A DNA stretch of 64,000 nucleotides from Streptomyces humicola (GTDB lineage Bacteria; Actinomycetota; Actinomycetes; Streptomycetales; Streptomycetaceae), in contig NZ_JANFNG010000017.1 of NCBI RefSeq assembly GCF_024436035.1, positions 1-64,000 on the forward strand, written 5' to 3'. The translations under genes and the position numbers were made by a program. The notes under the pieces are model-generated. The model was not told the origin of the DNA and did not search any database. It saw nothing but the letters and a program-made list of their open reading frames with translations. Of this stretch, positions 1-64,000 are shown one piece after another (within the stretch, counting starts at the first letter, position 1; every line of letters starts with the position of its first letter).

Positions 1-10
1 GGCTTGACCA
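1..10 (+). rRNA. probable last bases of 23S rRNA
   Basis: The first bases, ggcttgacc, match the form of the 23S rRNA 3' end (GGCTTAACC in E. coli). A complete 5S gene follows about 80 bases later, as in an rRNA operon. Only a few bases are visible, so this rests mainly on position. The 23S-5S spacer fills the gap to the 5S gene. Confidence 0.4.
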
Positions 11-89
11 CACACATTCGTGTGTTGCGTGTTTCGCGTCCACTGTGCGGTTCTGAAACCGCGAACCATCGGGTTGCCGGTTTCATGGT

Positions 90-208
90 GTTTCGGTGGT
101 TATAGCGTTAGGGGTACGCCCGGTTACATTCCGAACCCGGAAGCTAAGCCTTTCAGCGCCGATGGTACTGCAGGGGGGACCCTGTGGGAGAGTAGGACGC
201 CGCCGAAC
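90..208 (+). rRNA. rrf: 5S ribosomal RNA
   Basis: The stretch has the Streptomyces 5S pattern. It opens GTTTCGGTGGTTATAGCG, contains the conserved centre CCGAACCCGGAAGCTAAG, and closes GGACGCCGCCGAAC, which pairs with the opening strand. The length of about 119 nt is standard. It is the last gene of an rRNA operon whose 16S and 23S genes lie to the left of the window. Confidence 0.96.
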
Positions 209-218
209 AATTATTCAG

Positions 219-260
219 CCTTGGTTCCCGGCCCAACAGGGTCGGGAACCAAGGTTTTTT
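219..260 (+). terminator. rRNA operon terminator
   Basis: An inverted repeat of 16 nt per arm (219-234 with 239-254, one G-U type pair) with a 4-nt loop is followed by a run of six T. It is a textbook intrinsic terminator about 10 nt after the 5S gene, and rare in having a true U-tract in this high-GC genome. Confidence 0.95.
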
Positions 261-348
261 GCGTTTTCATCATCCGTCGTTCACCCGCCGCTCGGCTCAG
301 CCTCGTCGTGCGCCGCCACTCTGGCGGCCTCAACGACTGGAGGTTGGC

Positions 349-1320
349 GTGGAGCCGAGCGGCACCGTGGTCGAGGCATCGTTGGTCGCGGCGTATGAGG
401 AGGAGTTCGCGGACCGGGTGGGCGGACGTCGCTTCACGGCGTTCATAGCGGTGAACGAGCAGGCCTCGGCGCTCCGACTGGCCGTCAGCGCCCTGGAGGT
501 CGAGCATGGCGATGAGGTGATCGTGCCGTCGTATGCGCCGGCCGAGGCAGCCGCGTCGATACGGTCGGCGGGCGCCTCGCCTGTCTTCGCCGACATCGAC
601 CCACGGACCTTCTGCCTGGACCCCGAGGCCGTCGCGGCTGCGATCACCCCGCGGACGACCGCCGTCATGGCGGTGCATCAATTCGGCCACCCTGCTGACC
701 TGCACGCCCTCTCGTCGCTCTGCGCGCGCCACGGCCTGGCGCTGTTGGAGGACGCGTCGCAGGCGCAGGCGGCCTCGCTGGATGGCCGGCCCGTCGGCAG
801 CTTCGGCACCGTCACGGCGTTTCCCCTCGGCGTGGTCACCGCCGATCCCGCCCTGTCGCGACGGATCCGCAGGATCCGGGCCGGTCATGAACTGCCAACC
901 GAGGCGTCCGCGGCCGTAGGGCGTTCCGCGCTCGACCAGCTGGCAGGCTTCACTGCCCGGCGCCGGGCCAATGCCCGTGTGTTCGACTCCGCATTGACGG
1001 GCGTGCACGTACCGTACGTCCGGCCGGGGGCTCACCACGTCTATCACCGCTACACGGTGCGTGTGCCGGGCAACGGCCGGCCGGACCGGGACGCGTTCGC
1101 GAAGGCGCTTGCCGCACGTGGTGTGAAGACCGTCGTGCCCGTGCCGACGCCCGTGCACCGTTTGCCCGTTCACCGCAGCGACGCGCATCTGCCGCAGACC
1201 GAGTCAGCTGCCGCGCAGACGTTGTCCCTGCCCATCGATCCGCTTCTCACCGAACGGGAGGTGGAGCGGACCGTCGCGGCGTGCAACGCGCTCGGCGGGC
1301 TGCTCGGCTCATTCGGGTGA
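349..1320 (+). CDS. DegT/DnrJ/EryC1-family protein lacking the PLP lysine
   Basis: This 323-residue protein has the fold type I aminotransferase layout of the DegT/DnrJ/EryC1/StrS family, whose members transaminate nucleotide sugars and related compounds. Visible family motifs are VIVPSYAPAEAAASI (cofactor domain), PVFADIDPRTFCLD, and LLEDASQAQAA. In active enzymes the last is followed by a serine-rich segment that carries the lysine forming the PLP Schiff base. Here that segment is cut to AFPLGVVTAD, so about a dozen residues including the lysine are missing. The protein may be a binding protein or pseudoenzyme. The GTG start at 349 is chosen because GGAGG lies 5 nt upstream; an ATG at 259 would place the start inside the rRNA terminator zone. 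Its last 12 bases overlap the convergent osaC. Confidence 0.8.
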   Translation: MEPSGTVVEASLVAAYEEEFADRVGGRRFTAFIAVNEQASALRLAVSALEVEHGDEVIVPSYAPAEAAASIRSAGASPVFADIDPRTFCLDPEAVAAAITPRTTAVMAVHQFGHPADLHALSSLCARHGLALLEDASQAQAASLDGRPVGSFGTVTAFPLGVVTADPALSRRIRRIRAGHELPTEASAAVGRSALDQLAGFTARRRANARVFDSALTGVHVPYVRPGAHHVYHRYTVRVPGNGRPDRDAFAKALAARGVKTVVPVPTPVHRLPVHRSDAHLPQTESAAAQTLSLPIDPLLTEREVERTVAACNALGGLLGSFG

Positions 1321-3933
1321 TGTGTGCCGATGCTCCGGGACGCGCATCGCAAGGATCGCCATGTCGTCCGACGGCGCGTCCGAGGCGAAGCGTTCCACCG
1401 CCCGCTGGATCCGGGCTGCGACCGCGCCCGCGGTCAGGCCGGTGCTCTGCGAGAGGACCTCGACAAGCCCGTCGTCGCCGAGCATCCTGGTGCCCTCGCG
1501 GCGCTCGGTCACTCCGTCGGTGACGCAGAGCAGCACATCGCCCGGGTCGAGGGTGATCGTCTGCTCCACCAGCTCCAGGTCTTCGAGCACGCCGAGCAGC
1601 GGCTGCGGCTCGGCCGCCGGTTCGACGCTGCCGTCCTGGCGGAGCCGTAGCGGCAGTGGATGACCGGCGCACACGACCTTCAGCTCGGCGCTGCCGTCCT
1701 CCTGCGGCCACAGTTCCCCATAAAGGAGGGTCAGGAAGCGGCTGCGCGCGCCCTCGTCGAGGATGGCGGCGTTGAGCCGCTCCAGCACCGATGGCCCGCT
1801 GAAGCCCTCACGGGCGAGCAGCCGCAGCGCGTGGCGGGCGAGGCCGGTGACGGCCGCGGCCTCGGGGCCGGTGCCGCAGACGTCGCCGATGGCGAAGCCC
1901 CAACAGCCCTCCCGGATCGGGAAGAGGTCGTAGAAGTCGCCGCCGACCTCGTTGCCCTCGCCGGCTGCGCGGTAGATGACCTCGACCTCGACGCCCGGGA
2001 TGTCGGGCAGCTCGGGCGGGAGCAGGCTGCGCTGGAGCGACTGGCTGATGGCGGTGCGCTCGCTGTAGAGGCGGGCGTTGTCGAGGGCGAGTGCGGCGCG
2101 CCGGGAGAGGTCCTCGGCGAGTTCGAGGATCTCCTGGCGGAAGCGCTCGTCGGACGGTTTGCCGAGGGTGAGCATGCCGATCACCCGATTGCGTGCAACG
2201 AGCGGCAGGACGACGGTCTCGCCGCCGACGGCCGTTGCGGTGGCCTGGGCGGTGCCGCTCGAAGGGTGACCGGCCGCGCCGAGGCCGAGGCTGCGCATCG
2301 AGGCCCGCAGTGCGAGCGAGTGGGAGGCCTCGGACGGTGCGTTCCACACGCGGGCGCCGGGCGTCGGGTCGGGGGACGGCGGGTCGATCCGCTCCAGGAG
2401 CGCCTTGAGGCCGTCGATGCGGTCCTCGTCCTCGTGGAGGACGAAGGCGAGCTCCGGGTCCGACTGCTCGGCGATGGTGTAGACGGCACACCAGCTGGCG
2501 AGTGTGGGCACGGTCATCTGGGCCATCAGGGCGAGCGTCTGGTCGCGCTCCAGGGTGCCCGCGAGCAGGTCGGAGGCCTCGACGAGGAAGGAGAGCGACC
2601 CGCGGCGGAGCCGTTCGAGCTCGGTGAGGCGGGCGCTCTCGACGGCGAGGGCGATGCGGTCGGCCGCGAACTGCAGGCGCAGTGCCTCTTCGTTGCTGTA
2701 GCGGCCCGGAGTCTCGGCTGCGACGCCGAGGGAGCCGGTGAGCCGTCCTTCGACCTTGAGCGGCACGGTGACGACGGAGCGCATGCCGGTGCCGACGAGG
2801 AGCGGCACAGCGCCGGGCGCGGCGGTGAGGTCCTCGTGGACGGCGGGCATGCGGGCGCTGCCGTAGCGGCCGGTGCCGGCCTCGACGGGGACGCGGGCGA
2901 AGCGCTGGCGGGCCGAGGGGAGGCCGGTGGAGGCGCGGACCTCCAGTTCGGTCTCGTCGTCGGTGGCGAGCAGCAGGTAGGCGGCGTCGCCGTCGAGCAT
3001 GTCGCGTGCGCGTTCGACGGTGCGCTGCAGCAGCCCGTCGAGGTCGTCGGGGGCGGGGGAGCCGATGAAGACCTCGAAGGGGTCGACGGTGGTCTTGCCG
3101 CGGTCGGCCGGCGTGTTGTCCTGGACGGCGCCGCGCGGGGCGCTCTGCAGGATGGCGCGCTCGTGGTCCCGGACCAGCAGGCAGACAGTGGACGGCTCGC
3201 CGCCGGTGTCGCGTACCCGCAGGTGGGAGCCATAGACGGGCTGGACCTTGCCGTCGGCGCCGCGGATTCCGTAGGAGCCCTCCCAGCGGGACAGGCGCAG
3301 CGCCTCGGCGAGGCCGAAGCCGGTGCCGGGTGTCTGCGGCCAGGCGGTGAAGTCGCCGAGGGGGACGCCGACGGCCTGGTCGGCGGTGTGGCCGAAGAGT
3401 GCCTGGGCGTCGTCGTTCCAGCCGCTGATGACGCCGCCGCGGTCCACCTGGACGACGGCGACGCGCACGCGGGAGTCGGCGAGCGGGAGGGCGGTGAGCG
3501 GCAGGGCGGGGCCGGCGGCGCGGGTGCCGGCGGGGCGTTCCGGCAGGTCGAGCTGGAACCACACCTGCTTGTGGGTGGGGGTGTACTCCACGCCCCAGCG
3601 GCTGGCCAGCGCGGAGCAGAGGATCAGGCCGCGGCCGCCCTCGCGGTCGGGCGAGAGTTCGGCGGCGGAGGTGTCGTGGAGCGGAATTTCTCGTTCGGGG
3701 TAATGGTCGGCGACCTCGATGCGGACCGCGCTCGGGTAGCGCAGGCAGAGTACGTCGGCTGCGGTGCCCGCGTGGACGACGGCATTGGTGACGAGCTCGC
3801 TGGTGAGGACGACGGCGTCGTCCACGACGTCGGTGAAGCCCCATCCCTGGAGCGTGTCGCGGACGAATCCCCGGGCGGTGGCGACCGAGCGCCCGACAGG
3901 CTCGAAGGTGGCGGCTGCCCGCGCGGTGATCAC
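1309..3933 (-). CDS. osaC: OsaC-like anti-sigma kinase / PP2C phosphatase, PAS-GAF
   Basis: A large cytosolic regulator of 874 residues. Its order is an N-terminal RsbW-type ATPase domain (ELVTNAVVHAG as N box, GGRGLILCSAL as G box), a PAS domain (about 170-260), two GAF domains (about 300-640), and a SpoIIE-type PP2C phosphatase domain (GGDFYDLF and GDVCGTGPEAAA as metal-binding motifs). This architecture and its place divergent from osaA match OsaC of S. coelicolor, reported to modulate sigma B after osmotic stress. The GTG start at 3933 is preferred because AAGGAG lies 4 nt upstream; the frame stays open to an ATG at 4059 without a clear ribosome site. The role is inferred from the ortholog. 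Confidence 0.88.
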   Translation of the reverse strand: MITARAAATFEPVGRSVATARGFVRDTLQGWGFTDVVDDAVVLTSELVTNAVVHAGTAADVLCLRYPSAVRIEVADHYPEREIPLHDTSAAELSPDREGGRGLILCSALASRWGVEYTPTHKQVWFQLDLPERPAGTRAAGPALPLTALPLADSRVRVAVVQVDRGGVISGWNDDAQALFGHTADQAVGVPLGDFTAWPQTPGTGFGLAEALRLSRWEGSYGIRGADGKVQPVYGSHLRVRDTGGEPSTVCLLVRDHERAILQSAPRGAVQDNTPADRGKTTVDPFEVFIGSPAPDDLDGLLQRTVERARDMLDGDAAYLLLATDDETELEVRASTGLPSARQRFARVPVEAGTGRYGSARMPAVHEDLTAAPGAVPLLVGTGMRSVVTVPLKVEGRLTGSLGVAAETPGRYSNEEALRLQFAADRIALAVESARLTELERLRRGSLSFLVEASDLLAGTLERDQTLALMAQMTVPTLASWCAVYTIAEQSDPELAFVLHEDEDRIDGLKALLERIDPPSPDPTPGARVWNAPSEASHSLALRASMRSLGLGAAGHPSSGTAQATATAVGGETVVLPLVARNRVIGMLTLGKPSDERFRQEILELAEDLSRRAALALDNARLYSERTAISQSLQRSLLPPELPDIPGVEVEVIYRAAGEGNEVGGDFYDLFPIREGCWGFAIGDVCGTGPEAAAVTGLARHALRLLAREGFSGPSVLERLNAAILDEGARSRFLTLLYGELWPQEDGSAELKVVCAGHPLPLRLRQDGSVEPAAEPQPLLGVLEDLELVEQTITLDPGDVLLCVTDGVTERREGTRMLGDDGLVEVLSQSTGLTAGAVAARIQRAVERFASDAPSDDMAILAMRVPEHRHTSPE

Positions 3934-4306
3934 AAAACTCCTTGTGTGTTGCACGTCACCCGATTCCTGGCCGCGCTGCCCGCCGACGTGCGGCAACCAG
4001 GTTTCGGACGCGTCGGCCGTGGCCGAGGCTCGCCCCCGTTCGGCGCTCTGCTCGCGCATTTTCGCGGCACCCCTCCGCTGCCCAGGTGTACGCCCGGCTG
4101 TTGGCGGGCAACCGGATGCCAGGTTACTTACCCACCCCGGTCCTGTGTGCGCCGGTTGCGGGTGTTTTCCCTCGGGATCCTGCCGCAGTTCGTATGCGAA
4201 GCTGCGGAACTGTTATGGGCGGGTCCTGTCATGGTGAAACACTGGGAATGCCTTGGGCGGGCAGGAGCCAGGGCACGTCGTCGTACGACCCTCCGGGAGG
4301 GACACG
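3934..4306. promoter_or_regulatory. osaC/osaA divergent control region
   Basis: This 373-base gap separates the divergent osaC and osaA starts and must hold both promoters. The only clear structure is an imperfect inverted repeat at 4178-4206 (ccgcagttcg, a short loop, then cgaagctgcgg), placed about 100 bases before the osaA start. I see no convincing -35/-10 pair of the housekeeping type. Confidence 0.45.
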
Positions 4307-7300
4307 GTGGAGTCTGGTGCATCGTCGCGTGGAACGGCCATGCGGACGAAGAGCGCACGGTCCCGCGCCAATGGGACCGTCGAGGTCGACGCGGCTGCTC
4401 TGCACAGGATGCTGGCGGCGCTCGTCGCCATGCGCGAGGGCAATTTCCGCAAGCGGCTGACGGTCTCGGGTGACGGGGTGATGGCCGAGATCGCGGCCGT
4501 CTTCAACGAGGTCGCGGACCGTAACCAGCACCTGACGGGTGAGCTGGCGCGGGTCCGGCGGGTGGTCGGCCGTGAGGGCAAGCTCACGGAGCGTCTCGAT
4601 ATCGGGGCGTGCGAGGGCTCCTGGGCGGCGGCGATCGATGCGTCGAACGCGCTGGTGGACGACCTCGTACGGCCGGTCTCCGAGGTGGGGCGGGTGCTCT
4701 CCGCGGTTGCGGAGGGCGACCTGGAGCAGCGGATGGACCTGCGCTCGCAGGGCTCCGACGGTTCGGCGCACCCGTTGCGCGGCGAGTTCCTGAAGGTCGG
4801 GCGCACCGTCAACGGCCTCGTCGACCAGCTGTCGGCGTTCACCGACGAGGTGACCCGGGTGGCCAGTGAGGTGGGCACTGAGGGCAAGCTCGGCGGCCAG
4901 GCACGAGTGCGCGGAATGTCGGGTTCGTGGAAGGATCTAACGGATTCCGTCAATACGATGGCGTCCCGGCTGACCGCTCAGGTGCGGGACATCGCCCTGG
5001 TGACGACGGCCGTGGCCAAGGGTGATCTGTCACGCAAGGTCACGGTGCATGTGGCCGGCGAGATGCTGGAGCTGAAGAACACCGTCAACACGATGGTGGA
5101 CCAGCTCTCCTCGTTCGCCTCCGAGGTGACGCGGGTGGCGAGGGAGGTGGGCACCGAGGGCGAGTTGGGCGGCCAGGCGAAGGTGCCGGGCGTTGCTGGT
5201 GTGTGGAAGGACCTGACGGACTCCGTCAACCTGATGGCCGGCAACCTCACTGCTCAGGTGCGGGACATCGCCCAGGTGACGACGGCGGTGGCCAATGGCG
5301 ACCTGTCGCAGAAGATCACGATCGGTGCGCGCGGCGAGGTCGCCCAGCTCGCCGAGACCATCAACGCGATGACTGAGACGCTGCGTACCTTCGCCGACGA
5401 GGTGACCCGTGTCGCGGGTGAGGTCGGGGCGGAAGGGCAGTTGGGCGGCCAGGCACAGGTGCCGGGGGCGGCGGGGATCTGGAAGGACCTGACGGACTCG
5501 GTCAACACGGCGTTCCGTAACCTCACCGCTCAGGTGCGGGACATCGCCCAGGTGACGACGGCGGTGGCCAATGGTGACCTGTCGCAGAAGGTGACGGTCG
5601 ACGTCTCCGGCGAGATGCTGGAGTTGAAGAACACCGTCAACACGATGGTCGATCAGCTGTCCGCGTTCGGCGCCGAAGTCACGCGCGTGGCGCGGGAGAT
5701 CGGCGTCGAGGGTGAACTCGGCGGCCAGGCACAGGTGCCGGGGGCGGCCGGTACGTGGAAGGACCTGACGGACTCGGTCAACACGGCGTTCCGCAACCTC
5801 ACCGGACAGGTGCGCAATATCGCCCAGGTGACGACGGCGGTGGCCAATGGTGACCTGTCGCAGAAGGTGACGGTCGACGTCTCCGGCGAGATGCTCCAGC
5901 TGAAGAACACCGTCAACACGATGGTGGACCAGCTCTCCTCCTTCGCCGCGCAGGTGACGCGGATGGCGCGGGACGTGGGCACCGAGGGCCGCCTCGGCGG
6001 CCAGGCCCGTGTCGACGGCGTGTCGGGCACCTGGAAGGACCTGACGGACTCCGTCAACTTCATGGCCGGCAACCTCACCTCCCAGGTGCGTCAGATCGCC
6101 CAGGTGACGACGGCGGTGGCGCGCGGTGACCTGTCGCAGAAGATCGAGGTCGATGCGCGGGGCGAGATCCTGGAGCTGAAGAACACGATCAACACGATGG
6201 TGGACCAGCTGTCGGCCTTCGCGGACCAGGTGACCCGGGTGGCGCGCGAGGTGGGTACGGAGGGCCGCCTCGGCGGCCAGGCCCAGGTCCCGGGCGTCGC
6301 CGGCGTGTGGCGTGATCTGACCGACTCGGTGAACGGCATGGCCGGCAACCTCACCGCTCAGGTCCGCAACATCGCGCAGGTCGCCACCGCGGTGGCGCGC
6401 GGTGACCTGTCACAGAAGATCGACGTGGACGCGCGGGGCGAGATCCTGGAGCTGAAGAACACGATCAACACGATGGTGGACCAGCTGTCGGCCTTCGCCG
6501 AGCAGGTGACGCGGGTCGCCCGCGAGGTGGGTACCGAGGGCATCCTGGGCGGCCAGGCCGATGTTAAGGGCGTGTCGGGCACCTGGAAGGACCTGACGCA
6601 GTCCGTGAACGGCATGGCGGCCAACCTGACTGGCCAGGTCCGCAACATCGCCGAGGTCACCACCGCGGTGGCCAACGGCGACCTGTCCAAGAAGATCACA
6701 GTCGACGCGAAGGGCGAGATCCTCGCCCTTGTCACCACGGTGAACACGATGGTGGACCAGCTGTCGGCCTTCGCCGACGAGGTGACGCGGGTCGCCCGCG
6801 AGGTGGGTACGGAGGGCCAGCTCGGCGGCCAGGCCCGGGTGCGGGACGTGGCGGGCATCTGGAAGGACCTCACCGACAACGTCAACCTGATGGCGAACAA
6901 CCTGACCAGCCAGGTGCGCAGCATCGCCCAGGTCTCCGCGGCCGTCGCCAACGGCGACCTGACGAAGAAGATCACGGTGGAGGCGCGCGGCGAGGTCGCC
7001 CAGCTCGCCGAGACCATCAACACCATGGTGGACACCCTGTCCGCCTTCGGTGACGAGGTGACGCGGGTGGCGCGCGAGGTGGGTACGGAGGGCCGCCTGG
7101 GCGGCCAGGCCCGTGTCCCCGGCGTGTCGGGCACCTGGAAGGACCTCACCGAGTCGGTGAACTCGATGGCGTCCAACCTGACCAGCCAGGTCCGCAACAT
7201 CGCGATGGTCACCACCGCGGTCGCCCGCGGCGACCTCTCCAAGAAGATCGACGTGGACGCCCGGGGCGAGATCCTCGAGCTGAAGACGACGATCAACACC

Positions 7301-9808
7301 ATGGTCGACCAGCTGTCGGCGTTCGGTGACGAGGTGACGCGGGTGGCGCGCGAGGTGGGCACCGAGGGCCGCCTGGGCGGCCAGGCCCGCGTGCCCGGCG
7401 TCTCCGGCATCTGGAAGGACCTGACCGGGTCCGTGAACCTGATGGCGAACAACCTCACCAGCCAGGTCCGCAACATCGCGCAGGTGGCCACGGCCGTGAC
7501 CCGCGGCGATCTCAACCTGAAGATCGACGTGGATGCGGCCGGCGAGATCCTGGAGCTGCAGGACTACATCAACACGATGATCGTCAAGCTCCGCGAGACC
7601 ACCATCGCCAACAAGGAGCAGGACTGGCTCAAGGGCAACCTGGCCCGCATCTCCGGCCTGATGCAGGGCCGCCGTGACCTGCACGACGTCGCCGCCCTCA
7701 TCATGAGCGAGCTGACGCCGGTGGTCGCGGCCCAGCACGGCGCGTTCTTCCTCGCGCAGGAGACCGGCGACAGCGAGACGATCGGCAGCGACGGCGGCCC
7801 GGCCCCGTACGAGCTGCGGCTGATCGGCTCCTACGGGTACTCCAGCTCCACCATGCCGACCTCGTTCCTGCCCGGTGAGTCGCTGATCGGGCAGGCCGCG
7901 GTGGAGAAGCGCACCATCCTGGTGGAGAACGTGCCGCCCGGCTACCTCAAGATCGCCTCCGGGCTCGGCGAGGCGCCGCCGGCGCACGTCATCGTGCTGC
8001 CCGTGCTGTTCGAGGACCGGATCCTCGGCGTGATCGAGCTGGCCTCGTTCCAGCCCTTCACGCAGATCCAGCGGGACTTCCTCAGCCAGATCGCGGAGAT
8101 GATCGCGACCAGCGTCAACACCATCAGCGTCAACACCAAGACCGAGAAGCTGCTTGCGCAGTCGCAGGAGCTGACTGCGCAACTGCGAGAGCGTTCGGCC
8201 GAGTTGGAGAACCGGCAGAAGGCGCTTCAGTCGTCCAACGCCGAACTGGAGGAGAAGGCGGAGCTGCTCGCCCAGCAGAACCGCGACATCGAGGTGAAGA
8301 ACACCGAGATCGAGGAGGCCCGCCAGGTCCTGGAGGAGCGTGCCGAGCAGCTCGCGGTCTCGATGCGCTACAAGTCGGAGTTCCTCGCCAACATGTCGCA
8401 CGAGCTGCGTACACCGCTCAACTCGCTACTGATCCTGGCCAAGTTGCTCGCCGACAACGCCGACGGCAACCTGTCGCCCAAGCAGGTGGAGTTCGCCGAA
8501 ACGATCCATGGTGCGGGTTCCGACCTGCTTCAGCTCATCAACGACATCCTCGACCTGTCGAAGGTCGAGGCGGGCAAGATGGACGTCAGCCCGACGCGTA
8601 TCGCACTGGTGCAGCTGGTGGACTACGTGGAGGCCACCTTCCGGCCGCTCACCGCAGAGAAGGGCCTGGACTTCTCGGTGCGGGTCTCCCCGGAGCTGCC
8701 GGTCACGCTCCACACCGACGAGCAGCGGCTGCTGCAGGTGCTGCGCAACCTGCTCTCCAACGCGGTGAAGTTCACAGACGCGGGCGCCGTCGAACTCGTC
8801 ATCCGGCCGGCCGGATCCGACATCCCGGTCGGCATCCGGGAGCAGATGTTGGAGGCCGGGGTGCTGCACGACCCCGACCAGGAGATGATCGCGTTCTCGG
8901 TCACCGACACCGGCATCGGCATCGCTGCCAGCAAGATGCGCGTGATCTTCGAGGCGTTCAAGCAGGCGGACGGCACCACGAGCCGCAAGTACGGCGGCAC
9001 CGGCCTCGGCCTGTCGATCAGCCGCGAGATCGCCCGGCTGCTCGGCGGCGAGATCCACGCCGACAGCGAGCCGGGCCGCGGCTCGACCTTCACCCTCTAC
9101 CTGCCGCTCAGCCTCGGCGACGCCCCGGCATCGCACGAGATGCCGCAACTGCCCTCGGCCGAGGAGCACACCTCGCCGGGCGAGGCGAGGGAGACCAAGG
9201 ACACCGGTCGGGCTGCACAGGAGGCCGAGGCAGGCGTGCAGGGCTCGCGCGCCCGCGTCGGCGGCCTGTCGTCCCGGCTGCGCCGCCGCGCGCTGCCGCC
9301 TGCGGAGCGCACGACGGTGCCCGGCCAGGCGGCGCAGGGGCAGCCGTCAGGGGGCGAGGCGTGGGCCGACGGTGCCGCCGGGGACGAGGCGAAGCAGGGC
9401 GACTCGGGGGCCCTGGGCGATTTCGGTGGCTTCGGTGGCGAGAAAGTGCTGATCGTCGACGACGACATCCGCAACGTCTTCGCGCTCACCAGCGTGCTGG
9501 AGCAGCACGGGCTCACGGTGCTGTACGCGGAGAACGGCCGCGAGGGGATCGAGGTGCTCGAACAGCACGACGACGTCGCGGTCGTCCTGATGGACATCAT
9601 GATGCCGGAGATGGATGGCTATGCCACGACATCGGCGATTCGCCGAATGCCTCAGTTCGCGGGACTGCCGATCATCGCGCTCACCGCGAAGGCGATGAAG
9701 GGTGACCGGGAGAAGAGCATCGAGTCCGGTGCGTCCGACTATGTCACCAAGCCTGTCGACACCGATCACCTGTTGTCCGTCATGGATCAGTGGATGCACA
9801 CACGTTGA
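4307..9808 (+). CDS. osaA: OsaA-like poly-HAMP hybrid histidine kinase
   Basis: A soluble hybrid sensor kinase of about 1,833 residues, matching OsaA of the S. coelicolor osmoadaptation system in size and layout. Residues 30-1100 form tandem HAMP units of about 92 residues, each with motifs such as GDLSQKITV and [10 protein letters not shown] count twelve GDLxxKI-type copies. Next come a GAF domain (1115-1270), a coiled coil (1275-1350), the HisKA box [10 protein letters not shown] (about 1365), a HATPase domain ([29 protein letters not shown]), and a C-terminal receiver with the phospho-acceptor in [11 protein letters not shown]. There is no membrane segment, so the signal is probably cytosolic or protein-borne. 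The GTG start follows GGAGG with a 7-nt gap. osaB follows in the same direction. Confidence 0.92.
4800..7560 (+). repeat. tandem coding repeats, period about 276 bp
   Basis: The HAMP array of osaA is encoded by ten or so direct repeats of about 276 bases that are highly similar at the DNA level, for example the recurring stretches around aacacgatggtggaccag and gaggtgacgcgggtggc. Such an array can expand or contract by recombination, so repeat number may vary between strains. Confidence 0.85.
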
Positions 9809-10125
9809 CCGCAACACCGCCTGCAACGTTCACCAGGATGGAGATCGGATGAGATCCGGATGAGTTTGCGTCATGCCGTGACGCGACGCGCCCCATCGGG
9901 TGTGAGACTCCGGAATTCAGGGAACCTTCTGGGCTCCCGCTACGTTTCTGCTACGTGCACAGTGACATGGCGGTGACAGGGTGTGGCGAACGACAGGGTG
10001 CGGCTACCATGACCGGCACAAGGACGGGCGGCGTGCAGGAGTCGCCCATGGGGGCGGCGAACGGTGCTTCCCCGGGCTCTGTGAGCCGGGTGGGCCCCAT
10101 GCCGGGACGAGGAGGAGGGCGGGCC
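9809..10125. other. osaA-osaB intergenic region
   Basis: This 317-base stretch has no supported gene. An open frame runs into osaB from 9955, but it has no ribosome site and encodes glycine-rich low-complexity sequence before the receiver domain. A separate osaB promoter may lie here; I could not identify its hexamers. Confidence 0.4.
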
Positions 10126-10806
10126 ATGGTGCAGAAGGCCAAGATCCTCCTGGTCGATGACCGGCCGGAGAATCTGCTGGCGCTGGAGGCCATCCTCTCC
10201 GCGCTCGATCAGACGCTGGTGCGGGCATCGTCCGGGGAGGAGGCGCTCAAAGCGCTGCTCACGGACGACTTTGCGGTCATCCTGCTCGATGTCCAGATGC
10301 CGGGCATGGACGGGTTCGAGACGGCGGCGCACATCAAGCGCCGCGAACGCACCCGCGACATCCCGATCATCTTCCTGACCGCCATCAATCACGGGCCGCA
10401 CCACACCTTCCGCGGCTACGCGGCCGGCGCCGTGGACTACATCTCCAAGCCGTTCGACCCATGGGTGCTGCGGGCGAAGGTCTCGGTCTTCGTCGAGCTC
10501 TACATGAAGAACTGCCAACTTCGCGAGCAGGCCGCCTTGCTGAGGCTCCAGCTCGAACAGGGTGGGCAGGCCGGTGCCAATGGCACCAAGGAGCCGACCG
10601 GGCTCATCGCGGAGCTGTCGGCGCGGCTCGCCGCCGTGGAGGAGCAGGCCGAGGCGCTCTCCAAGCAGCTCGACGACTCCGCGGACGCGGCCGCCGTCGC
10701 CACCGCGGCCCATCTGGAGCGCAAGCTCACCGGACTGCGGCGGGCGCTGGACGCGCTCGAACCCGGCGCCGACCCCGGCACGCCCTCGGTGCCGCCGCAG
10801 GGATGA
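10126..10806 (+). CDS. osaB: OsaB-like response regulator
   Basis: A 226-residue response regulator and the presumed partner of OsaA. Residues 4-125 are a receiver domain with the acidic pair in ILLVDDRPEN, the acceptor aspartate in ILLDVQMPGMDG, the conserved threonine in IIFLTAIN, and the lysine in VDYISKPFDP. The C-terminal half is a predicted coiled coil (about 140-215) and not a DNA-binding domain, which agrees with OsaB acting by protein contacts. The ATG at 10126 is preceded by GGAGGAGG 7 nt upstream, a much better start than the ATG at 9955. The link to osmotic response is by orthology. Confidence 0.9.
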   Translation: MVQKAKILLVDDRPENLLALEAILSALDQTLVRASSGEEALKALLTDDFAVILLDVQMPGMDGFETAAHIKRRERTRDIPIIFLTAINHGPHHTFRGYAAGAVDYISKPFDPWVLRAKVSVFVELYMKNCQLREQAALLRLQLEQGGQAGANGTKEPTGLIAELSARLAAVEEQAEALSKQLDDSADAAAVATAAHLERKLTGLRRALDALEPGADPGTPSVPPQG

Positions 10807-10821
10807 ACCGCATGGACTAAT

Positions 10822-10840
10822 GGTTGACGCTTCGTCAACC
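10822..10840. promoter_or_regulatory. 19-nt palindrome upstream of ftsK
   Basis: The perfect inverted repeat ggttgacg-ctt-cgtcaacc lies 15 bases after the osaB stop and about 95 bases before ftsK. It has no T-run, so it may be either an actinobacterial hairpin terminator of osaAB or an operator for ftsK. Confidence 0.5.
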
Positions 10841-10934
10841 CGCCTCGCCCCGCCCGTCTCCTGCGTGACGACACGAACGGGCGTATGGGGCACCTCATGT
10901 GTCCGCTCAGGGCAACAACGGTAACCTCGGCACC

Positions 10935-13757
10935 ATGGCCTCACGTACGTCCGGAAAAGGTGCCAACAGCGCTGCGGCTTCCGCCAGGCAGCGCGCCGGG
11001 CGCACCACCGGGTCCGGAGCCGCGACGAGGGCTCCGGCGAAGAAGGCCACCACCGCCACACCGCGTGCCGGAACGGCGAAGAAACCTCCCGCCAAGGCCG
11101 CCAAGGGCGCCAAGAAGACGGCGGCCAAGCCCGCCCCCAAAGCCGCCCCGAATCCCACAAACCCCATCTACCAACTGGTGCGGGCGCTCTGGCTCGGCTT
11201 CGCCCACACCATCGGCGCGCTCTTCCGCGGCGTGGGACGCGGGGCGCGCGGCCTGGACCCGGCACACCGCAAGGACGGCGTCGCCCTGCTGCTGCTCGGC
11301 ATCGCTCTCGTCGTGGCCGCCGGCACCTGGTCGAACCTGAGCGGTCCGGTCGGCGATCTGGTGGGCATGCTCGTCACCGGAGCCTTCGGCCGGCTCGACC
11401 TGCTGGTGCCGATACTCCTCGCCATCGTCGCCATACGCCTGATGCGCCACCCCGAGAAACCGGAGGCCAACGGACGTATCGTCATCGGCCTGTCCGCGCT
11501 GATCATCGGAGTGCTCGGGCTCGTCCACATCGGTTGCGGAGCGCCCGGGCGCGGGCAGGGCGCACAGGCGATGCGCGACGCCGGCGGGCTGATCGGCTGG
11601 GCCGCGTCCAAGCCCCTGCTCTTCACGGTCGGTCCGACGCTCGCCGTTGCCCTGCTCGTCCTCGTCGCGCTGTTCGGCCTGCTCGTCGTCACGGCGACCC
11701 CCGTCAACGCGATCCCCCAGCGGCTGCGGCAGGCGGGCACCCGGCTCGGGCTCTACGACCCGGCGGGCGGCAGCCCGCGCGATGAGGGCGACGACGCGTA
11801 CGGCTACGGCTACGGCTACGGCGACGACGACGAGGCCGGCCTGGACACGCCGGCCCCCCGTCGCTTCCGCCGCACCGCCTCGGCCGCGCCCTCCGGCGCC
11901 GGGCCCGATCCGCAGACCGCCGAGGCCCAGGAACTCGACAGGCGCCGCCGTCCCAGGCGCCGCAAGGAGCGGCAGGACCGCTTCCCCGAGCCGAACGCCG
12001 CCGGACTCGACCCCGTGGACGTGGCCGCCGCCGCGGCCGCAGCACTGGACGGTGCCGTGCTCCACGGCGTGCAGCCGTCCCCCGTCGTCGCCGATCTGAC
12101 CAGCCGTATCCGCACCGGCCCCGCCCCGGCAGACGTACCGGGGGCCCGTGACACCGACGCAGCTGCCGATGCCGGCCCCGGATCCGCGGTGTTCTCCGAC
12201 GTCGTCGACCTGACGAAGCCCGCTGCGCCGCCGGCGGCCGACCCGCTCCCGCCGCGCGCAGAGCAGCTCCAGCTCTCCGGGGACATCACATACTCCCTGC
12301 CCTCCCTCGACCTGCTGGAGCGCGGCGGCCCCGGGCGCACCCGCAGCGCCGCCAACGACGCCGTCGTGGCCTCGCTCACCAACGTCTTCTCCGAGTTCAA
12401 GGTCGACGCCTCGGTCACCGGCTTCACCCGCGGCCCGACGGTCACCCGCTACGAGGTCGAGCTCGGCCCGGCCGTCAAGGTCGAGCGGATCATCGCGCTC
12501 ACCAAGAACATCGCGTACGCGGTCGCCAGTCCCGACGTGCGGATCATCAGCCCCATCCCCGGCAAGTCCGCGGTCGGCATCGAGATCCCCAACAGCGACC
12601 GCGAGATGGTCAACCTCGGCGACGTGCTGCGCTCCGCCGAGGCCGCGGGCGAGGACCACCCGATGACGGTCGGCCTCGGCAAGGACGTCGAGGGCGGCTA
12701 TGTGATGGCCAACCTGGCCAAGATGCCGCACGTCCTCGTCGCGGGCGCGACCGGCTCCGGCAAGTCGTCGTGCATCAACTGCCTGATCACCTCGGTGATG
12801 GCCCGGGCCACGCCCGACGAGGTGCGGATGGTCCTCGTCGACCCCAAGCGCGTCGAGCTGACGCACTACGAGGGCATTCCGCACCTGATCACGCCGATCA
12901 TCACCAACCCCAAGAAGGCCGCCGAGGCACTGCAGTGGGTCGTCCGCGAAATGGACCTGCGCTACGACGACCTGGCCGCCTTCGGCTACCGCCACATCGA
13001 CGACTTCAACGCGGCCGTGCGCTCCGGCAAGGCCAGGCCGCCCGAGGGCAGCGAGCGCGAGCTCGCCCCCTACCCCTACCTGCTCGTCATCGTCGACGAG
13101 CTCGCCGACCTGATGATGGTGGCGCCGCGCGACGTCGAGGACGCGATCGTGCGCATCACCCAGCTGGCCCGCGCCGCGGGCATCCACCTGGTGCTTGCGA
13201 CCCAGCGGCCGAGCGTCGATGTGGTCACCGGTCTGATCAAGGCGAACGTGCCGTCCCGGCTTGCCTTCGCCACCTCATCGCTCGCCGACTCCCGCGTCAT
13301 CCTCGACCAGCCGGGCGCGGAGAAGCTGATCGGCAAGGGCGACGGGCTCTTCCTGCCGATGGGCGCCAACAAACCGATCCGGCTGCAGGGCGCCTTCATC
13401 ACCGAGGATGAGATCTCCGCCGTCGTGCAGCACTGCAAGGACCAGCTCACGCCGGTCTACCGCGACGACGTCACCGCCGGCGGCGGGCCGAAGAAGGAGA
13501 TCGACGAGGAGATCGGCGACGACATGGATCTGCTGCTGCAGGCGGCGGAGCTCGTCGTCTCCACCCAGTTCGGCTCGACCTCCATGCTCCAGCGGAAGCT
13601 GCGCGTCGGCTTCGCCAAGGCGGGCCGGCTGATGGACCTGATGGAGTCCCGCGGAGTGGTGGGTCCGAGCGAGGGCTCCAAGGCCCGCGACGTGCTGGTC
13701 AAACCGGACGAACTGGACGGAGTGCTCGCGCAGATCCGGGGCGGCACCCATCCGTAA
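10935..13757 (+). CDS. ftsK: DNA translocase FtsK
   Basis: FtsK/SpoIIIE pumps chromosomal DNA through closing septa, which in Streptomyces means sporulation septa. The protein is about 940 residues. It has a basic, alanine-rich N-terminus, four membrane segments (about 110-265), an acidic proline-rich linker, and the alpha/beta motor with Walker [10 protein letters not shown] (about 604) and Walker [14 protein letters not shown]. The gamma winged-helix domain (about 860-932, [27 protein letters not shown]) reads KOPS-type DNA motifs. I use the ATG at 10935 (MASRTSGKG), the usual Streptomyces N-terminus; the frame is open to an ATG at 10899. Confidence 0.96.
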
Positions 13758-13859
13758 ATCCGATGGCGGACAAAGTACGGTTGTCCGCTTGCCGGATGCT
13801 CGCCGAGGGCCCCTAAACTGAATTTCCAGCAGGTGGCTACACGCTCGAAAGGCGCCCCC

Positions 13860-14693
13860 GTGTCCATCGGCAACTCACCTTCCGATGCCCCCGATGCCCC
13901 CGACGGTCCTTCAGGTCCTGATGCACCGCAGTCAGTCGGTCGTGCCCTCGCCCAGGCGCGTCTGGCCGCCCGTCTGACGGTCGACGAGGTCAGTGCGACG
14001 ACGCGGGTGCGCGTGCCGATCGTCCAGGCGATCGAGCAGGACGACTACACCCGGTGCGGCGGCGACGTGTACGCCCGCGGTCACATCCGCACCCTCGCCC
14101 GTGCCGTCGGCCTCGACCCAGGTCCCCTGGTCGCGCAGTACGACGGCGAGCACGGGGGCCGGCCCGCCCCCACCCCGGTCGCACCGGTCTACGACACCGA
14201 ACGGATCCGCCCCGAACCGCGCAGCCCCAACTGGACCGCCGCCATGATCGCCGCCATCGTGATCGTGGTCGCCTTCGTGGGCTTCACCATGTTCGGCGGC
14301 TCGCGCAGCGGCAGCGCGCCCACCGCCGGCCACGCCCCGCAGCCCCAAGCCGCCGCACAGACCCACCCCACGCACTCCACGGCGCCCAGGACCGCCCCGG
14401 CACCGACCCGCAGCGCGATCGCGGCGGCCCCGGCGGGCAAGGTCACGGTCAAACTGGCCACCACCGGGGAGAGTTGGGTCTCGGTCACCGACGACAACGG
14501 CAATTCGCTCTTCGAAGGGCTGATGCAGGCGGGCGACTCCAAGACCTTCACCAACGACAAGCGCATCAATCTGGTTCTCGGCAACGCGGCCGCGGTGCGG
14601 ATGTTCGTCAACGGCAAGGACCTGGGCCCTTCCGGCGGCGACGGCCAGATCGTGCGCACCAGCTTCACCCCCGGCGACCCGCAGGCGGGGTGA
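13860..14693 (+). CDS. RodZ-like helix-turn-helix membrane protein
   Basis: This 277-residue protein has a RodZ-type layout. A cytosolic HTH_25 domain (about 20-95, GRALAQARLAARLTVDEVSATTRV) precedes one membrane segment (about 130-150, IAAIVIVVAFVGFTMFG), a proline/alanine/threonine-rich linker, and an extracytoplasmic DUF4115-like domain (about 195-275, KLATTGESWVSVTDDNG). RodZ proteins link MreB to the cell wall machinery; in Streptomyces this role is only inferred. The GTG start follows GAAAGG by 7 nt. It lies between ftsK and rimO in the same direction, which is a conserved arrangement. Confidence 0.85.
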   Translation: MSIGNSPSDAPDAPDGPSGPDAPQSVGRALAQARLAARLTVDEVSATTRVRVPIVQAIEQDDYTRCGGDVYARGHIRTLARAVGLDPGPLVAQYDGEHGGRPAPTPVAPVYDTERIRPEPRSPNWTAAMIAAIVIVVAFVGFTMFGGSRSGSAPTAGHAPQPQAAAQTHPTHSTAPRTAPAPTRSAIAAAPAGKVTVKLATTGESWVSVTDDNGNSLFEGLMQAGDSKTFTNDKRINLVLGNAAAVRMFVNGKDLGPSGGDGQIVRTSFTPGDPQAG

Positions 14694-14771
14694 TCGCGGG
14701 GCCGGGCGCAGGCTGAGGCCCCCGGTGACCTGGCGGGGAGCGGGCCGGGCCGGACAAAGTAGGCTGAGGCC

Positions 14772-16307
14772 ATGCCCGAACCCCGTACCGTCGCTTTGGT
14801 GACCCTCGGCTGCGCTCGTAACGAGGTCGACTCCGAGGAGCTCGCGGGCCGTCTTGCGGCGGACGGCTGGACGCTCGTCGAGGACGCCGCCGAGGCCGAC
14901 GTCGCCGTGGTCAACACCTGCGGCTTCGTCGATGCGGCGAAGAAGGACTCCGTCGACGCCCTGCTCGAAGCGAACGACCTCAAGGCCCACGCGCGCACCC
15001 AGGCCGTCGTCGCCGTCGGCTGCATGGCGGAGCGGTACGGCAAGGATCTCGCCGAGGCGCTGCCCGAGGCGGACGGCGTGCTCGGGTTCGACGACTACGC
15101 GGACATCTCCGACCGCCTGCAGACGATCCTGTCCGGCGGCATTCACGCCCCGCACACCCCGCGCGACCGGCGCAAGCTGCTCCCGATCAGCCCGGCCGCA
15201 CGGCAGGGGGCGGCGGTGAGCCTGCCTGGGCACGCGCAGCCGGCCGAAGCCCCTGTCGACCTGGCGGATCTGCCGGAGGGTCTCGCTCCGGCCTCCGGCC
15301 CGCGGCCGATGCTGCGCCGCCGCCTCGACGACAGCCCCGTGGCCTCGGTCAAGCTCGCCTCGGGGTGCGACCGGCGGTGCGCGTTCTGCGCCATCCCGTC
15401 GTTCCGCGGCTCGTTCATCTCCCGCCGCCCCTCCGACGTTCTCGCCGAGACGCGCTGGCTTGCCGAGCAGGGCGTGCGTGAGGTGATGCTCGTCAGCGAG
15501 AACAACACCTCGTACGGCAAGGACCTCGGCGACATCCGGCTGCTGGAGACCCTGCTTCCCGAGCTCGCGGCCGTCGACGGCATCGAGCGGATCCGGGTCA
15601 GCTACCTGCAGCCTGCCGAGATGCGGCCCGGCCTCATCGACGTCCTGGCTTCGACGCCCAAGGTCGCGCCCTACTTCGATCTGTCGTTCCAGCACTCGGC
15701 GCCCGGCGTGCTGCGCGCGATGCGGCGCTTCGGCGACACCGAGCGCTTCCTGGAACTGCTCGACCGGATTCGTGCCAAGGCACCGCAGGCCGGGGTGCGC
15801 TCCAACTTCATCGTGGGCTTCCCGGGCGAGACCGAGCAGGACCTGGCGGAGCTCGAAGGCTTCCTGGGCGCGGCCCGCCTCGACGCGATCGGTGTCTTCG
15901 GCTACTCCGACGAGGAGGGCACCGAAGCCGCCGGGTACGAGCGCAAGCTGGATGAGGAGACCATCGCGCAGCGGCTCGCTCAGGTGTCCAGGCTCGCCGA
16001 GGAGCTCACCGCGCAGCGCGCCGAGGAGCGCCTGGGCGAGACGGTCGAGGTGCTCGTCGAGACGATCGAGCGGAACGGCGACGGCGACGACCACGACGAG
16101 GGTCGGGCAGAGGCCGTCGGCCGCGGCGTCCACCAGGCGCCGGAAACGGATGGTCAGACGCGCCTCGTCGTCCCCGGCGGCGTCGGTGCCGGCCTGGCTG
16201 GGCTGACGCCCGGCCGGATCGTCACGGCGAAGGTGGTGGCGACCGAGGGTGTGGACCTCATCGCCGAGCCGCTGGGCTGTTGCGACCACGAGGAGGCGGG
16301 CGGATGA
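14772..16307 (+). CDS. rimO: ribosomal protein S12 methylthiotransferase RimO
   Basis: RimO is a radical SAM enzyme that adds a methylthio group to an aspartate of ribosomal protein S12. The 511-residue protein begins with the UPF0004 domain ([21 protein letters not shown] and VGCMAERYG supply cysteines for the auxiliary cluster). The radical SAM triad follows in [17 protein letters not shown] (C199, C203, C206), and the C-terminus is a TRAM domain. Family usage of S-E-E after 'VD' and CAIPSFRG separates it from MiaB, which is also in the window. A linker at about 135-190 and an insertion near 435-460 are longer than in E. coli. The last bases overlap pgsA as ATGA. Confidence 0.95.
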
Positions 16308-17029
16308 CCGGAGTACCGGCGCCCGCGGAGGGCGGCGGCCGGCCCGTGGGCGCCGCGGGCCGCGTGGGTGATGCGTCGGGCCGTCCCGTCCGGTTGTGGA
16401 ACATCGCCAACATCCTCACGATGGTGCGGTTGCTGCTCGTCCCCGGCTTCGTGCTGCTGCTTGTCCATGCGGGCGGCCACAATCCGGCGTGGCGCTCTTT
16501 CGCATGGGCCGCCTTCGCCATCGCGATGATCACCGATCTCTTCGACGGTGAGCTGGCCCGCCGGTACAACCTCGTCACCGACTTCGGCAAGATCGCCGAC
16601 CCGATAGCCGACAAGGCGATCATGGGCGCGGCGCTGATAGGCCTCTCCGCTCTCGGGGATCTTCCGTGGGCGGTGACCGGGATCATCCTGTTCCGGGAGA
16701 TCGGCATCACGTTGATGCGCTTCTGGGTGATCCGGCACGGGGTGATTCCGGCGAGCCGTGGCGGCAAGCTGAAGACCCTCACCCAGGGGGTCGCGGTCGG
16801 GATGTACGTACTGGCGCTGACGGGGCCACTCGCCACGCTGCGTGCCTGGATCATGGTGGTCGCCGTCGTGCTCACCGTGGTGTCCGGCCTCGACTACGTG
16901 CGTCAGGCTGTGGCATTGCGCCGCCGGGGGCTCGCCGCCCATCGCGCGGCGGAACGGACCGCCGGCCGCGCCGACGGTGACAGTGACGGCGACCGTGACG
17001 GGGGCGAGCGGACGGTCGGGGACGTATGA
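16304..17029 (+). CDS. pgsA: CDP-diacylglycerol-glycerol-3-phosphate phosphatidyltransferase
   Basis: PgsA makes phosphatidylglycerol phosphate from CDP-diacylglycerol and glycerol 3-phosphate at the membrane. The 241-residue protein contains the full CDP-alcohol phosphatidyltransferase signature, [12 protein letters not shown] followed by [11 protein letters not shown], at about residues 80-108, with several flanking membrane segments. The start is the ATG at 16304, which overlaps the rimO stop and follows GAGGAGG, so the genes are translationally coupled. The acidic, glycine-rich C-terminal tail is not conserved. The downstream partner cinA overlaps by ATGA. Confidence 0.94.
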
Positions 17030-17526
17030 GCGGCGGTCCCTGCGGCGCGGCGGCCGAGGCGCTGCGGCTGCTCGAGGCGGAGGGGGCGTCGCTGGCCGTC
17101 GCCGAATCGCTGACCGGCGGACTGGTCGCCGCAGAGATCACCTCCGTACCCGGCGCCTCGCGCACCTTCCGCGGCTCGGTGACGGCATATGCCACCGAGC
17201 TCAAGCGCGATCTGCTCGGTGTGGACGCGGCGCTGCTCGACTCGCGGGGTGCCGTGGATCCGCTGGTCGCGGAGGAGATGGCCCAGGGGGTCAGGGCCCG
17301 GCTCGGCGCCGTGTGGGGACTGGCCACCACCGGAGTGGCGGGCCCCGATCCGCAGGACGGTAACCCCGTCGGGACGGTCTACACGGCGGTCGCCGGACCG
17401 GGCGGCACGAGGGTCGCTTCATTGCGACTCGACGGCGATCGCGCGGCCATTCGCGCGGCGACGGTCACGGCGTCGCTGGAACTGCTGGTCGACGCATTGC
17501 ATGCGGCAGGGAAGCATGGTTCGTGA
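17026..17526 (+). CDS. cinA: CinA C-terminal domain protein (NMN deamidase-like)
   Basis: This 166-residue protein corresponds to the stand-alone CinA C-terminal domain (PncC type), which deamidates nicotinamide mononucleotide in NAD recycling. Family motifs are LAVAESLTGGLVAAEIT, SVTAYATELKRDLLGV and GVAGPDPQDGNPVGTVY. It lacks the molybdopterin-binding half found in full-length CinA. It overlaps pgsA by four bases and sits before clgR, the same order seen in mycobacteria. The enzymatic role is from the family only. Confidence 0.92.
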   Translation: MSGGPCGAAAEALRLLEAEGASLAVAESLTGGLVAAEITSVPGASRTFRGSVTAYATELKRDLLGVDAALLDSRGAVDPLVAEEMAQGVRARLGAVWGLATTGVAGPDPQDGNPVGTVYTAVAGPGGTRVASLRLDGDRAAIRAATVTASLELLVDALHAAGKHGS

Positions 17527-17675
17527 ACGCGAGGGCACAGGATACGGAACAGGGAGGGGGGTTTTGATGTTTGCAGCCCTTAGTGAACACGTCATTGCTC
17601 CCCGCACGGCCGATGCCCGAGGCGGTACGGTGGGGCAAGAAGCTTTTCGATCGCGGACCGAGGAGGGAGGCACCG

Positions 17676-18044
17676 ATGATTCTGCTTCGTCGCCTGCTGG
17701 GTGACGTACTACGTCGGCAGCGCCAGCGTCAGGGCCGCACGCTGCGCGAGGTCTCCGCCTCCGCACGGGTCTCACTCGGCTATCTGTCAGAGGTCGAACG
17801 CGGCCAGAAGGAGGCCTCCTCCGAACTGCTGTCCGCGATCTGCGATGCCCTCGATGTGCGGATGTCCGAGGTCATGCGCGAGGTCAGCGATGAGCTGTCG
17901 CTCGCCGAGCTGGCTCAGTCCGCGACCGCGGAAGCCGAGGCCGTCGCCGTGCGCTCGATGCTGGAGCCCGTGACCCATGTGCCGGGCAGTCGTGTGACGA
18001 TCAAGGCGCCGTCGGCGAAGGCCGTGGACGTAGTGGCGGCCTGA
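17676..18044 (+). CDS. clgR: ClgR-like transcriptional activator of clp genes
   Basis: A 122-residue XRE-family regulator. Residues 5-65 hold the helix-turn-helix ([41 protein letters not shown]), closely matching ClgR/Rv2745c. ClgR activates clpP1P2, clpC and lon genes and its own gene, and is degraded by ClpP. The C-terminus ends Val-Val-Ala-Ala, the kind of non-polar tail read by Clp proteases. The start is the ATG behind GAGGAGGGAGG; the frame extends upstream to 17571 without support. Its position after pgsA and cinA is conserved in Actinobacteria. I could not confirm a ClgR box in the 150-base upstream region. Confidence 0.9.
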
Positions 18045-18187
18045 CCGTCCGGACCATTGCCCCGATCGGGTGAATGTGACCCTGTGCGGGGAGCAGGGCG
18101 CCTATCGATCATCGCCACGGGGAATCCATGGTTCTACGGGAGCCCTGTGAGGCTCCCGCCGCAGCCTCGGGGATGTGGGAGGCGGCC

Positions 18188-18565
18188 ATGGAAGCTCGAC
18201 TTCACGCACTCCACGTTCAGGCAGTTCAGGCGGTACGAGGACTCCGTGCGATCCGCTGCGCGGCAGCGGTCGTCATCACGCTCCTCTGGTGCTGGGCGGT
18301 GTTCCGGGTGGCTGCACAGCCGGCCAGGTCGAGCCCGGTGGAACAAGGGTTGGCCATCGGCGGCTGGACGCTCAGTCTGCTGCCGGTGCACGTCGCGCCG
18401 CGGCGTGCGGAGCGGCCCAGGACCCGAGCGGCGGATCCACGGCTGACGGTGACGGCAGATGCCGCCGGCGCGGCCGCGGCGCTGCCCACACCCCGTACCC
18501 CTCGCATCCCGGCGCGCGCACGTCCGCTCGCCGGTGCCGCGACGGCGTCGCGGCACCGGCGTTAG
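18188..18565 (+). CDS. small membrane protein of unknown function
   Basis: A 125-residue protein that I do not recognise. It has two predicted membrane segments (about 20-42, IRCAAAVVITLLWCWAVFRVAA, and about 55-72, GLAIGGWTLSLLPVHV), then a basic alanine/proline/arginine-rich tail. The ATG at 18188 follows GGGAGG with a 6-nt gap. The stop overlaps the convergent nei stop by four bases. It could be spurious, but the start signal and hydrophobic pattern favour a real gene. Confidence 0.5.
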   Translation: MEARLHALHVQAVQAVRGLRAIRCAAAVVITLLWCWAVFRVAAQPARSSPVEQGLAIGGWTLSLLPVHVAPRRAERPRTRAADPRLTVTADAAGAAAALPTPRTPRIPARARPLAGAATASRHRR

Positions 18566-19389
18566 CGCCGGGCCCTGTCCGGGCGCGGGTCCGGGTGCGG
18601 TGCGGGCCCCCGCTGGCAGCGCGGGCACCAGTACGTCACCCGCGCCTCACCGGCCCGGCCCTGATCCGCCACGCGGACGAGCGTGCCACAGCGCAGACAG
18701 GGCCGGTCCGCCCGGTCGTACACCCAGTGCGTGCGGCCACGGCGGGTGTCTCCAGTGGTGATATGGCCATGCCGTGCCTTGTTCGCCTCCAGGAGCTTTT
18801 TGGCGAGCACCGGCAGCCGGTCGGGGCCGGGGACCTCGCCGACCGGCGTCCACGGGGTGACGCCGCGCAGGAAGCACAGCTCGCACTTGTAGACATTTCC
18901 GATCCCGGCGAGATTGCGCTGGTCGAGCAGGGCCTCGCCGACGGGACGGCCGGGATCGGCGAGCAGCCGGCGCAGGGCATCGGCCGGATCCCAGTCGGGT
19001 CCGAGGAGGTCGGGTCCGAGGTGGCCGACGACCGAGGGCTCCTGCTGCGTGGGCAGGAGGTCGAGTACGGGGAGCCGGTAGCCCACGGCGACCCGCTCGG
19101 CGGTGCCGAGCACGGCCCGCACCTGCCAGGACGGCCCACCGCGCCACCGCTCCAAGCTGCCGTAGATCTTCCAGGAGCCGTCCATCCGCAGGTGCGAGTG
19201 GAGGGTGAGGCCGCCCTCGATGCGGGTGAGCAGATGCTTGCCGCGCGGTACGACGTCCTCCACCCGTCGCCCCGTGAGCTCTGCCGTCGCCAGCCGCGGC
19301 ACCCGCAGGTCGCAGGTGACCAGCACCTGGCCCGCGAGCGCCTCCCGCAGCCTGTGCGCCGTGAGCCAGATCGTGTCTCCCTCGGGCAT
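18562..19389 (-). CDS. nei: Fpg/Nei-family DNA glycosylase (endonuclease VIII)
   Basis: A 275-residue base-excision repair enzyme that removes oxidised bases and nicks the abasic site. The N-terminus MPEGDT supplies the catalytic proline and glutamate, and the helix-two-turn-helix carries the DNA-contacting asparagine in NLAGIGNVYKCE. The C-terminus holds a zinc finger (CLRCG and CPRCQ). It lies 7 bases downstream of lhr in the same direction; lhr-nei pairing is known in mycobacteria and suggests that the helicase and glycosylase act together. The start is the ATG of MPEGDT, because the proline must become the N-terminus. Confidence 0.93.
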   Translation of the reverse strand: MPEGDTIWLTAHRLREALAGQVLVTCDLRVPRLATAELTGRRVEDVVPRGKHLLTRIEGGLTLHSHLRMDGSWKIYGSLERWRGGPSWQVRAVLGTAERVAVGYRLPVLDLLPTQQEPSVVGHLGPDLLGPDWDPADALRRLLADPGRPVGEALLDQRNLAGIGNVYKCELCFLRGVTPWTPVGEVPGPDRLPVLAKKLLEANKARHGHITTGDTRRGRTHWVYDRADRPCLRCGTLVRVADQGRAGEARVTYWCPRCQRGPAPHPDPRPDRARR

Positions 19390-19396
19390 ACCGCCA

Positions 19397-22300
19397 TCAT
19401 GCCCGTAGGCGCAGTCCGCGCGGCGTGGCGTGGAACCCGGCCGCCTCCAGCGTCCGGCCCAGCGCCGAGGTGAGTACCGACTCGCCGTTGGTGCGCTCGA
19501 TGGTGAGACGGCCGAGCACTCCGTCACGGACGGCGGCCGCCAGCGCCCGGGCAGCGGCCGCAGGGCGGGAGCCGTCCGCGGCCGCCTCCCCGTGCGCGTC
19601 GTCCTGGTCGCCCCAGGCGAGCAGCGTCTTGCCTCCGCGTTCGACATACATCGCCAGCTCCCCGTCGACCAACACGACGAGCGCTCCCGCCTTGCGGCCC
19701 GGCTTGTGCCCGGCCCCGGCCGGCGGATCGGGCCACGGCAGTGCTGCTCCGTAGGCGTTGGCCGGGTCGGCGGCGGCCAGGACGACGGCGCGCGGCGCGG
19801 TCCCGTGCACCTCCTCGCGCTCCCGCGCTATGTGCACCGCGCGCAGCCGGTCGACCGCGCCGTCCATCGCGAACTGGGCCGCCCCCAGACCCTCGACGAC
19901 ATACCCGCGGCGCGCCTGACCGCTCTCCTCGAACGCCGACAGCACTCGGTAGGCGGCCGAGAACCCACCCTCGACGCCTTCGGCCGCCACAGCGCCGCGG
20001 GTGACGACGCCGTGCCGGTCGAGCAGGGTGTGCGCCAGCGCGTGCGCGCGCAGCGTGGGATCCGGTTCGCCCGGCGGCAGGAGGGACCACCGCCCGGCCG
20101 TCGTCGGCGGACCGGTACGGGATGCGGTGGGCCGGGCGAGGCGGGATCCATACCGTCCGCGGGGGATCGCGCGCGGTGCCCGGTGGGCCGTCGATCCCGC
20201 TGTGCGACCGGAGCCGAGCAGCGCGCGCAGCGGGGCCAGCGTGTCATTGGTGAGCCGCCCTGACCAGGTCAACTCCCATATGGCCTCGGCCAGCTCCGGG
20301 TCGGTGCACTCCGGAACGCCGGCCCGTACGTGCTCGGCGATCTGGCGGAAGAACAGCCCGTATCCGCCGGAGAGCGCCTCGAGAACCGCCCGGTGGACGG
20401 GGGAGAGCTCCAGCGGATGCGGTTCCGGCAGCAACAGCGGTGCGCTTTCGGCCAGATGGAGCGAAATCCAGCCGTCCTTGCCGGGCAGCGCCCCGGCCCC
20501 TGCCCACACCACCTCCCCGGCCGCTGTCAACTCGTCCAGCATTGCCGGTGTGTAACCCATGACACGCGAGGGCAGCACCAGCTTCTCCAGCGCCGAAGCG
20601 GGCACGGCAGCTCCCTGCAACTGCTCGACGGCGCGCAGCAGACCGTCGATCCCGCGCAGGCTGTCGGTGCCCACGTGCTGCCATCGCGGCAGGAACGAGG
20701 CCAGCGCCGGGGCCGGCACCGGCTCCAACTCCTGCCGCAGCGCCGCCAGCGAACGCCTGCGCAGCCTGCGCAGCACCCCGGCGTCACACCACTCGTGGCC
20801 CACCCCCTCGGGCCTGAACTCCCCTTGGACGACGCGCCCGTCGGCGGCGAGCCGCTGCAAGGTGCCCTCGGCGACCGCGGGGCCGAGACCCAAGCGGGCG
20901 GCGGCGTCCGCGGCGGTGAACGGGCCGTGCGTGCGGGCGAAGCGCGCGACCAGATCACCCATCGGGTCCTTGACCGGCTCGGTGAACGCCTCCGGAATGC
21001 CGACCGGCAACGCCGTGCCCAACGCGTCCCGTAGCCGTCCGGCGTCCTCGACCGCCGCCCAGTGCTCGGCCCCCGCGATCCGAACCCTCATCGCCCGCCG
21101 TGCCGCCTCCAGCTCCCGTGGCCACTGCGGCTGCGCGCCGCGCTCCGCCAGCTCGGCGTCGGTGAGCGGCCCGAGCAGGCGCAGCAGATCCGCCACACCT
21201 TCGGCGTCCTTGACCTTGCGCTCCTCCGTCAGCCACTGCAGCTCCCGCTCGAGGTCCGCCATCACCTCGGCATCGAGCAGCTCGCGCAGCTCGGCCTGAC
21301 CGAGCAGTTCGGCGAGGAGCCGGGAGTCCAGCGACAGCGCCGCGGCGCGGCGTTCGGCGAGCGGGGAGTCGCCCTCGTAGAGGAACTGAGCGACATAGCC
21401 GAAGAGCAGGGAGCGTGCGAACGGCGACGGCTCGGGCGTCGTCACCTCGACGAGCCGCACCTTGCGTGACTCGATGTCGCCCATCAGCTCGGCGAGCCCC
21501 GGCACGTCGAACACGTCCTGCAGGCATTCCCGCACCGCTTCGAGAACGATCGGGAACGATCCGAACTCCGATGCAACTTGGAGCAGTTGAGCCGCGCGCT
21601 GCCGCTGCTGCCACAGTGGTGTGCGCTTGCCCGGGCTGCGACGCGGCAACAGCAGTGCCCGGGCTGCGCATTCACGGAACCGCGAGGCGAACAGCGCGGA
21701 GCCGCCCACCTGATCGGTGACCAGCTGCTCGACATCGCCCTTGTCGAAGACGACATCGGCGGCGCCGACCGGGCTCTGCTCGCCGTCGTACTCCGTGCCC
21801 GCCTGCGCCGGGGCGGTGTCGAGCAGATCCAGGCCCATCAGATCGGCGTCGGGCAGCCGCAGCACGATCCCGTCGTCCGCGTGCATCACCTGGGCGTCGA
21901 ACCCGTAGCGCTCCGCGAGCCGGGCGCCCAGCGCGAGCGCCCACGGGGCGTGCACCTGGGCACCGAACGGCGAGTGCACCACGATCCGCCAGTCGCCGAG
22001 CTCGTCGCGGAAGCGCTCGACGACGATCGTGCGGTCGTCCGGCACATGCCCGCACGCCCGCCGCTGCTCCTCCAGATAGGCCACGACGTTGTCCGCCGCC
22101 CACGCATCGAGACCAGCAGCGGCGAGCCGCTCCTGCGCCGCGTCCGGGTCCAGCCGGCCCACCTCGCGCAGGAAGGCGCCCACCGCACGGCCGAGTTCGA
22201 GCGGGCGGCCCAGCTGGTCGCCCTTCCAGAACGGCAGCCGCCCGGGCACGCCGGGCGCCGGGGAGACCAGCACCCGGTCGCGGGTGATGTCCTCGATCCG

Positions 22301-24118
22301 CCAGGAGGTCGTGCCGAGCGTGAAGACGTCGCCGACCCGCGACTCGTAGACCATCTCCTCGTCGAGCTCTCCGACCCGGCCGCCGCCCTTCTTCGGATCG
22401 GCGCCGGCGAGGAAGACGCCGAACAGCCCGCGATCGGGAATCGTGCCGCCCGACGTCACCGCCAGTCGCTGCGCCCCGGGGCGGCCGCTGACCTTCCCCG
22501 CCATCCGGTCCCACACCACGCGCGGCCGCAGCTCGGCGAAGGCGTCCGACGGATAGCGGCCCGCCAGCATGTCCAGCACCGCCGTGAACGCGGACTCCGG
22601 CAGCGCGGTGAACGGCGCCGCCCGCCGCACCACGGCCAGCAGCTCATCCACGTCCCAGGTGTCCACCGCCGTCATGGCGACGAGTTGCTGGGCGAGGACG
22701 TCGAGCGGATTGGACGGCACACGCAGCGCCTCGATCGCGCCCTTGCGCATCCGCTCCGTCACCACCGCCGACTGCACCAGATCGCCGCGGTACTTGGGGA
22801 AGACCACACCCTTAGACACCGCGCCCACCTGGTGCCCGGCACGGCCCACCCGCTGCAGTCCCGATGCGACGGACGGTGGCGACTCGACCTGGACCACCAG
22901 ATCCACCGCGCCCATATCGATGCCCAGTTCCAGGCTGGAGGTGGCCACCACGGCCGGCAGCCGCCCGGCCTTCAGATCCTCCTCGACCAGGGCGCGCTGT
23001 TCCTTCGACACCGAGCCGTGGTGGGCGCGGGCCAGCACCGGCGGGGCGCCTCTGCCCGCACCCGATTCGGCCATCAGCTGGGCAGGCGAGTGGTCCTCGG
23101 GCAGCGGCTCACCAGTGGCCCGTTCGTAGGCGATCTCGTTCAGCCGGTTGCACAACCGCTCGGCGAGGCGACGGGAGTTGGCGAAGACGATCGTGGAGCG
23201 GTGGGCCTGCACCAGATCGGCGATGCGCTCCTCGACGTGCGGCCAGATCGACGGCCGCTCGCTTCCGGAACCGACCCCATCCGGTACAGGAGAGCCGCCC
23301 AGCTCGCCCATGTCCTCGACCGGCACGACCACCGACAGGTCGAATTCCTTCGGCGAGTGCGGCTGCACGATCGTCACCTTGCGCTGCGGCGAGAGGAAGC
23401 GTGCCACCTCCTCCACCGGCCGCACAGTGGCCGAAAGGCCGATCCGCCGCGCCGGCCGGTCGAGCAGCTCGTCGAGGCGTTCGAGGGAGAGCGCCAGATG
23501 CGCGCCGCGCTTCGTGCCCGCGACGGCGTGCACCTCGTCCAGGATCACCGTCTCCACACCGCGCAACGCCTCGCGGGCGGCCGAGGTGAGCATCAGGAAC
23601 AGCGACTCGGGCGTGGTGATCAGGATGTCCGGGGGACGCGTGGCGATCGCACGCCGCTCGGCCGCCGGGGTGTCGCCGGAGCGGATGGCGACGCGCACCT
23701 GCGGCTCCGGCAGGCCCAGCCGTACCGCCTCGTGCCGCAGGCCGGTCAGCGGGCTGCGCAGATTCCGCTCCACGTCGACCGCGAGCGCCTTCAGTGGGGA
23801 GACGTACAGGACCCGGCAGCGGCGCCTTGCCTCGGCGGGCGGTGGTGTGCTCGCCAGCCGGTCGAGTGCGGCGAGGAACGCAGCCAGCGTCTTGCCGGAG
23901 CCCGTCGGTGCCACCACCAGGACGTCGGACTCCTCGCGGATCGCCCGCCACGCCCCGGCCTGGGCGGCCGTGGGCGCAGTGAAGGCTCCCGTGAACCACG
24001 CGCGCGTGGCCGGGGCGAACCCGTCCAGGGCCGACGCCGGATCCCGCTCCGGCGGACCCTGCTCCGGCGGACCCTGCTCCGGCGTCCGTGGCCTCTTCCC
24101 GATCGACATGCCATCCAT
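19397..24118 (-). CDS. lhr: Lhr-family ATP-dependent DNA helicase
   Basis: A very large (about 1,573 residues) superfamily 2 helicase of the Lhr type, which moves 3'-5' on single strands and unwinds RNA:DNA hybrids in repair. Near the N-terminus are Walker A VVAPTGSGKT, the DEVH box ILDEVHAVAGTK, SATVRP, and the second RecA-like domain with LELGIDMGAVD and QRVGRAGHQ. The long C-terminal half (winged-helix and Lhr-CTD regions) has the full family length. The ATG at 24118 is preceded by GAGG; the ATG at 24109 is an alternative. Only 28 bases separate it from the divergent araC start, so the two promoters overlap. Confidence 0.95.
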   Translation of the reverse strand: MDGMSIGKRPRTPEQGPPEQGPPERDPASALDGFAPATRAWFTGAFTAPTAAQAGAWRAIREESDVLVVAPTGSGKTLAAFLAALDRLASTPPPAEARRRCRVLYVSPLKALAVDVERNLRSPLTGLRHEAVRLGLPEPQVRVAIRSGDTPAAERRAIATRPPDILITTPESLFLMLTSAAREALRGVETVILDEVHAVAGTKRGAHLALSLERLDELLDRPARRIGLSATVRPVEEVARFLSPQRKVTIVQPHSPKEFDLSVVVPVEDMGELGGSPVPDGVGSGSERPSIWPHVEERIADLVQAHRSTIVFANSRRLAERLCNRLNEIAYERATGEPLPEDHSPAQLMAESGAGRGAPPVLARAHHGSVSKEQRALVEEDLKAGRLPAVVATSSLELGIDMGAVDLVVQVESPPSVASGLQRVGRAGHQVGAVSKGVVFPKYRGDLVQSAVVTERMRKGAIEALRVPSNPLDVLAQQLVAMTAVDTWDVDELLAVVRRAAPFTALPESAFTAVLDMLAGRYPSDAFAELRPRVVWDRMAGKVSGRPGAQRLAVTSGGTIPDRGLFGVFLAGADPKKGGGRVGELDEEMVYESRVGDVFTLGTTSWRIEDITRDRVLVSPAPGVPGRLPFWKGDQLGRPLELGRAVGAFLREVGRLDPDAAQERLAAAGLDAWAADNVVAYLEEQRRACGHVPDDRTIVVERFRDELGDWRIVVHSPFGAQVHAPWALALGARLAERYGFDAQVMHADDGIVLRLPDADLMGLDLLDTAPAQAGTEYDGEQSPVGAADVVFDKGDVEQLVTDQVGGSALFASRFRECAARALLLPRRSPGKRTPLWQQRQRAAQLLQVASEFGSFPIVLEAVRECLQDVFDVPGLAELMGDIESRKVRLVEVTTPEPSPFARSLLFGYVAQFLYEGDSPLAERRAAALSLDSRLLAELLGQAELRELLDAEVMADLERELQWLTEERKVKDAEGVADLLRLLGPLTDAELAERGAQPQWPRELEAARRAMRVRIAGAEHWAAVEDAGRLRDALGTALPVGIPEAFTEPVKDPMGDLVARFARTHGPFTAADAAARLGLGPAVAEGTLQRLAADGRVVQGEFRPEGVGHEWCDAGVLRRLRRRSLAALRQELEPVPAPALASFLPRWQHVGTDSLRGIDGLLRAVEQLQGAAVPASALEKLVLPSRVMGYTPAMLDELTAAGEVVWAGAGALPGKDGWISLHLAESAPLLLPEPHPLELSPVHRAVLEALSGGYGLFFRQIAEHVRAGVPECTDPELAEAIWELTWSGRLTNDTLAPLRALLGSGRTAGSTAHRAPRAIPRGRYGSRLARPTASRTGPPTTAGRWSLLPPGEPDPTLRAHALAHTLLDRHGVVTRGAVAAEGVEGGFSAAYRVLSAFEESGQARRGYVVEGLGAAQFAMDGAVDRLRAVHIAREREEVHGTAPRAVVLAAADPANAYGAALPWPDPPAGAGHKPGRKAGALVVLVDGELAMYVERGGKTLLAWGDQDDAHGEAAADGSRPAAAARALAAAVRDGVLGRLTIERTNGESVLTSALGRTLEAAGFHATPRGLRLRA

Positions 24119-24146
24119 CGTGCCTCGCCCCACTGACAATGGACCG

Positions 24147-25046
24147 ATGGCCATCGGAGAGCGAGCGCGGGTGCAGGTGCGGGAGCGGGCACGCCATTGG
24201 CGCCACCCGGCGCTGCCCGACGTCGACCTGCTGCGGGCGCGCTACATCGAGAAGACGTTCATCCAGCACACCCACGAGGCGTATGTGATCGCCGCGATCA
24301 CCAAGGGCGTCGAGGCCTTCCAACACCGGGGAACCCTGGTGCGCGTGGGCGTCGGCGGGCTTGCCCTGGTCAACCCCGACACCCCGCACACCGGCCACGC
24401 AGGCATCCCCGAGGGCTGGACGTACAGCGCGCTCTACCCGGGCCCCGAGGTGGTCGCAGCCATCGCCGCGGAGACCACCTCCCTGCGCGGCACGGCCGGC
24501 TTCTCCGTTCCCGTGGCCGGTGATCCGTATGCGTCTCACCTGGTCACCGAGGTGCACCGGGCCATCGACGAGGACAACGCGCTCGCCGCGGACACCATGC
24601 TGCGGATCGTCGTCGCCCACCTGCTGCGCCACCACGGTGCGTCGCTGCCCGCTCGCACCCCGCTCGGTGCCGGCGCACGCACCGCCATGAGGGCGCGCGA
24701 TCTTCTACGGGCCAGGATGACCGCGCCGCCGTCGCTGGAGGAGCTCGCCACCGAGCTCGGCACGCGCCCCTTCGCGCTGCTGCGCGCCTTCCGCGCCGTC
24801 TATGGGATGCCGCCCCACACCTGGCTCACCGACGCACGCGTCCGCCGCGCCCGTGCGCTGCTCGACGCGGGGATCCCTCCCGCCCGGGTGGCCGTCGAGG
24901 TCGGCTTCACCGACCAGCCGCACCTGAACCGGCACTTCACGCGCATCGTCGGAGTACCGCCGGGCGCCTATCAGCGCGGGCACGGCGGCCGGCGCAAGAA
25001 CGTACAAGACGGCCCCGGCACGGCCTCCGTAGCCTTGTCCGGGTGA
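24147..25046 (+). CDS. AraC-family transcriptional regulator
   Basis: A 299-residue activator. The N-terminal half (about 25-140) is an AraC-type cupin sensor domain (QHTHEAYVIAAITKG, LALVNPDTPHTGH). The C-terminal half (about 190-285) has two helix-turn-helix motifs, ending in the family signature VAVEVGFTDQPHLNRHFTRIVGVPPGAYQ. It starts 28 bases from divergent lhr and overlaps azlC by GTGA, so it probably regulates azlCD in the same operon, perhaps in response to a branched-chain amino acid or analogue. The ligand is not deducible from sequence. Confidence 0.92.
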   Translation: MAIGERARVQVRERARHWRHPALPDVDLLRARYIEKTFIQHTHEAYVIAAITKGVEAFQHRGTLVRVGVGGLALVNPDTPHTGHAGIPEGWTYSALYPGPEVVAAIAAETTSLRGTAGFSVPVAGDPYASHLVTEVHRAIDEDNALAADTMLRIVVAHLLRHHGASLPARTPLGAGARTAMRARDLLRARMTAPPSLEELATELGTRPFALLRAFRAVYGMPPHTWLTDARVRRARALLDAGIPPARVAVEVGFTDQPHLNRHFTRIVGVPPGAYQRGHGGRRKNVQDGPGTASVALSG

Positions 25047-25777
25047 CTGCAGCACCGACCACCGCCGACAAGCAATCCATATCGCCCGCACCCCGCTCGG
25101 CCGTGATCCGCGACGCGCTCGGCGTCGGCACCGCCGTCGGGCTGTCCGGTTTCGCCTTCGGGGCGACCGCCGCCGGAGCCGGGATCAGCGTCCCGCAGGC
25201 CTGCGCCATGAGCCTGCTCGTCTTCACCGGAGCCTCGCAGTTCGCGCTCGCCGGAGCGCTCGGCGCGGGAGCCGCCGCACCCGCGGCGGTGGCCGGGGCG
25301 TTCTTCCTCTCCGTGCGCAATGCCTTCTACGGGCTGCGCCTGTCCCAACTGCTGTGCCTGCCGCGGGCGGTGCGGCCGCTCGCCGCTCACTGGGTCATCG
25401 ACGAGACGACTGCGGTGACCCTCGCCCAGCCCGACCGGGCAGCGGCCCGCCTGGGGTTCACCGTCACCGGCGCCTCCCTCTACGTGCTGTGGAACCTGAC
25501 CACGCTGCTGGGCGCATACGGGGCCTCGGCGCTCGGCAGCCCTCAGACGTGGGGCCTTGACGCGGCCGGACCCGCGGTGTTCCTCGCCCTGCTGGCGCCG
25601 AGGCTGCGGGCAGGCGGGCGGGAACGGGCGACGGCGGTGCTCGCGGCCGCGCTCCTGCTCATGGCGCAGCCTCTGCTGCCCACCGGGGTGCCCGTGCTCG
25701 TCGCGGCGCTCGCGGCACCCCTCGTGCTGCTCGCCGACCGTCGCGGGCCCGGCCGTCGTGGGACGGTGGTCCGGTGA
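25043..25777 (+). CDS. azlC: AzlC-family branched-chain amino acid exporter subunit
   Basis: A 244-residue integral membrane protein of the AzlC family, the large subunit of the two-part AzlCD exporter for branched-chain amino acids and azaleucine. The family core is FGATAAGAGISVPQACAMSLLVFTGASQFA near residues 34-65, with six or seven hydrophobic segments after it. The GTG start overlaps the araC stop and its own stop overlaps azlD, so three genes form one coupled operon. Confidence 0.92.
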   Translation: MTAAPTTADKQSISPAPRSAVIRDALGVGTAVGLSGFAFGATAAGAGISVPQACAMSLLVFTGASQFALAGALGAGAAAPAAVAGAFFLSVRNAFYGLRLSQLLCLPRAVRPLAAHWVIDETTAVTLAQPDRAAARLGFTVTGASLYVLWNLTTLLGAYGASALGSPQTWGLDAAGPAVFLALLAPRLRAGGRERATAVLAAALLLMAQPLLPTGVPVLVAALAAPLVLLADRRGPGRRGTVVR

Positions 25778-26091
25778 CCGTCTGGATCGCCATCGTCGTG
25801 ACCGCGGTCGGCGCGTATGCGGTCAAGCTGCTCGGGCTGTCGGTGCCCGCCGGGGTCCTGGAACGTCCCCTCGTCAAGCGGCTGGCTGCGCTGGTACCGA
25901 TCGCGTTGCTCGTCGCGCTCACCGTCCAAGAGACGTTCGGCGGCACCGGGCGCGCCCTTGTCGTCGACGCACGTGCCGTGGGGCTCGCGGCCGCGACGGT
26001 CGCGGTCGTGCTGCGTGCGCCCTTCCTCGTCGTGGTGGGGGCGGCGGTGGTGGTGACCGCGCTGGTGCGCCACGTGGGGGGCGCTATGTGA
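25774..26091 (+). CDS. azlD: AzlD-family transporter subunit
   Basis: A 105-residue protein with three or four membrane segments, typical of AzlD, the small partner of AzlC. It begins at a GTG overlapping the azlC stop by four bases. Its end overlaps the convergent neighbour by 8 bases. Confidence 0.9.
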   Translation: MTVWIAIVVTAVGAYAVKLLGLSVPAGVLERPLVKRLAALVPIALLVALTVQETFGGTGRALVVDARAVGLAAATVAVVLRAPFLVVVGAAVVVTALVRHVGGAM

Positions 26092-27004
26092 GCGGGCGGC
26101 CGTATGCCCGCAGGGTCAGCAGTGACTCGATCGTCACCCCCGGGCGCGATTCGAGACGTGTGCCCGGAGCCCAGGCCCGCCAGCGGATCGGCCAGCCGCC
26201 GTCGTCCTCCTGGGAGGCGGCGAGGAAGTCCAGCGAGCGGTCGATCTCCGCATCGGTGAACCAGCGGCGCGCCAACGATCCGGGTGTGCGGGCGAAGTCG
26301 TGCGGGTAATGGTGTTCGCCCGGTGCGTAGCCCTCGCTCACCGGGTAGCGGTCGGCCCGGTCCGGCTCCAGGACGGCGAGACCCTGCTCGCGCACCAGGT
26401 GGCCGAGCCGTTCCGCGGTTGCTTCCGCGCGCGGCCGGTCGGGCGCCGCGTCGAGGAACGCGACCGCCGCCTCCACCTCGTACGGATGGGTCTTCTCCAA
26501 GGCCTCCACCGCCGCCCAGCAGAAGTCGGTGGCCCTGAACAGCCATGCGTGCCAGACGCCGTTGCGGTGCAGCGCCCCGACGACGGGGCCGGTCGCCAGC
26601 AGATCCCCGGCCGGGTCGTCCGCCGGCTGGATCCAGGGCGCGAACGGATAGCCGCGCAGCGAGGGATGGACGCCGGGCAGCGCGCCGTCCGGTGTGGAGA
26701 CGGACGTCAGGTAACGGCACACGCTTTCCGCCCGAGGCCTGTTGCAGCGTCCGATCTCGTCGAGAACGCGCAGCGCGAGCGCGGTGTGCAGCGGCTGGCT
26801 GACCGGGCCGCGCAGATCCGGCTCGAGGGCGTGGCCGTAGCCCCCGTCGTCGTTGCGGTACGCGACGAGCGCCGCCTCGACCCCATCGGCCGCGCTGCCG
26901 AGGAAGAGGTGAGCGAATCTGCGCTGTTCGAGCACGCGGGCGGTGAGCCAGACGAACTGCCCGGCGCGTTCGAGGGGGGACGAGGGTGCTGCGGATGCGG
27001 CCAT
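26084..27004 (-). CDS. conserved protein with prenyltransferase/toroid-like repeats
   Basis: A 306-residue cytosolic protein. Repeats such as NDDGGYGHALEPDLRGP and EDDGGWPIRWRAWAPG resemble the QW-like motifs of alpha/alpha toroid folds (squalene cyclase and prenyltransferase superfamily), but no catalytic DxDD or zinc site is visible. The function is unknown. It is convergent with azlD and divergent from the DUF3046 gene upstream of recA. Confidence 0.8.
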   Translation of the reverse strand: MAASAAPSSPLERAGQFVWLTARVLEQRRFAHLFLGSAADGVEAALVAYRNDDGGYGHALEPDLRGPVSQPLHTALALRVLDEIGRCNRPRAESVCRYLTSVSTPDGALPGVHPSLRGYPFAPWIQPADDPAGDLLATGPVVGALHRNGVWHAWLFRATDFCWAAVEALEKTHPYEVEAAVAFLDAAPDRPRAEATAERLGHLVREQGLAVLEPDRADRYPVSEGYAPGEHHYPHDFARTPGSLARRWFTDAEIDRSLDFLAASQEDDGGWPIRWRAWAPGTRLESRPGVTIESLLTLRAYGRPLT

Positions 27005-27121
27005 GGGCGCACCCTAGAGCCTTGACGCCCCGGCTGTGTACGGGCTGTGGGCACGGTGTACACGAGGGTGCGAAAAGAGCGCTCGCCGAACAGGGCACCT
27101 CCTGGGCGCGATACTGGGTCC

Positions 27122-27316
27122 ATGAAGTTGACGGTCTTCTGGCAGCGGATGCGTGCGTACTTCGGCGACGCCTATGCCGACTCGTTCGCCCGCGACCATG
27201 TGATCGCCGAGCTCGGCGGGCGGACCGTGCACGAGGCGTTCGCCGCGGGCTGGCAGGCGAAAGACGTGTGGCGGGCGGTGTGCGCGGCGGTGGACATTCC
27301 CGCAGCACAGCGCTGA
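27122..27316 (+). CDS. DUF3046 family protein
   Basis: A 64-residue protein opening MKLTVFWQRMRAYFGDAYA and containing the conserved SFARDHVIAELGGRTVHEA core, which I recognise as the DUF3046 family found directly upstream of recA in many actinobacteria. The function is unknown. The internal ATG at 27122 is the family start; upstream in-frame sequence has no family match. Confidence 0.88.
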   Translation: MKLTVFWQRMRAYFGDAYADSFARDHVIAELGGRTVHEAFAAGWQAKDVWRAVCAAVDIPAAQR

Positions 27317-27368
27317 CCACCCCTGTGACCTGCGGTTCTGTGGTTATCCACAGGGGCTGGTGAGGCGC

Positions 27369-27398
27369 TTGACACAAAAATCGAACATCCATTCCTAT
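27369..27398 (+). promoter_or_regulatory. recA promoter with LexA (SOS) box
   Basis: A consensus -35 TTGACA (27369-27374) is followed 18 nt later by a -10-like TCCTAT (27393-27398). Between and over them lies tcgaacatccattcct (27381-27396), a good match to the actinobacterial SOS box TCGAAC-N4-GTTCGA in its left half and a weaker one in the right half. LexA bound here would block the promoter, giving DNA-damage control of recA-recX. Confidence 0.8.
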
Positions 27399-27431
27399 GG
27401 GGTGTGTACCGGGCGGGCGCTTGTCGGGGAC

Positions 27432-27467
27432 GGCTTCAGAACGGGCTTCAGGACTGGCTTCAGGACT
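27432..27467 (+). repeat. three 12-bp tandem repeats in the recA leader
   Basis: Three head-to-tail copies of ggcttcaggact (the first with two changes) occupy the untranslated leader between the SOS promoter and the recA start. The purpose is unknown; they are not in a coding frame with a ribosome site. Confidence 0.8.
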
Positions 27468-27537
27468 GGATTGTCAGTGGCAGGCGCTAGCGTCGGTGGA
27501 CGTGAAGCGATCGACTCAAGCAAACCGGGTGGAACCC

Positions 27538-28665
27538 ATGGCAGGAACCGACCGCGAGAAGGCGCTCGACGCCGCGCTCGCACAGATTGAACGGCAGTTC
27601 GGCAAGGGTGCCGTCATGCGTCTCGGCGAGCGGCCGAACGAGCCCGTCGAGGTCATCCCGACCGGGTCGACCGCTCTCGATGTGGCGCTCGGCGTGGGCG
27701 GCCTGCCGCGCGGCCGCGTGGTGGAGGTCTACGGACCGGAGAGCTCCGGAAAGACCACGCTGACCCTGCACGCCGTGGCCAACGCGCAGAAGGCCGGGGG
27801 TGCGGTCGCCTTCGTGGACGCCGAGCACGCCCTCGACCCCGAGTACGCCAAGAAGCTCGGCGTGGACATCGACTCCCTGATCCTCTCCCAGCCGGACAAT
27901 GGCGAGCAGGCCCTGGAGATCGTCGACATGCTGGTCCGCTCCGGCGCGCTCGACCTCATCGTGATCGACTCCGTCGCGGCCCTCGTCCCGCGCGCGGAGA
28001 TCGAGGGCGAGATGGGCGATTCGCACGTGGGGCTCCAGGCCCGCCTGATGAGCCAGGCGCTGCGGAAGATCACCGGTGCGCTCAACCAGACGAAGACCAC
28101 CGCCATCTTCATCAACCAGCTGCGTGAGAAGGTCGGCGTGATGTTCGGCTCGCCCGAGACGACGACGGGCGGCCGGGCACTGAAGTTCTACTCCTCGGTG
28201 CGGCTCGACATCCGCCGCATCGAGACCCTGAAAGACGGTACCGAGGCGGTCGGCAACCGCACGCGCGTCAAGGTCGTCAAGAACAAGGTGGCGCCGCCCT
28301 TCAAGCAGGCCGAGTTCGACATCCTTTACGGCCAGGGCATCAGCCGCGAGGGTGGTCTGATCGACATGGGTGTCGAGCACGGATTCATCCGCAAGTCCGG
28401 TGCCTGGTACACCTACGAGGGCGATCAGCTCGGCCAGGGCAAGGAGAACGCCCGGAACTTCCTCAAGGACAACCCCGATCTCGCCAATGAGATCGAGAAG
28501 AAGATCAAGGAGAAGCTGGGCATCGGCGTACGGGCCGACACTCCGGGCGACGAGCCGGGGGCGGACGCCGCGACCGGGGTTGCGGAGCCGGCCGCCAAGG
28601 CGGAAGCCGCCGCGGCTCCGGCGAAGGCCGCCAAGCCGGCCAAGTCTGCGACGGCCAAGGCATAA
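27538..28665 (+). CDS. recA: recombinase RecA
   Basis: RecA coats single-stranded DNA, drives strand exchange and triggers LexA self-cleavage. The 375-residue protein shows Walker A GPESSGKT (about 66-73), [10 protein letters not shown], Walker [13 protein letters not shown], and the L1/L2 loops ([26 protein letters not shown]). An alanine/lysine-rich C-terminal extension ([14 protein letters not shown]) is typical of Streptomyces RecA. The ATG at 27538 gives the family N-terminus [14 protein letters not shown]. recX begins 3 bases downstream. No intein is present, unlike some mycobacterial recA genes. Confidence 0.99.
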
Positions 28666-28668
28666 TCC

Positions 28669-29238
28669 GTGCCGCGCGGACGCGATGAGAGCTGCGGCGG
28701 GCCCTCTTCCACGAGGGCGGAACAGGGCCCGTCGCGTGATCCCGGTGAGCAGGCACGGGCGTTGTGCCTGCGCCTGCTCACCGGGACACCCCGGACGCGC
28801 GCGCAGCTGGCGGAGGCCATGCGGCGGCGCGGCATCCCCGACGACGCGGCAGAGCACGTGCTGTCGCGCTTCGAGGACGTCGGGCTCATCGACGACGCGG
28901 CGTTCGCGGACGCCTGGGTGGAGTCACGGCATCACGGCCGCGGGCTCGCCCGACGTGCCCTCGCCCGCGAACTGCGCACGCGCGGGGTCGACTCCGCAGT
29001 AGTCGAACGCGCCGTCGAGCAACTCGACGCCGCGCGCGAGGAGGAGACGGCTCGCGCCCTGGTGGAGCGCAAGCTGCGCTCCACTCGCGGCCTCGAACGG
29101 GACAAGCGGATACGCCGCCTCGCGGGGATGCTGGCCCGCAAGGGGTACGCGGAAGGGCTTGCCCTCCGGGTGGTGCGCCGCGCCCTGGAGGAGGAGGGCG
29201 AGGACGCCGAGTTCCTGGAGGGCTACCTCTCCGACTGA
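28669..29238 (+). CDS. recX: RecA modulator RecX
   Basis: RecX binds the RecA filament and limits its extension. The 189-residue protein begins at a GTG 3 bases after recA and has the all-helical three-repeat fold, with markers RLLTGTPRTRAQLAEAMRRRGIP, FEDVGLIDDAAFADAWVESR, GLARRALARELRTRGVD and ARKGYAEGLALRVVRRAL (segments of one domain). The 40-residue N-terminal extension is polar and probably disordered. The end overlaps the convergent rhodanese gene by 16 bases. Confidence 0.95.
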   Translation: MPRGRDESCGGPSSTRAEQGPSRDPGEQARALCLRLLTGTPRTRAQLAEAMRRRGIPDDAAEHVLSRFEDVGLIDDAAFADAWVESRHHGRGLARRALARELRTRGVDSAVVERAVEQLDAAREEETARALVERKLRSTRGLERDKRIRRLAGMLARKGYAEGLALRVVRRALEEEGEDAEFLEGYLSD

Positions 29239-29687
29239 GCGGGCCGGTCGGGCCCGTCGTACCTGTCCGTTCCGCCCGGAGGGTCCACGGGCAGCCCCGC
29301 CGCACGCCAGGCCTGGAAGCCGCCGGCCAGATCGGTCGCCCGGTGAAGCCCCAACGCCTGCAAGGAGGCCGCGGCGAGGCTCGACGCGTACCCCTCGTTG
29401 CAGATCACCACGATCCGCTGGCCGTGATGGGCGGCCTCGGGGAGCCGGTGGTCGCACAACGGGTCCAGGCGCCATTCGAGTTCGTTGCGCTCGACGACCA
29501 ACGCGCCGGGGATGGTGCCGTCCCGATCGCGCAACGCTGCGTACCGGATGTCGACGAGCAGTGCGCCCGACTCCGCCGCCCGGTACGCCTGATGAGCGTC
29601 CAGTCGCTCCAGACGGGTGCGGGCAGCGGCCAGCAGCTCGTCGATGCCGCGAACCGATCCCGGGGAGACCGGGGGAGTGGTCACCAT
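29223..29687 (-). CDS. rhodanese-like sulfurtransferase
   Basis: A 154-residue single-domain rhodanese. The active-site loop CNEGYASS (about 95) carries the persulfide cysteine, with the family features ALLVDIRYAALRDRDGTIPGA and a closing GGFQAWRAAGLPV. It overlaps the cysteine dioxygenase gene by 7 bases, so the two are co-transcribed and probably both handle cysteine sulfur. The cys leader peptide upstream suggests joint control. Confidence 0.93.
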   Translation of the reverse strand: MVTTPPVSPGSVRGIDELLAAARTRLERLDAHQAYRAAESGALLVDIRYAALRDRDGTIPGALVVERNELEWRLDPLCDHRLPEAAHHGQRIVVICNEGYASSLAAASLQALGLHRATDLAGGFQAWRAAGLPVDPPGGTDRYDGPDRPAQSER

Positions 29688-30214
29688 TGCTGAGGGCTCT
29701 CGACGAGCTCGAGGTGCAGCAGGCTGCCGCGCCTGCTGTAGCGGCGGATCAGCGGAAGCGGCGGGTAGTAGGCGTGGACCGAGATCGCGTGCTGCTCCTC
29801 GGAGGCGTTGACGACCTGATGGATGTGGTGCGGGCCGAAGGCGCGTCCGCGGCCCGCCGGAAGGCGCCGGGTGCGGTCCACGTCGTCGGCGAGTTCGAGG
29901 GACCGCCAGCCGTCGGTGGGCAGCGGTACGGACAGCGACTCCTCGGCGAGTTCCCCGGTGGCGGTGGCGAAAGCGCCCCGGGATCCGCCGTGGTCGTGCC
30001 AGCCGGTCTCCGCGCCCGGCGGCCAGCCGATCAGCCAGGCCTCACTGCCGCCCGGACCGTCCAGACGCACCCAGGTGCGTCCGATGGGGTCCAACGGCAG
30101 TCGGGAGACGAGGTCGGCGTCCGCAGCGGCGCGGCGGGCGAAGTCGAGAAGGTCGTCGGCCGTCGGTGCGGCCGGGGGAGAGAGGACCAAGGGAAAAGAC
30201 AGAGAGAGGGACAC
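29681..30214 (-). CDS. cysteine dioxygenase
   Basis: A 177-residue cupin-fold, non-haem iron enzyme that oxidises cysteine to cysteine sulfinate. The iron ligands are visible as HDH in ETGWHDHGGSRGAF (about 71-73) and the later histidine in FGPHHIHQVVNASEEQ. Bacterial type I cysteine dioxygenases have this length. The GTG start lies 66 bases after the stop of the cysteine-ended leader peptide and the gene overlaps the rhodanese gene, forming a cysteine catabolic operon. Confidence 0.93.
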   Translation of the reverse strand: MSLSLSFPLVLSPPAAPTADDLLDFARRAAADADLVSRLPLDPIGRTWVRLDGPGGSEAWLIGWPPGAETGWHDHGGSRGAFATATGELAEESLSVPLPTDGWRSLELADDVDRTRRLPAGRGRAFGPHHIHQVVNASEEQHAISVHAYYPPLPLIRRYSRRGSLLHLELVESPQQW

Positions 30215-30280
30215 GAGGGCCGTCCTGAGCGATCGCAGGGAACGGCGGCACCAGCGGCCGCGTGGAGTGAGGAATCCGGA

Positions 30281-30367
30281 TCAGCAGGACGGCCGACACA
30301 CGCAGCCCACGAAGCGGAGGAGGTCCAAATGGACCCTCCGCACAAGTCGCAGGTCGGTGTCGGTCAC
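30281..30367 (-). CDS. cysteine-responsive leader peptide (leaderless sORF)
   Basis: A 28-codon frame starts at GTG 30367 and ends at TGA 30281. It encodes a peptide with the core LRLVRRVHLDLLRFVG and a tail Cys-Val-Cys-Arg-Pro-Ser-Cys just before the stop. The arginine/histidine/Asp-Leu core and cysteine end match the putative leader peptides found before sulfur genes in Streptomyces. The GTG is 7 nt from the -10 hexamer, so the message is probably leaderless. Ribosome stalling at the cysteine codons under cysteine shortage would then control the cysteine dioxygenase-rhodanese operon 66 bases downstream. The mechanism is inferred from studies on mycobacterial polycysteine leaders. Confidence 0.85.
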   Translation of the reverse strand: MTDTDLRLVRRVHLDLLRFVGCVCRPSC

Positions 30368-30374
30368 GCTCTGG

Positions 30375-30404
30375 AGTCAACCACGGCTCTCCGGAGCCGG
30401 TCAA
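30375..30404 (-). promoter_or_regulatory. promoter of the cys leader / dioxygenase operon
   Basis: On the minus strand, TTGACC (30404-30399) and TTGACT (30380-30375) are spaced by 18 bases and end 7 bases before the leader-peptide GTG. The spacing fits a housekeeping promoter whose transcript begins at the start codon. Confidence 0.6.
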
Positions 30405-30424
30405 GGCGGGCCGGGCGATCCGGC

Positions 30425-32245
30425 TCAGCGGGAACGCAAGCGGGACCCGGCGCCTTCGTCCTCGTCGCCGAGCGCTTCGTGTACCTCGTCGGCGCTCGAG
30501 CCGGGGCCGGCACCGGCGTCCTCGCCCACGTGTTCGCTCGTATCCCTGCGCGGGTGACGCGTGGGCAGCCCGCCCCGCGCCGCATCCGCGTGCGCGTACA
30601 GCTCCGCCGGACGGCAGCCCGTCATCGCACCGACCAGATGCCCGTCGGGCCGCACCACCAGGACGGTATGCGCGGTCGCGCCCGGATAACCCTCCGTGAC
30701 CAGCAGCTCCGCGCGGGTCGGCAGCTCCGCCACTGCCGTTGACAGCTGTGGCATCAGCCCTGCGGTCAGCCAGTGTCTGCTCTCCCACACCCCTGTACCC
30801 GGGGCGACGAGCACCACCAGCAGGTGCCGGCCGAACCGTTCGCTCAGCCGCCCGCGTCTCCCGTCGAGCCCGATCACCGCCACATCGGTGACCGTCCCGC
30901 CCGGCGCCGTACCAGCCACGCCGACTAGCGAAGGGACGGCGGCACGCCCTCGTCCGCCGGGCGCCGGAGGCGCCAGCGGTGAGCGCTCGTAGACCGGCGG
31001 TGAACCCAGCGCGCCGCGCCCGAGGTGACCGTCCGTCATCAACGCGACGTGGCGGGCCGGAGGTCCGGAGAAGAGCGAATGGCGCACCGTGCGCCAGGGG
31101 CCGCCGGTGCGCAGCAGCGGCATCGCCTGGTCGGCGGAGCGCAGCCGGACGCCCACCGCGCCGCGCCGCTCGCTCTGATAGCTGTCGAGCAGCGTGTCGG
31201 AGGCGCCGTGATGGCAGGCGAGCGCGAGCTTCCAGGCGAGGTTGTCGGCGTCTCGCAGGCCCTCTTCGAGCGCCTGGGTCCCCAGCGCCCCCAGCAGATG
31301 AGCGGCATCGCCCGCGAGGAAGGCCCGCCCGGAGCGCCAGTGGCGTGCGAGCCGCTGGTGCACGGGGTGTTCGGCCCAGCCGAGCAGTTCGTACGCGGGC
31401 ACACTGCCGCCGCACCAACCCGCGAGCGTCTCCCGGATCAGCGTCACCAGGGCATCGGAGGTCAGGGGGCCGGCGGCCGTCGCCGCAGCGCCGGCGGACG
31501 CACCGCCCGGTGGCAGCGACCAGTCGAGCCGCCAGGCGCCGTCCGGCAGCGGACGGGCCATCGCCTCCGTGCCCCGCCTGGCGCCCGGAGGATCTCGGTG
31601 CTGCAACGCCTCGCCCGCGAACGGGAGTTCGGTTCGCAGTGCCGCGACCGCGTAGCGCTGCACGCTGCTGCGCCCGGGGAAGCGCACCCCGAGCAGCTTG
31701 CGCAGAGTCGAACGGGGCCCGTCGCAGCCGACCACGAAGCTGCCCCGCCACCAGGTCTCCGCCTCCGGAGCGCCGGCGCCGCCACTGGTGTGCACGCTCA
31801 CCCCGTCCTCGTCCTGCTCGATGGCGGTGAGGCGGGCACCGTGCGCGATCGTCACCAGCGACTGGCCGACGAGTGCATTGCGCAGTCCATGACAGAGCCG
31901 GTCCTGGGTCAGGTGCAGGGGAGAGGACTCGGACCTGGGCGCCGGGTCGCTCTCGCCGTTGTTCCCGTCGCCGTCCCCGTCGGCGAACTCGACCCGGAGC
32001 AGCTCCTGCCGGCGCCGCATCGTGCGCCAGGCCGTCCAACGGGCGGCATCGCGGTGGACGGCGGTGTAGCCGAGGCGGGAGAGCAGGTCCGCGGTCTGCG
32101 GGCGGAGTACGGCGGTGCGTTCGGGACGCTGCTCCGACGGAACGCCGCCGCCGTCGAGCAGCACCACGGGCACGGAATGCCGGGCGAGGCAGAGCGAGAG
32201 CGCGAGGCCGGTCGGGCCCGCCCCCGCGACGATCACCGGGTCCAT
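30425..32245 (-). CDS. FAD-dependent aromatic monooxygenase
   Basis: A 606-residue class A flavoprotein monooxygenase of the type that hydroxylates aromatic compounds or inactivates rifampicin. It shows the dinucleotide-binding start VIVAGAGPTGLALSLCLAR, the DG motif VVGCDGPRSTLRKLLG, and the FAD-ribityl GD motif RAFLAGDAAHLLGALGTQALEEGLRDADNLAWKL region near residues 320-350. A thioredoxin-like C-terminal domain is followed by an acidic disordered tail. The ATG at 32245 is chosen because it places the GxGxxG motif at the N-terminus. A monocistronic unit; the substrate is unknown. Confidence 0.9.
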   Translation of the reverse strand: MDPVIVAGAGPTGLALSLCLARHSVPVVLLDGGGVPSEQRPERTAVLRPQTADLLSRLGYTAVHRDAARWTAWRTMRRRQELLRVEFADGDGDGNNGESDPAPRSESSPLHLTQDRLCHGLRNALVGQSLVTIAHGARLTAIEQDEDGVSVHTSGGAGAPEAETWWRGSFVVGCDGPRSTLRKLLGVRFPGRSSVQRYAVAALRTELPFAGEALQHRDPPGARRGTEAMARPLPDGAWRLDWSLPPGGASAGAAATAAGPLTSDALVTLIRETLAGWCGGSVPAYELLGWAEHPVHQRLARHWRSGRAFLAGDAAHLLGALGTQALEEGLRDADNLAWKLALACHHGASDTLLDSYQSERRGAVGVRLRSADQAMPLLRTGGPWRTVRHSLFSGPPARHVALMTDGHLGRGALGSPPVYERSPLAPPAPGGRGRAAVPSLVGVAGTAPGGTVTDVAVIGLDGRRGRLSERFGRHLLVVLVAPGTGVWESRHWLTAGLMPQLSTAVAELPTRAELLVTEGYPGATAHTVLVVRPDGHLVGAMTGCRPAELYAHADAARGGLPTRHPRRDTSEHVGEDAGAGPGSSADEVHEALGDEDEGAGSRLRSR

Positions 32246-32558
32246 GGCCTGCTGCCTTGTCGCTTCGTGGGAAGGGCGGATCCTGCCCGGCGTTCGATCA
32301 CATAGCGTATGCAACCTACTGCGGGTGCGTGCGTCAAGCGAAGACCGCCTCCGTGCACCGGCGCGCCGTCGTGCGCCGTCTGACTGCACCTCAGTGGCGC
32401 AGGATCGTCGACAGGAACCGTTCCGGGGTTGCCTCTTCGGTGATCCGTCCGCCGCCCGTCCGCCGCCCCTCCGTGGCCCCCTGCTCGGCCCCGTCGTCTG
32501 GAAGGGCGATTGATGCGACCATAGGACCCACGATACGGACCGCGTGACAGGGGGACCG
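32246..32558. promoter_or_regulatory. divergent promoter region, monooxygenase / response regulator
   Basis: No gene is seen in these 313 bases. On the minus strand TTGACG (32337-32332) and TTGCAT (32314-32309) are separated by 17 bases and could drive the monooxygenase. I see no strong promoter for the response regulator. Confidence 0.5.
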
Positions 32559-33323
32559 ATGCGGCTGCTGCTGGTCGAGGACGACGAGCGGGTGGCCGCT
32601 GCGCTCTCCGCCCTACTCGCCAAGCACGGTTTCGATGTCGTCCACGCCGGCAACGGGGAAGAGGCGTTGCGTGCGCTGCTGCCCGACGCGGGCCCGCCAT
32701 TCGGCGTCGTGCTGCTCGATCTCGGCCTGCCCGACCAGGACGGCTTCGACGTCTGCGGCAGGATCCGGCGGATCACGGGGACTCCTGTGATCATGGTGAC
32801 GGCCCGCTCGGACGTCCGGTCCCGCATCCACGGCCTGAACCTCGGCGCCGACGACTACGTCGTCAAGCCCTACGACACCGGGGAACTGCTCGCCCGTATC
32901 CACGCCGTCAGCCGGCGTGCCACCGCGGACGACAGCAACACCGCGGCAGGACAAGGCGGTGCAAGCGGGACGAACGACACGACTGGTACATCAGCTCTGC
33001 ACATTCCCCCGGATGGGCCGCGTGAAGCCGTGCGCATCGGCCCGGTCGCGATCGAACCGTCCACCCGCCAGGTTGTGGTGGACGGCGTCCCCGTCCCGCT
33101 GACCCGCAAGGAGTTCGACCTGCTCGCCCTGCTCGCGGGCCGCCCCGGTGTCGTCTACCGCCGTGAGCAGATCATCAGCGAGGTGTGGCGCACCAGTTGG
33201 GAGGGGACCGGACGCACCTTGGAGGTGCATGTCGCCTCGCTCCGCTCCAAACTGGGCCTGCCCGCGCTGATAGAGACCGTTCGCGGCGTCGGCTACCGGC
33301 TCGTCGCTCCTGCCGCCCGATAG
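32559..33323 (+). CDS. OmpR-family response regulator
   Basis: A 254-residue regulator with an N-terminal receiver (LLLVEDDERVA, acceptor in LLDLGLPDQDGFD, lysine in ADDYVVKPYDTGELLARI) and a C-terminal winged helix (LTRKEFDLLALLAGRPG, TLEVHVASLRSKLG). A serine/threonine/glycine-rich linker joins them. The ATG at 32559 follows AGGGGGA; a GTG lies 15 bases upstream. It is paired with the kinase that begins 12 bases downstream. Confidence 0.93.
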   Translation: MRLLLVEDDERVAAALSALLAKHGFDVVHAGNGEEALRALLPDAGPPFGVVLLDLGLPDQDGFDVCGRIRRITGTPVIMVTARSDVRSRIHGLNLGADDYVVKPYDTGELLARIHAVSRRATADDSNTAAGQGGASGTNDTTGTSALHIPPDGPREAVRIGPVAIEPSTRQVVVDGVPVPLTRKEFDLLALLAGRPGVVYRREQIISEVWRTSWEGTGRTLEVHVASLRSKLGLPALIETVRGVGYRLVAPAAR

Positions 33324-33335
33324 GCGCCGTCCGCA

Positions 33336-34823
33336 GTGCGCTCCCGCCTCCTCCCGCTCCTGCTCGTCCTGATGGCGGCCGTGCTGCTCGCCCTCGGGCT
33401 CCCGCTCGCCGCCGAGTTCGCCTCCTCCCAGCAACAGCAGCTGATCGTCGACCGCATCGACGACACGACGCGCTTCGCGTCGATCGGCCAGTTCGTGACC
33501 GAACGAGGCACCGCCCCCGACGCCGTCGCCGCCGACAGCTCGGAACGGCTGCGCACCCTGCGTATCGAGCTCGCCCGCTACCAGGACCTGTACGGGATCA
33601 ACGCCGGCGTCTTCTATCGGGACGGCGCGGCGATGGCCGACGCGCCGCGGCACTGGCGCACCCCGGAGCAGATCACCGCCGATCCCGCGTTCCAGGAGGC
33701 GCTGGCCGGCCGCCGCAGCCACAATCCCGCGCAGGTCTGGCCCTGGCAGCGCGGCCGGATCACCGTCGCCTCGCCGATCGTCCAGGACGGTGACGTGGTC
33801 GCCGTCGTGATGACCGACTCGCCGACCGGCGCGATGCGTTCGCGCATCCTGCACGGCTGGCTGTTGATCGCCGGGGGCGAGATCGCGGCGACGGCGGTGG
33901 CGGTGCTCGTCGCCATCCGGCTCACCGGATGGGTGCTGCGCCCCATCCGCGTACTCGACCGGGCCACCCACGACATCGCGACCGGCCAACTTGCCTCGCG
34001 CGTCGCGGAGGCCGGCGGCCCGCCGGAACTGCGGCGCCTCGCCAGGTCGTTCAATGAGATGGCGGCCAACGTCGAGCAGGTGCTGGAGCAGCAGCGGGCG
34101 TTCGTCGCGGACGCGTCGCACCAGCTGCGCAATCCGCTCTCCGCGCTGCTGCTCCGCATCGACCTGCTCGCCCTCGAACTCCCCGGTGGCAACGGCGAGA
34201 TGGAGCGGGAGCTGGAGTCGGTACGGGAGGAGGGCAAGCGGCTCGCCACTGTGCTGGACGACCTGCTGGGCCTCGCGCTCGCCGAGCACGTTCGCACCGA
34301 GACGCGGATCACCGACATCGCGGAGCTCGCAGCCGAGCGCGTCGCCGCCTGGCGGCCGGTGGCGGAGCAGGAGTCCGTTCCTCTCGAATACCGAGCCCCG
34401 GACAGGGCCGCCGACGGGACCGTCACCGGCTGGGCCGATCCGACGGCGCTCTCCAGTGCCCTCGACGCCGTCATCGACAATGCCCTGAAGTTCACACCGG
34501 AAGGGGAGAAGGTGACCGTCTGCGTCTCGGCGCGCGGCAGCAACACGGTCGCCGTCACGGTCGCCGACGGCGGTCCCGGACTCGCCGACGACGAGTTGGC
34601 CCGGATCGGCGACCGTTTCTGGCGCAGCCCGCGCCACCAGAACGTCGACGGCTCGGGGCTCGGCCTGTCGATCGCGCGCGTACTGCTCGCGCAGGGCGGC
34701 GGCGCCATCACCTACGCCCACAACACGCCCCGGGGGCTGAGCGTCACCCTCACCCTGCCGGGCGCTCCTCCGGGGGACGGGGCCCGCCGGAGGGGTTCCC
34801 AGGCGCGGTCGGCAACTGCTTGA
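33336..34823 (+). CDS. sensor histidine kinase
   Basis: A 495-residue membrane kinase. A first membrane segment (about 5-25) and a second (about 175-198) enclose an extracytoplasmic sensor domain. Then come HAMP (about 200-250), HisKA with the phospho-acceptor in DASHQLRNPLSALLLRID, and HATPase with the N box AVIDNALKFTPEG and G boxes VADGGPGLADDE and GSGLGLSIARVLL. It is the partner of the adjacent regulator. The neighbouring TAXI-type binding protein is convergent, so it is probably not part of the same operon; the signal is unknown. Confidence 0.93.
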   Translation: MRSRLLPLLLVLMAAVLLALGLPLAAEFASSQQQQLIVDRIDDTTRFASIGQFVTERGTAPDAVAADSSERLRTLRIELARYQDLYGINAGVFYRDGAAMADAPRHWRTPEQITADPAFQEALAGRRSHNPAQVWPWQRGRITVASPIVQDGDVVAVVMTDSPTGAMRSRILHGWLLIAGGEIAATAVAVLVAIRLTGWVLRPIRVLDRATHDIATGQLASRVAEAGGPPELRRLARSFNEMAANVEQVLEQQRAFVADASHQLRNPLSALLLRIDLLALELPGGNGEMERELESVREEGKRLATVLDDLLGLALAEHVRTETRITDIAELAAERVAAWRPVAEQESVPLEYRAPDRAADGTVTGWADPTALSSALDAVIDNALKFTPEGEKVTVCVSARGSNTVAVTVADGGPGLADDELARIGDRFWRSPRHQNVDGSGLGLSIARVLLAQGGGAITYAHNTPRGLSVTLTLPGAPPGDGARRRGSQARSATA

Positions 34824-34841
34824 CGGACTCGGCTCGACGGA

Positions 34842-35849
34842 CTAGGGCTTGACGGAGAGGTAGTAACGGCGCGCGCCTTCGTGGAGGGGCAGCGGATCGG
34901 TGAAGATCGCGGTGCGCAGGTCCACTTGCTGGGCCGAGTGCACGACCGCGCCGATCGCGTCCCTGCTGTCGATCACCGTTCTCGTCACCCGCTCCACCAG
35001 GCCGGCGTCGGCGCGGTCCGTGGTGACCAGTAAGTTCGCCACGGCGATCGTCGGCACCGCCCGCCCCTTCTGCACCAGCGGGTATGCGTCGGCCGGCATC
35101 ACCGCGGAGCGGTAGTAGGCCGCCGCGGCTCCCAGCTTCTGCAGCGGCTCGATCAGGTCCCCGAGTGGCACCAGTTTGATGGGGAATCGCTTCGCGAGAT
35201 CCTGGACGGCCACTGTCGGCAGTCCGCCCGACCAGAAGAACGCGTCGAGCCTGCCCGACTCCAGGAGTCCGGGAGCCGTGTCGATCCCCGCGGGCACCGC
35301 CGTCAGATCCTTCCCGGGGTCGAGGCCGGCCGCCCGCAGCAGACGCCGGGCGATGAGGTTCACCCCGGAGCCGGGCTGCCCCACCCCGACCCGCAGGCCG
35401 CGCAGGTCGCGCGCCGAACCGATCCTCGAACCGGCCGGGACGACGAGTTGCATGTAGTCGTCGTAGAGCCGTGCCACGGCGCGCAGCCCCGACCTGCCGG
35501 GACCGCCGTAGTCGGCGACGGCGTCGGCCTGGGCGAAGGTGAAGTCCGCGCGCCCCGACGTGAGGTACTGCAGGTTCTGCACCGAGCCCTGCGACGGCAG
35601 CAGCTGCACCCGCACACCCGGCAGGTCGCGCTCCAGATCGCCGCGCAGCAACTGCCCGTACGTCTGGTACACGCCGGTCGGCACGCCCGTGGCGATGGTG
35701 ATGGGCCGGTGCGGGTACGGCACACCGCCGGCGGGCAGCAGCCACCAGAGCATCAACCCGGCCACGACGACCGCGCCGACCGCCGCCTGCCCGATGCGCC
35801 GGGACCCGGGCCGCCGAAGCGATGGCCACCGAAGCCTCAAAGGACTCAT
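34842..35849 (-). CDS. TAXI family TRAP-type solute-binding protein
   Basis: A 335-residue exported protein. An N-terminal membrane anchor (about 20-40, AAVGAVVVAGLMLWWLLPAGG) precedes a TAXI/NMT1-like binding domain (ITIATGVPTGVYQTYGQLL, GRADFTFAQADAVADY, LRGLRVGVGQPGSGVNLIARRLL). TAXI proteins deliver substrates to TRAP membrane subunits, but no DctM-like gene is nearby, so its partner is unclear. The internal ATG at 35849 is the better start; the longer frame to 35948 has no ribosome site. It is convergent with the kinase, 18 bases apart. Confidence 0.87.
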   Translation of the reverse strand: MSPLRLRWPSLRRPGSRRIGQAAVGAVVVAGLMLWWLLPAGGVPYPHRPITIATGVPTGVYQTYGQLLRGDLERDLPGVRVQLLPSQGSVQNLQYLTSGRADFTFAQADAVADYGGPGRSGLRAVARLYDDYMQLVVPAGSRIGSARDLRGLRVGVGQPGSGVNLIARRLLRAAGLDPGKDLTAVPAGIDTAPGLLESGRLDAFFWSGGLPTVAVQDLAKRFPIKLVPLGDLIEPLQKLGAAAAYYRSAVMPADAYPLVQKGRAVPTIAVANLLVTTDRADAGLVERVTRTVIDSRDAIGAVVHSAQQVDLRTAIFTDPLPLHEGARRYYLSVKP

Positions 35850-36028
35850 GGGACGCTGATCCTGCCAGTCGCGCGGCCCCTTGAGAAGGGCATGTGGGCC
35901 CGTCCGGCGCCCACGGACCCTGGTGCATTGAGATGAGCGCGAAGACATGTGAGGTACGCACCTACGGGTGCTGACTTCACACAGGGCGCTGCTCCGTACA
36001 GGAGTTCACCGATCCGCTCCGGAGTGTG

Positions 36029-36785
36029 TCAGCCGCTCGCGGTGCCCTCGCGCCACGTGGCGGTACGGTCGTGCGCGACATCGCGCAGCAGCATCAGGAA
36101 CACGTCCACCAGCGGCGTGAGTGTCGTGTAGGCCTGGGTCACCGCGCGGATCTCACGGTGGAGCCGTGGTTGAGCCAGTTCGCGGTGGGTCGTTCCCGGG
36201 GTGTCGGTCAGCGCCAGGCGCGAAACCAGGGCCACACCGCTGCCCGCACCGACCAGGGCCTGGGCGACGTCATAGGCTCCGTCTCGAAGCGCACATTGGG
36301 AGTGAAGCCCGCTTCACCCGCGGCTCGGTCGAACTGTTCACGGGCGACGTGACCGGCCACGATCGCGACCCGCGATTCGTCGCGCAGTTGCTCCGGGCAC
36401 AGCGGGCGGCCGGGCGAAGCACCGACGGCCATGTGGATGGTCGTCGGGAAGCGCCACGACCACCGGGTCGTGCAGCAGCCGGTGCGCGGAGATGTGCGGC
36501 GGCAGCGTCGGCGCAGTGCCCCAGGAGGCGACGACGGCCATGTCGAGCCTGCCGGCGACGATCTCGACCAGACCGCGCGTGGACACCACGTCGACGACAG
36601 AGACGTCGGCGTCCGGATGACGGTGGCGCGGCGGCGTCCGGATGACGGTGGCGCAGTGCGATCAGTGCCGGCGGTACGAGGTGGAGGGCGGCGGCCTGGA
36701 ACACGCCGAGCCGCGGCCGCAGTGACAGATGGCCCAGCAGCGCGGCCATCTCGGTCGCAGCTGCCTCAGCCGCCTTGTCGATGGT
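36029..36785 (-). pseudogene. broken LysR-family regulator (effector domain only)
   Basis: Four minus-strand reading-frame pieces read in order as one LysR effector domain: TEMAALLGHLSLRPRLGVFQ with ALHLVPPALIALRHRHPD; then VSTRGLVEIVAGRLDMAVVA; then LCPEQLRDESRVAIVAGH; then VALVSRLALTDTPGTTHREL to the stop. Each change of frame is a separate lesion. The first coincides with a 25-bp tandem duplication, and deleting it restores the frame by arithmetic. The N-terminal helix-turn-helix is absent. The remnant lies between the TAXI protein and miaB. Confidence 0.85.
36608..36654 (-). repeat. 25-bp tandem duplication in the LysR remnant
   Basis: Two identical 22-bp copies (36608-36629 and 36633-36654, ggcgtccggatgacggtggc plus two bases) repeat with a period of 25. 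The period is not a multiple of three, so it shifts the reading frame of the LysR remnant. Confidence 0.9.
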
Positions 36786-36856
36786 CCGCCCGTGGGCTGC
36801 TGCCCCGACAGGAGCGCTGGGGCAAGGGGTCTCCGGGGACCGCCTACCCTTGAGGC

Positions 36857-38377
36857 ATGACCAGCAGCAGCGACCGGAGCCTCGCAGTGGACGTTCAAGA
36901 ATCTAAGAGCTACGAGATTCGCACCTACGGGTGCCAGATGAACGTCCACGACTCCGAGCGGCTGGCGGGCCTGCTGGAGGACGCCGGGTACGTGCGCGCG
37001 GCCGACGGCGATGACGCCGCCGATGTCGTCGTGTTCAACACGTGCGCGGTGCGGGAGAACGCCGACAACCGGCTCTACGGCAACCTCGGGCAGCTCGCGC
37101 CGAAGAAGGCGGCCCGGCCCGGCATGCAAATCGCCGTGGGCGGCTGCCTCGCCCAGAAGGACCGCGACACCATCGTCAGGAAGGCCCCCTGGGTCGACGT
37201 GGTCTTCGGCACCCACAACATCGGCCGGCTGCCGGTGCTGCTGGAGCGCGCCCGCATCGCCGACGAGGCGCAGGTCGAGATCGCCGAGTCGCTGGAGGCG
37301 TTCCCCTCCACGCTGCCGACCCGGCGCGAGTCCGCGTACGCGGCATGGGTCGCCATCTCGGTGGGCTGCAACAACACCTGCACCTTCTGCATCGTCCCGG
37401 CGCTGCGCGGCAAGGAGAAGGACCGGCGTCCCGGCGACATCCTCGCCGAGGTCGAGGCGCTGGTCGCCGACGGCGTCATCGAGGTGACCCTGCTCGGCCA
37501 GAACGTCAACGCCTACGGGTCTGACATCGGCGACCGCGAGGCGTTCTCCAAGCTGCTGCGGGCGTGTGGAAAGGTCAGCGGCCTGGAACGGGTGCGGTTC
37601 ACCTCTCCGCATCCCCGCGACTTCACCGATGACGTGATCGCGGCGATGGCGGAGACCCCGAACGTGATGCACCAGCTGCACATGCCGCTGCAGTCCGGCT
37701 CCGACGCCGTGCTCAAGGCGATGCGCCGCTCGTACCGGCAGGAGCGCTACCTCGGCATCATCGAGAAGGTGCGCGCCGCGATGCCGGACGCCGCGATCTC
37801 GACCGACATCATCGTCGGCTTCCCCGGTGAGACCGAGGAGGACTTCGAGCAGACCCTGCACGTCGTGCGCGAGGCACGGTTCGCGCAGGCCTTCACCTTC
37901 CAGTACTCCAAGCGGCCGGGCACGCCGGCGGCGACGATGGACGGGCAGATCCCCAAGGACGTGGTCCAGGAGCGGTACGAGCGCCTGGTCGCCCTGCAGG
38001 AGGAGATCTCCTGGGAGGAGAACAAGAAGCAACTCGGGCGCACCCTCGAAGTGCTGGTCGCCGAGGGTGAGGGCCGCAAGGACGACCGCACGGCGCGCCT
38101 TTCCGGCCGTGCCCCGGACAACCGCCTCGTCCATTTCGAGCGTCCGGCGGAGCCGGTGCGCCCGGGCGATGTGGTCACCGTCGACATCACCTACGCCGCC
38201 CCGCACCACCTGCTCGCCGAAAATCCCGCACGGGCGGTGCGGCATACGGCCGCGGGCGATGCGTGGGAGCGCCGCAACGCTGCTCCGAAGCAGCAGACCG
38301 GAGTGATGCTTGGGCTGCCCACCATCGGCGCCTCGGCCCCCGCCCCCGCGTCCGGGCCGGGCTGCGGCTGCGACTGA
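36857..38377 (+). CDS. miaB: tRNA-2-methylthio-N6-dimethylallyladenosine synthase MiaB
   Basis: MiaB adds the methylthio group to i6A37 of tRNAs, acting after MiaA, which lies 1.2 kb downstream. The 506-residue protein has the UPF0004 cysteines ([32 protein letters not shown]), the radical SAM triad in [18 protein letters not shown] (C171, C175, C178), and a TRAM domain near the C-terminus. A glycine/proline/alanine-rich tail ends in GPGCGCD. The ATG at 36857 gives the usual actinobacterial N-terminus. Confidence 0.97.
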
Positions 38378-38419
38378 CCCGCCGCGGCGGGGGCGCAGCC
38401 GGGCGGTAGTGTGCCGGAC

Positions 38420-39145
38420 ATGCTCGTCGCCGCCGCCGTCTGCCCGTGCCCGCCGCTGCTCGTCCCCGAGGTGGCGCAGGGAGCCGCGCCGGAGCTGGAG
38501 CCGCTGCGCGCCGCGTGCAGCGATGCCGTGGCGGTGCTCGCCGCGGCGCGACCGGACCGGCTCGCGGTACTGGGCCCGGCGGAGCCGGCCGGGCGCGGAG
38601 CGTATCAGGAGGGAGCGGCGGGTTCCTTCCGGCCGTTCGGCGTGCACCTGGATGTCGTCCTGGGGCGGTCCGGCGAGGAGGCCGAAGAAGGCGGCGCCGG
38701 ACGGCAGTTGCCCGCGTCGCTCGCCGTCGGCGCCTGGCTGCTGGCGCGTACGGGATGGTCGGCCGCTCCCGTCGAGGGGCTCGGTGTCGGCGAACCGCTC
38801 GGCGTCGAGCGGTGTCTGCAGGCGGGTCGTGAGCTGGCCGCGTCGGCGGAGCGGGTCGCGCTGCTGGTCATGGGAGACGGCAGCGCCCGTCGCAGCGAAA
38901 AGGCCCCCGGCTACCTGGACGAACGTGCCGGGCCCTTCGACGAATCGGTGGCGGCGGCGCTCGCCGCGGCCGACGCGGCGGCACTCGCCACCCTGGACGA
39001 ACGGCTCGCAGCCGAGCTGCTGGCCGCGGGCCGCGCGCCGTGGCAGGTGCTCGCCGGCGCGGCCGAGGGCGCGGGGCTGAGCGGGACGCTGCTGTACGAC
39101 GAGGCGCCCTACGGCGTCGGCTACTTCGTCGCCACCTGGTCGTAG
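38420..39145 (+). CDS. class III extradiol dioxygenase-like protein
   Basis: A 241-residue alanine-rich protein beginning MLVAAAVCPCPPLLVPEVA, with ALLVMGDGSARRSEKAPGY and APYGVGYFVATWS at the end. It belongs to the family between miaB and miaA in mycobacteria and Streptomyces, related to class III extradiol dioxygenases (LigB fold). The metal histidines of active enzymes are not evident, so catalysis is doubtful. A GTG at 38411 is an alternative start. Confidence 0.8.
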   Translation: MLVAAAVCPCPPLLVPEVAQGAAPELEPLRAACSDAVAVLAAARPDRLAVLGPAEPAGRGAYQEGAAGSFRPFGVHLDVVLGRSGEEAEEGGAGRQLPASLAVGAWLLARTGWSAAPVEGLGVGEPLGVERCLQAGRELAASAERVALLVMGDGSARRSEKAPGYLDERAGPFDESVAAALAAADAAALATLDERLAAELLAAGRAPWQVLAGAAEGAGLSGTLLYDEAPYGVGYFVATWS

Positions 39146-39173
39146 TCACCCGGTGTCGTAAGCCGTGTCGTAG

Positions 39174-39189
39174 GCACGCGGCCGCGTGC
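39174..39189. terminator. 16-bp perfect palindrome between convergent genes
   Basis: GCACGCGGCCGCGTGC lies about 30 bases after the dioxygenase-like stop and ahead of the convergent antitoxin-like stop. Position and GC content suggest a bidirectional hairpin terminator without a U-tract. Confidence 0.55.
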
Positions 39190-39257
39190 GCCGGGCTATG
39201 GCGCCGACAGCCGCGGGGAGCGTGCCCCGCGGCCGTCCGGGACAACGGCGACGGATG

Positions 39258-39491
39258 TCAAGAAGGGGCGCCGCCGTCCGTGCCGCCCTGGTCCTTGTCC
39301 AGGTTGCCCAGGGTGTCCTTGGCCTTCTCCGTGCCCGTCTGGATCTGCTCCGAGTACTTCCCGCCGGACCCCTCGTCCAGCTGCTGGGACGCCTTGTCCA
39401 TACCGGTATCGACCTTGTCCCCATGCCGGCGCGCGAGGTCCTCGGCCTTGCCCTTGCTGAACCTTCCCTTGATCGCGTCGAGGAAGCCCAT
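39258..39491 (-). CDS. MT0933-type antitoxin-like small protein
   Basis: A 77-residue hydrophilic protein, MGFLDAIKGRFSKGKAEDLA, with the repeated pattern DKVDTGMDKASQQLDEGSGG and KYSEQIQTGTEKAKDTLGNL. This matches the MT0933/Rv0909-type antitoxin family. No toxin gene adjoins it, so a solitary role (perhaps stress-related) is likely. It is divergent from miaA. Confidence 0.8.
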   Translation of the reverse strand: MGFLDAIKGRFSKGKAEDLARRHGDKVDTGMDKASQQLDEGSGGKYSEQIQTGTEKAKDTLGNLDKDQGGTDGGAPS

Positions 39492-39611
39492 GGGTCACCG
39501 TCCTTGGTCCAACGAGGTGTCCTACGAGGTCCGAAAAACACCCATTTGTTACTCCAGACCTTACCCGTGCGGGTGGAAATCCGCGTTCGAGCGGTTTGGG
39601 AGACTAGGCAG

Positions 39612-40568
39612 GTGAACACTGCTGTCCCGCATCCCCTGCACGACTCGGCCCCCGAGGTCATCGCCGTCGTCGGCCCCACAGCGGCCGGCAAGTCCGACCT
39701 GGGCACCGCCGTGGCCGCCGCCGTCGGCGGCGAGGTCGTCAACGCTGACTCGATGCAGCTCTACCGCGGCATGGACATCGGGACGGCCAAGCTCACCCCA
39801 GAAGAGCGCCGCGGCATCCCGCACCACCTGCTCGACATCTGGGACGTCACGCAGGCCGCCAGCGTCGCCGAGTACCAGCGCCTCGCGCGCGCCGAGATCG
39901 ACCGCCTGCACGCCGTGGGACGCATCCCGGTCCTGGTCGGCGGCTCCGGGCTGTACGTGCGCGCCGCGATCGACCCCCTCGACTTCCCCGGCACCGACCC
40001 CGAGGTGCGGGCACGGCTGGAGGAGGAGCTCGCGGCGCACGGCTCCGGACCGCTGCACGCACGGCTCGCGGCCGCCGACCCCGAGGCCGCCCGCTCGATC
40101 CTGCCGAGCAACGGCCGCCGCATCGTACGCGCCCTGGAGGTCGTCGAGATCACCGGGCGCCCCTTCACCGCCAACTTGCCCGGGCCGGACGCCCGGCAGT
40201 CCGTCTACACCACCGTGCAGCTCGGCGTGGACGTGTCCCGCCCCGAGCTCGACGAGCGCATCACACGGCGCGTCGACCGGATGTGGGAGGCCGGTCTCCT
40301 GGGGGAGGTGCGGGCGCTGGAGGCGGTGGGGCTGCGGGAGGGCCGGACCGCCTCCCGGGCGCTCGGCTACCAGCAGGTCCTGGCGCACTTCGCCGGTGAG
40401 TGCACCGAGGACGAGGCGCGTGCCGAGACCGTACGCGCCACCAAGCGCTTCGCGCGCCGCCAGGACTCGTGGTTCCGCCGCGATCCACGGGTGCACTGGC
40501 TCGCCGGCCACGGTGAGGAACTCGTAGAGCGGGCTCTGTCGTTGCTCGAACGACCGGTCACAGCCTGA
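39612..40568 (+). CDS. miaA: tRNA dimethylallyltransferase MiaA
   Basis: MiaA transfers a dimethylallyl group to A37 of tRNAs that read codons starting with U. The 318-residue protein has the P-loop VVGPTAAGKSDLG (about 19-31), the tRNA-contacting NADSMQLYRGMDIGTAKLT, GGSGLYVRA, and the C-terminal TKRFARRQDSWFRRD. The GTG start at 39612 is the family start. Its last seven codons (ERPVTA and stop) lie inside the 26-bp direct repeat that bounds the AICE, so the insertion leaves the protein intact. In related genomes miaA is close to dapF; here the element separates them. Confidence 0.97.
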   Translation: MNTAVPHPLHDSAPEVIAVVGPTAAGKSDLGTAVAAAVGGEVVNADSMQLYRGMDIGTAKLTPEERRGIPHHLLDIWDVTQAASVAEYQRLARAEIDRLHAVGRIPVLVGGSGLYVRAAIDPLDFPGTDPEVRARLEEELAAHGSGPLHARLAAADPEAARSILPSNGRRIVRALEVVEITGRPFTANLPGPDARQSVYTTVQLGVDVSRPELDERITRRVDRMWEAGLLGEVRALEAVGLREGRTASRALGYQQVLAHFAGECTEDEARAETVRATKRFARRQDSWFRRDPRVHWLAGHGEELVERALSLLERPVTA

Positions 40569-40571
40569 TCA
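40546..40571 (+). repeat. attL, 26-bp direct repeat overlapping miaA
   Basis: Starts tcgaacgaccggtcac and ends agcctgatca. It covers the end of the miaA coding frame including its TGA at 40566-40568. The copy at 52711-52736 is identical; flanking bases differ on both sides. Confidence 0.92.
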
Positions 40572-40595
40572 TCTGATCGCATTCCGGCAGCGAAA

Positions 40596-40632
40596 GGCCC
40601 CTGACCAGCAGATTTCCCGCCAGTCAGGGGCC
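40596..40632. terminator. hairpin just inside attL
   Basis: ggcccctgac (40596-40605) pairs perfectly with gtcaggggcc (40623-40632) across a 17-nt loop. It lies between the convergent miaA and int stops and probably ends transcription from both sides. Confidence 0.7.
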
Positions 40633-40663
40633 GTGCCGGGTGCTCTGGGCCGTCTCTGGGCCG

Positions 40664-41902
40664 TCAGCCCTGTGGATCATGGCCGTCGAATACCGCGTCA
40701 ATGGCCTTACGCGTCCGCTCCTTGCTGCTGGGCATCAGGTGCGCGTACACCCGCAGCGTCATCGCCGGATCGGCATGCCCCAGGTACTCACTCACCGCTT
40801 TGATGTTCTCCCCCGCCTCCAGCAGAACGGAGGCGTAGAAGTGCCTCAGCGCGTGCATGCCATGCTCCCGTGCCGCCGCCGGGTCCTCACCCTCTTCCGG
40901 CTCCGGCAAGACCCCAGCGGCCACGAGAGCGGGCTTCCAGTAGTCCACGTTGAAGTCCTTCCGCCGGATGACCGCCCCCCGCGCCCCGGTGAAGATCAGA
41001 CTGTGCGTCACCTTTGGCCCGTCGAGAGTTTTCCATGGCAGCGTGACCTTGACGGGCTTGTACTCCTTGGTGTGCATCCGGATCGCGTCGGCCACGGTCG
41101 CGGGCATCGGCACGTCGCGTTCTTTGTCGCACTTGGGCGGCGCGAACACGGGCCTCCCCCGGATGAGCTTCACCTGTCGGACCACGTGCAGCGTCCCGGC
41201 CTCGAAGCTCAGGGCATCTTCGGCCAGGCCGAAGACCTCCCCCTGCCGTAGCCCACAACCGCCAGCCGTGTCCGTGGTGGCCTGGAAGCGCCCGGGAAGC
41301 GCGGCCCGCACCGCGAAGACGCGCTCAGGCAGCCACGGCACAACGCGCCTCGCCTCCCGGGTCGGCGGCCGGACCGACGTGGCGTTGCACGGGTTGCGGC
41401 TTAGGTAACCGTCGTCCACGGCGGCCGACAGCACGGCCCGCACGGTGCCGTAGATGTGCACGGCGTACGAGCCGGGGATCCCCTCGTCCTCCAGCTCGCG
41501 CAGCCAGCCGCGGACGTGCTCGGGCTTAAACGATCCGAGGGGGCGCGATCCGATGTACGGCAAGGCATGCAGCCGCAGGTATCGCTCCGCGCTGTCCTGC
41601 GTCGACACGTCTGTGGTCTGTGCAGCGAGCCACCTTTCCGCATATTGCCGGAAGGTGGTGCGGGCGGCGCGGGGGTCGACGTACTGCCCGCGCGTCATGT
41701 CAGCCTCGACCTGCGCCAACCACTTCTCCGCGAGGCGCTTCTGCCCGTCCGGGAAGCTCTTGGACTTCTCGGTGCCGTCAGGGCCGATGTAGCGGGCGCG
41801 GTAGCGCATGCCGGTGCCGTAGCGCTCGGTCTTGACGCGGCGGGGCTTGCCGTCGGGGCCGGTCTCGGTCTTGTACCAGCGGTCTTGGATGTGGCCTGCC
41901 AT
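40664..41902 (-). CDS. int: tyrosine site-specific integrase
   Basis: A 412-residue phage-type integrase that recombines attP with the miaA 3' end. The N-terminal part (about 60-160) is a SAM-like core-binding domain (TTFRQYAERWLAAQ). The catalytic part carries the arginine in GGCGLRQGEVFGL (about 216), a lysine in PPKCDKERDVPM, the box HALRHFYASVLLEAG (about 348), HADPAMTLRVYAH with the nucleophilic tyrosine near 386. It is the gene nearest attL, with xis next, as expected for an AICE. The ATG at 41902 (MAGHIQDRWYKTET) is the family-like start. Confidence 0.95.
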   Translation of the reverse strand: MAGHIQDRWYKTETGPDGKPRRVKTERYGTGMRYRARYIGPDGTEKSKSFPDGQKRLAEKWLAQVEADMTRGQYVDPRAARTTFRQYAERWLAAQTTDVSTQDSAERYLRLHALPYIGSRPLGSFKPEHVRGWLRELEDEGIPGSYAVHIYGTVRAVLSAAVDDGYLSRNPCNATSVRPPTREARRVVPWLPERVFAVRAALPGRFQATTDTAGGCGLRQGEVFGLAEDALSFEAGTLHVVRQVKLIRGRPVFAPPKCDKERDVPMPATVADAIRMHTKEYKPVKVTLPWKTLDGPKVTHSLIFTGARGAVIRRKDFNVDYWKPALVAAGVLPEPEEGEDPAAAREHGMHALRHFYASVLLEAGENIKAVSEYLGHADPAMTLRVYAHLMPSSKERTRKAIDAVFDGHDPQG

Positions 41903-41931
41903 ACGAGGCGTTGTCCCTTCTGGACATGAGG

Positions 41932-41960
41932 CAGGGAGGGCCACGGCGTGGCCCTCCCTG
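41932..41960 (-). terminator. 13-bp hairpin between xis and int
   Basis: cagggagggccac (41932-41944) and gtggccctccctg (41948-41960) are perfect complements with a 3-nt loop. The hairpin sits 28 bases after the xis stop and 29 bases before the int start, where it could lower int expression relative to xis or sequester the int leader. Confidence 0.75.
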
Positions 41961-41988
41961 GGGAGTTGAACTGTGCGATTGCTGACGA

Positions 41989-42228
41989 TCAGGCGGCGTC
42001 CCGGTTGGCGCTCTTGCGTTCGGTGACGTAGGTGCGCACGTCGGCGGGGTCGTAGCGGAGGTGTTTGCCGATGCGGAAGCCGGGGGGACCGGTGCGCTTC
42101 TTGCGCCACTGGTAGACGGTCTCGATGGGTACCTCGAACATCTCGGCGATGTCGTCGGGGGTGAGGTACCGGTCGGGGAGACCGCTGCGGAGGGTGGCGC
42201 GGAGGTCGGGGTCTGTCGGCGTTGCCAT
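41989..42228 (-). CDS. xis: excisionase-like helix-turn-helix protein
   Basis: A 79-residue DNA-binding protein with a MerR-like (HTH_17) winged helix: YLTPDDIAEMFEVPIETVYQ, then WRKKRTGPPGFRIGKHLRYD. Proteins of this type next to int act as excisionases (recombination directionality factors). The ATG at 42228 follows GGAG by 5 nt; an upstream ATG at 42288 is less likely. The iteron-like array begins about 50 bases upstream. Confidence 0.88.
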   Translation of the reverse strand: MATPTDPDLRATLRSGLPDRYLTPDDIAEMFEVPIETVYQWRKKRTGPPGFRIGKHLRYDPADVRTYVTERKSANRDAA

Positions 42229-42280
42229 AGGGACTCCAAGCGGGGAGGGCATGGCCGCGTCTGTCCGAGGTGCGGATTTC

Positions 42281-42485
42281 TGCGTCATTGCGTCATCAGC
42301 GTCACTTACGCGTCTGACCTGCGGTTTTGTGTGACGCAGTGGCTATGGGGTGCGTCATCGGTGCGTCACGGGTGCGTCATCGGGTGACGCAGATGACGCA
42401 GGATGACGCAGAGGCCGTCGTCTGCGTCATGCCTGTAGCCGCAGGTCAGGGGCCGTTTTTCGGCTTGCATGACGCAGATGACGCA
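42281..42485. repeat. array of twelve TGACGCA/TGCGTCA motifs (candidate origin)
   Basis: Twelve exact copies of the 7-mer TGACGCA, in both orientations, lie within 205 bases. As TGCGTCA they start at 42281, 42289, 42351, 42362, 42373 and 42423; as TGACGCA at 42332, 42385, 42394, 42404, 42470 and 42479. The centre has three copies in one orientation followed by three in the other, spaced 9-12 bases, near one helical turn. A 10-bp inverted repeat (tgacctgcgg at 42315-42324, ccgcaggtca at 42439-42448) encloses the core. The array lies between xis and the replication ATPase, so it is a candidate replication origin or a regulator-binding array. Confidence 0.85.
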
Positions 42486-42725
42486 GCGTCTTCCCTCTTA
42501 GGACAAAAGAGGGGGTGTCTGTTGTAGTTCGGTGGCGCCTCAAAGCGTGAAGAAGGAGCCGCTGCGCGGCGCGACCCTCGGCGGCGGCGTAGCCGCCGGA
42601 TGAGCAATGAGGGGCCGCTTCGCGGCGCGTTCTTTGGGCGGCGCACGGCGCCGAACAGCAAGAGGAGCACGCCAGGCCGGTGGTGCTCTTCTTGCTTGTC
42701 CGGGGCGGGGCGTGCGGATCGTGGA
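42486..42725. other. GC-rich hairpin region after the replication ATPase gene
   Basis: No coding region is supported here. The stretch has two related GC-rich segments (gccgctgcgcggcgcg near 42557 and gccgcttcgcggcgcg near 42613) and several small hairpins. With the array it makes a gap of about 500 bases between xis and the ATPase gene. Confidence 0.5.
42659..42694 (-). terminator. hairpin terminator of the replication gene pair
   Basis: caagaggagcac (42659-42670) pairs with gtgctcttcttg (42683-42694) with one mismatch and a 12-nt loop, about 31 bases downstream of the ATPase stop on the minus strand. Confidence 0.65.
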
Positions 42726-44201
42726 TCAGAACATCGGTTTGTGCTGGTGTGGGGGCGGGGTGGCCAGGCGGGTCATTTCGAGGTAGCGGCCCTCGCTGGT
42801 GCGGCCTGTGTCGATGAGGACACCACGGGCGGCCAGCGTCGGTTGGAGGCGCTTGAGCCGGTCGGAGAGGACTTTGCCGGTGGTCGGCCAGCCCTTGGGC
42901 AGGGGACGCAGCTCGTCGCCGCTGTAGAGGCGGCTGAGGCAGTGCAGCCACTCGGTGGAGGTCATCCGCTGCGCTGAGCCCGGCTCGATGGTGTCGGCGT
43001 GCCTGAGGACGGTCTGGGCGAGGAGATCGCCCTCGATCACGTCGTCGTTGAGGTCGTCCAGACTGGTCCGGTAGGCGGTGAGCGCCCCGAGGCCGGTTGC
43101 CGCATCGAGCTGCGCGCACAGGTGGGCGAAGTCCGCCATCCGCAGGTCGGTGGGGGTCTCGGCCTCCACCGCGCGGACCTTGACCGTGAGGTCCAGGAGC
43201 GAGCCGAGAACCACAGGCAGGACCTCCGCGTACTCCGCCCACAGTTCGGCCTCGGTGCGCCTCACGCGGGGCCGCTCCAGGCGCAGCGGCAGGAGCCGTT
43301 CGGCGAGGTCGGGCCGGATGACTCCCACGTCGATGCCGGTCAGGAGCAGGGGGCGGCGGTAGCGGGCGCGGAAGACGTCCCCGTCGGTGAACAGGGCGCG
43401 TTTGACGTTCTCGGCGCCGGTGACGATGCAGCACATGGCATCCGACAGGTCCGGGGTCATGTGGGAGAGGTTGTCTAGGGCGGTGACCCATCCGGCCGCG
43501 ACCGCGGCGATCAGGTTCTCTTCGTCCTTCGGGGCGCGGCGCAGGTCGCCGCTCATGCCCTCGATGATCCGCACGAGCATCCGTCCGCCGGTGGATTTGC
43601 CCGCGCCCTGCGGCCCGGTGAGGAACGGGGCGGGGACGGGAACGGACGGCCCGAGGCAGCCGACCAGCCAGGCGATGGCCAGGCATTCGGTCTCCGCGGT
43701 TGCGAAGTTGCACAGCCGCAGCAGGAGGTCGATGCCCTTGCCGTTGGTGTCCTTGGCTGGCAGGGGCAGTTCGCCGGTGAGTTGGGTGCGCCGCCAGCAG
43801 ACCTCGCGTGGGTCCGGGGTGAGCACGTCCCAGCCGGTGGGGTGGATGCGGACGGACTGCCCGTCGGTCCGGCCCAGGTCCAGCCATGTCGCCCCGTCGT
43901 ATCCGGGGGCGACGCGGATGTGGACGGGCTGTACGTCCTCGGTCAGTGCGAGTGCTTCGATCAGGTCCAGCGCTTCCTTGAGTGCGGTTCCGTTGAACAC
44001 GCCGAGCCCGTCCTTGAACAGGCCGACCATGAGTTCTTGGCGGTGGCTGCCCGTGGTGCCCTGGGAGCGGATCGGGCGGGCCACGGGGTGGCCGTTCTTC
44101 TGCGCGTATACGGTTCCGTCGGCGGTGCGGAAGTACCGGAAGTGCTCTTGCGCGTAGTCGGCGATGACCTCGCGGGCCGGGGTTTTCTCGTCCTCGGACA
44201 T
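42726..44201 (-). CDS. AICE replication ATPase/helicase-like protein
   Basis: A 491-residue P-loop protein. Walker A is FLTGPQGAGKSTGG (about 193-206), followed by a Walker B-like segment (AGWVTALDNLSHMTPDLSDAM) and an arginine-rich sensor region (RYRRPLLLTGIDVGVIRPDLAERL). It resembles the helicase part of the D5/prim-pol replication proteins. The gene begins 2 bases after the primase-polymerase stop, so the two are a split version of one replication protein. The name is not assigned; together they represent the RepPP type of AICE replication. Confidence 0.82.
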   Translation of the reverse strand: MSEDEKTPAREVIADYAQEHFRYFRTADGTVYAQKNGHPVARPIRSQGTTGSHRQELMVGLFKDGLGVFNGTALKEALDLIEALALTEDVQPVHIRVAPGYDGATWLDLGRTDGQSVRIHPTGWDVLTPDPREVCWRRTQLTGELPLPAKDTNGKGIDLLLRLCNFATAETECLAIAWLVGCLGPSVPVPAPFLTGPQGAGKSTGGRMLVRIIEGMSGDLRRAPKDEENLIAAVAAGWVTALDNLSHMTPDLSDAMCCIVTGAENVKRALFTDGDVFRARYRRPLLLTGIDVGVIRPDLAERLLPLRLERPRVRRTEAELWAEYAEVLPVVLGSLLDLTVKVRAVEAETPTDLRMADFAHLCAQLDAATGLGALTAYRTSLDDLNDDVIEGDLLAQTVLRHADTIEPGSAQRMTSTEWLHCLSRLYSGDELRPLPKGWPTTGKVLSDRLKRLQPTLAARGVLIDTGRTSEGRYLEMTRLATPPPHQHKPMF

Positions 44202-44203
44202 GG

Positions 44204-45064
44204 TCACAGTCCCAACCTGGTACGGGCGTTGGTCCACGCGTCGGTGCAGTGCCGGGGCGATTCGCCCTTGGCCTGCGCGGCGGTGAACAACCTGCTGATG
44301 TGGGCGTCGGTGAGGCAGCCGCACCGACCGTGCGTGGACAGCACGGCGAGGAACGTCCGGTAGACGGTGGCGTGGATCGCGCCGCGGGCCTGCGTGATGC
44401 GCTGCTCGGCCATGGCGATGCCACGTTCCAGGTAGGCGGGCGTGCGGTGGCGGCACTCCCCGTTCCCGGCCCATGCGGGCACGGTGGTGGCCTGCTGTGT
44501 CGGCCGGGCCGGGGTGGGCTCCTTCACGACCAGCGCGCGCACGGCGTCCGGCAGGTCGGCCAGCGTGCCGGTGCCGGGTCCGAGCCACCGTGCGTAGGAC
44601 ATCAGGGACTTCACGTCCACGCCGGGCCGGACGCGGTTGGAGGACTGCATGACGCCCTGGTAGAGCCAGTGCTCACCCCTGGTGGTGCGCACGATTCGGG
44701 TGGCGGGCAGGCTCGCGCGGGCCCATGCGATGGCTTCCGCGTTGTCGAGGTCGACGACGGTGAGGTCGGCGCCGCCGGGGTGGTAGGCCACCGTTGCCGC
44801 TTCGCGCCATGCCCGTGCCCATGTCGGCGAGTTGATGACGCTGGGGTCGGTGGTGGCAGCGGCCCATGCGTGGCAGGGCGCCGGGCAGGTGCAGGGGCCG
44901 GGGGTCTTCATGTTCGGCCGTCCCCCGCACGCATTGTCGGCGCAGTGGCGGCAGTTGCCGAACGGCATCTTCCCAGCTCGCAACGGCAGCACGGGCACGC
45001 CGGAGGCTGCCAGGGAGAGAGCGGTATGCAGGTGCTCTCCCGGAATGTCGGTCGGTTGGGTCAT
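44204..45064 (-). CDS. bifunctional DNA primase-polymerase (RepPP type)
   Basis: A 286-residue prim-pol protein. Typical features are the opening ALSLAASGVPVLPLRAGKMP, a cysteine-rich insert (CRHCADNACGG and CTCPAPCH) likely to bind zinc, the metal-binding DLD in ADLTVVDLDNAEAIAW, and GEHWLYQGVMQSSNRVRPGVD. It would prime and start replication of the excised circle. The C-terminal third is a helical domain with more cysteines. It forms an operon with the downstream ATPase. Confidence 0.9.
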   Translation of the reverse strand: MTQPTDIPGEHLHTALSLAASGVPVLPLRAGKMPFGNCRHCADNACGGRPNMKTPGPCTCPAPCHAWAAATTDPSVINSPTWARAWREAATVAYHPGGADLTVVDLDNAEAIAWARASLPATRIVRTTRGEHWLYQGVMQSSNRVRPGVDVKSLMSYARWLGPGTGTLADLPDAVRALVVKEPTPARPTQQATTVPAWAGNGECRHRTPAYLERGIAMAEQRITQARGAIHATVYRTFLAVLSTHGRCGCLTDAHISRLFTAAQAKGESPRHCTDAWTNARTRLGL

Positions 45065-45151
45065 GCTGGATGTCTCCAGTTCTCTCGAAGTGCTGGGAGA
45101 GCCGGGGCGGGCCGGGATTCTTTGGCGAGAGTCGGCCCGCCCCGGGCGGGG

Positions 45152-45421
45152 CTATCGGTGAGTGGCCTGGCGGCGGCAGAGATCGGCCGTCCAGTCGGCG
45201 TGAAGCTGCAGCAGCTCCGGCAGGGTTACCGGGCCCGGGAGCGGGACTGTCCCCAGCTCCCGCAGGACTGCCGCCTTGAGGTACCCGGCCATCCGCTCGT
45301 CGATGTGGAGGTCGTACCGGTAGAAGCAGCTCTCCGTGTCATCGCGGGCGATGAGTGTCAGGGCAAAGCCGCTGTCAGCCGACGGGTGCAGCCGGAACAT
45401 GGTGATGGTCGTTTGCGTCAT
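45152..45421 (-). CDS. small AICE protein of unknown function
   Basis: An 89-residue protein, MTQTTITMFRLHPSADSGFA, with a C-terminal segment that ends in TADLCRRQATHR. No motif is recognised. It lies in the transfer/replication gene row between the transfer ATPase and the primase-polymerase, with short gaps on both sides. The frame is open further upstream, but this start gives a compact product like those of related elements. Confidence 0.6.
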   Translation of the reverse strand: MTQTTITMFRLHPSADSGFALTLIARDDTESCFYRYDLHIDERMAGYLKAAVLRELGTVPLPGPVTLPELLQLHADWTADLCRRQATHR

Positions 45422-45530
45422 TGCCGGTGATCTCCAGTTCTGTAGGAAGTGGCAGGAGTGGCGGCGGCCCCGGTTCTTGGCGGAAAGGGGGCCGCCGTCG
45501 TCGTTGATTGGGCCGGTCAGGCGAGGGTGC

Positions 45531-47444
45531 TCAGGCCGCCTCCCGGCCGGGCTGGAGCATGCCGTCGTCGGTCTTGCGGAGGGCTCCCGAGCCTGTGAGG
45601 GCCTTGACCTCGCGGGAGACGGTGCCCTTGTTGATTCCGGTGCGGTCGGTGATGTCCCGCAGGGTTCGGGCGCCGTCGTGGACGGCCCGCAGGACCCGGT
45701 CCCGGTTGGTCTCCGCCGCGGCCGGTGTAGGTGCGGACGCTGTGCTGTCCGTCGGGGTGGTCGGCTGCTTGACCAGGTGGAGGGTGCTCCGGGTCGGCCG
45801 GGAGGATTCGCGTTTCCAGATGGGCCGCTCGGGGAGGGCGATGACGTCGGCGGGGGAGAAGGCGCGGGTGCTGATCGGGTGGGGCTTGGCTTTCGGCCCC
45901 GAGCGCAGCATCGCCACGCCGGGCATGGGCAGTTCGTGTGCGTGCCAGCCCTTCTCGGTGGCGTCCTCTCCGAAGACCACGCGGGACTCACCCGAGGTGG
46001 ATAGTGCGAGGGCGGCCCGGTAGGTGATCTGCGCGCTGATCTGCGGGTCGATACCGCCGTTGCGGTCCATGGTTGGCTTCTGCGTCGCCCAGATCAGGAT
46101 GATCTCGGCCGCGCGCGCCATGCGGGCCAGGGTGCGGAAGTTCTCCATGATCCGCCCGTAGCCGACGGCGTCGGTGTCCTCGTCGCCGCTGCTCTTGCCG
46201 CGGGTGCGGGACATGGAGATGACCTCCGCTCCCTCGTCCACGAAGACGGTGATGCGGGGGTGTTCGGGGCTGATCTCGATGACGTCCCGGCCGCGGGGGA
46301 CGAGCTGGAGACGGTCGTGCATCTCCTCCACCAGCTCGTCACTGACGTCCAGCACCTCATCCGGCGTGATCGCCGTGCGGGCCCGGTGCTGCCAGTTCAT
46401 CGCCTCCACCCGCTTGGGGTCGATGACGACCAGGCGGTGATCGGCGGCCTCGGAGCCTTCCGCGAGCAGGGCCCTAGTCGACCAGGACTTGCCCGAACCC
46501 GAGGTGCCCGCGACCAGCATCCGCCGCCCCAACGGGACCATGACCAGCTCGCCGGTGACGGTGTCGATGCCCCACGGCGCCCCGGGCTCCCAACCGGTCA
46601 GGTCGATGCCGTCGGCCGCGCTGCGGGTCCGCAGCGTGATCGTGGCACGATCGCCGTGACTGCCGGAGGTGATCTCCATGCGCAGGTCGGTCCGCGCCCC
46701 GAGCAGGGCCCGGACCTCGTCCGCCTTCGCGCGGAACGTCTTCGGCGTCCACCGGCCGTCCAGCCGCACGTGCGAGACCAGCCCGGCCGGGGTGAGCTTG
46801 GCCGGGGTGGGCACGGTGCCCGACAGACCGCGCGCGTCGGCGTTCTGGACCCAGAACGACGGGTCCAGCCGCAGCGCGAGGCGCCGTTCCTCCGCGGTCA
46901 TGCCGTCATCGAGCCGCACCGACGGCTGACGGCGCCCCAGCCACAGACCCGCGGCATGCAGGCCGATCAGCCCTGCGGACACAGAGGCTGGCCACAGCGT
47001 GAGCGTGTGCCCGGCCTCGGACATCAGCCACGTGGCCAGGCTGCTCGGCACGGTGTGCGCGGCGTGCGCCTGGACCGCGAGGGTCCGCAGTGTGGCGGGG
47101 TGGTTCTTCCGTGCTGCCTTCAGCCCGGCCCGTGCCTGGCTGTGGTGCTGCCGCGCGGCATTGTGCGCGGTGCGCGCGGCCCGGCGGGTCGCGGACAGCG
47201 GGTTGTTGGACGCCTTGCGGGCCGCGGAGCGCTGGTTGCGGGCCATCGCGGCGGTGGAGCGTGCGGAGTTGTGCTCCCGCTGGGCCGCCATGAGCGCTTT
47301 GAGGTTCTCCGGAGTCCGTAGCTGCGCCCGGCGCTCCGCTTCCCTGTCCCAGCGGGCCGCGAACGGTGCGCACATCGGCGCGAGCGCATCGAGCGCCGTG
47401 TTGGTTGTAGTGGTGGTGGTCGACCATGCTTGTTTCCAGTCCAC
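45531..47444 (-). CDS. FtsK/SpoIIIE-type conjugative DNA translocase (Tra)
   Basis: A 637-residue protein that moves double-stranded element DNA between mycelial cells, the single-protein transfer mode of Streptomyces plasmids. The N-terminal 200 residues are basic and helical with a membrane segment (about 145-185). The motor has Walker A LVAGTSGSGKSWSTRALL (about 310) and Walker B RITVFVDEGAEVISMS. The C-terminus (about 585-635, LRDITDRTGINKGTVSREVKAL) is a winged helix suited to reading 8-bp clt repeats. The GTG start follows GGAGG by 8 nt; the frame is open to a TTG 15 bases earlier. Confidence 0.92.
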   Translation of the reverse strand: MDWKQAWSTTTTTTNTALDALAPMCAPFAARWDREAERRAQLRTPENLKALMAAQREHNSARSTAAMARNQRSAARKASNNPLSATRRAARTAHNAARQHHSQARAGLKAARKNHPATLRTLAVQAHAAHTVPSSLATWLMSEAGHTLTLWPASVSAGLIGLHAAGLWLGRRQPSVRLDDGMTAEERRLALRLDPSFWVQNADARGLSGTVPTPAKLTPAGLVSHVRLDGRWTPKTFRAKADEVRALLGARTDLRMEITSGSHGDRATITLRTRSAADGIDLTGWEPGAPWGIDTVTGELVMVPLGRRMLVAGTSGSGKSWSTRALLAEGSEAADHRLVVIDPKRVEAMNWQHRARTAITPDEVLDVSDELVEEMHDRLQLVPRGRDVIEISPEHPRITVFVDEGAEVISMSRTRGKSSGDEDTDAVGYGRIMENFRTLARMARAAEIILIWATQKPTMDRNGGIDPQISAQITYRAALALSTSGESRVVFGEDATEKGWHAHELPMPGVAMLRSGPKAKPHPISTRAFSPADVIALPERPIWKRESSRPTRSTLHLVKQPTTPTDSTASAPTPAAAETNRDRVLRAVHDGARTLRDITDRTGINKGTVSREVKALTGSGALRKTDDGMLQPGREAA

Positions 47445-47811
47445 GAAAGGGTCCTCCAAGACCGTGGATGAGGGCCGGTGCGCCGTTGCGTGGCGTCACC
47501 GGCCCGTCCGATTTGCGGTGGTTGGTGCTGTCGGTTGCGTCGACAGTGCCGGTTGATCCCCGCAACCTGCGTTTGACCTGCGCAGTTGCAGGGTTGCGCT
47601 GTTCCTGGGGGTGGGGCCCTACGCGCACGCGCGCGAGAGAGGACGGAAAACGCCGTCACACAGCGTCTTTGTGGGGCCATGGACGGCCGTTCACGGGCCC
47701 GGGGGTCTCCACCCCCATGGAAGGGGGTTCGGTCGCTCTACGGGCCGCCTGCGGGCTCCACCCCGCCCGGGACGGTGAACGGCCGTAGGCGGGGCGGTGG
47801 TTGAGGGTCTG
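47445..47811. other. intergenic region upstream of tra, candidate transfer locus
   Basis: These 367 bases have no supported gene. They include an alternating purine-pyrimidine run (cgcacgcgcgcg, near 47628) and a 12-bp inverted repeat, acggccgttcac (47683-47694) and gtgaacggccgt (47775-47786), separated by 80 bases. Streptomyces transfer loci (clt) lie next to the tra gene, so this is the natural place for one. I did not find the 8-bp direct repeats of known clt loci. Confidence 0.5.
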
Positions 47812-48204
47812 TCAGCGGCCGCGGCGCAGGCGCTTGGCGGCGGCCTTGCCGTCGCTGCCGCCTATCGAGCGGACGACGGTGACCACGCCCCACGCCATGG
47901 CCACGGCCAGCAGGGTGAGGATGGCGAGGTCGGCGGCCATGGCGGTTAGCACGCCGACCAGTAGCGGGCCGAAGTACACACCCGCGGCCACCGCTCCGGC
48001 CCCGACGCCGGAGCCGAGCGCAATGCGCTGCACGGTACGGTCCGGCGGCGCCTGGTGGATGTGCTGCACCACCACCGCAGCCGGGGGCGTGGCCGGGCCT
48101 TGGAGCGCCGCCGTGGGGGTGGTGGTGTCGGGGGTGTCGTTGTAGACGAACCGGCCGTCCGGGAGGCGGACGATGCCGGGAACGGGAAGGTGTTCGGACT
48201 CCAC
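47812..48204 (-). CDS. small AICE membrane protein (DUF6251-like)
   Basis: A 130-residue protein. After a hydrophilic N-terminus (VPGIVRLPDGRFVYNDTPDT) come two membrane segments (about 65-110, VGAGAVAAGVYFGPLLVGVL and AADLAILTLLAVAMAWGVVT) and a basic tail. The GTG start follows GGGAGG by 6 nt. It resembles small membrane proteins of Streptomyces AICEs thought to help plasmid spread; the family name is from memory. Confidence 0.75.
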   Translation of the reverse strand: MESEHLPVPGIVRLPDGRFVYNDTPDTTTPTAALQGPATPPAAVVVQHIHQAPPDRTVQRIALGSGVGAGAVAAGVYFGPLLVGVLTAMAADLAILTLLAVAMAWGVVTVVRSIGGSDGKAAAKRLRRGR

Positions 48205-48221
48205 CGGGGACCTCCCTTGGG

Positions 48222-48545
48222 TCAGTTGGCATCGGCGCAGGGCACACATCCGCCGAGGTGGGCGGGTATGACGTATCCGGCATCGCGTCGGCACAGGGGG
48301 CAGATGCGGCGGGCGGCGTTGGCTTTGGCCAGAGCCGCCCACCTGGCCTCGGTCATGGGCCGGACCGGTTTGGCGAGGTCGACCCGGTAGAGGTAGGCGA
48401 CCAGCGGGCCACGGCGGCGGCGCGGCCGTTCGAGTTGAGCGGCCACGTCCTGACCACCGGGGCGCAGACCTTGGGCCCGCAGTTGTCGGCGGGTGGCGTA
48501 GCCGCCCGGGGCCAGGTGCCACTGGAACACCGGCAGTGTGGCCAT
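48222..48545 (-). CDS. RRQRL-motif zinc-binding AICE protein
   Basis: A 107-residue protein containing TRRQLRAQGLRPGGQDVAAQ and four cysteines in two pairs (CPLCRRDAGYVIPAHLGGCVPC), a zinc ribbon. This fits the RRQRL-motif zinc-binding family common in Streptomyces integrative elements. Function unknown; perhaps DNA binding in transfer. The start overlaps the SpdB-like stop by one base (TGATG). Confidence 0.85.
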   Translation of the reverse strand: MATLPVFQWHLAPGGYATRRQLRAQGLRPGGQDVAAQLERPRRRRGPLVAYLYRVDLAKPVRPMTEARWAALAKANAARRICPLCRRDAGYVIPAHLGGCVPCADAN

Positions 48546-49408
48546 CACGCGGCCACGCGCTTCCATGCGGCCCGCAGGCGGACCTCGGATGCGGAGTGAC
48601 CGGCCGCCCGGAAGCGGATGGCCATCTCGCGGTAGGACAGAGCAGGGACCTCGCTGTGACGGATCTCGTCGACCAGCGCGTCAAGGGCCTCGTCGGTGAG
48701 GGCGGGACCTGCCTCCAGCGTGAGCCCGGTTACCGGCTCGGTGGGGCCCCAGACAGGGAGCTCCCAGCGGGGCGTGACGCCGGGCGTGACGCGACTGGTC
48801 ACGCTGGTCAGCGCCCTGCCGGTGTCCTCACCGGCCCGGGCCGTCTCCAGCGTCGCCCATGCCCGCGACAGGGTCTGAGCGGTCTTCGCCTGGACGCGTG
48901 CGACGCGGGCGCCAGCCTGCGTCACGGCCGTCAGCCGGGTCTCCTCCGTAGCCGCTTCGGCGCGCAGCCGTGCGCGGGCCACGGCCGCTTCGTCGCGGGC
49001 CTCTTGCTGGATCCCCCGGATCGCACCGAGTGCCGTCGCGGTGAGCGCGGTCCGCTCCCACAACCCGTGCACCAGCCACAGCGCCTTGGCCGCGATCGGC
49101 AGCCAGGCCACGGCCAGCCACGCGCCCGCAGACTGTTCGGCGGTGAGGGCGTGCGCGACCAGGACGCCCGCGGCGATCAGGCCGAAGCACCAGCCGACGG
49201 CGGTGACCGCGCGGCTGTGGTCGCCCTGCGCGGCCAGGCGGCGTTCGTAGGCGAGGGTGGCCAGCCATCCCCCGTCGATCCCGAGACCGACGACCAGGGC
49301 GACGGGCCACGGCATCGCCGTGCCCAGCCACATCACGACCACGGCCAGGGTGAGAACCATGGACACCGCCGTCATCGCGACGGCGGGCAGTACGGTCTTG
49401 GCCTTCAC
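48545..49408 (-). CDS. SpdB-like membrane protein (DUF2637 type)
   Basis: A 287-residue protein with four membrane segments in its first 125 residues (for example VAMTAVSMVLTLAVVVMWLG and VGWCFGLIAAGVLVAHALT), a long charged helical region (about 130-200), and a C-terminal helix-turn-helix-like part (LSYREMAIRFRAAGHSASEVRLRAAW). The layout fits the DUF2637/SpdB proteins that aid intramycelial spread of conjugative plasmids. It overlaps both neighbours, so it is in one operon with them. Confidence 0.82.
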   Translation of the reverse strand: MKAKTVLPAVAMTAVSMVLTLAVVVMWLGTAMPWPVALVVGLGIDGGWLATLAYERRLAAQGDHSRAVTAVGWCFGLIAAGVLVAHALTAEQSAGAWLAVAWLPIAAKALWLVHGLWERTALTATALGAIRGIQQEARDEAAVARARLRAEAATEETRLTAVTQAGARVARVQAKTAQTLSRAWATLETARAGEDTGRALTSVTSRVTPGVTPRWELPVWGPTEPVTGLTLEAGPALTDEALDALVDEIRHSEVPALSYREMAIRFRAAGHSASEVRLRAAWKRVAA

Positions 49409-49674
49409 GCCGCACCACCCGGCACCCTCACATCGGCCGTGCGGTTGACCAGGTTCCGCCGGGCGGCCAGTACCCGGCGGTGGGCCCGGCGGATCCGCCG
49501 CGCGTCCATCTCGTTCGGCGTGCGGTCCATGGCGATGATCTGCGCGTCCAACAGGTCGACCTCCGCCAGGATCAGCGGAGACTCCAGCTCGATCGCGTCC
49601 AGCTCCGCGGCCGTCGGCTCGCGGTCGTACTCGTCGGCGGTAACAATCGCCTGACGTGCACCGATGTGCTCCAT
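49405..49674 (-). CDS. small AICE protein (DUF6284-like)
   Basis: An 89-residue, acidic-then-basic helical protein, MEHIGARQAIVTADEYDREP, with RRAHRRVLAARRNLVNRT near the end. It is first in the transfer operon and overlaps the SpdB-like gene by GTGA. GAGGAG lies 10 nt before the ATG. It resembles DUF6284 proteins of similar elements (from memory). Function unknown. Confidence 0.75.
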   Translation of the reverse strand: MEHIGARQAIVTADEYDREPTAAELDAIELESPLILAEVDLLDAQIIAMDRTPNEMDARRIRRAHRRVLAARRNLVNRTADVRVPGGAA

Positions 49675-49801
49675 GGGTCGTTTTCTCCTCAGTAGTGGAA
49701 CGGCCCGACAGCGCCCCCGGAGTAGCCGCTCCGGGGGCGCGCGCCGTTGGGGTGAACAGCCACGAGCGATGCGTGGCACGGCCGCCGAATAGCAACCGCA
49801 G

Positions 49802-49843
49802 TGCCCCGGCTGGGAGTCGAACCCGGCCTACGACCATCGGGGC
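49802..49843 (-). pseudogene. tRNA remnant lacking D loop and anticodon arm
   Basis: On the minus strand GCCCCGATGGTCGTAG looks like a tRNA 5' acceptor strand plus the start of a D arm. It runs directly into GCCGGGTTCGACTCCCAG (a T arm with one stem mismatch) and CCGGGGC, whose bases pair with six of the seven opening bases. The middle of a tRNA, about 30 nt including the anticodon, is absent. I found no complete cloverleaf with neighbouring bases. Confidence 0.65.
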
Positions 49844-50207
49844 GATTGCTGCTCCTCACCCACAGCGGATGAGGGGTTGTCAGAGTGGGGTCGGCATGAG
49901 CCGATCCGGTGCCCGTCACGGGCGGAAGGTGCGTTGGATCTACGTTCAGGCCGCGCCTAGACGACTGATCCCGTGACGCATCACGGGGCGCGGCGGCGCG
50001 GACAAGGACCTAAAGGCCCGCGTGAGCAGGCAGTTCGACCTAGCCAGGGACCTACCTGGGGGTCAACCGGGCCGGATTACGGACATCCCGGCTTCAGTCC
50101 TTGCATCAACTGTTCAGTTCTCAAGGAACAGCCGCTCCCTTCGAGCCCCTCGCGAGGGCCCTCCGGGCGTCGTCCCGCACACCGCGAACCGGAGCCAGCT
50201 CCGAAAT

Positions 50208-50245
50208 CTGGTGCGCACCAGTAGAGTGCATCTGGTGCGCACCAG
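50208..50245. promoter_or_regulatory. twin palindromic operators CTGGTGCGCACCAG
   Basis: Two identical perfect 14-bp palindromes (50208-50221 and 50232-50245) have centres 24 bases apart. A -10-like TAGAGT (50222-50227, plus strand) lies between them, and a -35-like TTGACT on the minus strand (50251-50246) adjoins the second. A repressor bound here could control the XRE gene, the transfer operon, or both. A near copy lies at the GntR-Nudix gene start. Confidence 0.82.
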
Positions 50246-50444
50246 AGTCAAGCTGGTTCGCCGACTTGAGTGGTGGTCACCCCTCGCGGTGCACTTCAAG
50301 GAGACCTCCCGGAAGGGGGGTCGCGGCAGCCAACAAGCCCTCATAAACGGCTAGTTAGGGTTGGTGTTAACCCCTTTTGACCTGCGGCGATGTAAGGCAC
50401 CATGGGTTGGTAGCGATCGGACCCAACGCCGAACGGGGTGCCCA

Positions 50445-51581
50445 GTGAGCGCAGAATCAGGACTACGAACCGCGCGGACGGCGCGCGGCTGGTCGCAGGA
50501 GCGCCTCATCCGCGAGATCGAGCAGCACGCCCGACGGAACCTCACCGACGTTGCCTCAACCGCGAGCCTGCGGGTGTACGTGTCCGAGTGGGAGAACGGA
50601 CGGCGCCCGATCTCGGACCGCTATGCAGCGATCCTGCGCAACCTCCTCGGCGTCACTGACGCCGAACTGAGGGGGGCCACCCGGAAGTCGGCGCTCCCAG
50701 TGGCCGACGGCTACGACGACTTGCTGAGCCGGATCGATTCCGCCAGCAGCGTCAGCGTGTCCATGGTGAAGACTTTCAACGATCAGACGGAACTACTGCG
50801 CACCATGGACCGGCAGATGGGTGCCGCGAGTCTCGTCGACCAGATGACGGGTCACCTCACCGCTCTTGAGGATGCGCTGAACTTCGCCGTGTTGCCCGCC
50901 GCGCGCCGCCCCATCGCGCTCGCCCTCGCTGGGGCGTCCACCCTCGCCGCGTGGCAGGCGATCGATTCTGGGGCGGTCGAACGTGCCTGGCGACACTATG
51001 AGTTGGCGAAGCGAGCCGCACGCGACGCGGAAGCACCGATGTACCTTGCCCACGCCATGGGCGAACAGGCGTACGTGCTCTGTGACGCCGGTCGGCCTGC
51101 GCTCGCCGTCGACTTGGTGCGCGACGCTCAGAGTAGCCTCGGCCAGTCGGGCTCCCCCCGACTCCGGGCATGGCTGCACGCAGCAGAAGCGGAGGTGTGC
51201 GCGCACGCTGGGATGGTGGACGACTCCAAACGTGCGCTGGATGCGGCCATGGACGCGATTCCGCCGGGCCTCGAAGACCGGGACCCGGACATGCTCAGCA
51301 TCTTTCTGAACGGGTCCCACCTCGCCCGGTGGCGCGGCAACGTTCTCGGCCTACTCGGCGAGGACGAAGCCGTAACCAGCCTCTACGGTGCCCTCGAAAT
51401 GATGGACCCGACATTCGTGCGGGCACGGGCGGGAGTCCACACGGATCTGGCCCAAGCGCACCTTGCCCGTACCGAGTACGACGACGCGAACACCCATCTC
51501 CGACAGGCCCGGCTGTTGGCAAGCCGCACCGGTTCGGTGCGGCAGCGACGTCGCGTCGACCTGCTTAGTGAGCGGCTGTGA
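50445..51581 (+). CDS. XRE-family regulator with TPR-like domain
   Basis: A 378-residue regulator. The N-terminal helix-turn-helix (about 8-75, TARTARGWSQERLIREIEQ, with an insert, and YVSEWENGRRPISDRYAAIL) precedes a long helical region with TPR-like repeats (about 150-375). The only plus-strand gene of the element's core, it is divergent from the transfer operon and carries two palindromic operators upstream. By position it may be the activator of replication and transfer genes, like Pra in pSAM2, though sequence similarity is not shown. The GTG start at 50445 has only a weak ribosome site. Confidence 0.85.
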   Translation: MSAESGLRTARTARGWSQERLIREIEQHARRNLTDVASTASLRVYVSEWENGRRPISDRYAAILRNLLGVTDAELRGATRKSALPVADGYDDLLSRIDSASSVSVSMVKTFNDQTELLRTMDRQMGAASLVDQMTGHLTALEDALNFAVLPAARRPIALALAGASTLAAWQAIDSGAVERAWRHYELAKRAARDAEAPMYLAHAMGEQAYVLCDAGRPALAVDLVRDAQSSLGQSGSPRLRAWLHAAEAEVCAHAGMVDDSKRALDAAMDAIPPGLEDRDPDMLSIFLNGSHLARWRGNVLGLLGEDEAVTSLYGALEMMDPTFVRARAGVHTDLAQAHLARTEYDDANTHLRQARLLASRTGSVRQRRRVDLLSERL

Positions 51582-52353
51582 CGCCCTGCTTGCCCCGGGT
51601 CGCCAGGATGTGAAGCAGCGCGACCAGGGTTCCGGAACCGAGCAGCTCACCCCGGGCCAAGAGTCCCGGAATGTCGGTGAGGGGTACCCACTCGATGTGT
51701 CCAGCCTCTTCCAGGTCGGTCGGCTCACCGACCTTCTCGGCGCCGTGGGCTACGAAGATGTCGTGCGGCGAGTCCACCATGCCGACCATGGGTTGGTAGG
51801 TGACGAGGTGCTCAACGCGATTCGGGCGCCACCCCGTCTCCTCCACGACTTCCCGCAGCGCGGTTTCCGCCGGCGCCTCCCCCTCGTCGACGATGCCGCC
51901 GGGCAACTCCCACCCGAACCGCTGAGGCACGAACCGGTACCGCCACATCATGAGTACGCGGTCCTGGTCGTCGATAACGGCCGTGACGGCGACGTGGTGA
52001 AGTTTCACGACGTGGTGTTCGAACCGCTTCACACCAGGCGGTTCGACGTCCCACAGTTGCAGCTTGACCCATCGGTTGTCGTAGAGGTCGCGCTCACCGT
52101 GGATGCGCCACGGCTCCAACCCTCCGGGCGCCTTGACGCTCACCGCACCCGGGACCCTGTACGAACTCCGGCCCCGGACTTCCAGGGCGCCCTCCGTCAC
52201 GAGACGGGCAAGAACCTGGCGGAGAGCCGTCCGGCCGATCTCCAGTTCCTCGGTCAGGGTGCGTTCAGAAGGAAACTTCTCGCCCGGGGCATACGCGCCC
52301 TTGGCGAGCCGTTCACGAAGCGTCTCGTAGACCTTGGTCGTCTTCGGTCCCAT
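51565..52353 (-). CDS. GntR-Nudix fusion protein, probable AICE repressor
   Basis: A 262-residue fusion. Residues 1-75 are a GntR winged helix (TKVYETLRERLAKGAYAPGE, FPSERTLTEELEIGRTALRQ, VLARLVTEGALEVRG). Residues 95-250 are a Nudix hydrolase domain with a complete Nudix box, G-x5-E-x7-REVVEETGW, in GGIVDEGEAPAETALREVVE. In pSAM2 the two roles are separate proteins, the GntR repressor KorSA and the Nudix immunity factor Pif; here they are one chain. The gene is convergent with the XRE gene, overlapping by 17 bases. Start at ATG 52353 (GGGGAG 10 nt upstream) or at ATG 52371. A near copy of the 14-bp palindrome lies just upstream, suggesting self-repression. Confidence 0.9.
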   Translation of the reverse strand: MGPKTTKVYETLRERLAKGAYAPGEKFPSERTLTEELEIGRTALRQVLARLVTEGALEVRGRSSYRVPGAVSVKAPGGLEPWRIHGERDLYDNRWVKLQLWDVEPPGVKRFEHHVVKLHHVAVTAVIDDQDRVLMMWRYRFVPQRFGWELPGGIVDEGEAPAETALREVVEETGWRPNRVEHLVTYQPMVGMVDSPHDIFVAHGAEKVGEPTDLEEAGHIEWVPLTDIPGLLARGELLGSGTLVALLHILATRGKQGVTAAH

Positions 52354-52377
52354 CCGCGGAGCACTCCCCATTGTGAG

Positions 52378-52391
52378 GTGGTGCGTACCAG
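52378..52391. promoter_or_regulatory. third operator copy at the GntR-Nudix gene
   Basis: GTGGTGCGTACCAG matches the palindrome of 50208-50245 at 12 of 14 positions. A minus-strand TACGCT hexamer (52395-52390), usable as a -10, overlaps its edge, so the transcript would begin inside the operator. Confidence 0.75.
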
Positions 52392-52710
52392 CGTAGCGGG
52401 GAACAGGCATGCTACCTCCGGGTCGTATACCGGGCGATTTTCAAGATCAAGACGAGATGTGGACGGGGAAGATGTGGACGGGGAAGGCGAGCGCTCGACC
52501 GACAGGGCGGCGCAGGCTCGTAGGCGCTGTAGCGCGCCCCGGGTACCGACGGCCCTTCTCGCGGGCCGGTGCATCCTGAACTGCGGAAATGCAGACACCT
52601 CCGGGCCGTCTGTGGGCCGTGCGAGGCTGGCCAATGACGACCAACAACGACGGGTAACGACCGTGCCGGGACTCTCGCGGGGCACGTCAGCGCCTTTTTC
52701 CCCTCATCCG
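52392..52710. other. right end of the AICE, non-coding
   Basis: I see no gene here. Two perfect 15-bp tandem copies of agatgtggacgggga lie at 52455-52469 and 52470-52484. Several acgacc/aacgac words occur at 52636-52662. Repeats near attR may be integrase arm sites; this is unproven. Confidence 0.5.
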
Positions 52711-52736
52711 TCGAACGACCGGTCACAGCCTGATCA
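52711..52736 (+). repeat. attR, 26-bp direct repeat
   Basis: Identical to 40546-40571. The bases to the right (cgtgatggcc) are chromosomal, and those to the left (ccctcatccg) belong to the element. Confidence 0.92.
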
Positions 52737-52851
52737 CGTGATGGCCACGGGACGCCTCGGCGGGGGCTGACGGCCCTTCCGACATGCCATCATCGATCGT
52801 CGGGCCGGGGAGGCTCGTGATTTCCGGACCAGGGTGGGAGGGCGCGTGGCA

Positions 52852-53340
52852 ATGGAAGCCGGCCACCGCGACCGATCACGGCCGGAAACGGATGCGCACG
52901 AGGACGACCACCATCTCGGGGGTTTCGCGGACCCCGGCGAGCTCGACGGGCCGCTCGATCCGGAGGCGGACGCCGGTCCGGGCGAGCCGGACGACGGCGA
53001 GCAGTCCTTCCGGGAGTTGCGCCCGCAGCTGAGGCTGCGCATCTGGCAAATCGTTCCCATCGTGGCGCTCGGCGCCCTCGGCTCGCTGATGTTCGCCTTC
53101 CCCCTCGCCTTCGAGTTCGGCGGCGACGGGGGACCTGTCGTGGCCATGCTCGGTCTTCTGCTCAGCTGCTGCGCCGCGGGGTGGGGGATCATGGCCGCCC
53201 GCCGCGTCGGCTACACCTGGCCCGGGCTGCCGGTCCGCGGCTCCGGCCGCCGCCCCGACTGGCGCGTCGTCGCCGCGTACGTGGCGTTCGCGGCGCTGGT
53301 CGGGGTGCTCGCCGTGGTGCGGGTGGCCCGGCTGCGCTGA
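52852..53340 (+). CDS. conserved membrane protein of unknown function
   Basis: A 162-residue protein. A very acidic N-terminus (about 1-55, HEDDHHLGGFADPGELDGPL) precedes three hydrophobic segments (about 64-85, 92-112 and 140-160). It is the first chromosomal gene after attR and is followed by dapF after 24 bases. Without the element it would follow miaA, as in related genomes. The ATG has GGGAGGG 9 nt upstream; a GTG at 52846 is possible. Confidence 0.8.
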   Translation: MEAGHRDRSRPETDAHEDDHHLGGFADPGELDGPLDPEADAGPGEPDDGEQSFRELRPQLRLRIWQIVPIVALGALGSLMFAFPLAFEFGGDGGPVVAMLGLLLSCCAAGWGIMAARRVGYTWPGLPVRGSGRRPDWRVVAAYVAFAALVGVLAVVRVARLR

Positions 53341-53364
53341 CGCGCACCCCGTACGATCGATGGC

Positions 53365-54255
53365 GTGAACACGCGCGCACCACAGGGCATGGCCTTCCTC
53401 AAGGGCCACGGCACCGAGAACGACTTCGTGATCGTCCCCGACCCGGACGGTCGCATCGAGCTGTCCCCGGCCGCCGTCGCCCGGCTGTGCGACCGCCGCG
53501 CCGGCATCGGCGCCGACGGCGTGCTGCGCGTCGTACGGTCCGCCGCGCACCCGGAGGCCGCCGCCATGGCAGCCGAGGCCGAGTGGTTCATGGACTACCG
53601 CAATGCCGACGGCAGCATCGCCGAGATGTGCGGCAACGGAGTGCGGGTCTTCGCCCGCTATCTGCAGCGCGCCGGGCTGGTGGGGGAGGGGGACGTCCCC
53701 GTCGCCACCCGGGCCGGTATCCGACGCACCCACATCGCCAAGGCCTCGCCCGACGGCACGCCCGGCGATATCACCGTCGATATGGGGCCTGCAGCCCTCC
53801 CCGAGGGCGCGGTCACCGTCACCATCGGTGAGCGCAGCTGGCCTGCCCGCAACGTCAACATGGGCAATCCGCACGCCGTCGCCTTCGTCGACGACCTGGC
53901 GCAGGCCGGCGCGCTCCTCGATGCGCCCGGCGTGAGCCCTGCCGCCGCCTACCCGGACGGCACCAACGTCGAGTTCGTCGTCGACCGCGGACCGCGCCAT
54001 GTGGCGCTGCGGGTGCACGAGCGCGGCTCGGGCGAGACCCGCTCCTGCGGCACGGGCGCATGCGCCGTCATGGTCGCCGCGGTGCGGCGCGACGGGGCGG
54101 ATCCAGCGGTCACCGGACGCCCCGTCACCTACACCGTCGACGTGCCCGGCGGACGGCTCGTCATCACCGAACGCACCGACGGCTCCATCGAGATGGGCGG
54201 CCCTGCGGTGATTGTCGCCGAGGGCGTCATCGACCCGGAATGGCTTCGTGCGTAG
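53365..54255 (+). CDS. dapF: diaminopimelate epimerase
   Basis: DapF converts LL- to meso-diaminopimelate for lysine; Streptomyces walls contain the LL form, and the meso form is the lysine precursor. The 296-residue enzyme has the two catalytic cysteines in EMCGNGVRVFARY (C89) and RSCGTGACAVMVAA (C228), and both family segments GHGTENDFVIVPD and VNMGNPHAV. The GTG start at 53365 is typical. It follows the membrane protein closely. Confidence 0.97.
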   Translation: MNTRAPQGMAFLKGHGTENDFVIVPDPDGRIELSPAAVARLCDRRAGIGADGVLRVVRSAAHPEAAAMAAEAEWFMDYRNADGSIAEMCGNGVRVFARYLQRAGLVGEGDVPVATRAGIRRTHIAKASPDGTPGDITVDMGPAALPEGAVTVTIGERSWPARNVNMGNPHAVAFVDDLAQAGALLDAPGVSPAAAYPDGTNVEFVVDRGPRHVALRVHERGSGETRSCGTGACAVMVAAVRRDGADPAVTGRPVTYTVDVPGGRLVITERTDGSIEMGGPAVIVAEGVIDPEWLRA

Positions 54256-54288
54256 AGCCGACAGTCGTGTGCGCGTTCCCTCTAACGG

Positions 54289-54302
54289 GTGATCCGGATC
54301 AC
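54289..54302. promoter_or_regulatory. 14-bp palindrome between dapF and rshA
   Basis: GTGATCCGGATCAC is a perfect palindrome 34 bases after the dapF stop and about 100 bases before the rshA start, a position suited to an operator of rshA. It has no T-run. Confidence 0.5.
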
Positions 54303-54402
54303 GCTGGGCGAGAGCCCGACAGCACCGCGTGGTGGGCCCGGTAGCATCAAGCACCGGCGCGGCATCCAGCTCGCCGCCGGTGAACGCTGCCGGAGGTGCC
54401 CG

Positions 54403-56538
54403 ATGAGCGCAGACAACGCGGTGCATGCCGCCCACGGCGGGAACGAGCGCAGGCGTGGCCTGTCCCGCCTCGACCTCCGCAGGCTGGGACGCGCCGCGTT
54501 GCTGACCACCGGAGGCGGCCGCGACCGGCTCCCCGACGCCATCGAGCACATCGCCAAGGTGCACCGCGGCCACCACCCGCGCGCCGATCTCGAGGCCCTG
54601 CGCCGCGCCTATGTGCTCGCCGAGTCCTCGCACCGCGGGCAGATGCGCAAGAGCGGCGAGCCGTACATCACCCATCCGCTCGCGGTGACCCTGATCCTCG
54701 CCGAACTCGGCGCCGAGACCACGACCTTGACGGCGTCTTTGCTGCACGACACTGTCGAGGACACCGATGTGACGCTCGACCAGGTGCGCGAGGAGTTCGG
54801 CGAGGAGGTCTGCTATCTCGTCGACGGTGTCACCAAGTTGGAGAAGGTCGACTACGGAGCGGCTGCCGAGCCCGAGACGTTCCGCAAGATGCTCGTCGCC
54901 ACGGGCAACGATGTCCGCGTCATGTCGATCAAACTGGCCGACCGGCTGCACAACATGCGCACCCTCGGTGTGATGCGCCCGGACAAGCAGCAGCGGATCG
55001 CCCGCGTCACCCGCGACGTGCTCATCCCGCTGGCCGAGCGGCTCGGGGTCCAGGCGCTCAAGACCGAGCTGGAGGACCTGGTCTTCGAAATCCTGCACCC
55101 CGAGGAGTACGCCGGCGCACGGGAGTTGATCCTGGCCCACGCCGCGCTCCCCGACCCGCTCGCCACGACCGCCGACGCGGTACGGACGGTGCTGCGCGAC
55201 GCGGGGCTCGATGCGGAGGTCGGCATCCGCTCACGGCATGTGCTCTCCGTCCACCGGCTGCGTCTCAAACGCGGCGGGGAACTCGGCGGCAACGACTTCG
55301 GCCGGCTCCTCGTCCTGGTGGCGGAGGACGCCGACTGCTATGCCGTCCTCGGTGAACTGCACACCTGTTTCACGCCGGTGATCTCCGAGTTCAAGGACTT
55401 CATCGCGGCGCCGAAGTTCAACCTCTACCAGTCGCTGCACACCGCGATCGCCGACGCCGACGGTGCGATCACCGAGGTCCTGGTCCGCACCCGGCGGATG
55501 CACCGGGTCGCCGAGGCCGGCGTCGTCGCCCTCGGCAACCCTTACGCCACGGCCACCGACACCGACCGGGACGCCCCGGACGACGCCGACCGCGACGGCG
55601 AGCGCACCGACCCGACCCGTCCCGGCTGGCTCTCCCGCCTCCTCGAATGGCAGCGCGACGCCTCCGACCCCGACACCTTCTGGACGGCGCTGCGCGACGA
55701 ACTCGCCCAGGACCGGGAGATCACCGTCTTCTCCGCCGACGGCGGCACCATCGGACTGCCCGCCGGCGCCACCTGCGTCGACGCCGCCTATGTGCTGCGC
55801 GCAGAGGAAGGCCACGCATGCGTGGGCGCCCGCGTCAACAGCCGGCTGGCCTCGATGGGCACCGTGCTGCAGGACGGGGACACCCTGCAGCTGCTCACCG
55901 CCACCGGCGAGGGCTCGGGACCGTCGCCCGAATGGCTCGACCACGCCCGTACACCGGCCGCACGCATCGCGATCACCCGCTGGCTCGCCGCCCACCCCGC
56001 GCGAGGGGACGACGAGCCGCAGGCACCCGCCGTCCGGCCCGCTCCCGCGCACGACGCGTCGCCCGCTGCCGAGCCCGTCGCCGTCACGGACCTGCCGGGC
56101 GCGGCGGTGCGGCTCGCACGCTGTTGCACTCCGGTACCGCCGGACGCCGTCACCGGCTTCCTCATCCGCGGCGGCACCGTCGCCGTGCACCGCGCCGAGT
56201 GTCCCGTCGTCGCCCGTATGACCTCGTCAGGACGCGCCAAGCAGGTCGTACGGTGGCGGACCGGCGTCTCCTCGGCCGGCTATCGCGTCACGGTTCGCGC
56301 TGAGGCGCTCGGCCGCCCCCATCTGCTCGCCGACCTCACCGAGGCGATCTCCGCGGAGGGCGTCGGCATCCTCGCCGCAGCCGTCGAGCCCCCGCAGGAG
56401 CAACGCGTCCGCCACACCTACACCGTCGAACTCGCCGAGGCGGGCGCACTGCCCGACCTGATGCGCGCGATGCGCCGCGTCCCCGGCGTGTACGACGTCT
56501 ACCGCACCCACTATCCCGTCGCCACCGCCTCCGGCTGA
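54403..56538 (+). CDS. rshA: RelA/SpoT-family (p)ppGpp synthetase/hydrolase RshA
   Basis: A 711-residue RSH protein. The order is an HD hydrolase domain (about 75-230, GEPYITHPLAVTLILAELG and SLLHDTVEDTD), a synthetase-like domain (about 260-370, DADCYAVLGELHTCFTPV, EFKDFIAAPKFNLYQSLHTA), TGS (about 435-500, DREITVFSADGGTIGLPAGA), a ribosome-contacting region with CC in RLARCCTPVPPD, and ACT (about 628-705). The substrate-binding R-x-K segment is changed (RSRHVLSVHR), so synthetase activity may be weak. By position next to dapF and hflX it is the RshA paralogue and not the main RelA. The ATG follows GGAGG by 6 nt. Confidence 0.9.
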   Translation: MSADNAVHAAHGGNERRRGLSRLDLRRLGRAALLTTGGGRDRLPDAIEHIAKVHRGHHPRADLEALRRAYVLAESSHRGQMRKSGEPYITHPLAVTLILAELGAETTTLTASLLHDTVEDTDVTLDQVREEFGEEVCYLVDGVTKLEKVDYGAAAEPETFRKMLVATGNDVRVMSIKLADRLHNMRTLGVMRPDKQQRIARVTRDVLIPLAERLGVQALKTELEDLVFEILHPEEYAGARELILAHAALPDPLATTADAVRTVLRDAGLDAEVGIRSRHVLSVHRLRLKRGGELGGNDFGRLLVLVAEDADCYAVLGELHTCFTPVISEFKDFIAAPKFNLYQSLHTAIADADGAITEVLVRTRRMHRVAEAGVVALGNPYATATDTDRDAPDDADRDGERTDPTRPGWLSRLLEWQRDASDPDTFWTALRDELAQDREITVFSADGGTIGLPAGATCVDAAYVLRAEEGHACVGARVNSRLASMGTVLQDGDTLQLLTATGEGSGPSPEWLDHARTPAARIAITRWLAAHPARGDDEPQAPAVRPAPAHDASPAAEPVAVTDLPGAAVRLARCCTPVPPDAVTGFLIRGGTVAVHRAECPVVARMTSSGRAKQVVRWRTGVSSAGYRVTVRAEALGRPHLLADLTEAISAEGVGILAAAVEPPQEQRVRHTYTVELAEAGALPDLMRAMRRVPGVYDVYRTHYPVATASG

Positions 56539-56616
56539 CGCAGGGAGTGTCCTCGATCGAGTGGGACGAAGCCGCGCCGCCGACGCGCGGGCGCGGCGCG
56601 CTGATAGCGGTGGTCC

Positions 56617-58101
56617 ATGATCGGATCACCTGCCCGGCGCGCCCTCGCGGCCGCCGCAGCCGTCCTCACCCTCACCGCCGCGCAGCTGAGCGGCAGCCCG
56701 GCCGGCCTCGGCGACCGGCTCTATCCCACGCTCGGCAATCCCGGCTACCGCGTCAGCGCGTACGACATCTCGCTGGACTACCACGCCAACAACCGGCCGC
56801 TCGACGCCGTCACACGCATCGACGGCCATGCCACCGCCGACCTGGCCGGCTTCACCCTGGACTTCGCCCACGGCGTCGTACGCTCGGTCACCGTCAACGG
56901 GCTGCCCGCCCGCTTCGGCTTCCGCGCGGAAAAGCTCCTGATCGCCCCGGCGCACCCGATCGCGCGCGGCTCCGCGCTGCGCATCGTCGTCACCCACACC
57001 AGCGACCCGAACGGTGAGGACGCCACCGAGGGCGGCTGGATCCGCACCCCGGACGGGCTCGCCATGGCCGATCAGGCCGATGCCGCCCACCGCGTCTTCC
57101 CCTGCAACGACCACCCCTCCGACAAGGCCTGGTTCACCTTTCGGATCATCACGCCCAGGGGCGTGATCGCGGTCGCCAACGGCCTGCCCTCCTCCGCCCC
57201 CCGCTCCGACGGGCAGGACACCGTCTGGACGTACCGCACCGCGCACCCGATGGCCACCGAGCTCGCCCAGGTCTCCATCGGCCGCTCCGCAGTCGTGCGC
57301 GGCACCGGACCCGACGGCCTGCCGCTGCGCGACGTCGTGGGTGCAGGCGACCGCGCCCGCCTCGCCGCCCGGCTCGCCATGATCCCCGGCCAGATCGCGT
57401 GGATGGAACGGCAGGTCGGCCCGTATCCCTTCGAGACGTACGGCATCCTCAGCGTCAACACGAGCACGGGCTTCGAGCTGGAGACCCAGACCCTCTCGCT
57501 CTTCGAGAGACGCCTGCTGCTCGCCCCCACCGCCCTCGCGGCGCCCTACATGCTGCACGAGCTCTCCCATCAGTGGTTCGGCGACAGCGTCACCCCCGCC
57601 ACCTGGTCCGACCTGTGGCTCAACGAGGGGCACGCCACCTGGTACGAGTGGCGGTACCGCGGAGAGATGAAGTACGGGCCGAGCCTCGACGCGCAGGCAC
57701 GCGCCGCCTACGCCGCCGACAACGCCGCCCGGACCGACGACGGCCCGCCCGCACGCCCGGCCTCCCCGTCCCCCGGCAAGCTCGGCATCTTCCGGAACAA
57801 CGTCTACGGCAGCGGCGCACTCGTCCTCTACGCCCTGCGCCAGGAGATCGGGGACCGCGTCTTCCGCCGCCTGGAGCGGGCCTGGGTCACCCGCTACCGC
57901 GACGGCAACGCCTCCACCGCCGACTTCATCGCCCTCGCCTCCCAGACGGCAGGGCGCGACCTGTCCGGATTCCTGCGGCCCTGGCTCTACGGAGCCACCA
58001 CGCCGCCGATGCCCGGCCGCCCCGACTGGCGGCCCGGCCCGCTCGCCGTACCGTCCGCGAGGATTGCGCGGCAGCCGGACAGGCCGCTGAAACCGGCGTG
58101 A
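56617..58101 (+). CDS. secreted M1-family metallopeptidase
   Basis: A 494-residue aminopeptidase N-like zinc protease. It has a signal peptide (about 1-28, basic start, ALAAAAAVLTLTAAQLSG), a beta-rich N-terminal domain, the gluzincin motif HELSHQWFGD (H314, E315, H318) and the third ligand E337 in LWLNEGHATWYEW, exactly 18 residues after the last motif histidine. The usual exopeptidase GAMEN is replaced by TGFELETQ, as in secreted actinobacterial members. Peptide degradation outside the cell is inferred. It follows rshA by 78 bases. Confidence 0.93.
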   Translation: MIGSPARRALAAAAAVLTLTAAQLSGSPAGLGDRLYPTLGNPGYRVSAYDISLDYHANNRPLDAVTRIDGHATADLAGFTLDFAHGVVRSVTVNGLPARFGFRAEKLLIAPAHPIARGSALRIVVTHTSDPNGEDATEGGWIRTPDGLAMADQADAAHRVFPCNDHPSDKAWFTFRIITPRGVIAVANGLPSSAPRSDGQDTVWTYRTAHPMATELAQVSIGRSAVVRGTGPDGLPLRDVVGAGDRARLAARLAMIPGQIAWMERQVGPYPFETYGILSVNTSTGFELETQTLSLFERRLLLAPTALAAPYMLHELSHQWFGDSVTPATWSDLWLNEGHATWYEWRYRGEMKYGPSLDAQARAAYAADNAARTDDGPPARPASPSPGKLGIFRNNVYGSGALVLYALRQEIGDRVFRRLERAWVTRYRDGNASTADFIALASQTAGRDLSGFLRPWLYGATTPPMPGRPDWRPGPLAVPSARIARQPDRPLKPA

Positions 58102-58267
58102 CGCGGGCGCCTGAGCGTGCGACCATCGTGCGCGGGCAGCCGACGGCGGCGCCCAGGGGAATCCTCCGGGCCCGCCCGGCGTTCTTCCCACTGTGACAGT
58201 AGCCGCCGGCGCGGCGGGCGGAAGGCCCGGCCGGCCGCGCACAACACCCTCGACGCTAAGGAACCCA

Positions 58268-59782
58268 TTGACCCACTCCGCTTCTTCGTCCTTCATCACC
58301 GACCCGTCCGCCGCCTCGGCGCGTCGACGCCTGGAGAGCCTGAGGGCCGGTGCTCTGATGGAACAGGACGTCGCGTGGAGCCACGAGATCGACGGGGAGC
58401 GCGACGGCGACCAGCTCGAGCGCTCCGACCGGGCGTCGCTGCGCCGCGTCGCGGGGCTGTCCACCGAGCTCCAGGACATCACCGAGGTCGAATACCGGCA
58501 GCTGCGCCTGGAGCGCGTCGTCCTTGTCGGCGTGTGGACGGACGGCACGGTCGAGGACGCGGAGAACTCCCTCGCGGAGCTCGCCGCACTCGCCGAGACC
58601 GCGGGGGCCCTCGTCCTCGACGGCGTGATCCAGCGCCGCGACAAGCCCGACCCCGCGACCTACATCGGTTCAGGCAAGGCCCACGAGCTGCGTGACATCG
58701 TCCTGGACAGCGGCGCCGACACCGTGGTCTGCGACGGTGAGCTCAGCCCCGGCCAGCTGATCCACCTCGAGGACGTCGTCAAGGTCAAGGTCGTCGACCG
58801 CACCGCGCTGATCCTCGACATCTTCGCCCAGCACGCCAAGTCCAGGGAGGGCAAGGCCCAGGTCTCGCTCGCGCAGATGCAGTACATGCTGCCCAGGCTG
58901 CGCGGCTGGGGCCAGTCGCTCTCCCGGCAGATGGGTGGTGGCGGCTCCGGCTCGTCCGGCGGCGGCATGGCCACCCGTGGCCCCGGTGAAACCAAGATCG
59001 AGACCGACCGGCGCCGCATCCGCGAGAAGATGGCGAAGATGCGCCGGGAGATCAAGGAGATGAAGACCAGCCGTGACCTGAAGCGCCAGGAGCGCAAGCG
59101 CCACCAGGTCCCGTCGGTCGCCATCGCCGGATACACCAACGCCGGCAAGTCCTCGCTGCTCAACAGGCTCACGGGCGCGGGCGTGCTGGTGGAGAACGCG
59201 CTGTTCGCCACCCTCGACCCGACCGTGCGCCGCGCCGAGACGCCCAGCGGCCGGCTGTACACGCTCGCCGACACCGTCGGTTTTGTGCGGCATCTGCCGC
59301 ACCACCTGGTCGAGGCGTTCCGCTCCACGATGGAGGAGGTCGCCGACGCCGAGCTGATCCTGCACGTCGTCGACGGCTCTCACCCGGTGCCGGAGGAGCA
59401 GCTCGCCGCGGTGCGTGAGGTGTTCCGTGAGGTGGGCGCGACCGACGTGCCCGAGATCGTGGTGATCAACAAGGCGGACGCCGCCGATCCGCTCGTCCTG
59501 CAGCGGCTGTTGCGCGACGAGAAGCACGCGATCGCGGTCTCGGCACGCACCGGCAAGGGCATCACCGAACTGCGGGAGCTCATCGACGACGAACTGCCGC
59601 GCCCCGCGGTGGAGATCGAGGCGCTGGTGCCCTACACCCACGGCGCACTGGTCTCGCGTGTGCACGCATCCGGTGAGGTGCTCTCCGAGGACCACACCGG
59701 CGAGGGCACGCTGCTCAAGGCGCGCGTCCACGACGAACTGGCGGCGGAGCTCGCGCCGTACGCCCTCGCCGCGCAGCGCTGA
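58268..59782 (+). CDS. hflX: GTPase HflX
   Basis: HflX is a ribosome-binding GTPase that splits stalled or damaged 70S ribosomes under stress. The 504-residue protein has the HflX N-terminal domain (AELAALAETAGALVLDGVIQ, PATYIGSGKAHELRD), a glycine-rich loop (GGGGSGSSGGGMATRGPGE), a coiled coil, then the G domain: G1 IAGYTNAGKSSLLNRL (about 287), G2/G3 FATLDPTVRR and LADTVGFVRHLPHHL, G4 VVINKADAAD, G5 AVSARTGKG. I choose the TTG at 58268 because AAGGA lies 5 nt upstream; a GTG at 58193 is an alternative without a ribosome site. Confidence 0.93.
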   Translation: MTHSASSSFITDPSAASARRRLESLRAGALMEQDVAWSHEIDGERDGDQLERSDRASLRRVAGLSTELQDITEVEYRQLRLERVVLVGVWTDGTVEDAENSLAELAALAETAGALVLDGVIQRRDKPDPATYIGSGKAHELRDIVLDSGADTVVCDGELSPGQLIHLEDVVKVKVVDRTALILDIFAQHAKSREGKAQVSLAQMQYMLPRLRGWGQSLSRQMGGGGSGSSGGGMATRGPGETKIETDRRRIREKMAKMRREIKEMKTSRDLKRQERKRHQVPSVAIAGYTNAGKSSLLNRLTGAGVLVENALFATLDPTVRRAETPSGRLYTLADTVGFVRHLPHHLVEAFRSTMEEVADAELILHVVDGSHPVPEEQLAAVREVFREVGATDVPEIVVINKADAADPLVLQRLLRDEKHAIAVSARTGKGITELRELIDDELPRPAVEIEALVPYTHGALVSRVHASGEVLSEDHTGEGTLLKARVHDELAAELAPYALAAQR

Positions 59783-59794
59783 CGCATCACTAAG

Positions 59795-59826
59795 GCGGTC
59801 CGCCCCTCGGCGAAGGGGCGGACCGC
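59795..59826 (+). terminator. hflX terminator
   Basis: gcggtccgcccct (59795-59807) and aggggcggaccgc (59814-59826) form a perfect 13-bp stem with a 6-nt loop, 12 bases after the hflX stop, followed by tcttgtgttg. Confidence 0.9.
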
Positions 59827-59849
59827 TCTTGTGTTGCGCGCCGCTGCCG

Positions 59850-60081
59850 CTACCGCTGCCGGGCGGCGAACCTGGCGCTGACGAACTGGTAGACGCTCTG
59901 CGCCTTCGAGCCGAGGTGCGGTCCCGCAAGCCAGGTGTTGCGCCGGCCGGGCCGATCGAGGTGTTGGACACCAACGCCACCTGCCCGTCCGGCTCCTTGG
60001 CGAACCAGCCGCCGCCCGACGAACCTCCCGTCATCGTGCAGCCGACCCGGTACTCGGTCGGCTCGCTCGCGTCGAGCGACA
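59850..60081 (-). pseudogene. remnant of a trypsin-like serine protease C-terminus
   Basis: Minus-strand frames read EPTEYRVGCTMTGGSSGGGW with FAKEPDGQVALVSNTSIGP in one frame, and NTWLAGPHLGSKAQSVYQFV to the stop in another. The segment TGGSSGGGW has the active-site serine of S1 family proteases. A frameshift near 59935 separates the parts, and no N-terminal catalytic His/Asp region or start is present. It fills much of the 466-base gap between hflX and the siderophore operon. Confidence 0.75.
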
Positions 60082-60108
60082 GCCGGTCCGGCCGGTCCGG
60101 CCGGTCCG
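60082..60108 (+). repeat. three 9-bp tandem repeats
   Basis: Three perfect copies of gccggtccg lie at the broken 5' edge of the protease remnant. The rest of the gap to 60248 has no recognised feature, and I see no iron-regulator box in it. Confidence 0.8.
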
Positions 60109-60248
60109 TGGGGGACGGATGCGGGCGGGGCTGTGGTTCCCCTGTGAAGGATCCCTGGCGACCGGCCGTTGCTCGTGGCGCCCACGGACGTTGATACGGA
60201 CGGGGGAGTGCGCCGAGAAGCAATCGACCGTCAGGGAGGGGCCGTCTC

Positions 60249-61688
60249 GTGGCCGGACCGGCATCCATCGCACCACCGCCGCGACACCGCAGCGACGCGC
60301 GGACGGCCGCCGAGTCGATCCTGCGGCGGCAGGCGTCCCGCGAGTCGGCAGCACGCACCTATGCACGATCGCTGCCGATCGTCCCGGTGCGGGCGCGGGG
60401 TATGACCATCGAGGGCGCCGACGGACGCCGGTATCTCGACTGCCTCGCCGGCGCGGGGACGTTGGCGCTCGGCCACAACCACCCGGTGGCGCTGGAAGCC
60501 ATCCGCGCCGTGCTCGACTCGGAGGCGCCGCTGCACGTCCTCGACCTCGCGACACCCGTCAAGGACGCGTTCACCACGGCCCTGTTCGAGACGCTGCCGC
60601 CCGCGCTCGCCGAGCGGGGCCGGATCCAGTTCTGCGGCCCCGCGGGCACCGACGCCGTCGAGGCGGCCGTCAAACTCGTACGCACCGCCACCGGACGCAG
60701 CGGACTGCTCGCCTTCTGCGGCGCATACCACGGCATGACCGCCGGTGCACTGGCGGCCTCGGGCGCCGCCGCCGCGAGGGCGGCCGTGGCCGAGCCCGGC
60801 GCCGGCGTGACGCGGCTGCCGTATCCGTACGAGTACCGCTGCCCGTTCGGCACCGGAGGGGAGCGCGGCGCTGAGCTGTCCGCCCGCTGGACGCAGAGCC
60901 TCCTCGACGACCCGGGCGCCGGCGTCCACCCGTTCGCCGGGATGATCGTCGAACCGGTCCAGGGCGAGGGCGGGGTGATCCCGGCGCCGGACGGGTGGCT
61001 GCGCACCATGCGGCGGATCACCGAGGAGCGCGGCATCCCGCTCGTCGTCGACGAGGTGCAGACGGGCGTGGGGCGCACGGGCGCGTTCTGGGCCGTACAG
61101 CACAGCGGCATCGTGCCCGACGTCATGGTGCTCTCCAAGGCCATCGGCGGCAGCCTCCCGCTCGCCGTCATCGTCTACCGCGACGAGCTCGACGTCTGGC
61201 GGCCCGGTGCGCACGCGGGAACCTTCCGCGGCAACCAGCTCGCGATGGCCGCGGGCAGCGCGACCCTGCGCTTCGTCTGCGAGAACCGGCTGGACCAGCG
61301 CGCCGCTTCACTCGGCACCCGGATGCTCTCGCGGCTGCGGGCACTTGCCGCGCACCACCCGTGCATCGGGGAGGCGCGCGGACGCGGACTGATGATCGGT
61401 GTCGAAATCGTCGACGCCGACGCGGAACGCGACGACTACGGGGCGCTGCCCGCCGCGCCCCGGATCGCCACCGCAGTGCAGCGCGAGGCGCTGCGCCGCG
61501 GGCTCATCGTCGAACTGGGCGGCCGGCATGGCAGCGTCGTACGACTGCTGCCCCCGCTCACCATCACCGATGAGCAGGCGGAGGCGGTGCTCGACCGCCT
61601 GACCGATGCGATCGCCGCGGCCGAGCGGACCGCACATCTTTCACCACCGAACCATGGAGCACCACCGAAACACGGAGCAATGCCATGA
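60249..61688 (+). CDS. diaminobutyrate-2-oxoglutarate-type aminotransferase (siderophore)
   Basis: A 479-residue class III PLP aminotransferase. Key elements are [16 protein letters not shown], the phosphate-binding [35 protein letters not shown], the [15 protein letters not shown] segment and the PLP lysine in [16 protein letters not shown]. It resembles the diaminobutyrate aminotransferases of NIS siderophore pathways (RhbA type), which make a diamine building block. The GTG start follows GGGAGGGG by 7 nt. It overlaps the next gene by ATGA, supporting a siderophore operon. Confidence 0.88.
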
Positions 61689-63544
61689 CCCGACCATCGG
61701 GCGCCGGACAACCGCGTACCGCAGCTGTGCCCGGCCAGCGGGCCGCGACCTTCCCCGAGCCGGCCGTAGTGGCCGTAGCGGAGGACGCCGATCCGCTGGA
61801 GCAGGCCGACCCGTACGCCGCAGCGGACGCGGCCGCCACCGAGAATCTGCTGCGCTGCTGGATCCGCGAGGCCGGTGTCGCCACCCCCGCCGACGGCACC
61901 TTGCCCATCCCGCTCGCCGCCTCCGGCACCGCGCTGCGGGTGCCCGTACGCCACTGGTCGGCCGTCGGCAGCCACCGCTTCGGCGGACCGCCCGTCCTTG
62001 ACGGCACCGGGGCCGGAGCACCGCACCTGGACGCCGTCACGCTCGCCGCGCTCCTCGCCCGCGAGGCCGGAAGCGCCCCCGCCGAAGGCGCCGACCTCGC
62101 CTTCCGGGTTGCCGACTCCGTCCGCCGTACCGCAGTCTTCCTGCGCGAACGCCGTATCACCGCGGCTCCGGCGCAGGGCGTGCCGCCCTTTCTCAGCGCC
62201 GAGCAGTCGCTCGTCCTCGGCCACCCACTCCACCCCACCCCCAAGAGCCGCGAGTTGCTCACCGACGCCGAGGCGCAGGCCTACTCGCCCGAGCTGCGCG
62301 GTGCGTTCCCGCTGCACTGGATGGCCGTCGACCGTTCCGTCCTCGCCACCGACTCGGCCTGGACCGTCCGCGGGCGCACCATCCCCGCGGACCGGCTCAC
62401 CGCGGAACTCCTCGGCCCCGGCACCGAGCTGCCCGCATCCGTCGTGGCCCTGCCGCTCCACCCCTGGCAGGCCGGCGAGCTGACGCACCGTCCACAGGTG
62501 CGCCGCCTGATCGACGCAGGCCTGCTCCACGATCTTGGCCCGCGAGGCGACGCATGGCACCCCACCTCGTCGGTGCGCACCGTGTACCGGCACGGCGCGC
62601 CCGCCATGCTCAAACTCTCCCTCGCAGTGCGCATCACCAACTCCCGCCGGGAGAACCTGCGCAAGGAGTTGTTGCGCGGCGCCGAAGTCCATCGCCTGCT
62701 GCGCACCGGCCTCGCCGACCAGTGGCACGCCGCGCACCCCCGCTTCGACATCGTCCGCGACCCGGCCTGGATCGCCGTGGACACGCCCGACGGCGAACCC
62801 GTCCCCGGGCTGGACGTCGTCCTGCGCCATCCCACCTTCGGCGCCGACGACGACATCAACTGCCTCGCCGGGCTGACGGCGCTGCGACCGGAGCCCGCGA
62901 CAGCGCAGCGGTCGCCGTATGTACTCCGCTCGCGCCTCGCCGGACTCGTCGAGGGGCTCGCCGTCCGGACCGGACGCCGGGTCGCCGCGGTCGCCACCGA
63001 GTGGTTCCTGCGTTATCTCGACGCGGTTGTCCTGCCAGTGCTGTGGCTGGATGGTGAAGCGGGCGTCGCCCTCGAAGCCCATCAGCAGAACACGCTGGTG
63101 CTCCTCGACCCCGACGGCTGGCCGATCGGCGGACGGTACCGCGACAACCAGGGCTACTACTTCCGGGAGTCGCGCCGCGCCGAACTCGAAAAGCGACTGC
63201 CCGGCATCGGCACCCACAGCGAGACGTTCGTCCCCGACGCGGTGGCGGACGAGCGGTTCGCGTACTACCTCGGGATCAACAACGTGCTCGGCCTGATCGG
63301 TACGTTCGGCTCCCAGCGCCTCGCCGACGAACGGGTGCTGCTCGCCGCCTTCCGCCGCTTCCTGGGGAAGGCGGCCACCGGCGGCCGATCGCCGCTGCCG
63401 ACGCACCTCCTGGACCAGCCGACTCTGCGCTGCAAGGCCAACCTGCTCACCCGGCTGCACGGCCTCGACGAACTGATCGGCCCGGTCGACACCCAGTCCG
63501 TGTACGTCACCATCCCCAACCCCCTTGCCGCACCCGCGGCGTGA
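61685..63544 (+). CDS. IucA/IucC-family NIS siderophore synthetase
   Basis: A 619-residue NRPS-independent siderophore synthetase that joins a carboxylate (commonly citrate) to an amine using ATP. Family motifs are GHPLHPTPKSR (about 180), LPLHPWQAGEL, the ATP-binding VRTVYRHGAPAMLKLSLAVRI with TNSRRENLRKELLRGAE, EAHQQNTLVLLDPDGW and RYRDNQGYYF. The start overlaps the aminotransferase stop, and the acyltransferase follows 21 bases later. The product cannot be deduced from this window. Confidence 0.93.
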   Translation: MTRPSGAGQPRTAAVPGQRAATFPEPAVVAVAEDADPLEQADPYAAADAAATENLLRCWIREAGVATPADGTLPIPLAASGTALRVPVRHWSAVGSHRFGGPPVLDGTGAGAPHLDAVTLAALLAREAGSAPAEGADLAFRVADSVRRTAVFLRERRITAAPAQGVPPFLSAEQSLVLGHPLHPTPKSRELLTDAEAQAYSPELRGAFPLHWMAVDRSVLATDSAWTVRGRTIPADRLTAELLGPGTELPASVVALPLHPWQAGELTHRPQVRRLIDAGLLHDLGPRGDAWHPTSSVRTVYRHGAPAMLKLSLAVRITNSRRENLRKELLRGAEVHRLLRTGLADQWHAAHPRFDIVRDPAWIAVDTPDGEPVPGLDVVLRHPTFGADDDINCLAGLTALRPEPATAQRSPYVLRSRLAGLVEGLAVRTGRRVAAVATEWFLRYLDAVVLPVLWLDGEAGVALEAHQQNTLVLLDPDGWPIGGRYRDNQGYYFRESRRAELEKRLPGIGTHSETFVPDAVADERFAYYLGINNVLGLIGTFGSQRLADERVLLAAFRRFLGKAATGGRSPLPTHLLDQPTLRCKANLLTRLHGLDELIGPVDTQSVYVTIPNPLAAPAA

Positions 63545-63565
63545 ACCACGCGGAGGGCCACCCCC

Positions 63566-64000
63566 ATGCCGCCGACCGAATCCCACACCCACACGGAAGC
63601 CGAAACGGAGAACGGGACGGACACCGAGGACACGCTCGACCTCACGCTCCCCGCCGAGCTCGCGAAACCCGCCGAGCGCTTCGCCGGGCTCCCTCCGGAG
63701 ACGGACACCACCGCACCGACCGGTCGCGTCCCGGTGCGCCTGGGCGATCACGATCTCCTCGACAGCCTCGCCGAGTGGGGCCCCGAGACCACCCCGCACG
63801 GCACCTTCCAGCTCGTCCCCGTCGTCGTCGCGCGCGATCTTCCGACCGTCACCGGCTGGATGAACGATCCGGCTGTCGCCGAGTTCTGGGAGCTGTCCGG
63901 CCCGCCCGACATCACCGAGAAACATCTGCGCGAACAGATCGACGGCGACGGCCGCAGCGTCCCGTGTCTCGGCGTCCTCGACGGCACGCCGATGAGCTAC
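63566..64000 (+). CDS. siderophore N-acyltransferase (GNAT type), cut by window end
   Basis: The first 145 codons of a gene that continues beyond the window. After a disordered acidic start come a short domain (VPVRLGDHDLLDSLAEWGPE) and the first part of a GNAT fold like that of IucB/RhbD acyltransferases (GTFQLVPVVVARDLPTVTGW, MNDPAVAEFWELSGPP, VPCLGVLDGTPMSY). It would acylate the hydroxylated amine or a hydroxamate precursor. The ATG follows GGAGGG by 8-9 nt. Confidence 0.85.
   Translation, partial: MPPTESHTHTEAETENGTDTEDTLDLTLPAELAKPAERFAGLPPETDTTAPTGRVPVRLGDHDLLDSLAEWGPETTPHGTFQLVPVVVARDLPTVTGWMNDPAVAEFWELSGPPDITEKHLREQIDGDGRSVPCLGVLDGTPMSY

Follow-up and report, generated by a model that had tools for sequence, protein, structure and literature searches.

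Classical iteron origins of the RepE/Rep_3 type have several short and phased binding sites for the initiator next to the rep gene, and this initiator contains winged helices. As far as the published text was available to us, rep/iteron loci with Rep binding have been described for the Streptomyces plasmids pFP1, pFP11, and pWTY27 (PMC3583192). The repAB/iteron locus of pWTY27 contains two rep genes, including a predicted primase/polymerase, and a required iteron region of 300 bp; RepA binds this region, whose repeats lie on both strands within inverted repeats (PMC3583192). In SLP1 of Streptomyces coelicolor, the Prim-Pol gene SCO4617 is followed by SCO4618 ("RepPP"), and this region is described as important for SLP1 replication; a SCO4618-like gene was found in 16 of 40 Prim-Pol AICEs, and the words "iteron" and "oriV" have no match in the available text of that AICE survey (PMC3218068). 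Vectors have been derived from both pFP11 and SLP1 (PMC3212956), and four further papers served as context only (PMC9513070, PMC8584621, PMC5862659, PMC9195940). Thus rep/iteron replicons of Streptomyces such as pFP11 are already known; in the literature searched, as far as its text was available, we found neither a described origin for Prim-Pol/RepPP AICEs nor a description of the family-wide pattern of Rep and array reported below.

The locus compared here with these systems is an array of TGACGCA words beside a rep gene, in a 64-kb window (the whole stretch of DNA that was analysed) of Streptomyces humicola. As in the window, pFP11 (NC_006911) has a Prim-Pol gene, then a relative of the Rep ATPase (36% identical), which we infer to be the published iteron-binding Rep, and then an array on the 3' side, whose word GGGACGCAC shares the core GACGCA with the word of the window. 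Unlike the window element, pFP11 is a free plasmid with ParA and a MobF relaxase, and its array, which is not clearly dyadic, lies 600 to 850 bases from the end of the Rep match, behind a small YozE-family gene. pWTY27 resembles the window in organisation, with two rep genes that include a predicted primase/polymerase and an iteron region on both strands, and has a different word (GTGGGAAC/TTCCCAC). SLP1 has the same kind of Prim-Pol/SCO4618-type gene pair as the window element. The classical RepE/Rep_3 origins differ from the window in two respects: the Rep of the window is a P-loop ATPase, and its sites are mirror-symmetric, not all direct. In addition, a locus of S. violaceoruber (L052) codes for a Rep that is 93% identical and has 10 copies of the word, with a tRNA-Tyr gene 2.3 kb beyond rep and no match to the int or xis of the window. 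SLP1 uses tRNA-Tyr.

Host element and gene content

The array belongs to an element of 12.2 kb with the 3' end of miaA on one side and dapF on the other (profile matches to PF01715 and PF01678, respectively). Its proposed att repeats, both on the plus strand, are 35 nt long and 91% identical, with the first 26 nt the same; the left one lies at the 3' end of miaA (40546..40580) and the right one (52711..52745) is followed by dapF. The integration site is thus part of a protein-coding gene and not of a tRNA gene, and ARAGORN found no tRNA gene in the 64-kb window.

The genes that follow are all on the minus strand. int (40664..41902) codes for a tyrosine recombinase (PF00589, 53.6 bits, cut-off 27.1), and next to it is a xis-like gene with an HTH_17 profile match (41989..42228), 79 aa from the ATG at 42228; a longer xis ORF from 42288 would start within the array, whereas in relatives the array is already passed where the matches start. 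On the other side of the array, rep (42726..44201, 491 aa) codes for a P-loop ATPase (Walker A GPQGAGKS) with a predicted C-terminal winged helix at about residues 386 to 478. Directly upstream of rep lies the gene of the primase-polymerase, Prim-Pol (44204..45064, 286 aa; PF09250, 34.8 bits, cut-off 22.8), and past it tra, an FtsK/SpoIIIE-type translocase gene (45531..47459; PF01580, 36 bits, cut-off 24). The array is thus flanked by the xis-like gene and the 3' end of rep, in agreement with the first-pass annotation, which had placed it between xis and the replication genes; int lies past xis and tra past Prim-Pol. Judging from gene content, the element is an AICE (actinomycete integrative and conjugative element), since Int, Rep/Prim-Pol, and an FtsK-type Tra are found between att repeats, and by gene order rep appears to be SCO4618/RepPP-like.

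Two further genes inside the element code for an NsdA-family regulator (50361-51581) and for a GntR-like/Nudix-like fusion protein (51565-52410), the latter with matches under the cut-offs and perhaps involved in a KorSA/Pra-type control. The genome of the window (G000) has seven Prim-Pol matches on seven contigs, one of them the present element, so that several Prim-Pol replicons may share this host; the array itself has a single match in the host assembly. An Rfam search of the window returned a 5S rRNA at 92-208 only, no DnaA-box-like site was found near the array, and a scan of 41900-42800 gave no sigma-70 promoter near xis. Phage records had no match to the array, and viral contigs had one matching locus only (L209).

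A mirror-symmetric array of phased sites

Exact word counting gave 12 copies of TGACGCA within the 205 bases of 42281..42485, the iteron array and proposed origin, six on the plus strand (starts at 42332, 42385, 42394, 42404, 42470, and 42479) and six on the minus strand (42281, 42289, 42351, 42362, 42373, and 42423), so that the copy number and the two orientations reported from the first reading are exact. The whole window contains 26 copies, these 12 among them, where 10.9 would be expected by chance; the expectation for 205 bases is therefore about 0.035, which bears out the earlier estimate of far less than one. When the most frequent 7-mer in any 205-base window was counted (non-overlapping, with at least three different letters), the array reached 12, the rest of the window 5, and 100 dinucleotide shuffles 3 to 5. 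Non-overlapping counting was used instead of overlapping counts, with which low-complexity words raised the shuffle maxima to 6 to 11.

From left to right the starts are spaced by 8, 43, 19, 11, 11, 12, 9, 10, 19, 47, and 9 bases, in the strand order −−+−−−+++−++. The symmetric 3+3 core with a spacing of about one helical turn, also proposed before, is found at 42351-42410 (−−−+++), and among ten periods tried the phase coherence of the sites is highest at 10.5 bp (0.70); at this period the mean over 80 named relatives (the best 80 of 346) is 0.58, and random positions give 0.28. The inverted repeat said to enclose the array exists as well, with its arms on the plus strand at 42314..42324 (CTGACCTGCGG) and 42439..42449 (CCGCAGGTCAG) in an inverted-repeat search, but it is 11 bp long, not 10, and encloses 8 of the 12 copies, leaving two outside each arm.

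The whole array is a dyad centred near 42383, in which 12 of 12 sites are mirror-paired. Its dyad score was matched by none of 200 position shuffles and by 7 of 200 strand shuffles. Another array, that of L118, with the different word GGTGACGCAC, is also mirror-paired at 12 of 12 sites (0 of 200 position and 4 of 200 strand shuffles), and over the 80 named loci (best 80 of 346) dyad symmetry averages 0.78 versus 0.54. The mirror-pairing test gave no clear symmetry for pFP11, pFP12, and several other motif classes.

Conservation of the array and its flanks

Across 83 aligned relatives, identity to the window is 95.0% in the motif columns and 69.6% in the spacer columns, in stretches that were chosen by motif density and are thus biased toward the motif columns. 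Counting the window, the sites at 42281, 42351, and 42423 are exact in 82 to 83 of 84 sequences, whereas 42362 is exact in only 33/84 (with the core GACGC kept in 54/84) and 42289 in only 40/84 (core kept in 78/84). Conservation in the 83 relatives extends to the inverted repeat, the outer TGACCT of the left arm being 90 to 100% conserved (its inner four bases, 65 to 81%) and the outer AGGTCA of the right arm 86 to 99%.

The left flank TGTCCGAGGTGCGGATTTC (42262..42280) is conserved, at a level of at least 92% in 14 of its 19 columns, and by column conservation the right flank is partly so (CTTAGGA-AAA...GGGG, 42486..42528, with a terminator-like hairpin at 42491-42515). Because the outer halves of the inverted repeat and much of both flanks are conserved, the origin probably spans about 42255-42530. 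In 60-base windows, examined for a melting region (DUE), the GC content falls to 0.55 at both array edges (42270-42329 and 42450-42509) from 0.62 to 0.78 outside, a dip without a clear AT tract.

The array accompanies rep

All of the 80 named Rep relatives (88 to 95% identical; the best 80 of 346) have 4 to 14 copies of TGACGCA on the 3' side of rep, always within 0.6 kb of it, with a mode of 11 copies and a span of about 200 to 211 bases in most loci, and all have a Prim-Pol match beside Rep. The first-pass annotation had suggested looking for the same array at the same place in related elements, and there it is. At the level of genomes, a close Rep was found in 117 of 394 members of the family, 115 of them with an array match; among the 277 genomes with no close Rep, 5 had an array match (Fisher p of about 1e-90, with relatedness ignored). 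The two close-Rep genomes with no array match are G207, which on inspection has 8 copies, and G088. As to the extra matches, those of G130 and G346 are of 34 to 42 bases only, the array of G337 is accompanied by Prim-Pol and by no more of Rep than its last 52 residues, and arrays without a window-type Rep occur in G166 (two loci) and G292. The array is also found on three circular plasmids that code for Prim-Pol, Rep (69 to 71% identical), and ParA; on each of them, 10 exact copies separate rep from parA. These plasmids have no match to the Int or Xis of the window.

Damaged relatives were also seen. At L131 (6352-7607) an internal deletion has left Prim-Pol and the array with the last 52 residues of Rep, and in L134 (8121-9546) and L135 (5729-7110) of G213 each Rep matches in two frames with different breaks, indicating apparent frameshifts.

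Turnover of the motif with Rep

More distant Reps are accompanied by repeats too, mostly of other words. A clustered repeat beyond that of shuffles (20 or 60 per locus) was found on the 3' side of rep in 31 of 34 cases, that is, 23 of 25 from genomes (Rep 34 to 45% identical) and 8 of 9 from plasmids (36 to 62%); L119, L145, and L150 had no array beyond shuffles, and 3 of the 25 genome loci also had a significant cluster on the opposite side of rep. The words include GGGACGC, GGACGCT, GCGGACG, TGACGCT, and GGGTGCT. The repeats thus accompany Rep and change with it, with the exceptions of L119, L145, and L150 and of L129, L130, and L132, described below.

Little could be learned from the overall structure of Rep, since the full-length model is poor (pLDDT 42.7). 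The C-terminus has a predicted winged-helix fold (H-E-H-H-E-E; model pLDDT 82), for which a fold search returned generic matches only (Z below 7; best Foldseek E 0.037, CtsR); RepE of F is in the list at Z 5.5, which is not discriminating, and a sequence search of the PDB gave no match. Membership in the SF3/VapE/D5-like helicases was not accepted, the matches being low-scoring (12.7 bits for VapE-like PF05272, under the cut-off of 25). In 41 of 41 aligned Reps the P-loop is kept, and the recognition helix and wing vary.

In partial Mantel tests on 37 of these 41 loci (L119, L145, L150, and L152 have no clear array and were omitted), motif distance was correlated with distance in the winged helix once the ATPase core was controlled for (partial r 0.21, p 0.001) and not with the N-terminal part of Rep (partial r 0.06, p 0.22). 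When the winged helix was controlled for, the core still had a partial r of 0.11 (p 0.033), so common descent was not fully removed and accounts for part of the signal. It is this result that favours Rep over Prim-Pol as the binder; the comparison otherwise hardly separates the two proteins, because Prim-Pol lies beside Rep in all 80 named loci. In the pFP12 group, with the word GGGGGACGCA, the recognition helix does not differ from that of the window and the wing is longer, and the word keeps GACGCA, preceded by GGGG; a link between the differences in wing and word is suggestive only.

Function of the array

Multiple short phased repeats in non-coding DNA beside rep are what is found at an iteron origin. 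We consider that the array very probably represents the iterons in the replication origin (oriV) of an AICE of the Prim-Pol/RepPP type, because it accompanies the replication genes, its word changing with them, and not the genes for integration or transfer. The comparison of relatives thereby lends good support to the iteron-type origin for a primase-polymerase element proposed in the first-pass annotation.

In the mechanism that we propose, Int and Xis would excise the element as a circle, and the Rep ATPase would bind the TGACGCA sites on one face of the DNA, in keeping with the 10.5-bp phasing, probably through its modelled C-terminal winged helix. Rep would then multimerise on the two mirror-image half-arrays and melt the AT-richer array edges, the adjacent Prim-Pol would make primers, and a host polymerase would copy the circle, probably in theta mode. 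As the array is directly upstream of xis, bound Rep may also tune xis-int transcription or copy number. A more detailed version, tentative and on balance improbable, is that two Rep ATPase rings are loaded head to head, one on each six-site half of the mirror array, for bidirectional replication, as at the origins of small eukaryotic viruses, with the element's own Prim-Pol as primase; that Rep lineages alter the word through small changes in recognition helix and wing but leave the array where it is; and that L129 and L130 are satellites replicated in trans by a helper AICE.

Among the other explanations, the one that survives best, although we think it quite unlikely, is that the array is an operator only, through which Rep, Prim-Pol, or a regulator of the element represses xis-int and rep, while the origin is at another place, such as within rep. 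The array does fill the region upstream of xis, and in pSAM2, according to the survey text available, int, xis, and repSA belong to a single regulated operon (PMC3218068). However, the array is kept on free plasmids, in which it is followed by parA instead of xis, and in our judgement twelve phased dyad sites are many for an operator.

A binding array for Xis (or Int/Xis), as part of an excision or attP-type structure, had been the second suggestion of the first reading. The array is just upstream of xis, Xis is an HTH_17 protein, and two loci without rep (L129 and L130) have int, xis, and the array. Nevertheless, among the 78 named loci long enough to be judged (from the best 80 of 346), 26 have a xis that reaches 55% identity and 52 have no xis of that similarity, with a mean of 10.2 copies of TGACGCA in both groups, and the mean was again 10.2 where int was at least 50% identical, less similar, or undetected (26 loci each). 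Seen from the side of int and xis, the array is missing from 40 of the 42 relatives examined that have no window-type Rep. These 42 come from the 51 best int matches, of which 40 were fetched for this comparison, the omitted ones being the window, five beside a close Rep by coordinates (G074, G391, G280, G256, and G353), and three near contig ends; the other two of the 42 are L130, whose array adjoins int and xis, and L132, which has an array as well. The 40 fetched relatives (int 65 to 85% and xis 54 to 80% identical; L189 and L195 shortened by contig ends) have at most one TGACGCA per 215 bases. Since, moreover, the att repeats are located elsewhere and free plasmids with no match to the int or xis of the window carry the array, which follows rep and not xis/int, we rejected this explanation as very unlikely. 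A second word, GGTGTCA, was seen upstream of xis in related elements (9 per 220 bases, around base 792 in L176), and a few copies occur in L129 near 7601-7630.

The two loci without rep are from the same genome, G166, which has no Rep match at 1e-20, and neither has a match to rep, Prim-Pol, or the Tra of the window. L130 (5284-12882) is an element of 7.5 kb between 70-nt repeats (89% identical), inserted at the start of a radical-SAM gene (PF04055) that reads like rlmN, and contains int, xis, a 7-copy array, an HTH_17 gene, a GntR regulator, and a deformylase-domain protein. L129 (5341-9266), with an int 55% identical, xis, and a TGACGCA array, was picked up by searching with the array and is not one of the 51 best int matches. 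Both share a 2-kb module (84% identical) that includes the array, and their integrases differ; they may be AICE satellites or decayed elements. The array of L132 (8143-8345), about 4 kb from its own rep of a different type, is possibly the remnant of another AICE at the same site.

Equally hard to sustain is a role as clt, the transfer locus that acts in cis and to which the FtsK-type Tra would bind. The clt loci of Streptomyces plasmids contain short repeats, and the clt direct repeats of pJV1 are reportedly, by its title, the subject of one study. Against this, among the 69 loci (from the best 80 of 346) with at least 5 kb upstream of rep, 48 have no match to the Tra of the window and 17 have one under 35%, with the same array, although a tra beyond the DNA compared would be missed, and in 80 of 80 named loci (best 80 of 346) the array stays within 0.6 kb 3' of rep. 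We conclude that the array is probably not tied to tra, and clt was rejected, given that the array stays at rep without a window-type Tra. A parS-like partition centromere bound by a ParA/ParB system, which a ParA gene after the array on six free plasmids might suggest, was also rejected as barely credible, since no ParA family was found among ten scanned window proteins (a subset of the element ORFs) and the array is present anyway.

Implications for Prim-Pol/RepPP elements

Prim-Pol/RepPP AICEs are common in the Streptomyces family, where a close Rep is found in 117 of 394 genomes. If the array is part of their replication origin, this origin would be placed within about 280 bases, and the array would be a signature for finding and typing such replicons and would predict which elements are compatible. 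The locus would also provide a minimal replicon for vectors, and the relatives a natural series of Rep-motif pairs with which to test how an initiator changes its DNA word. Should the tentative version with paired Rep rings hold as well, the changes in recognition helix and wing would be a readable code of origin specificity.
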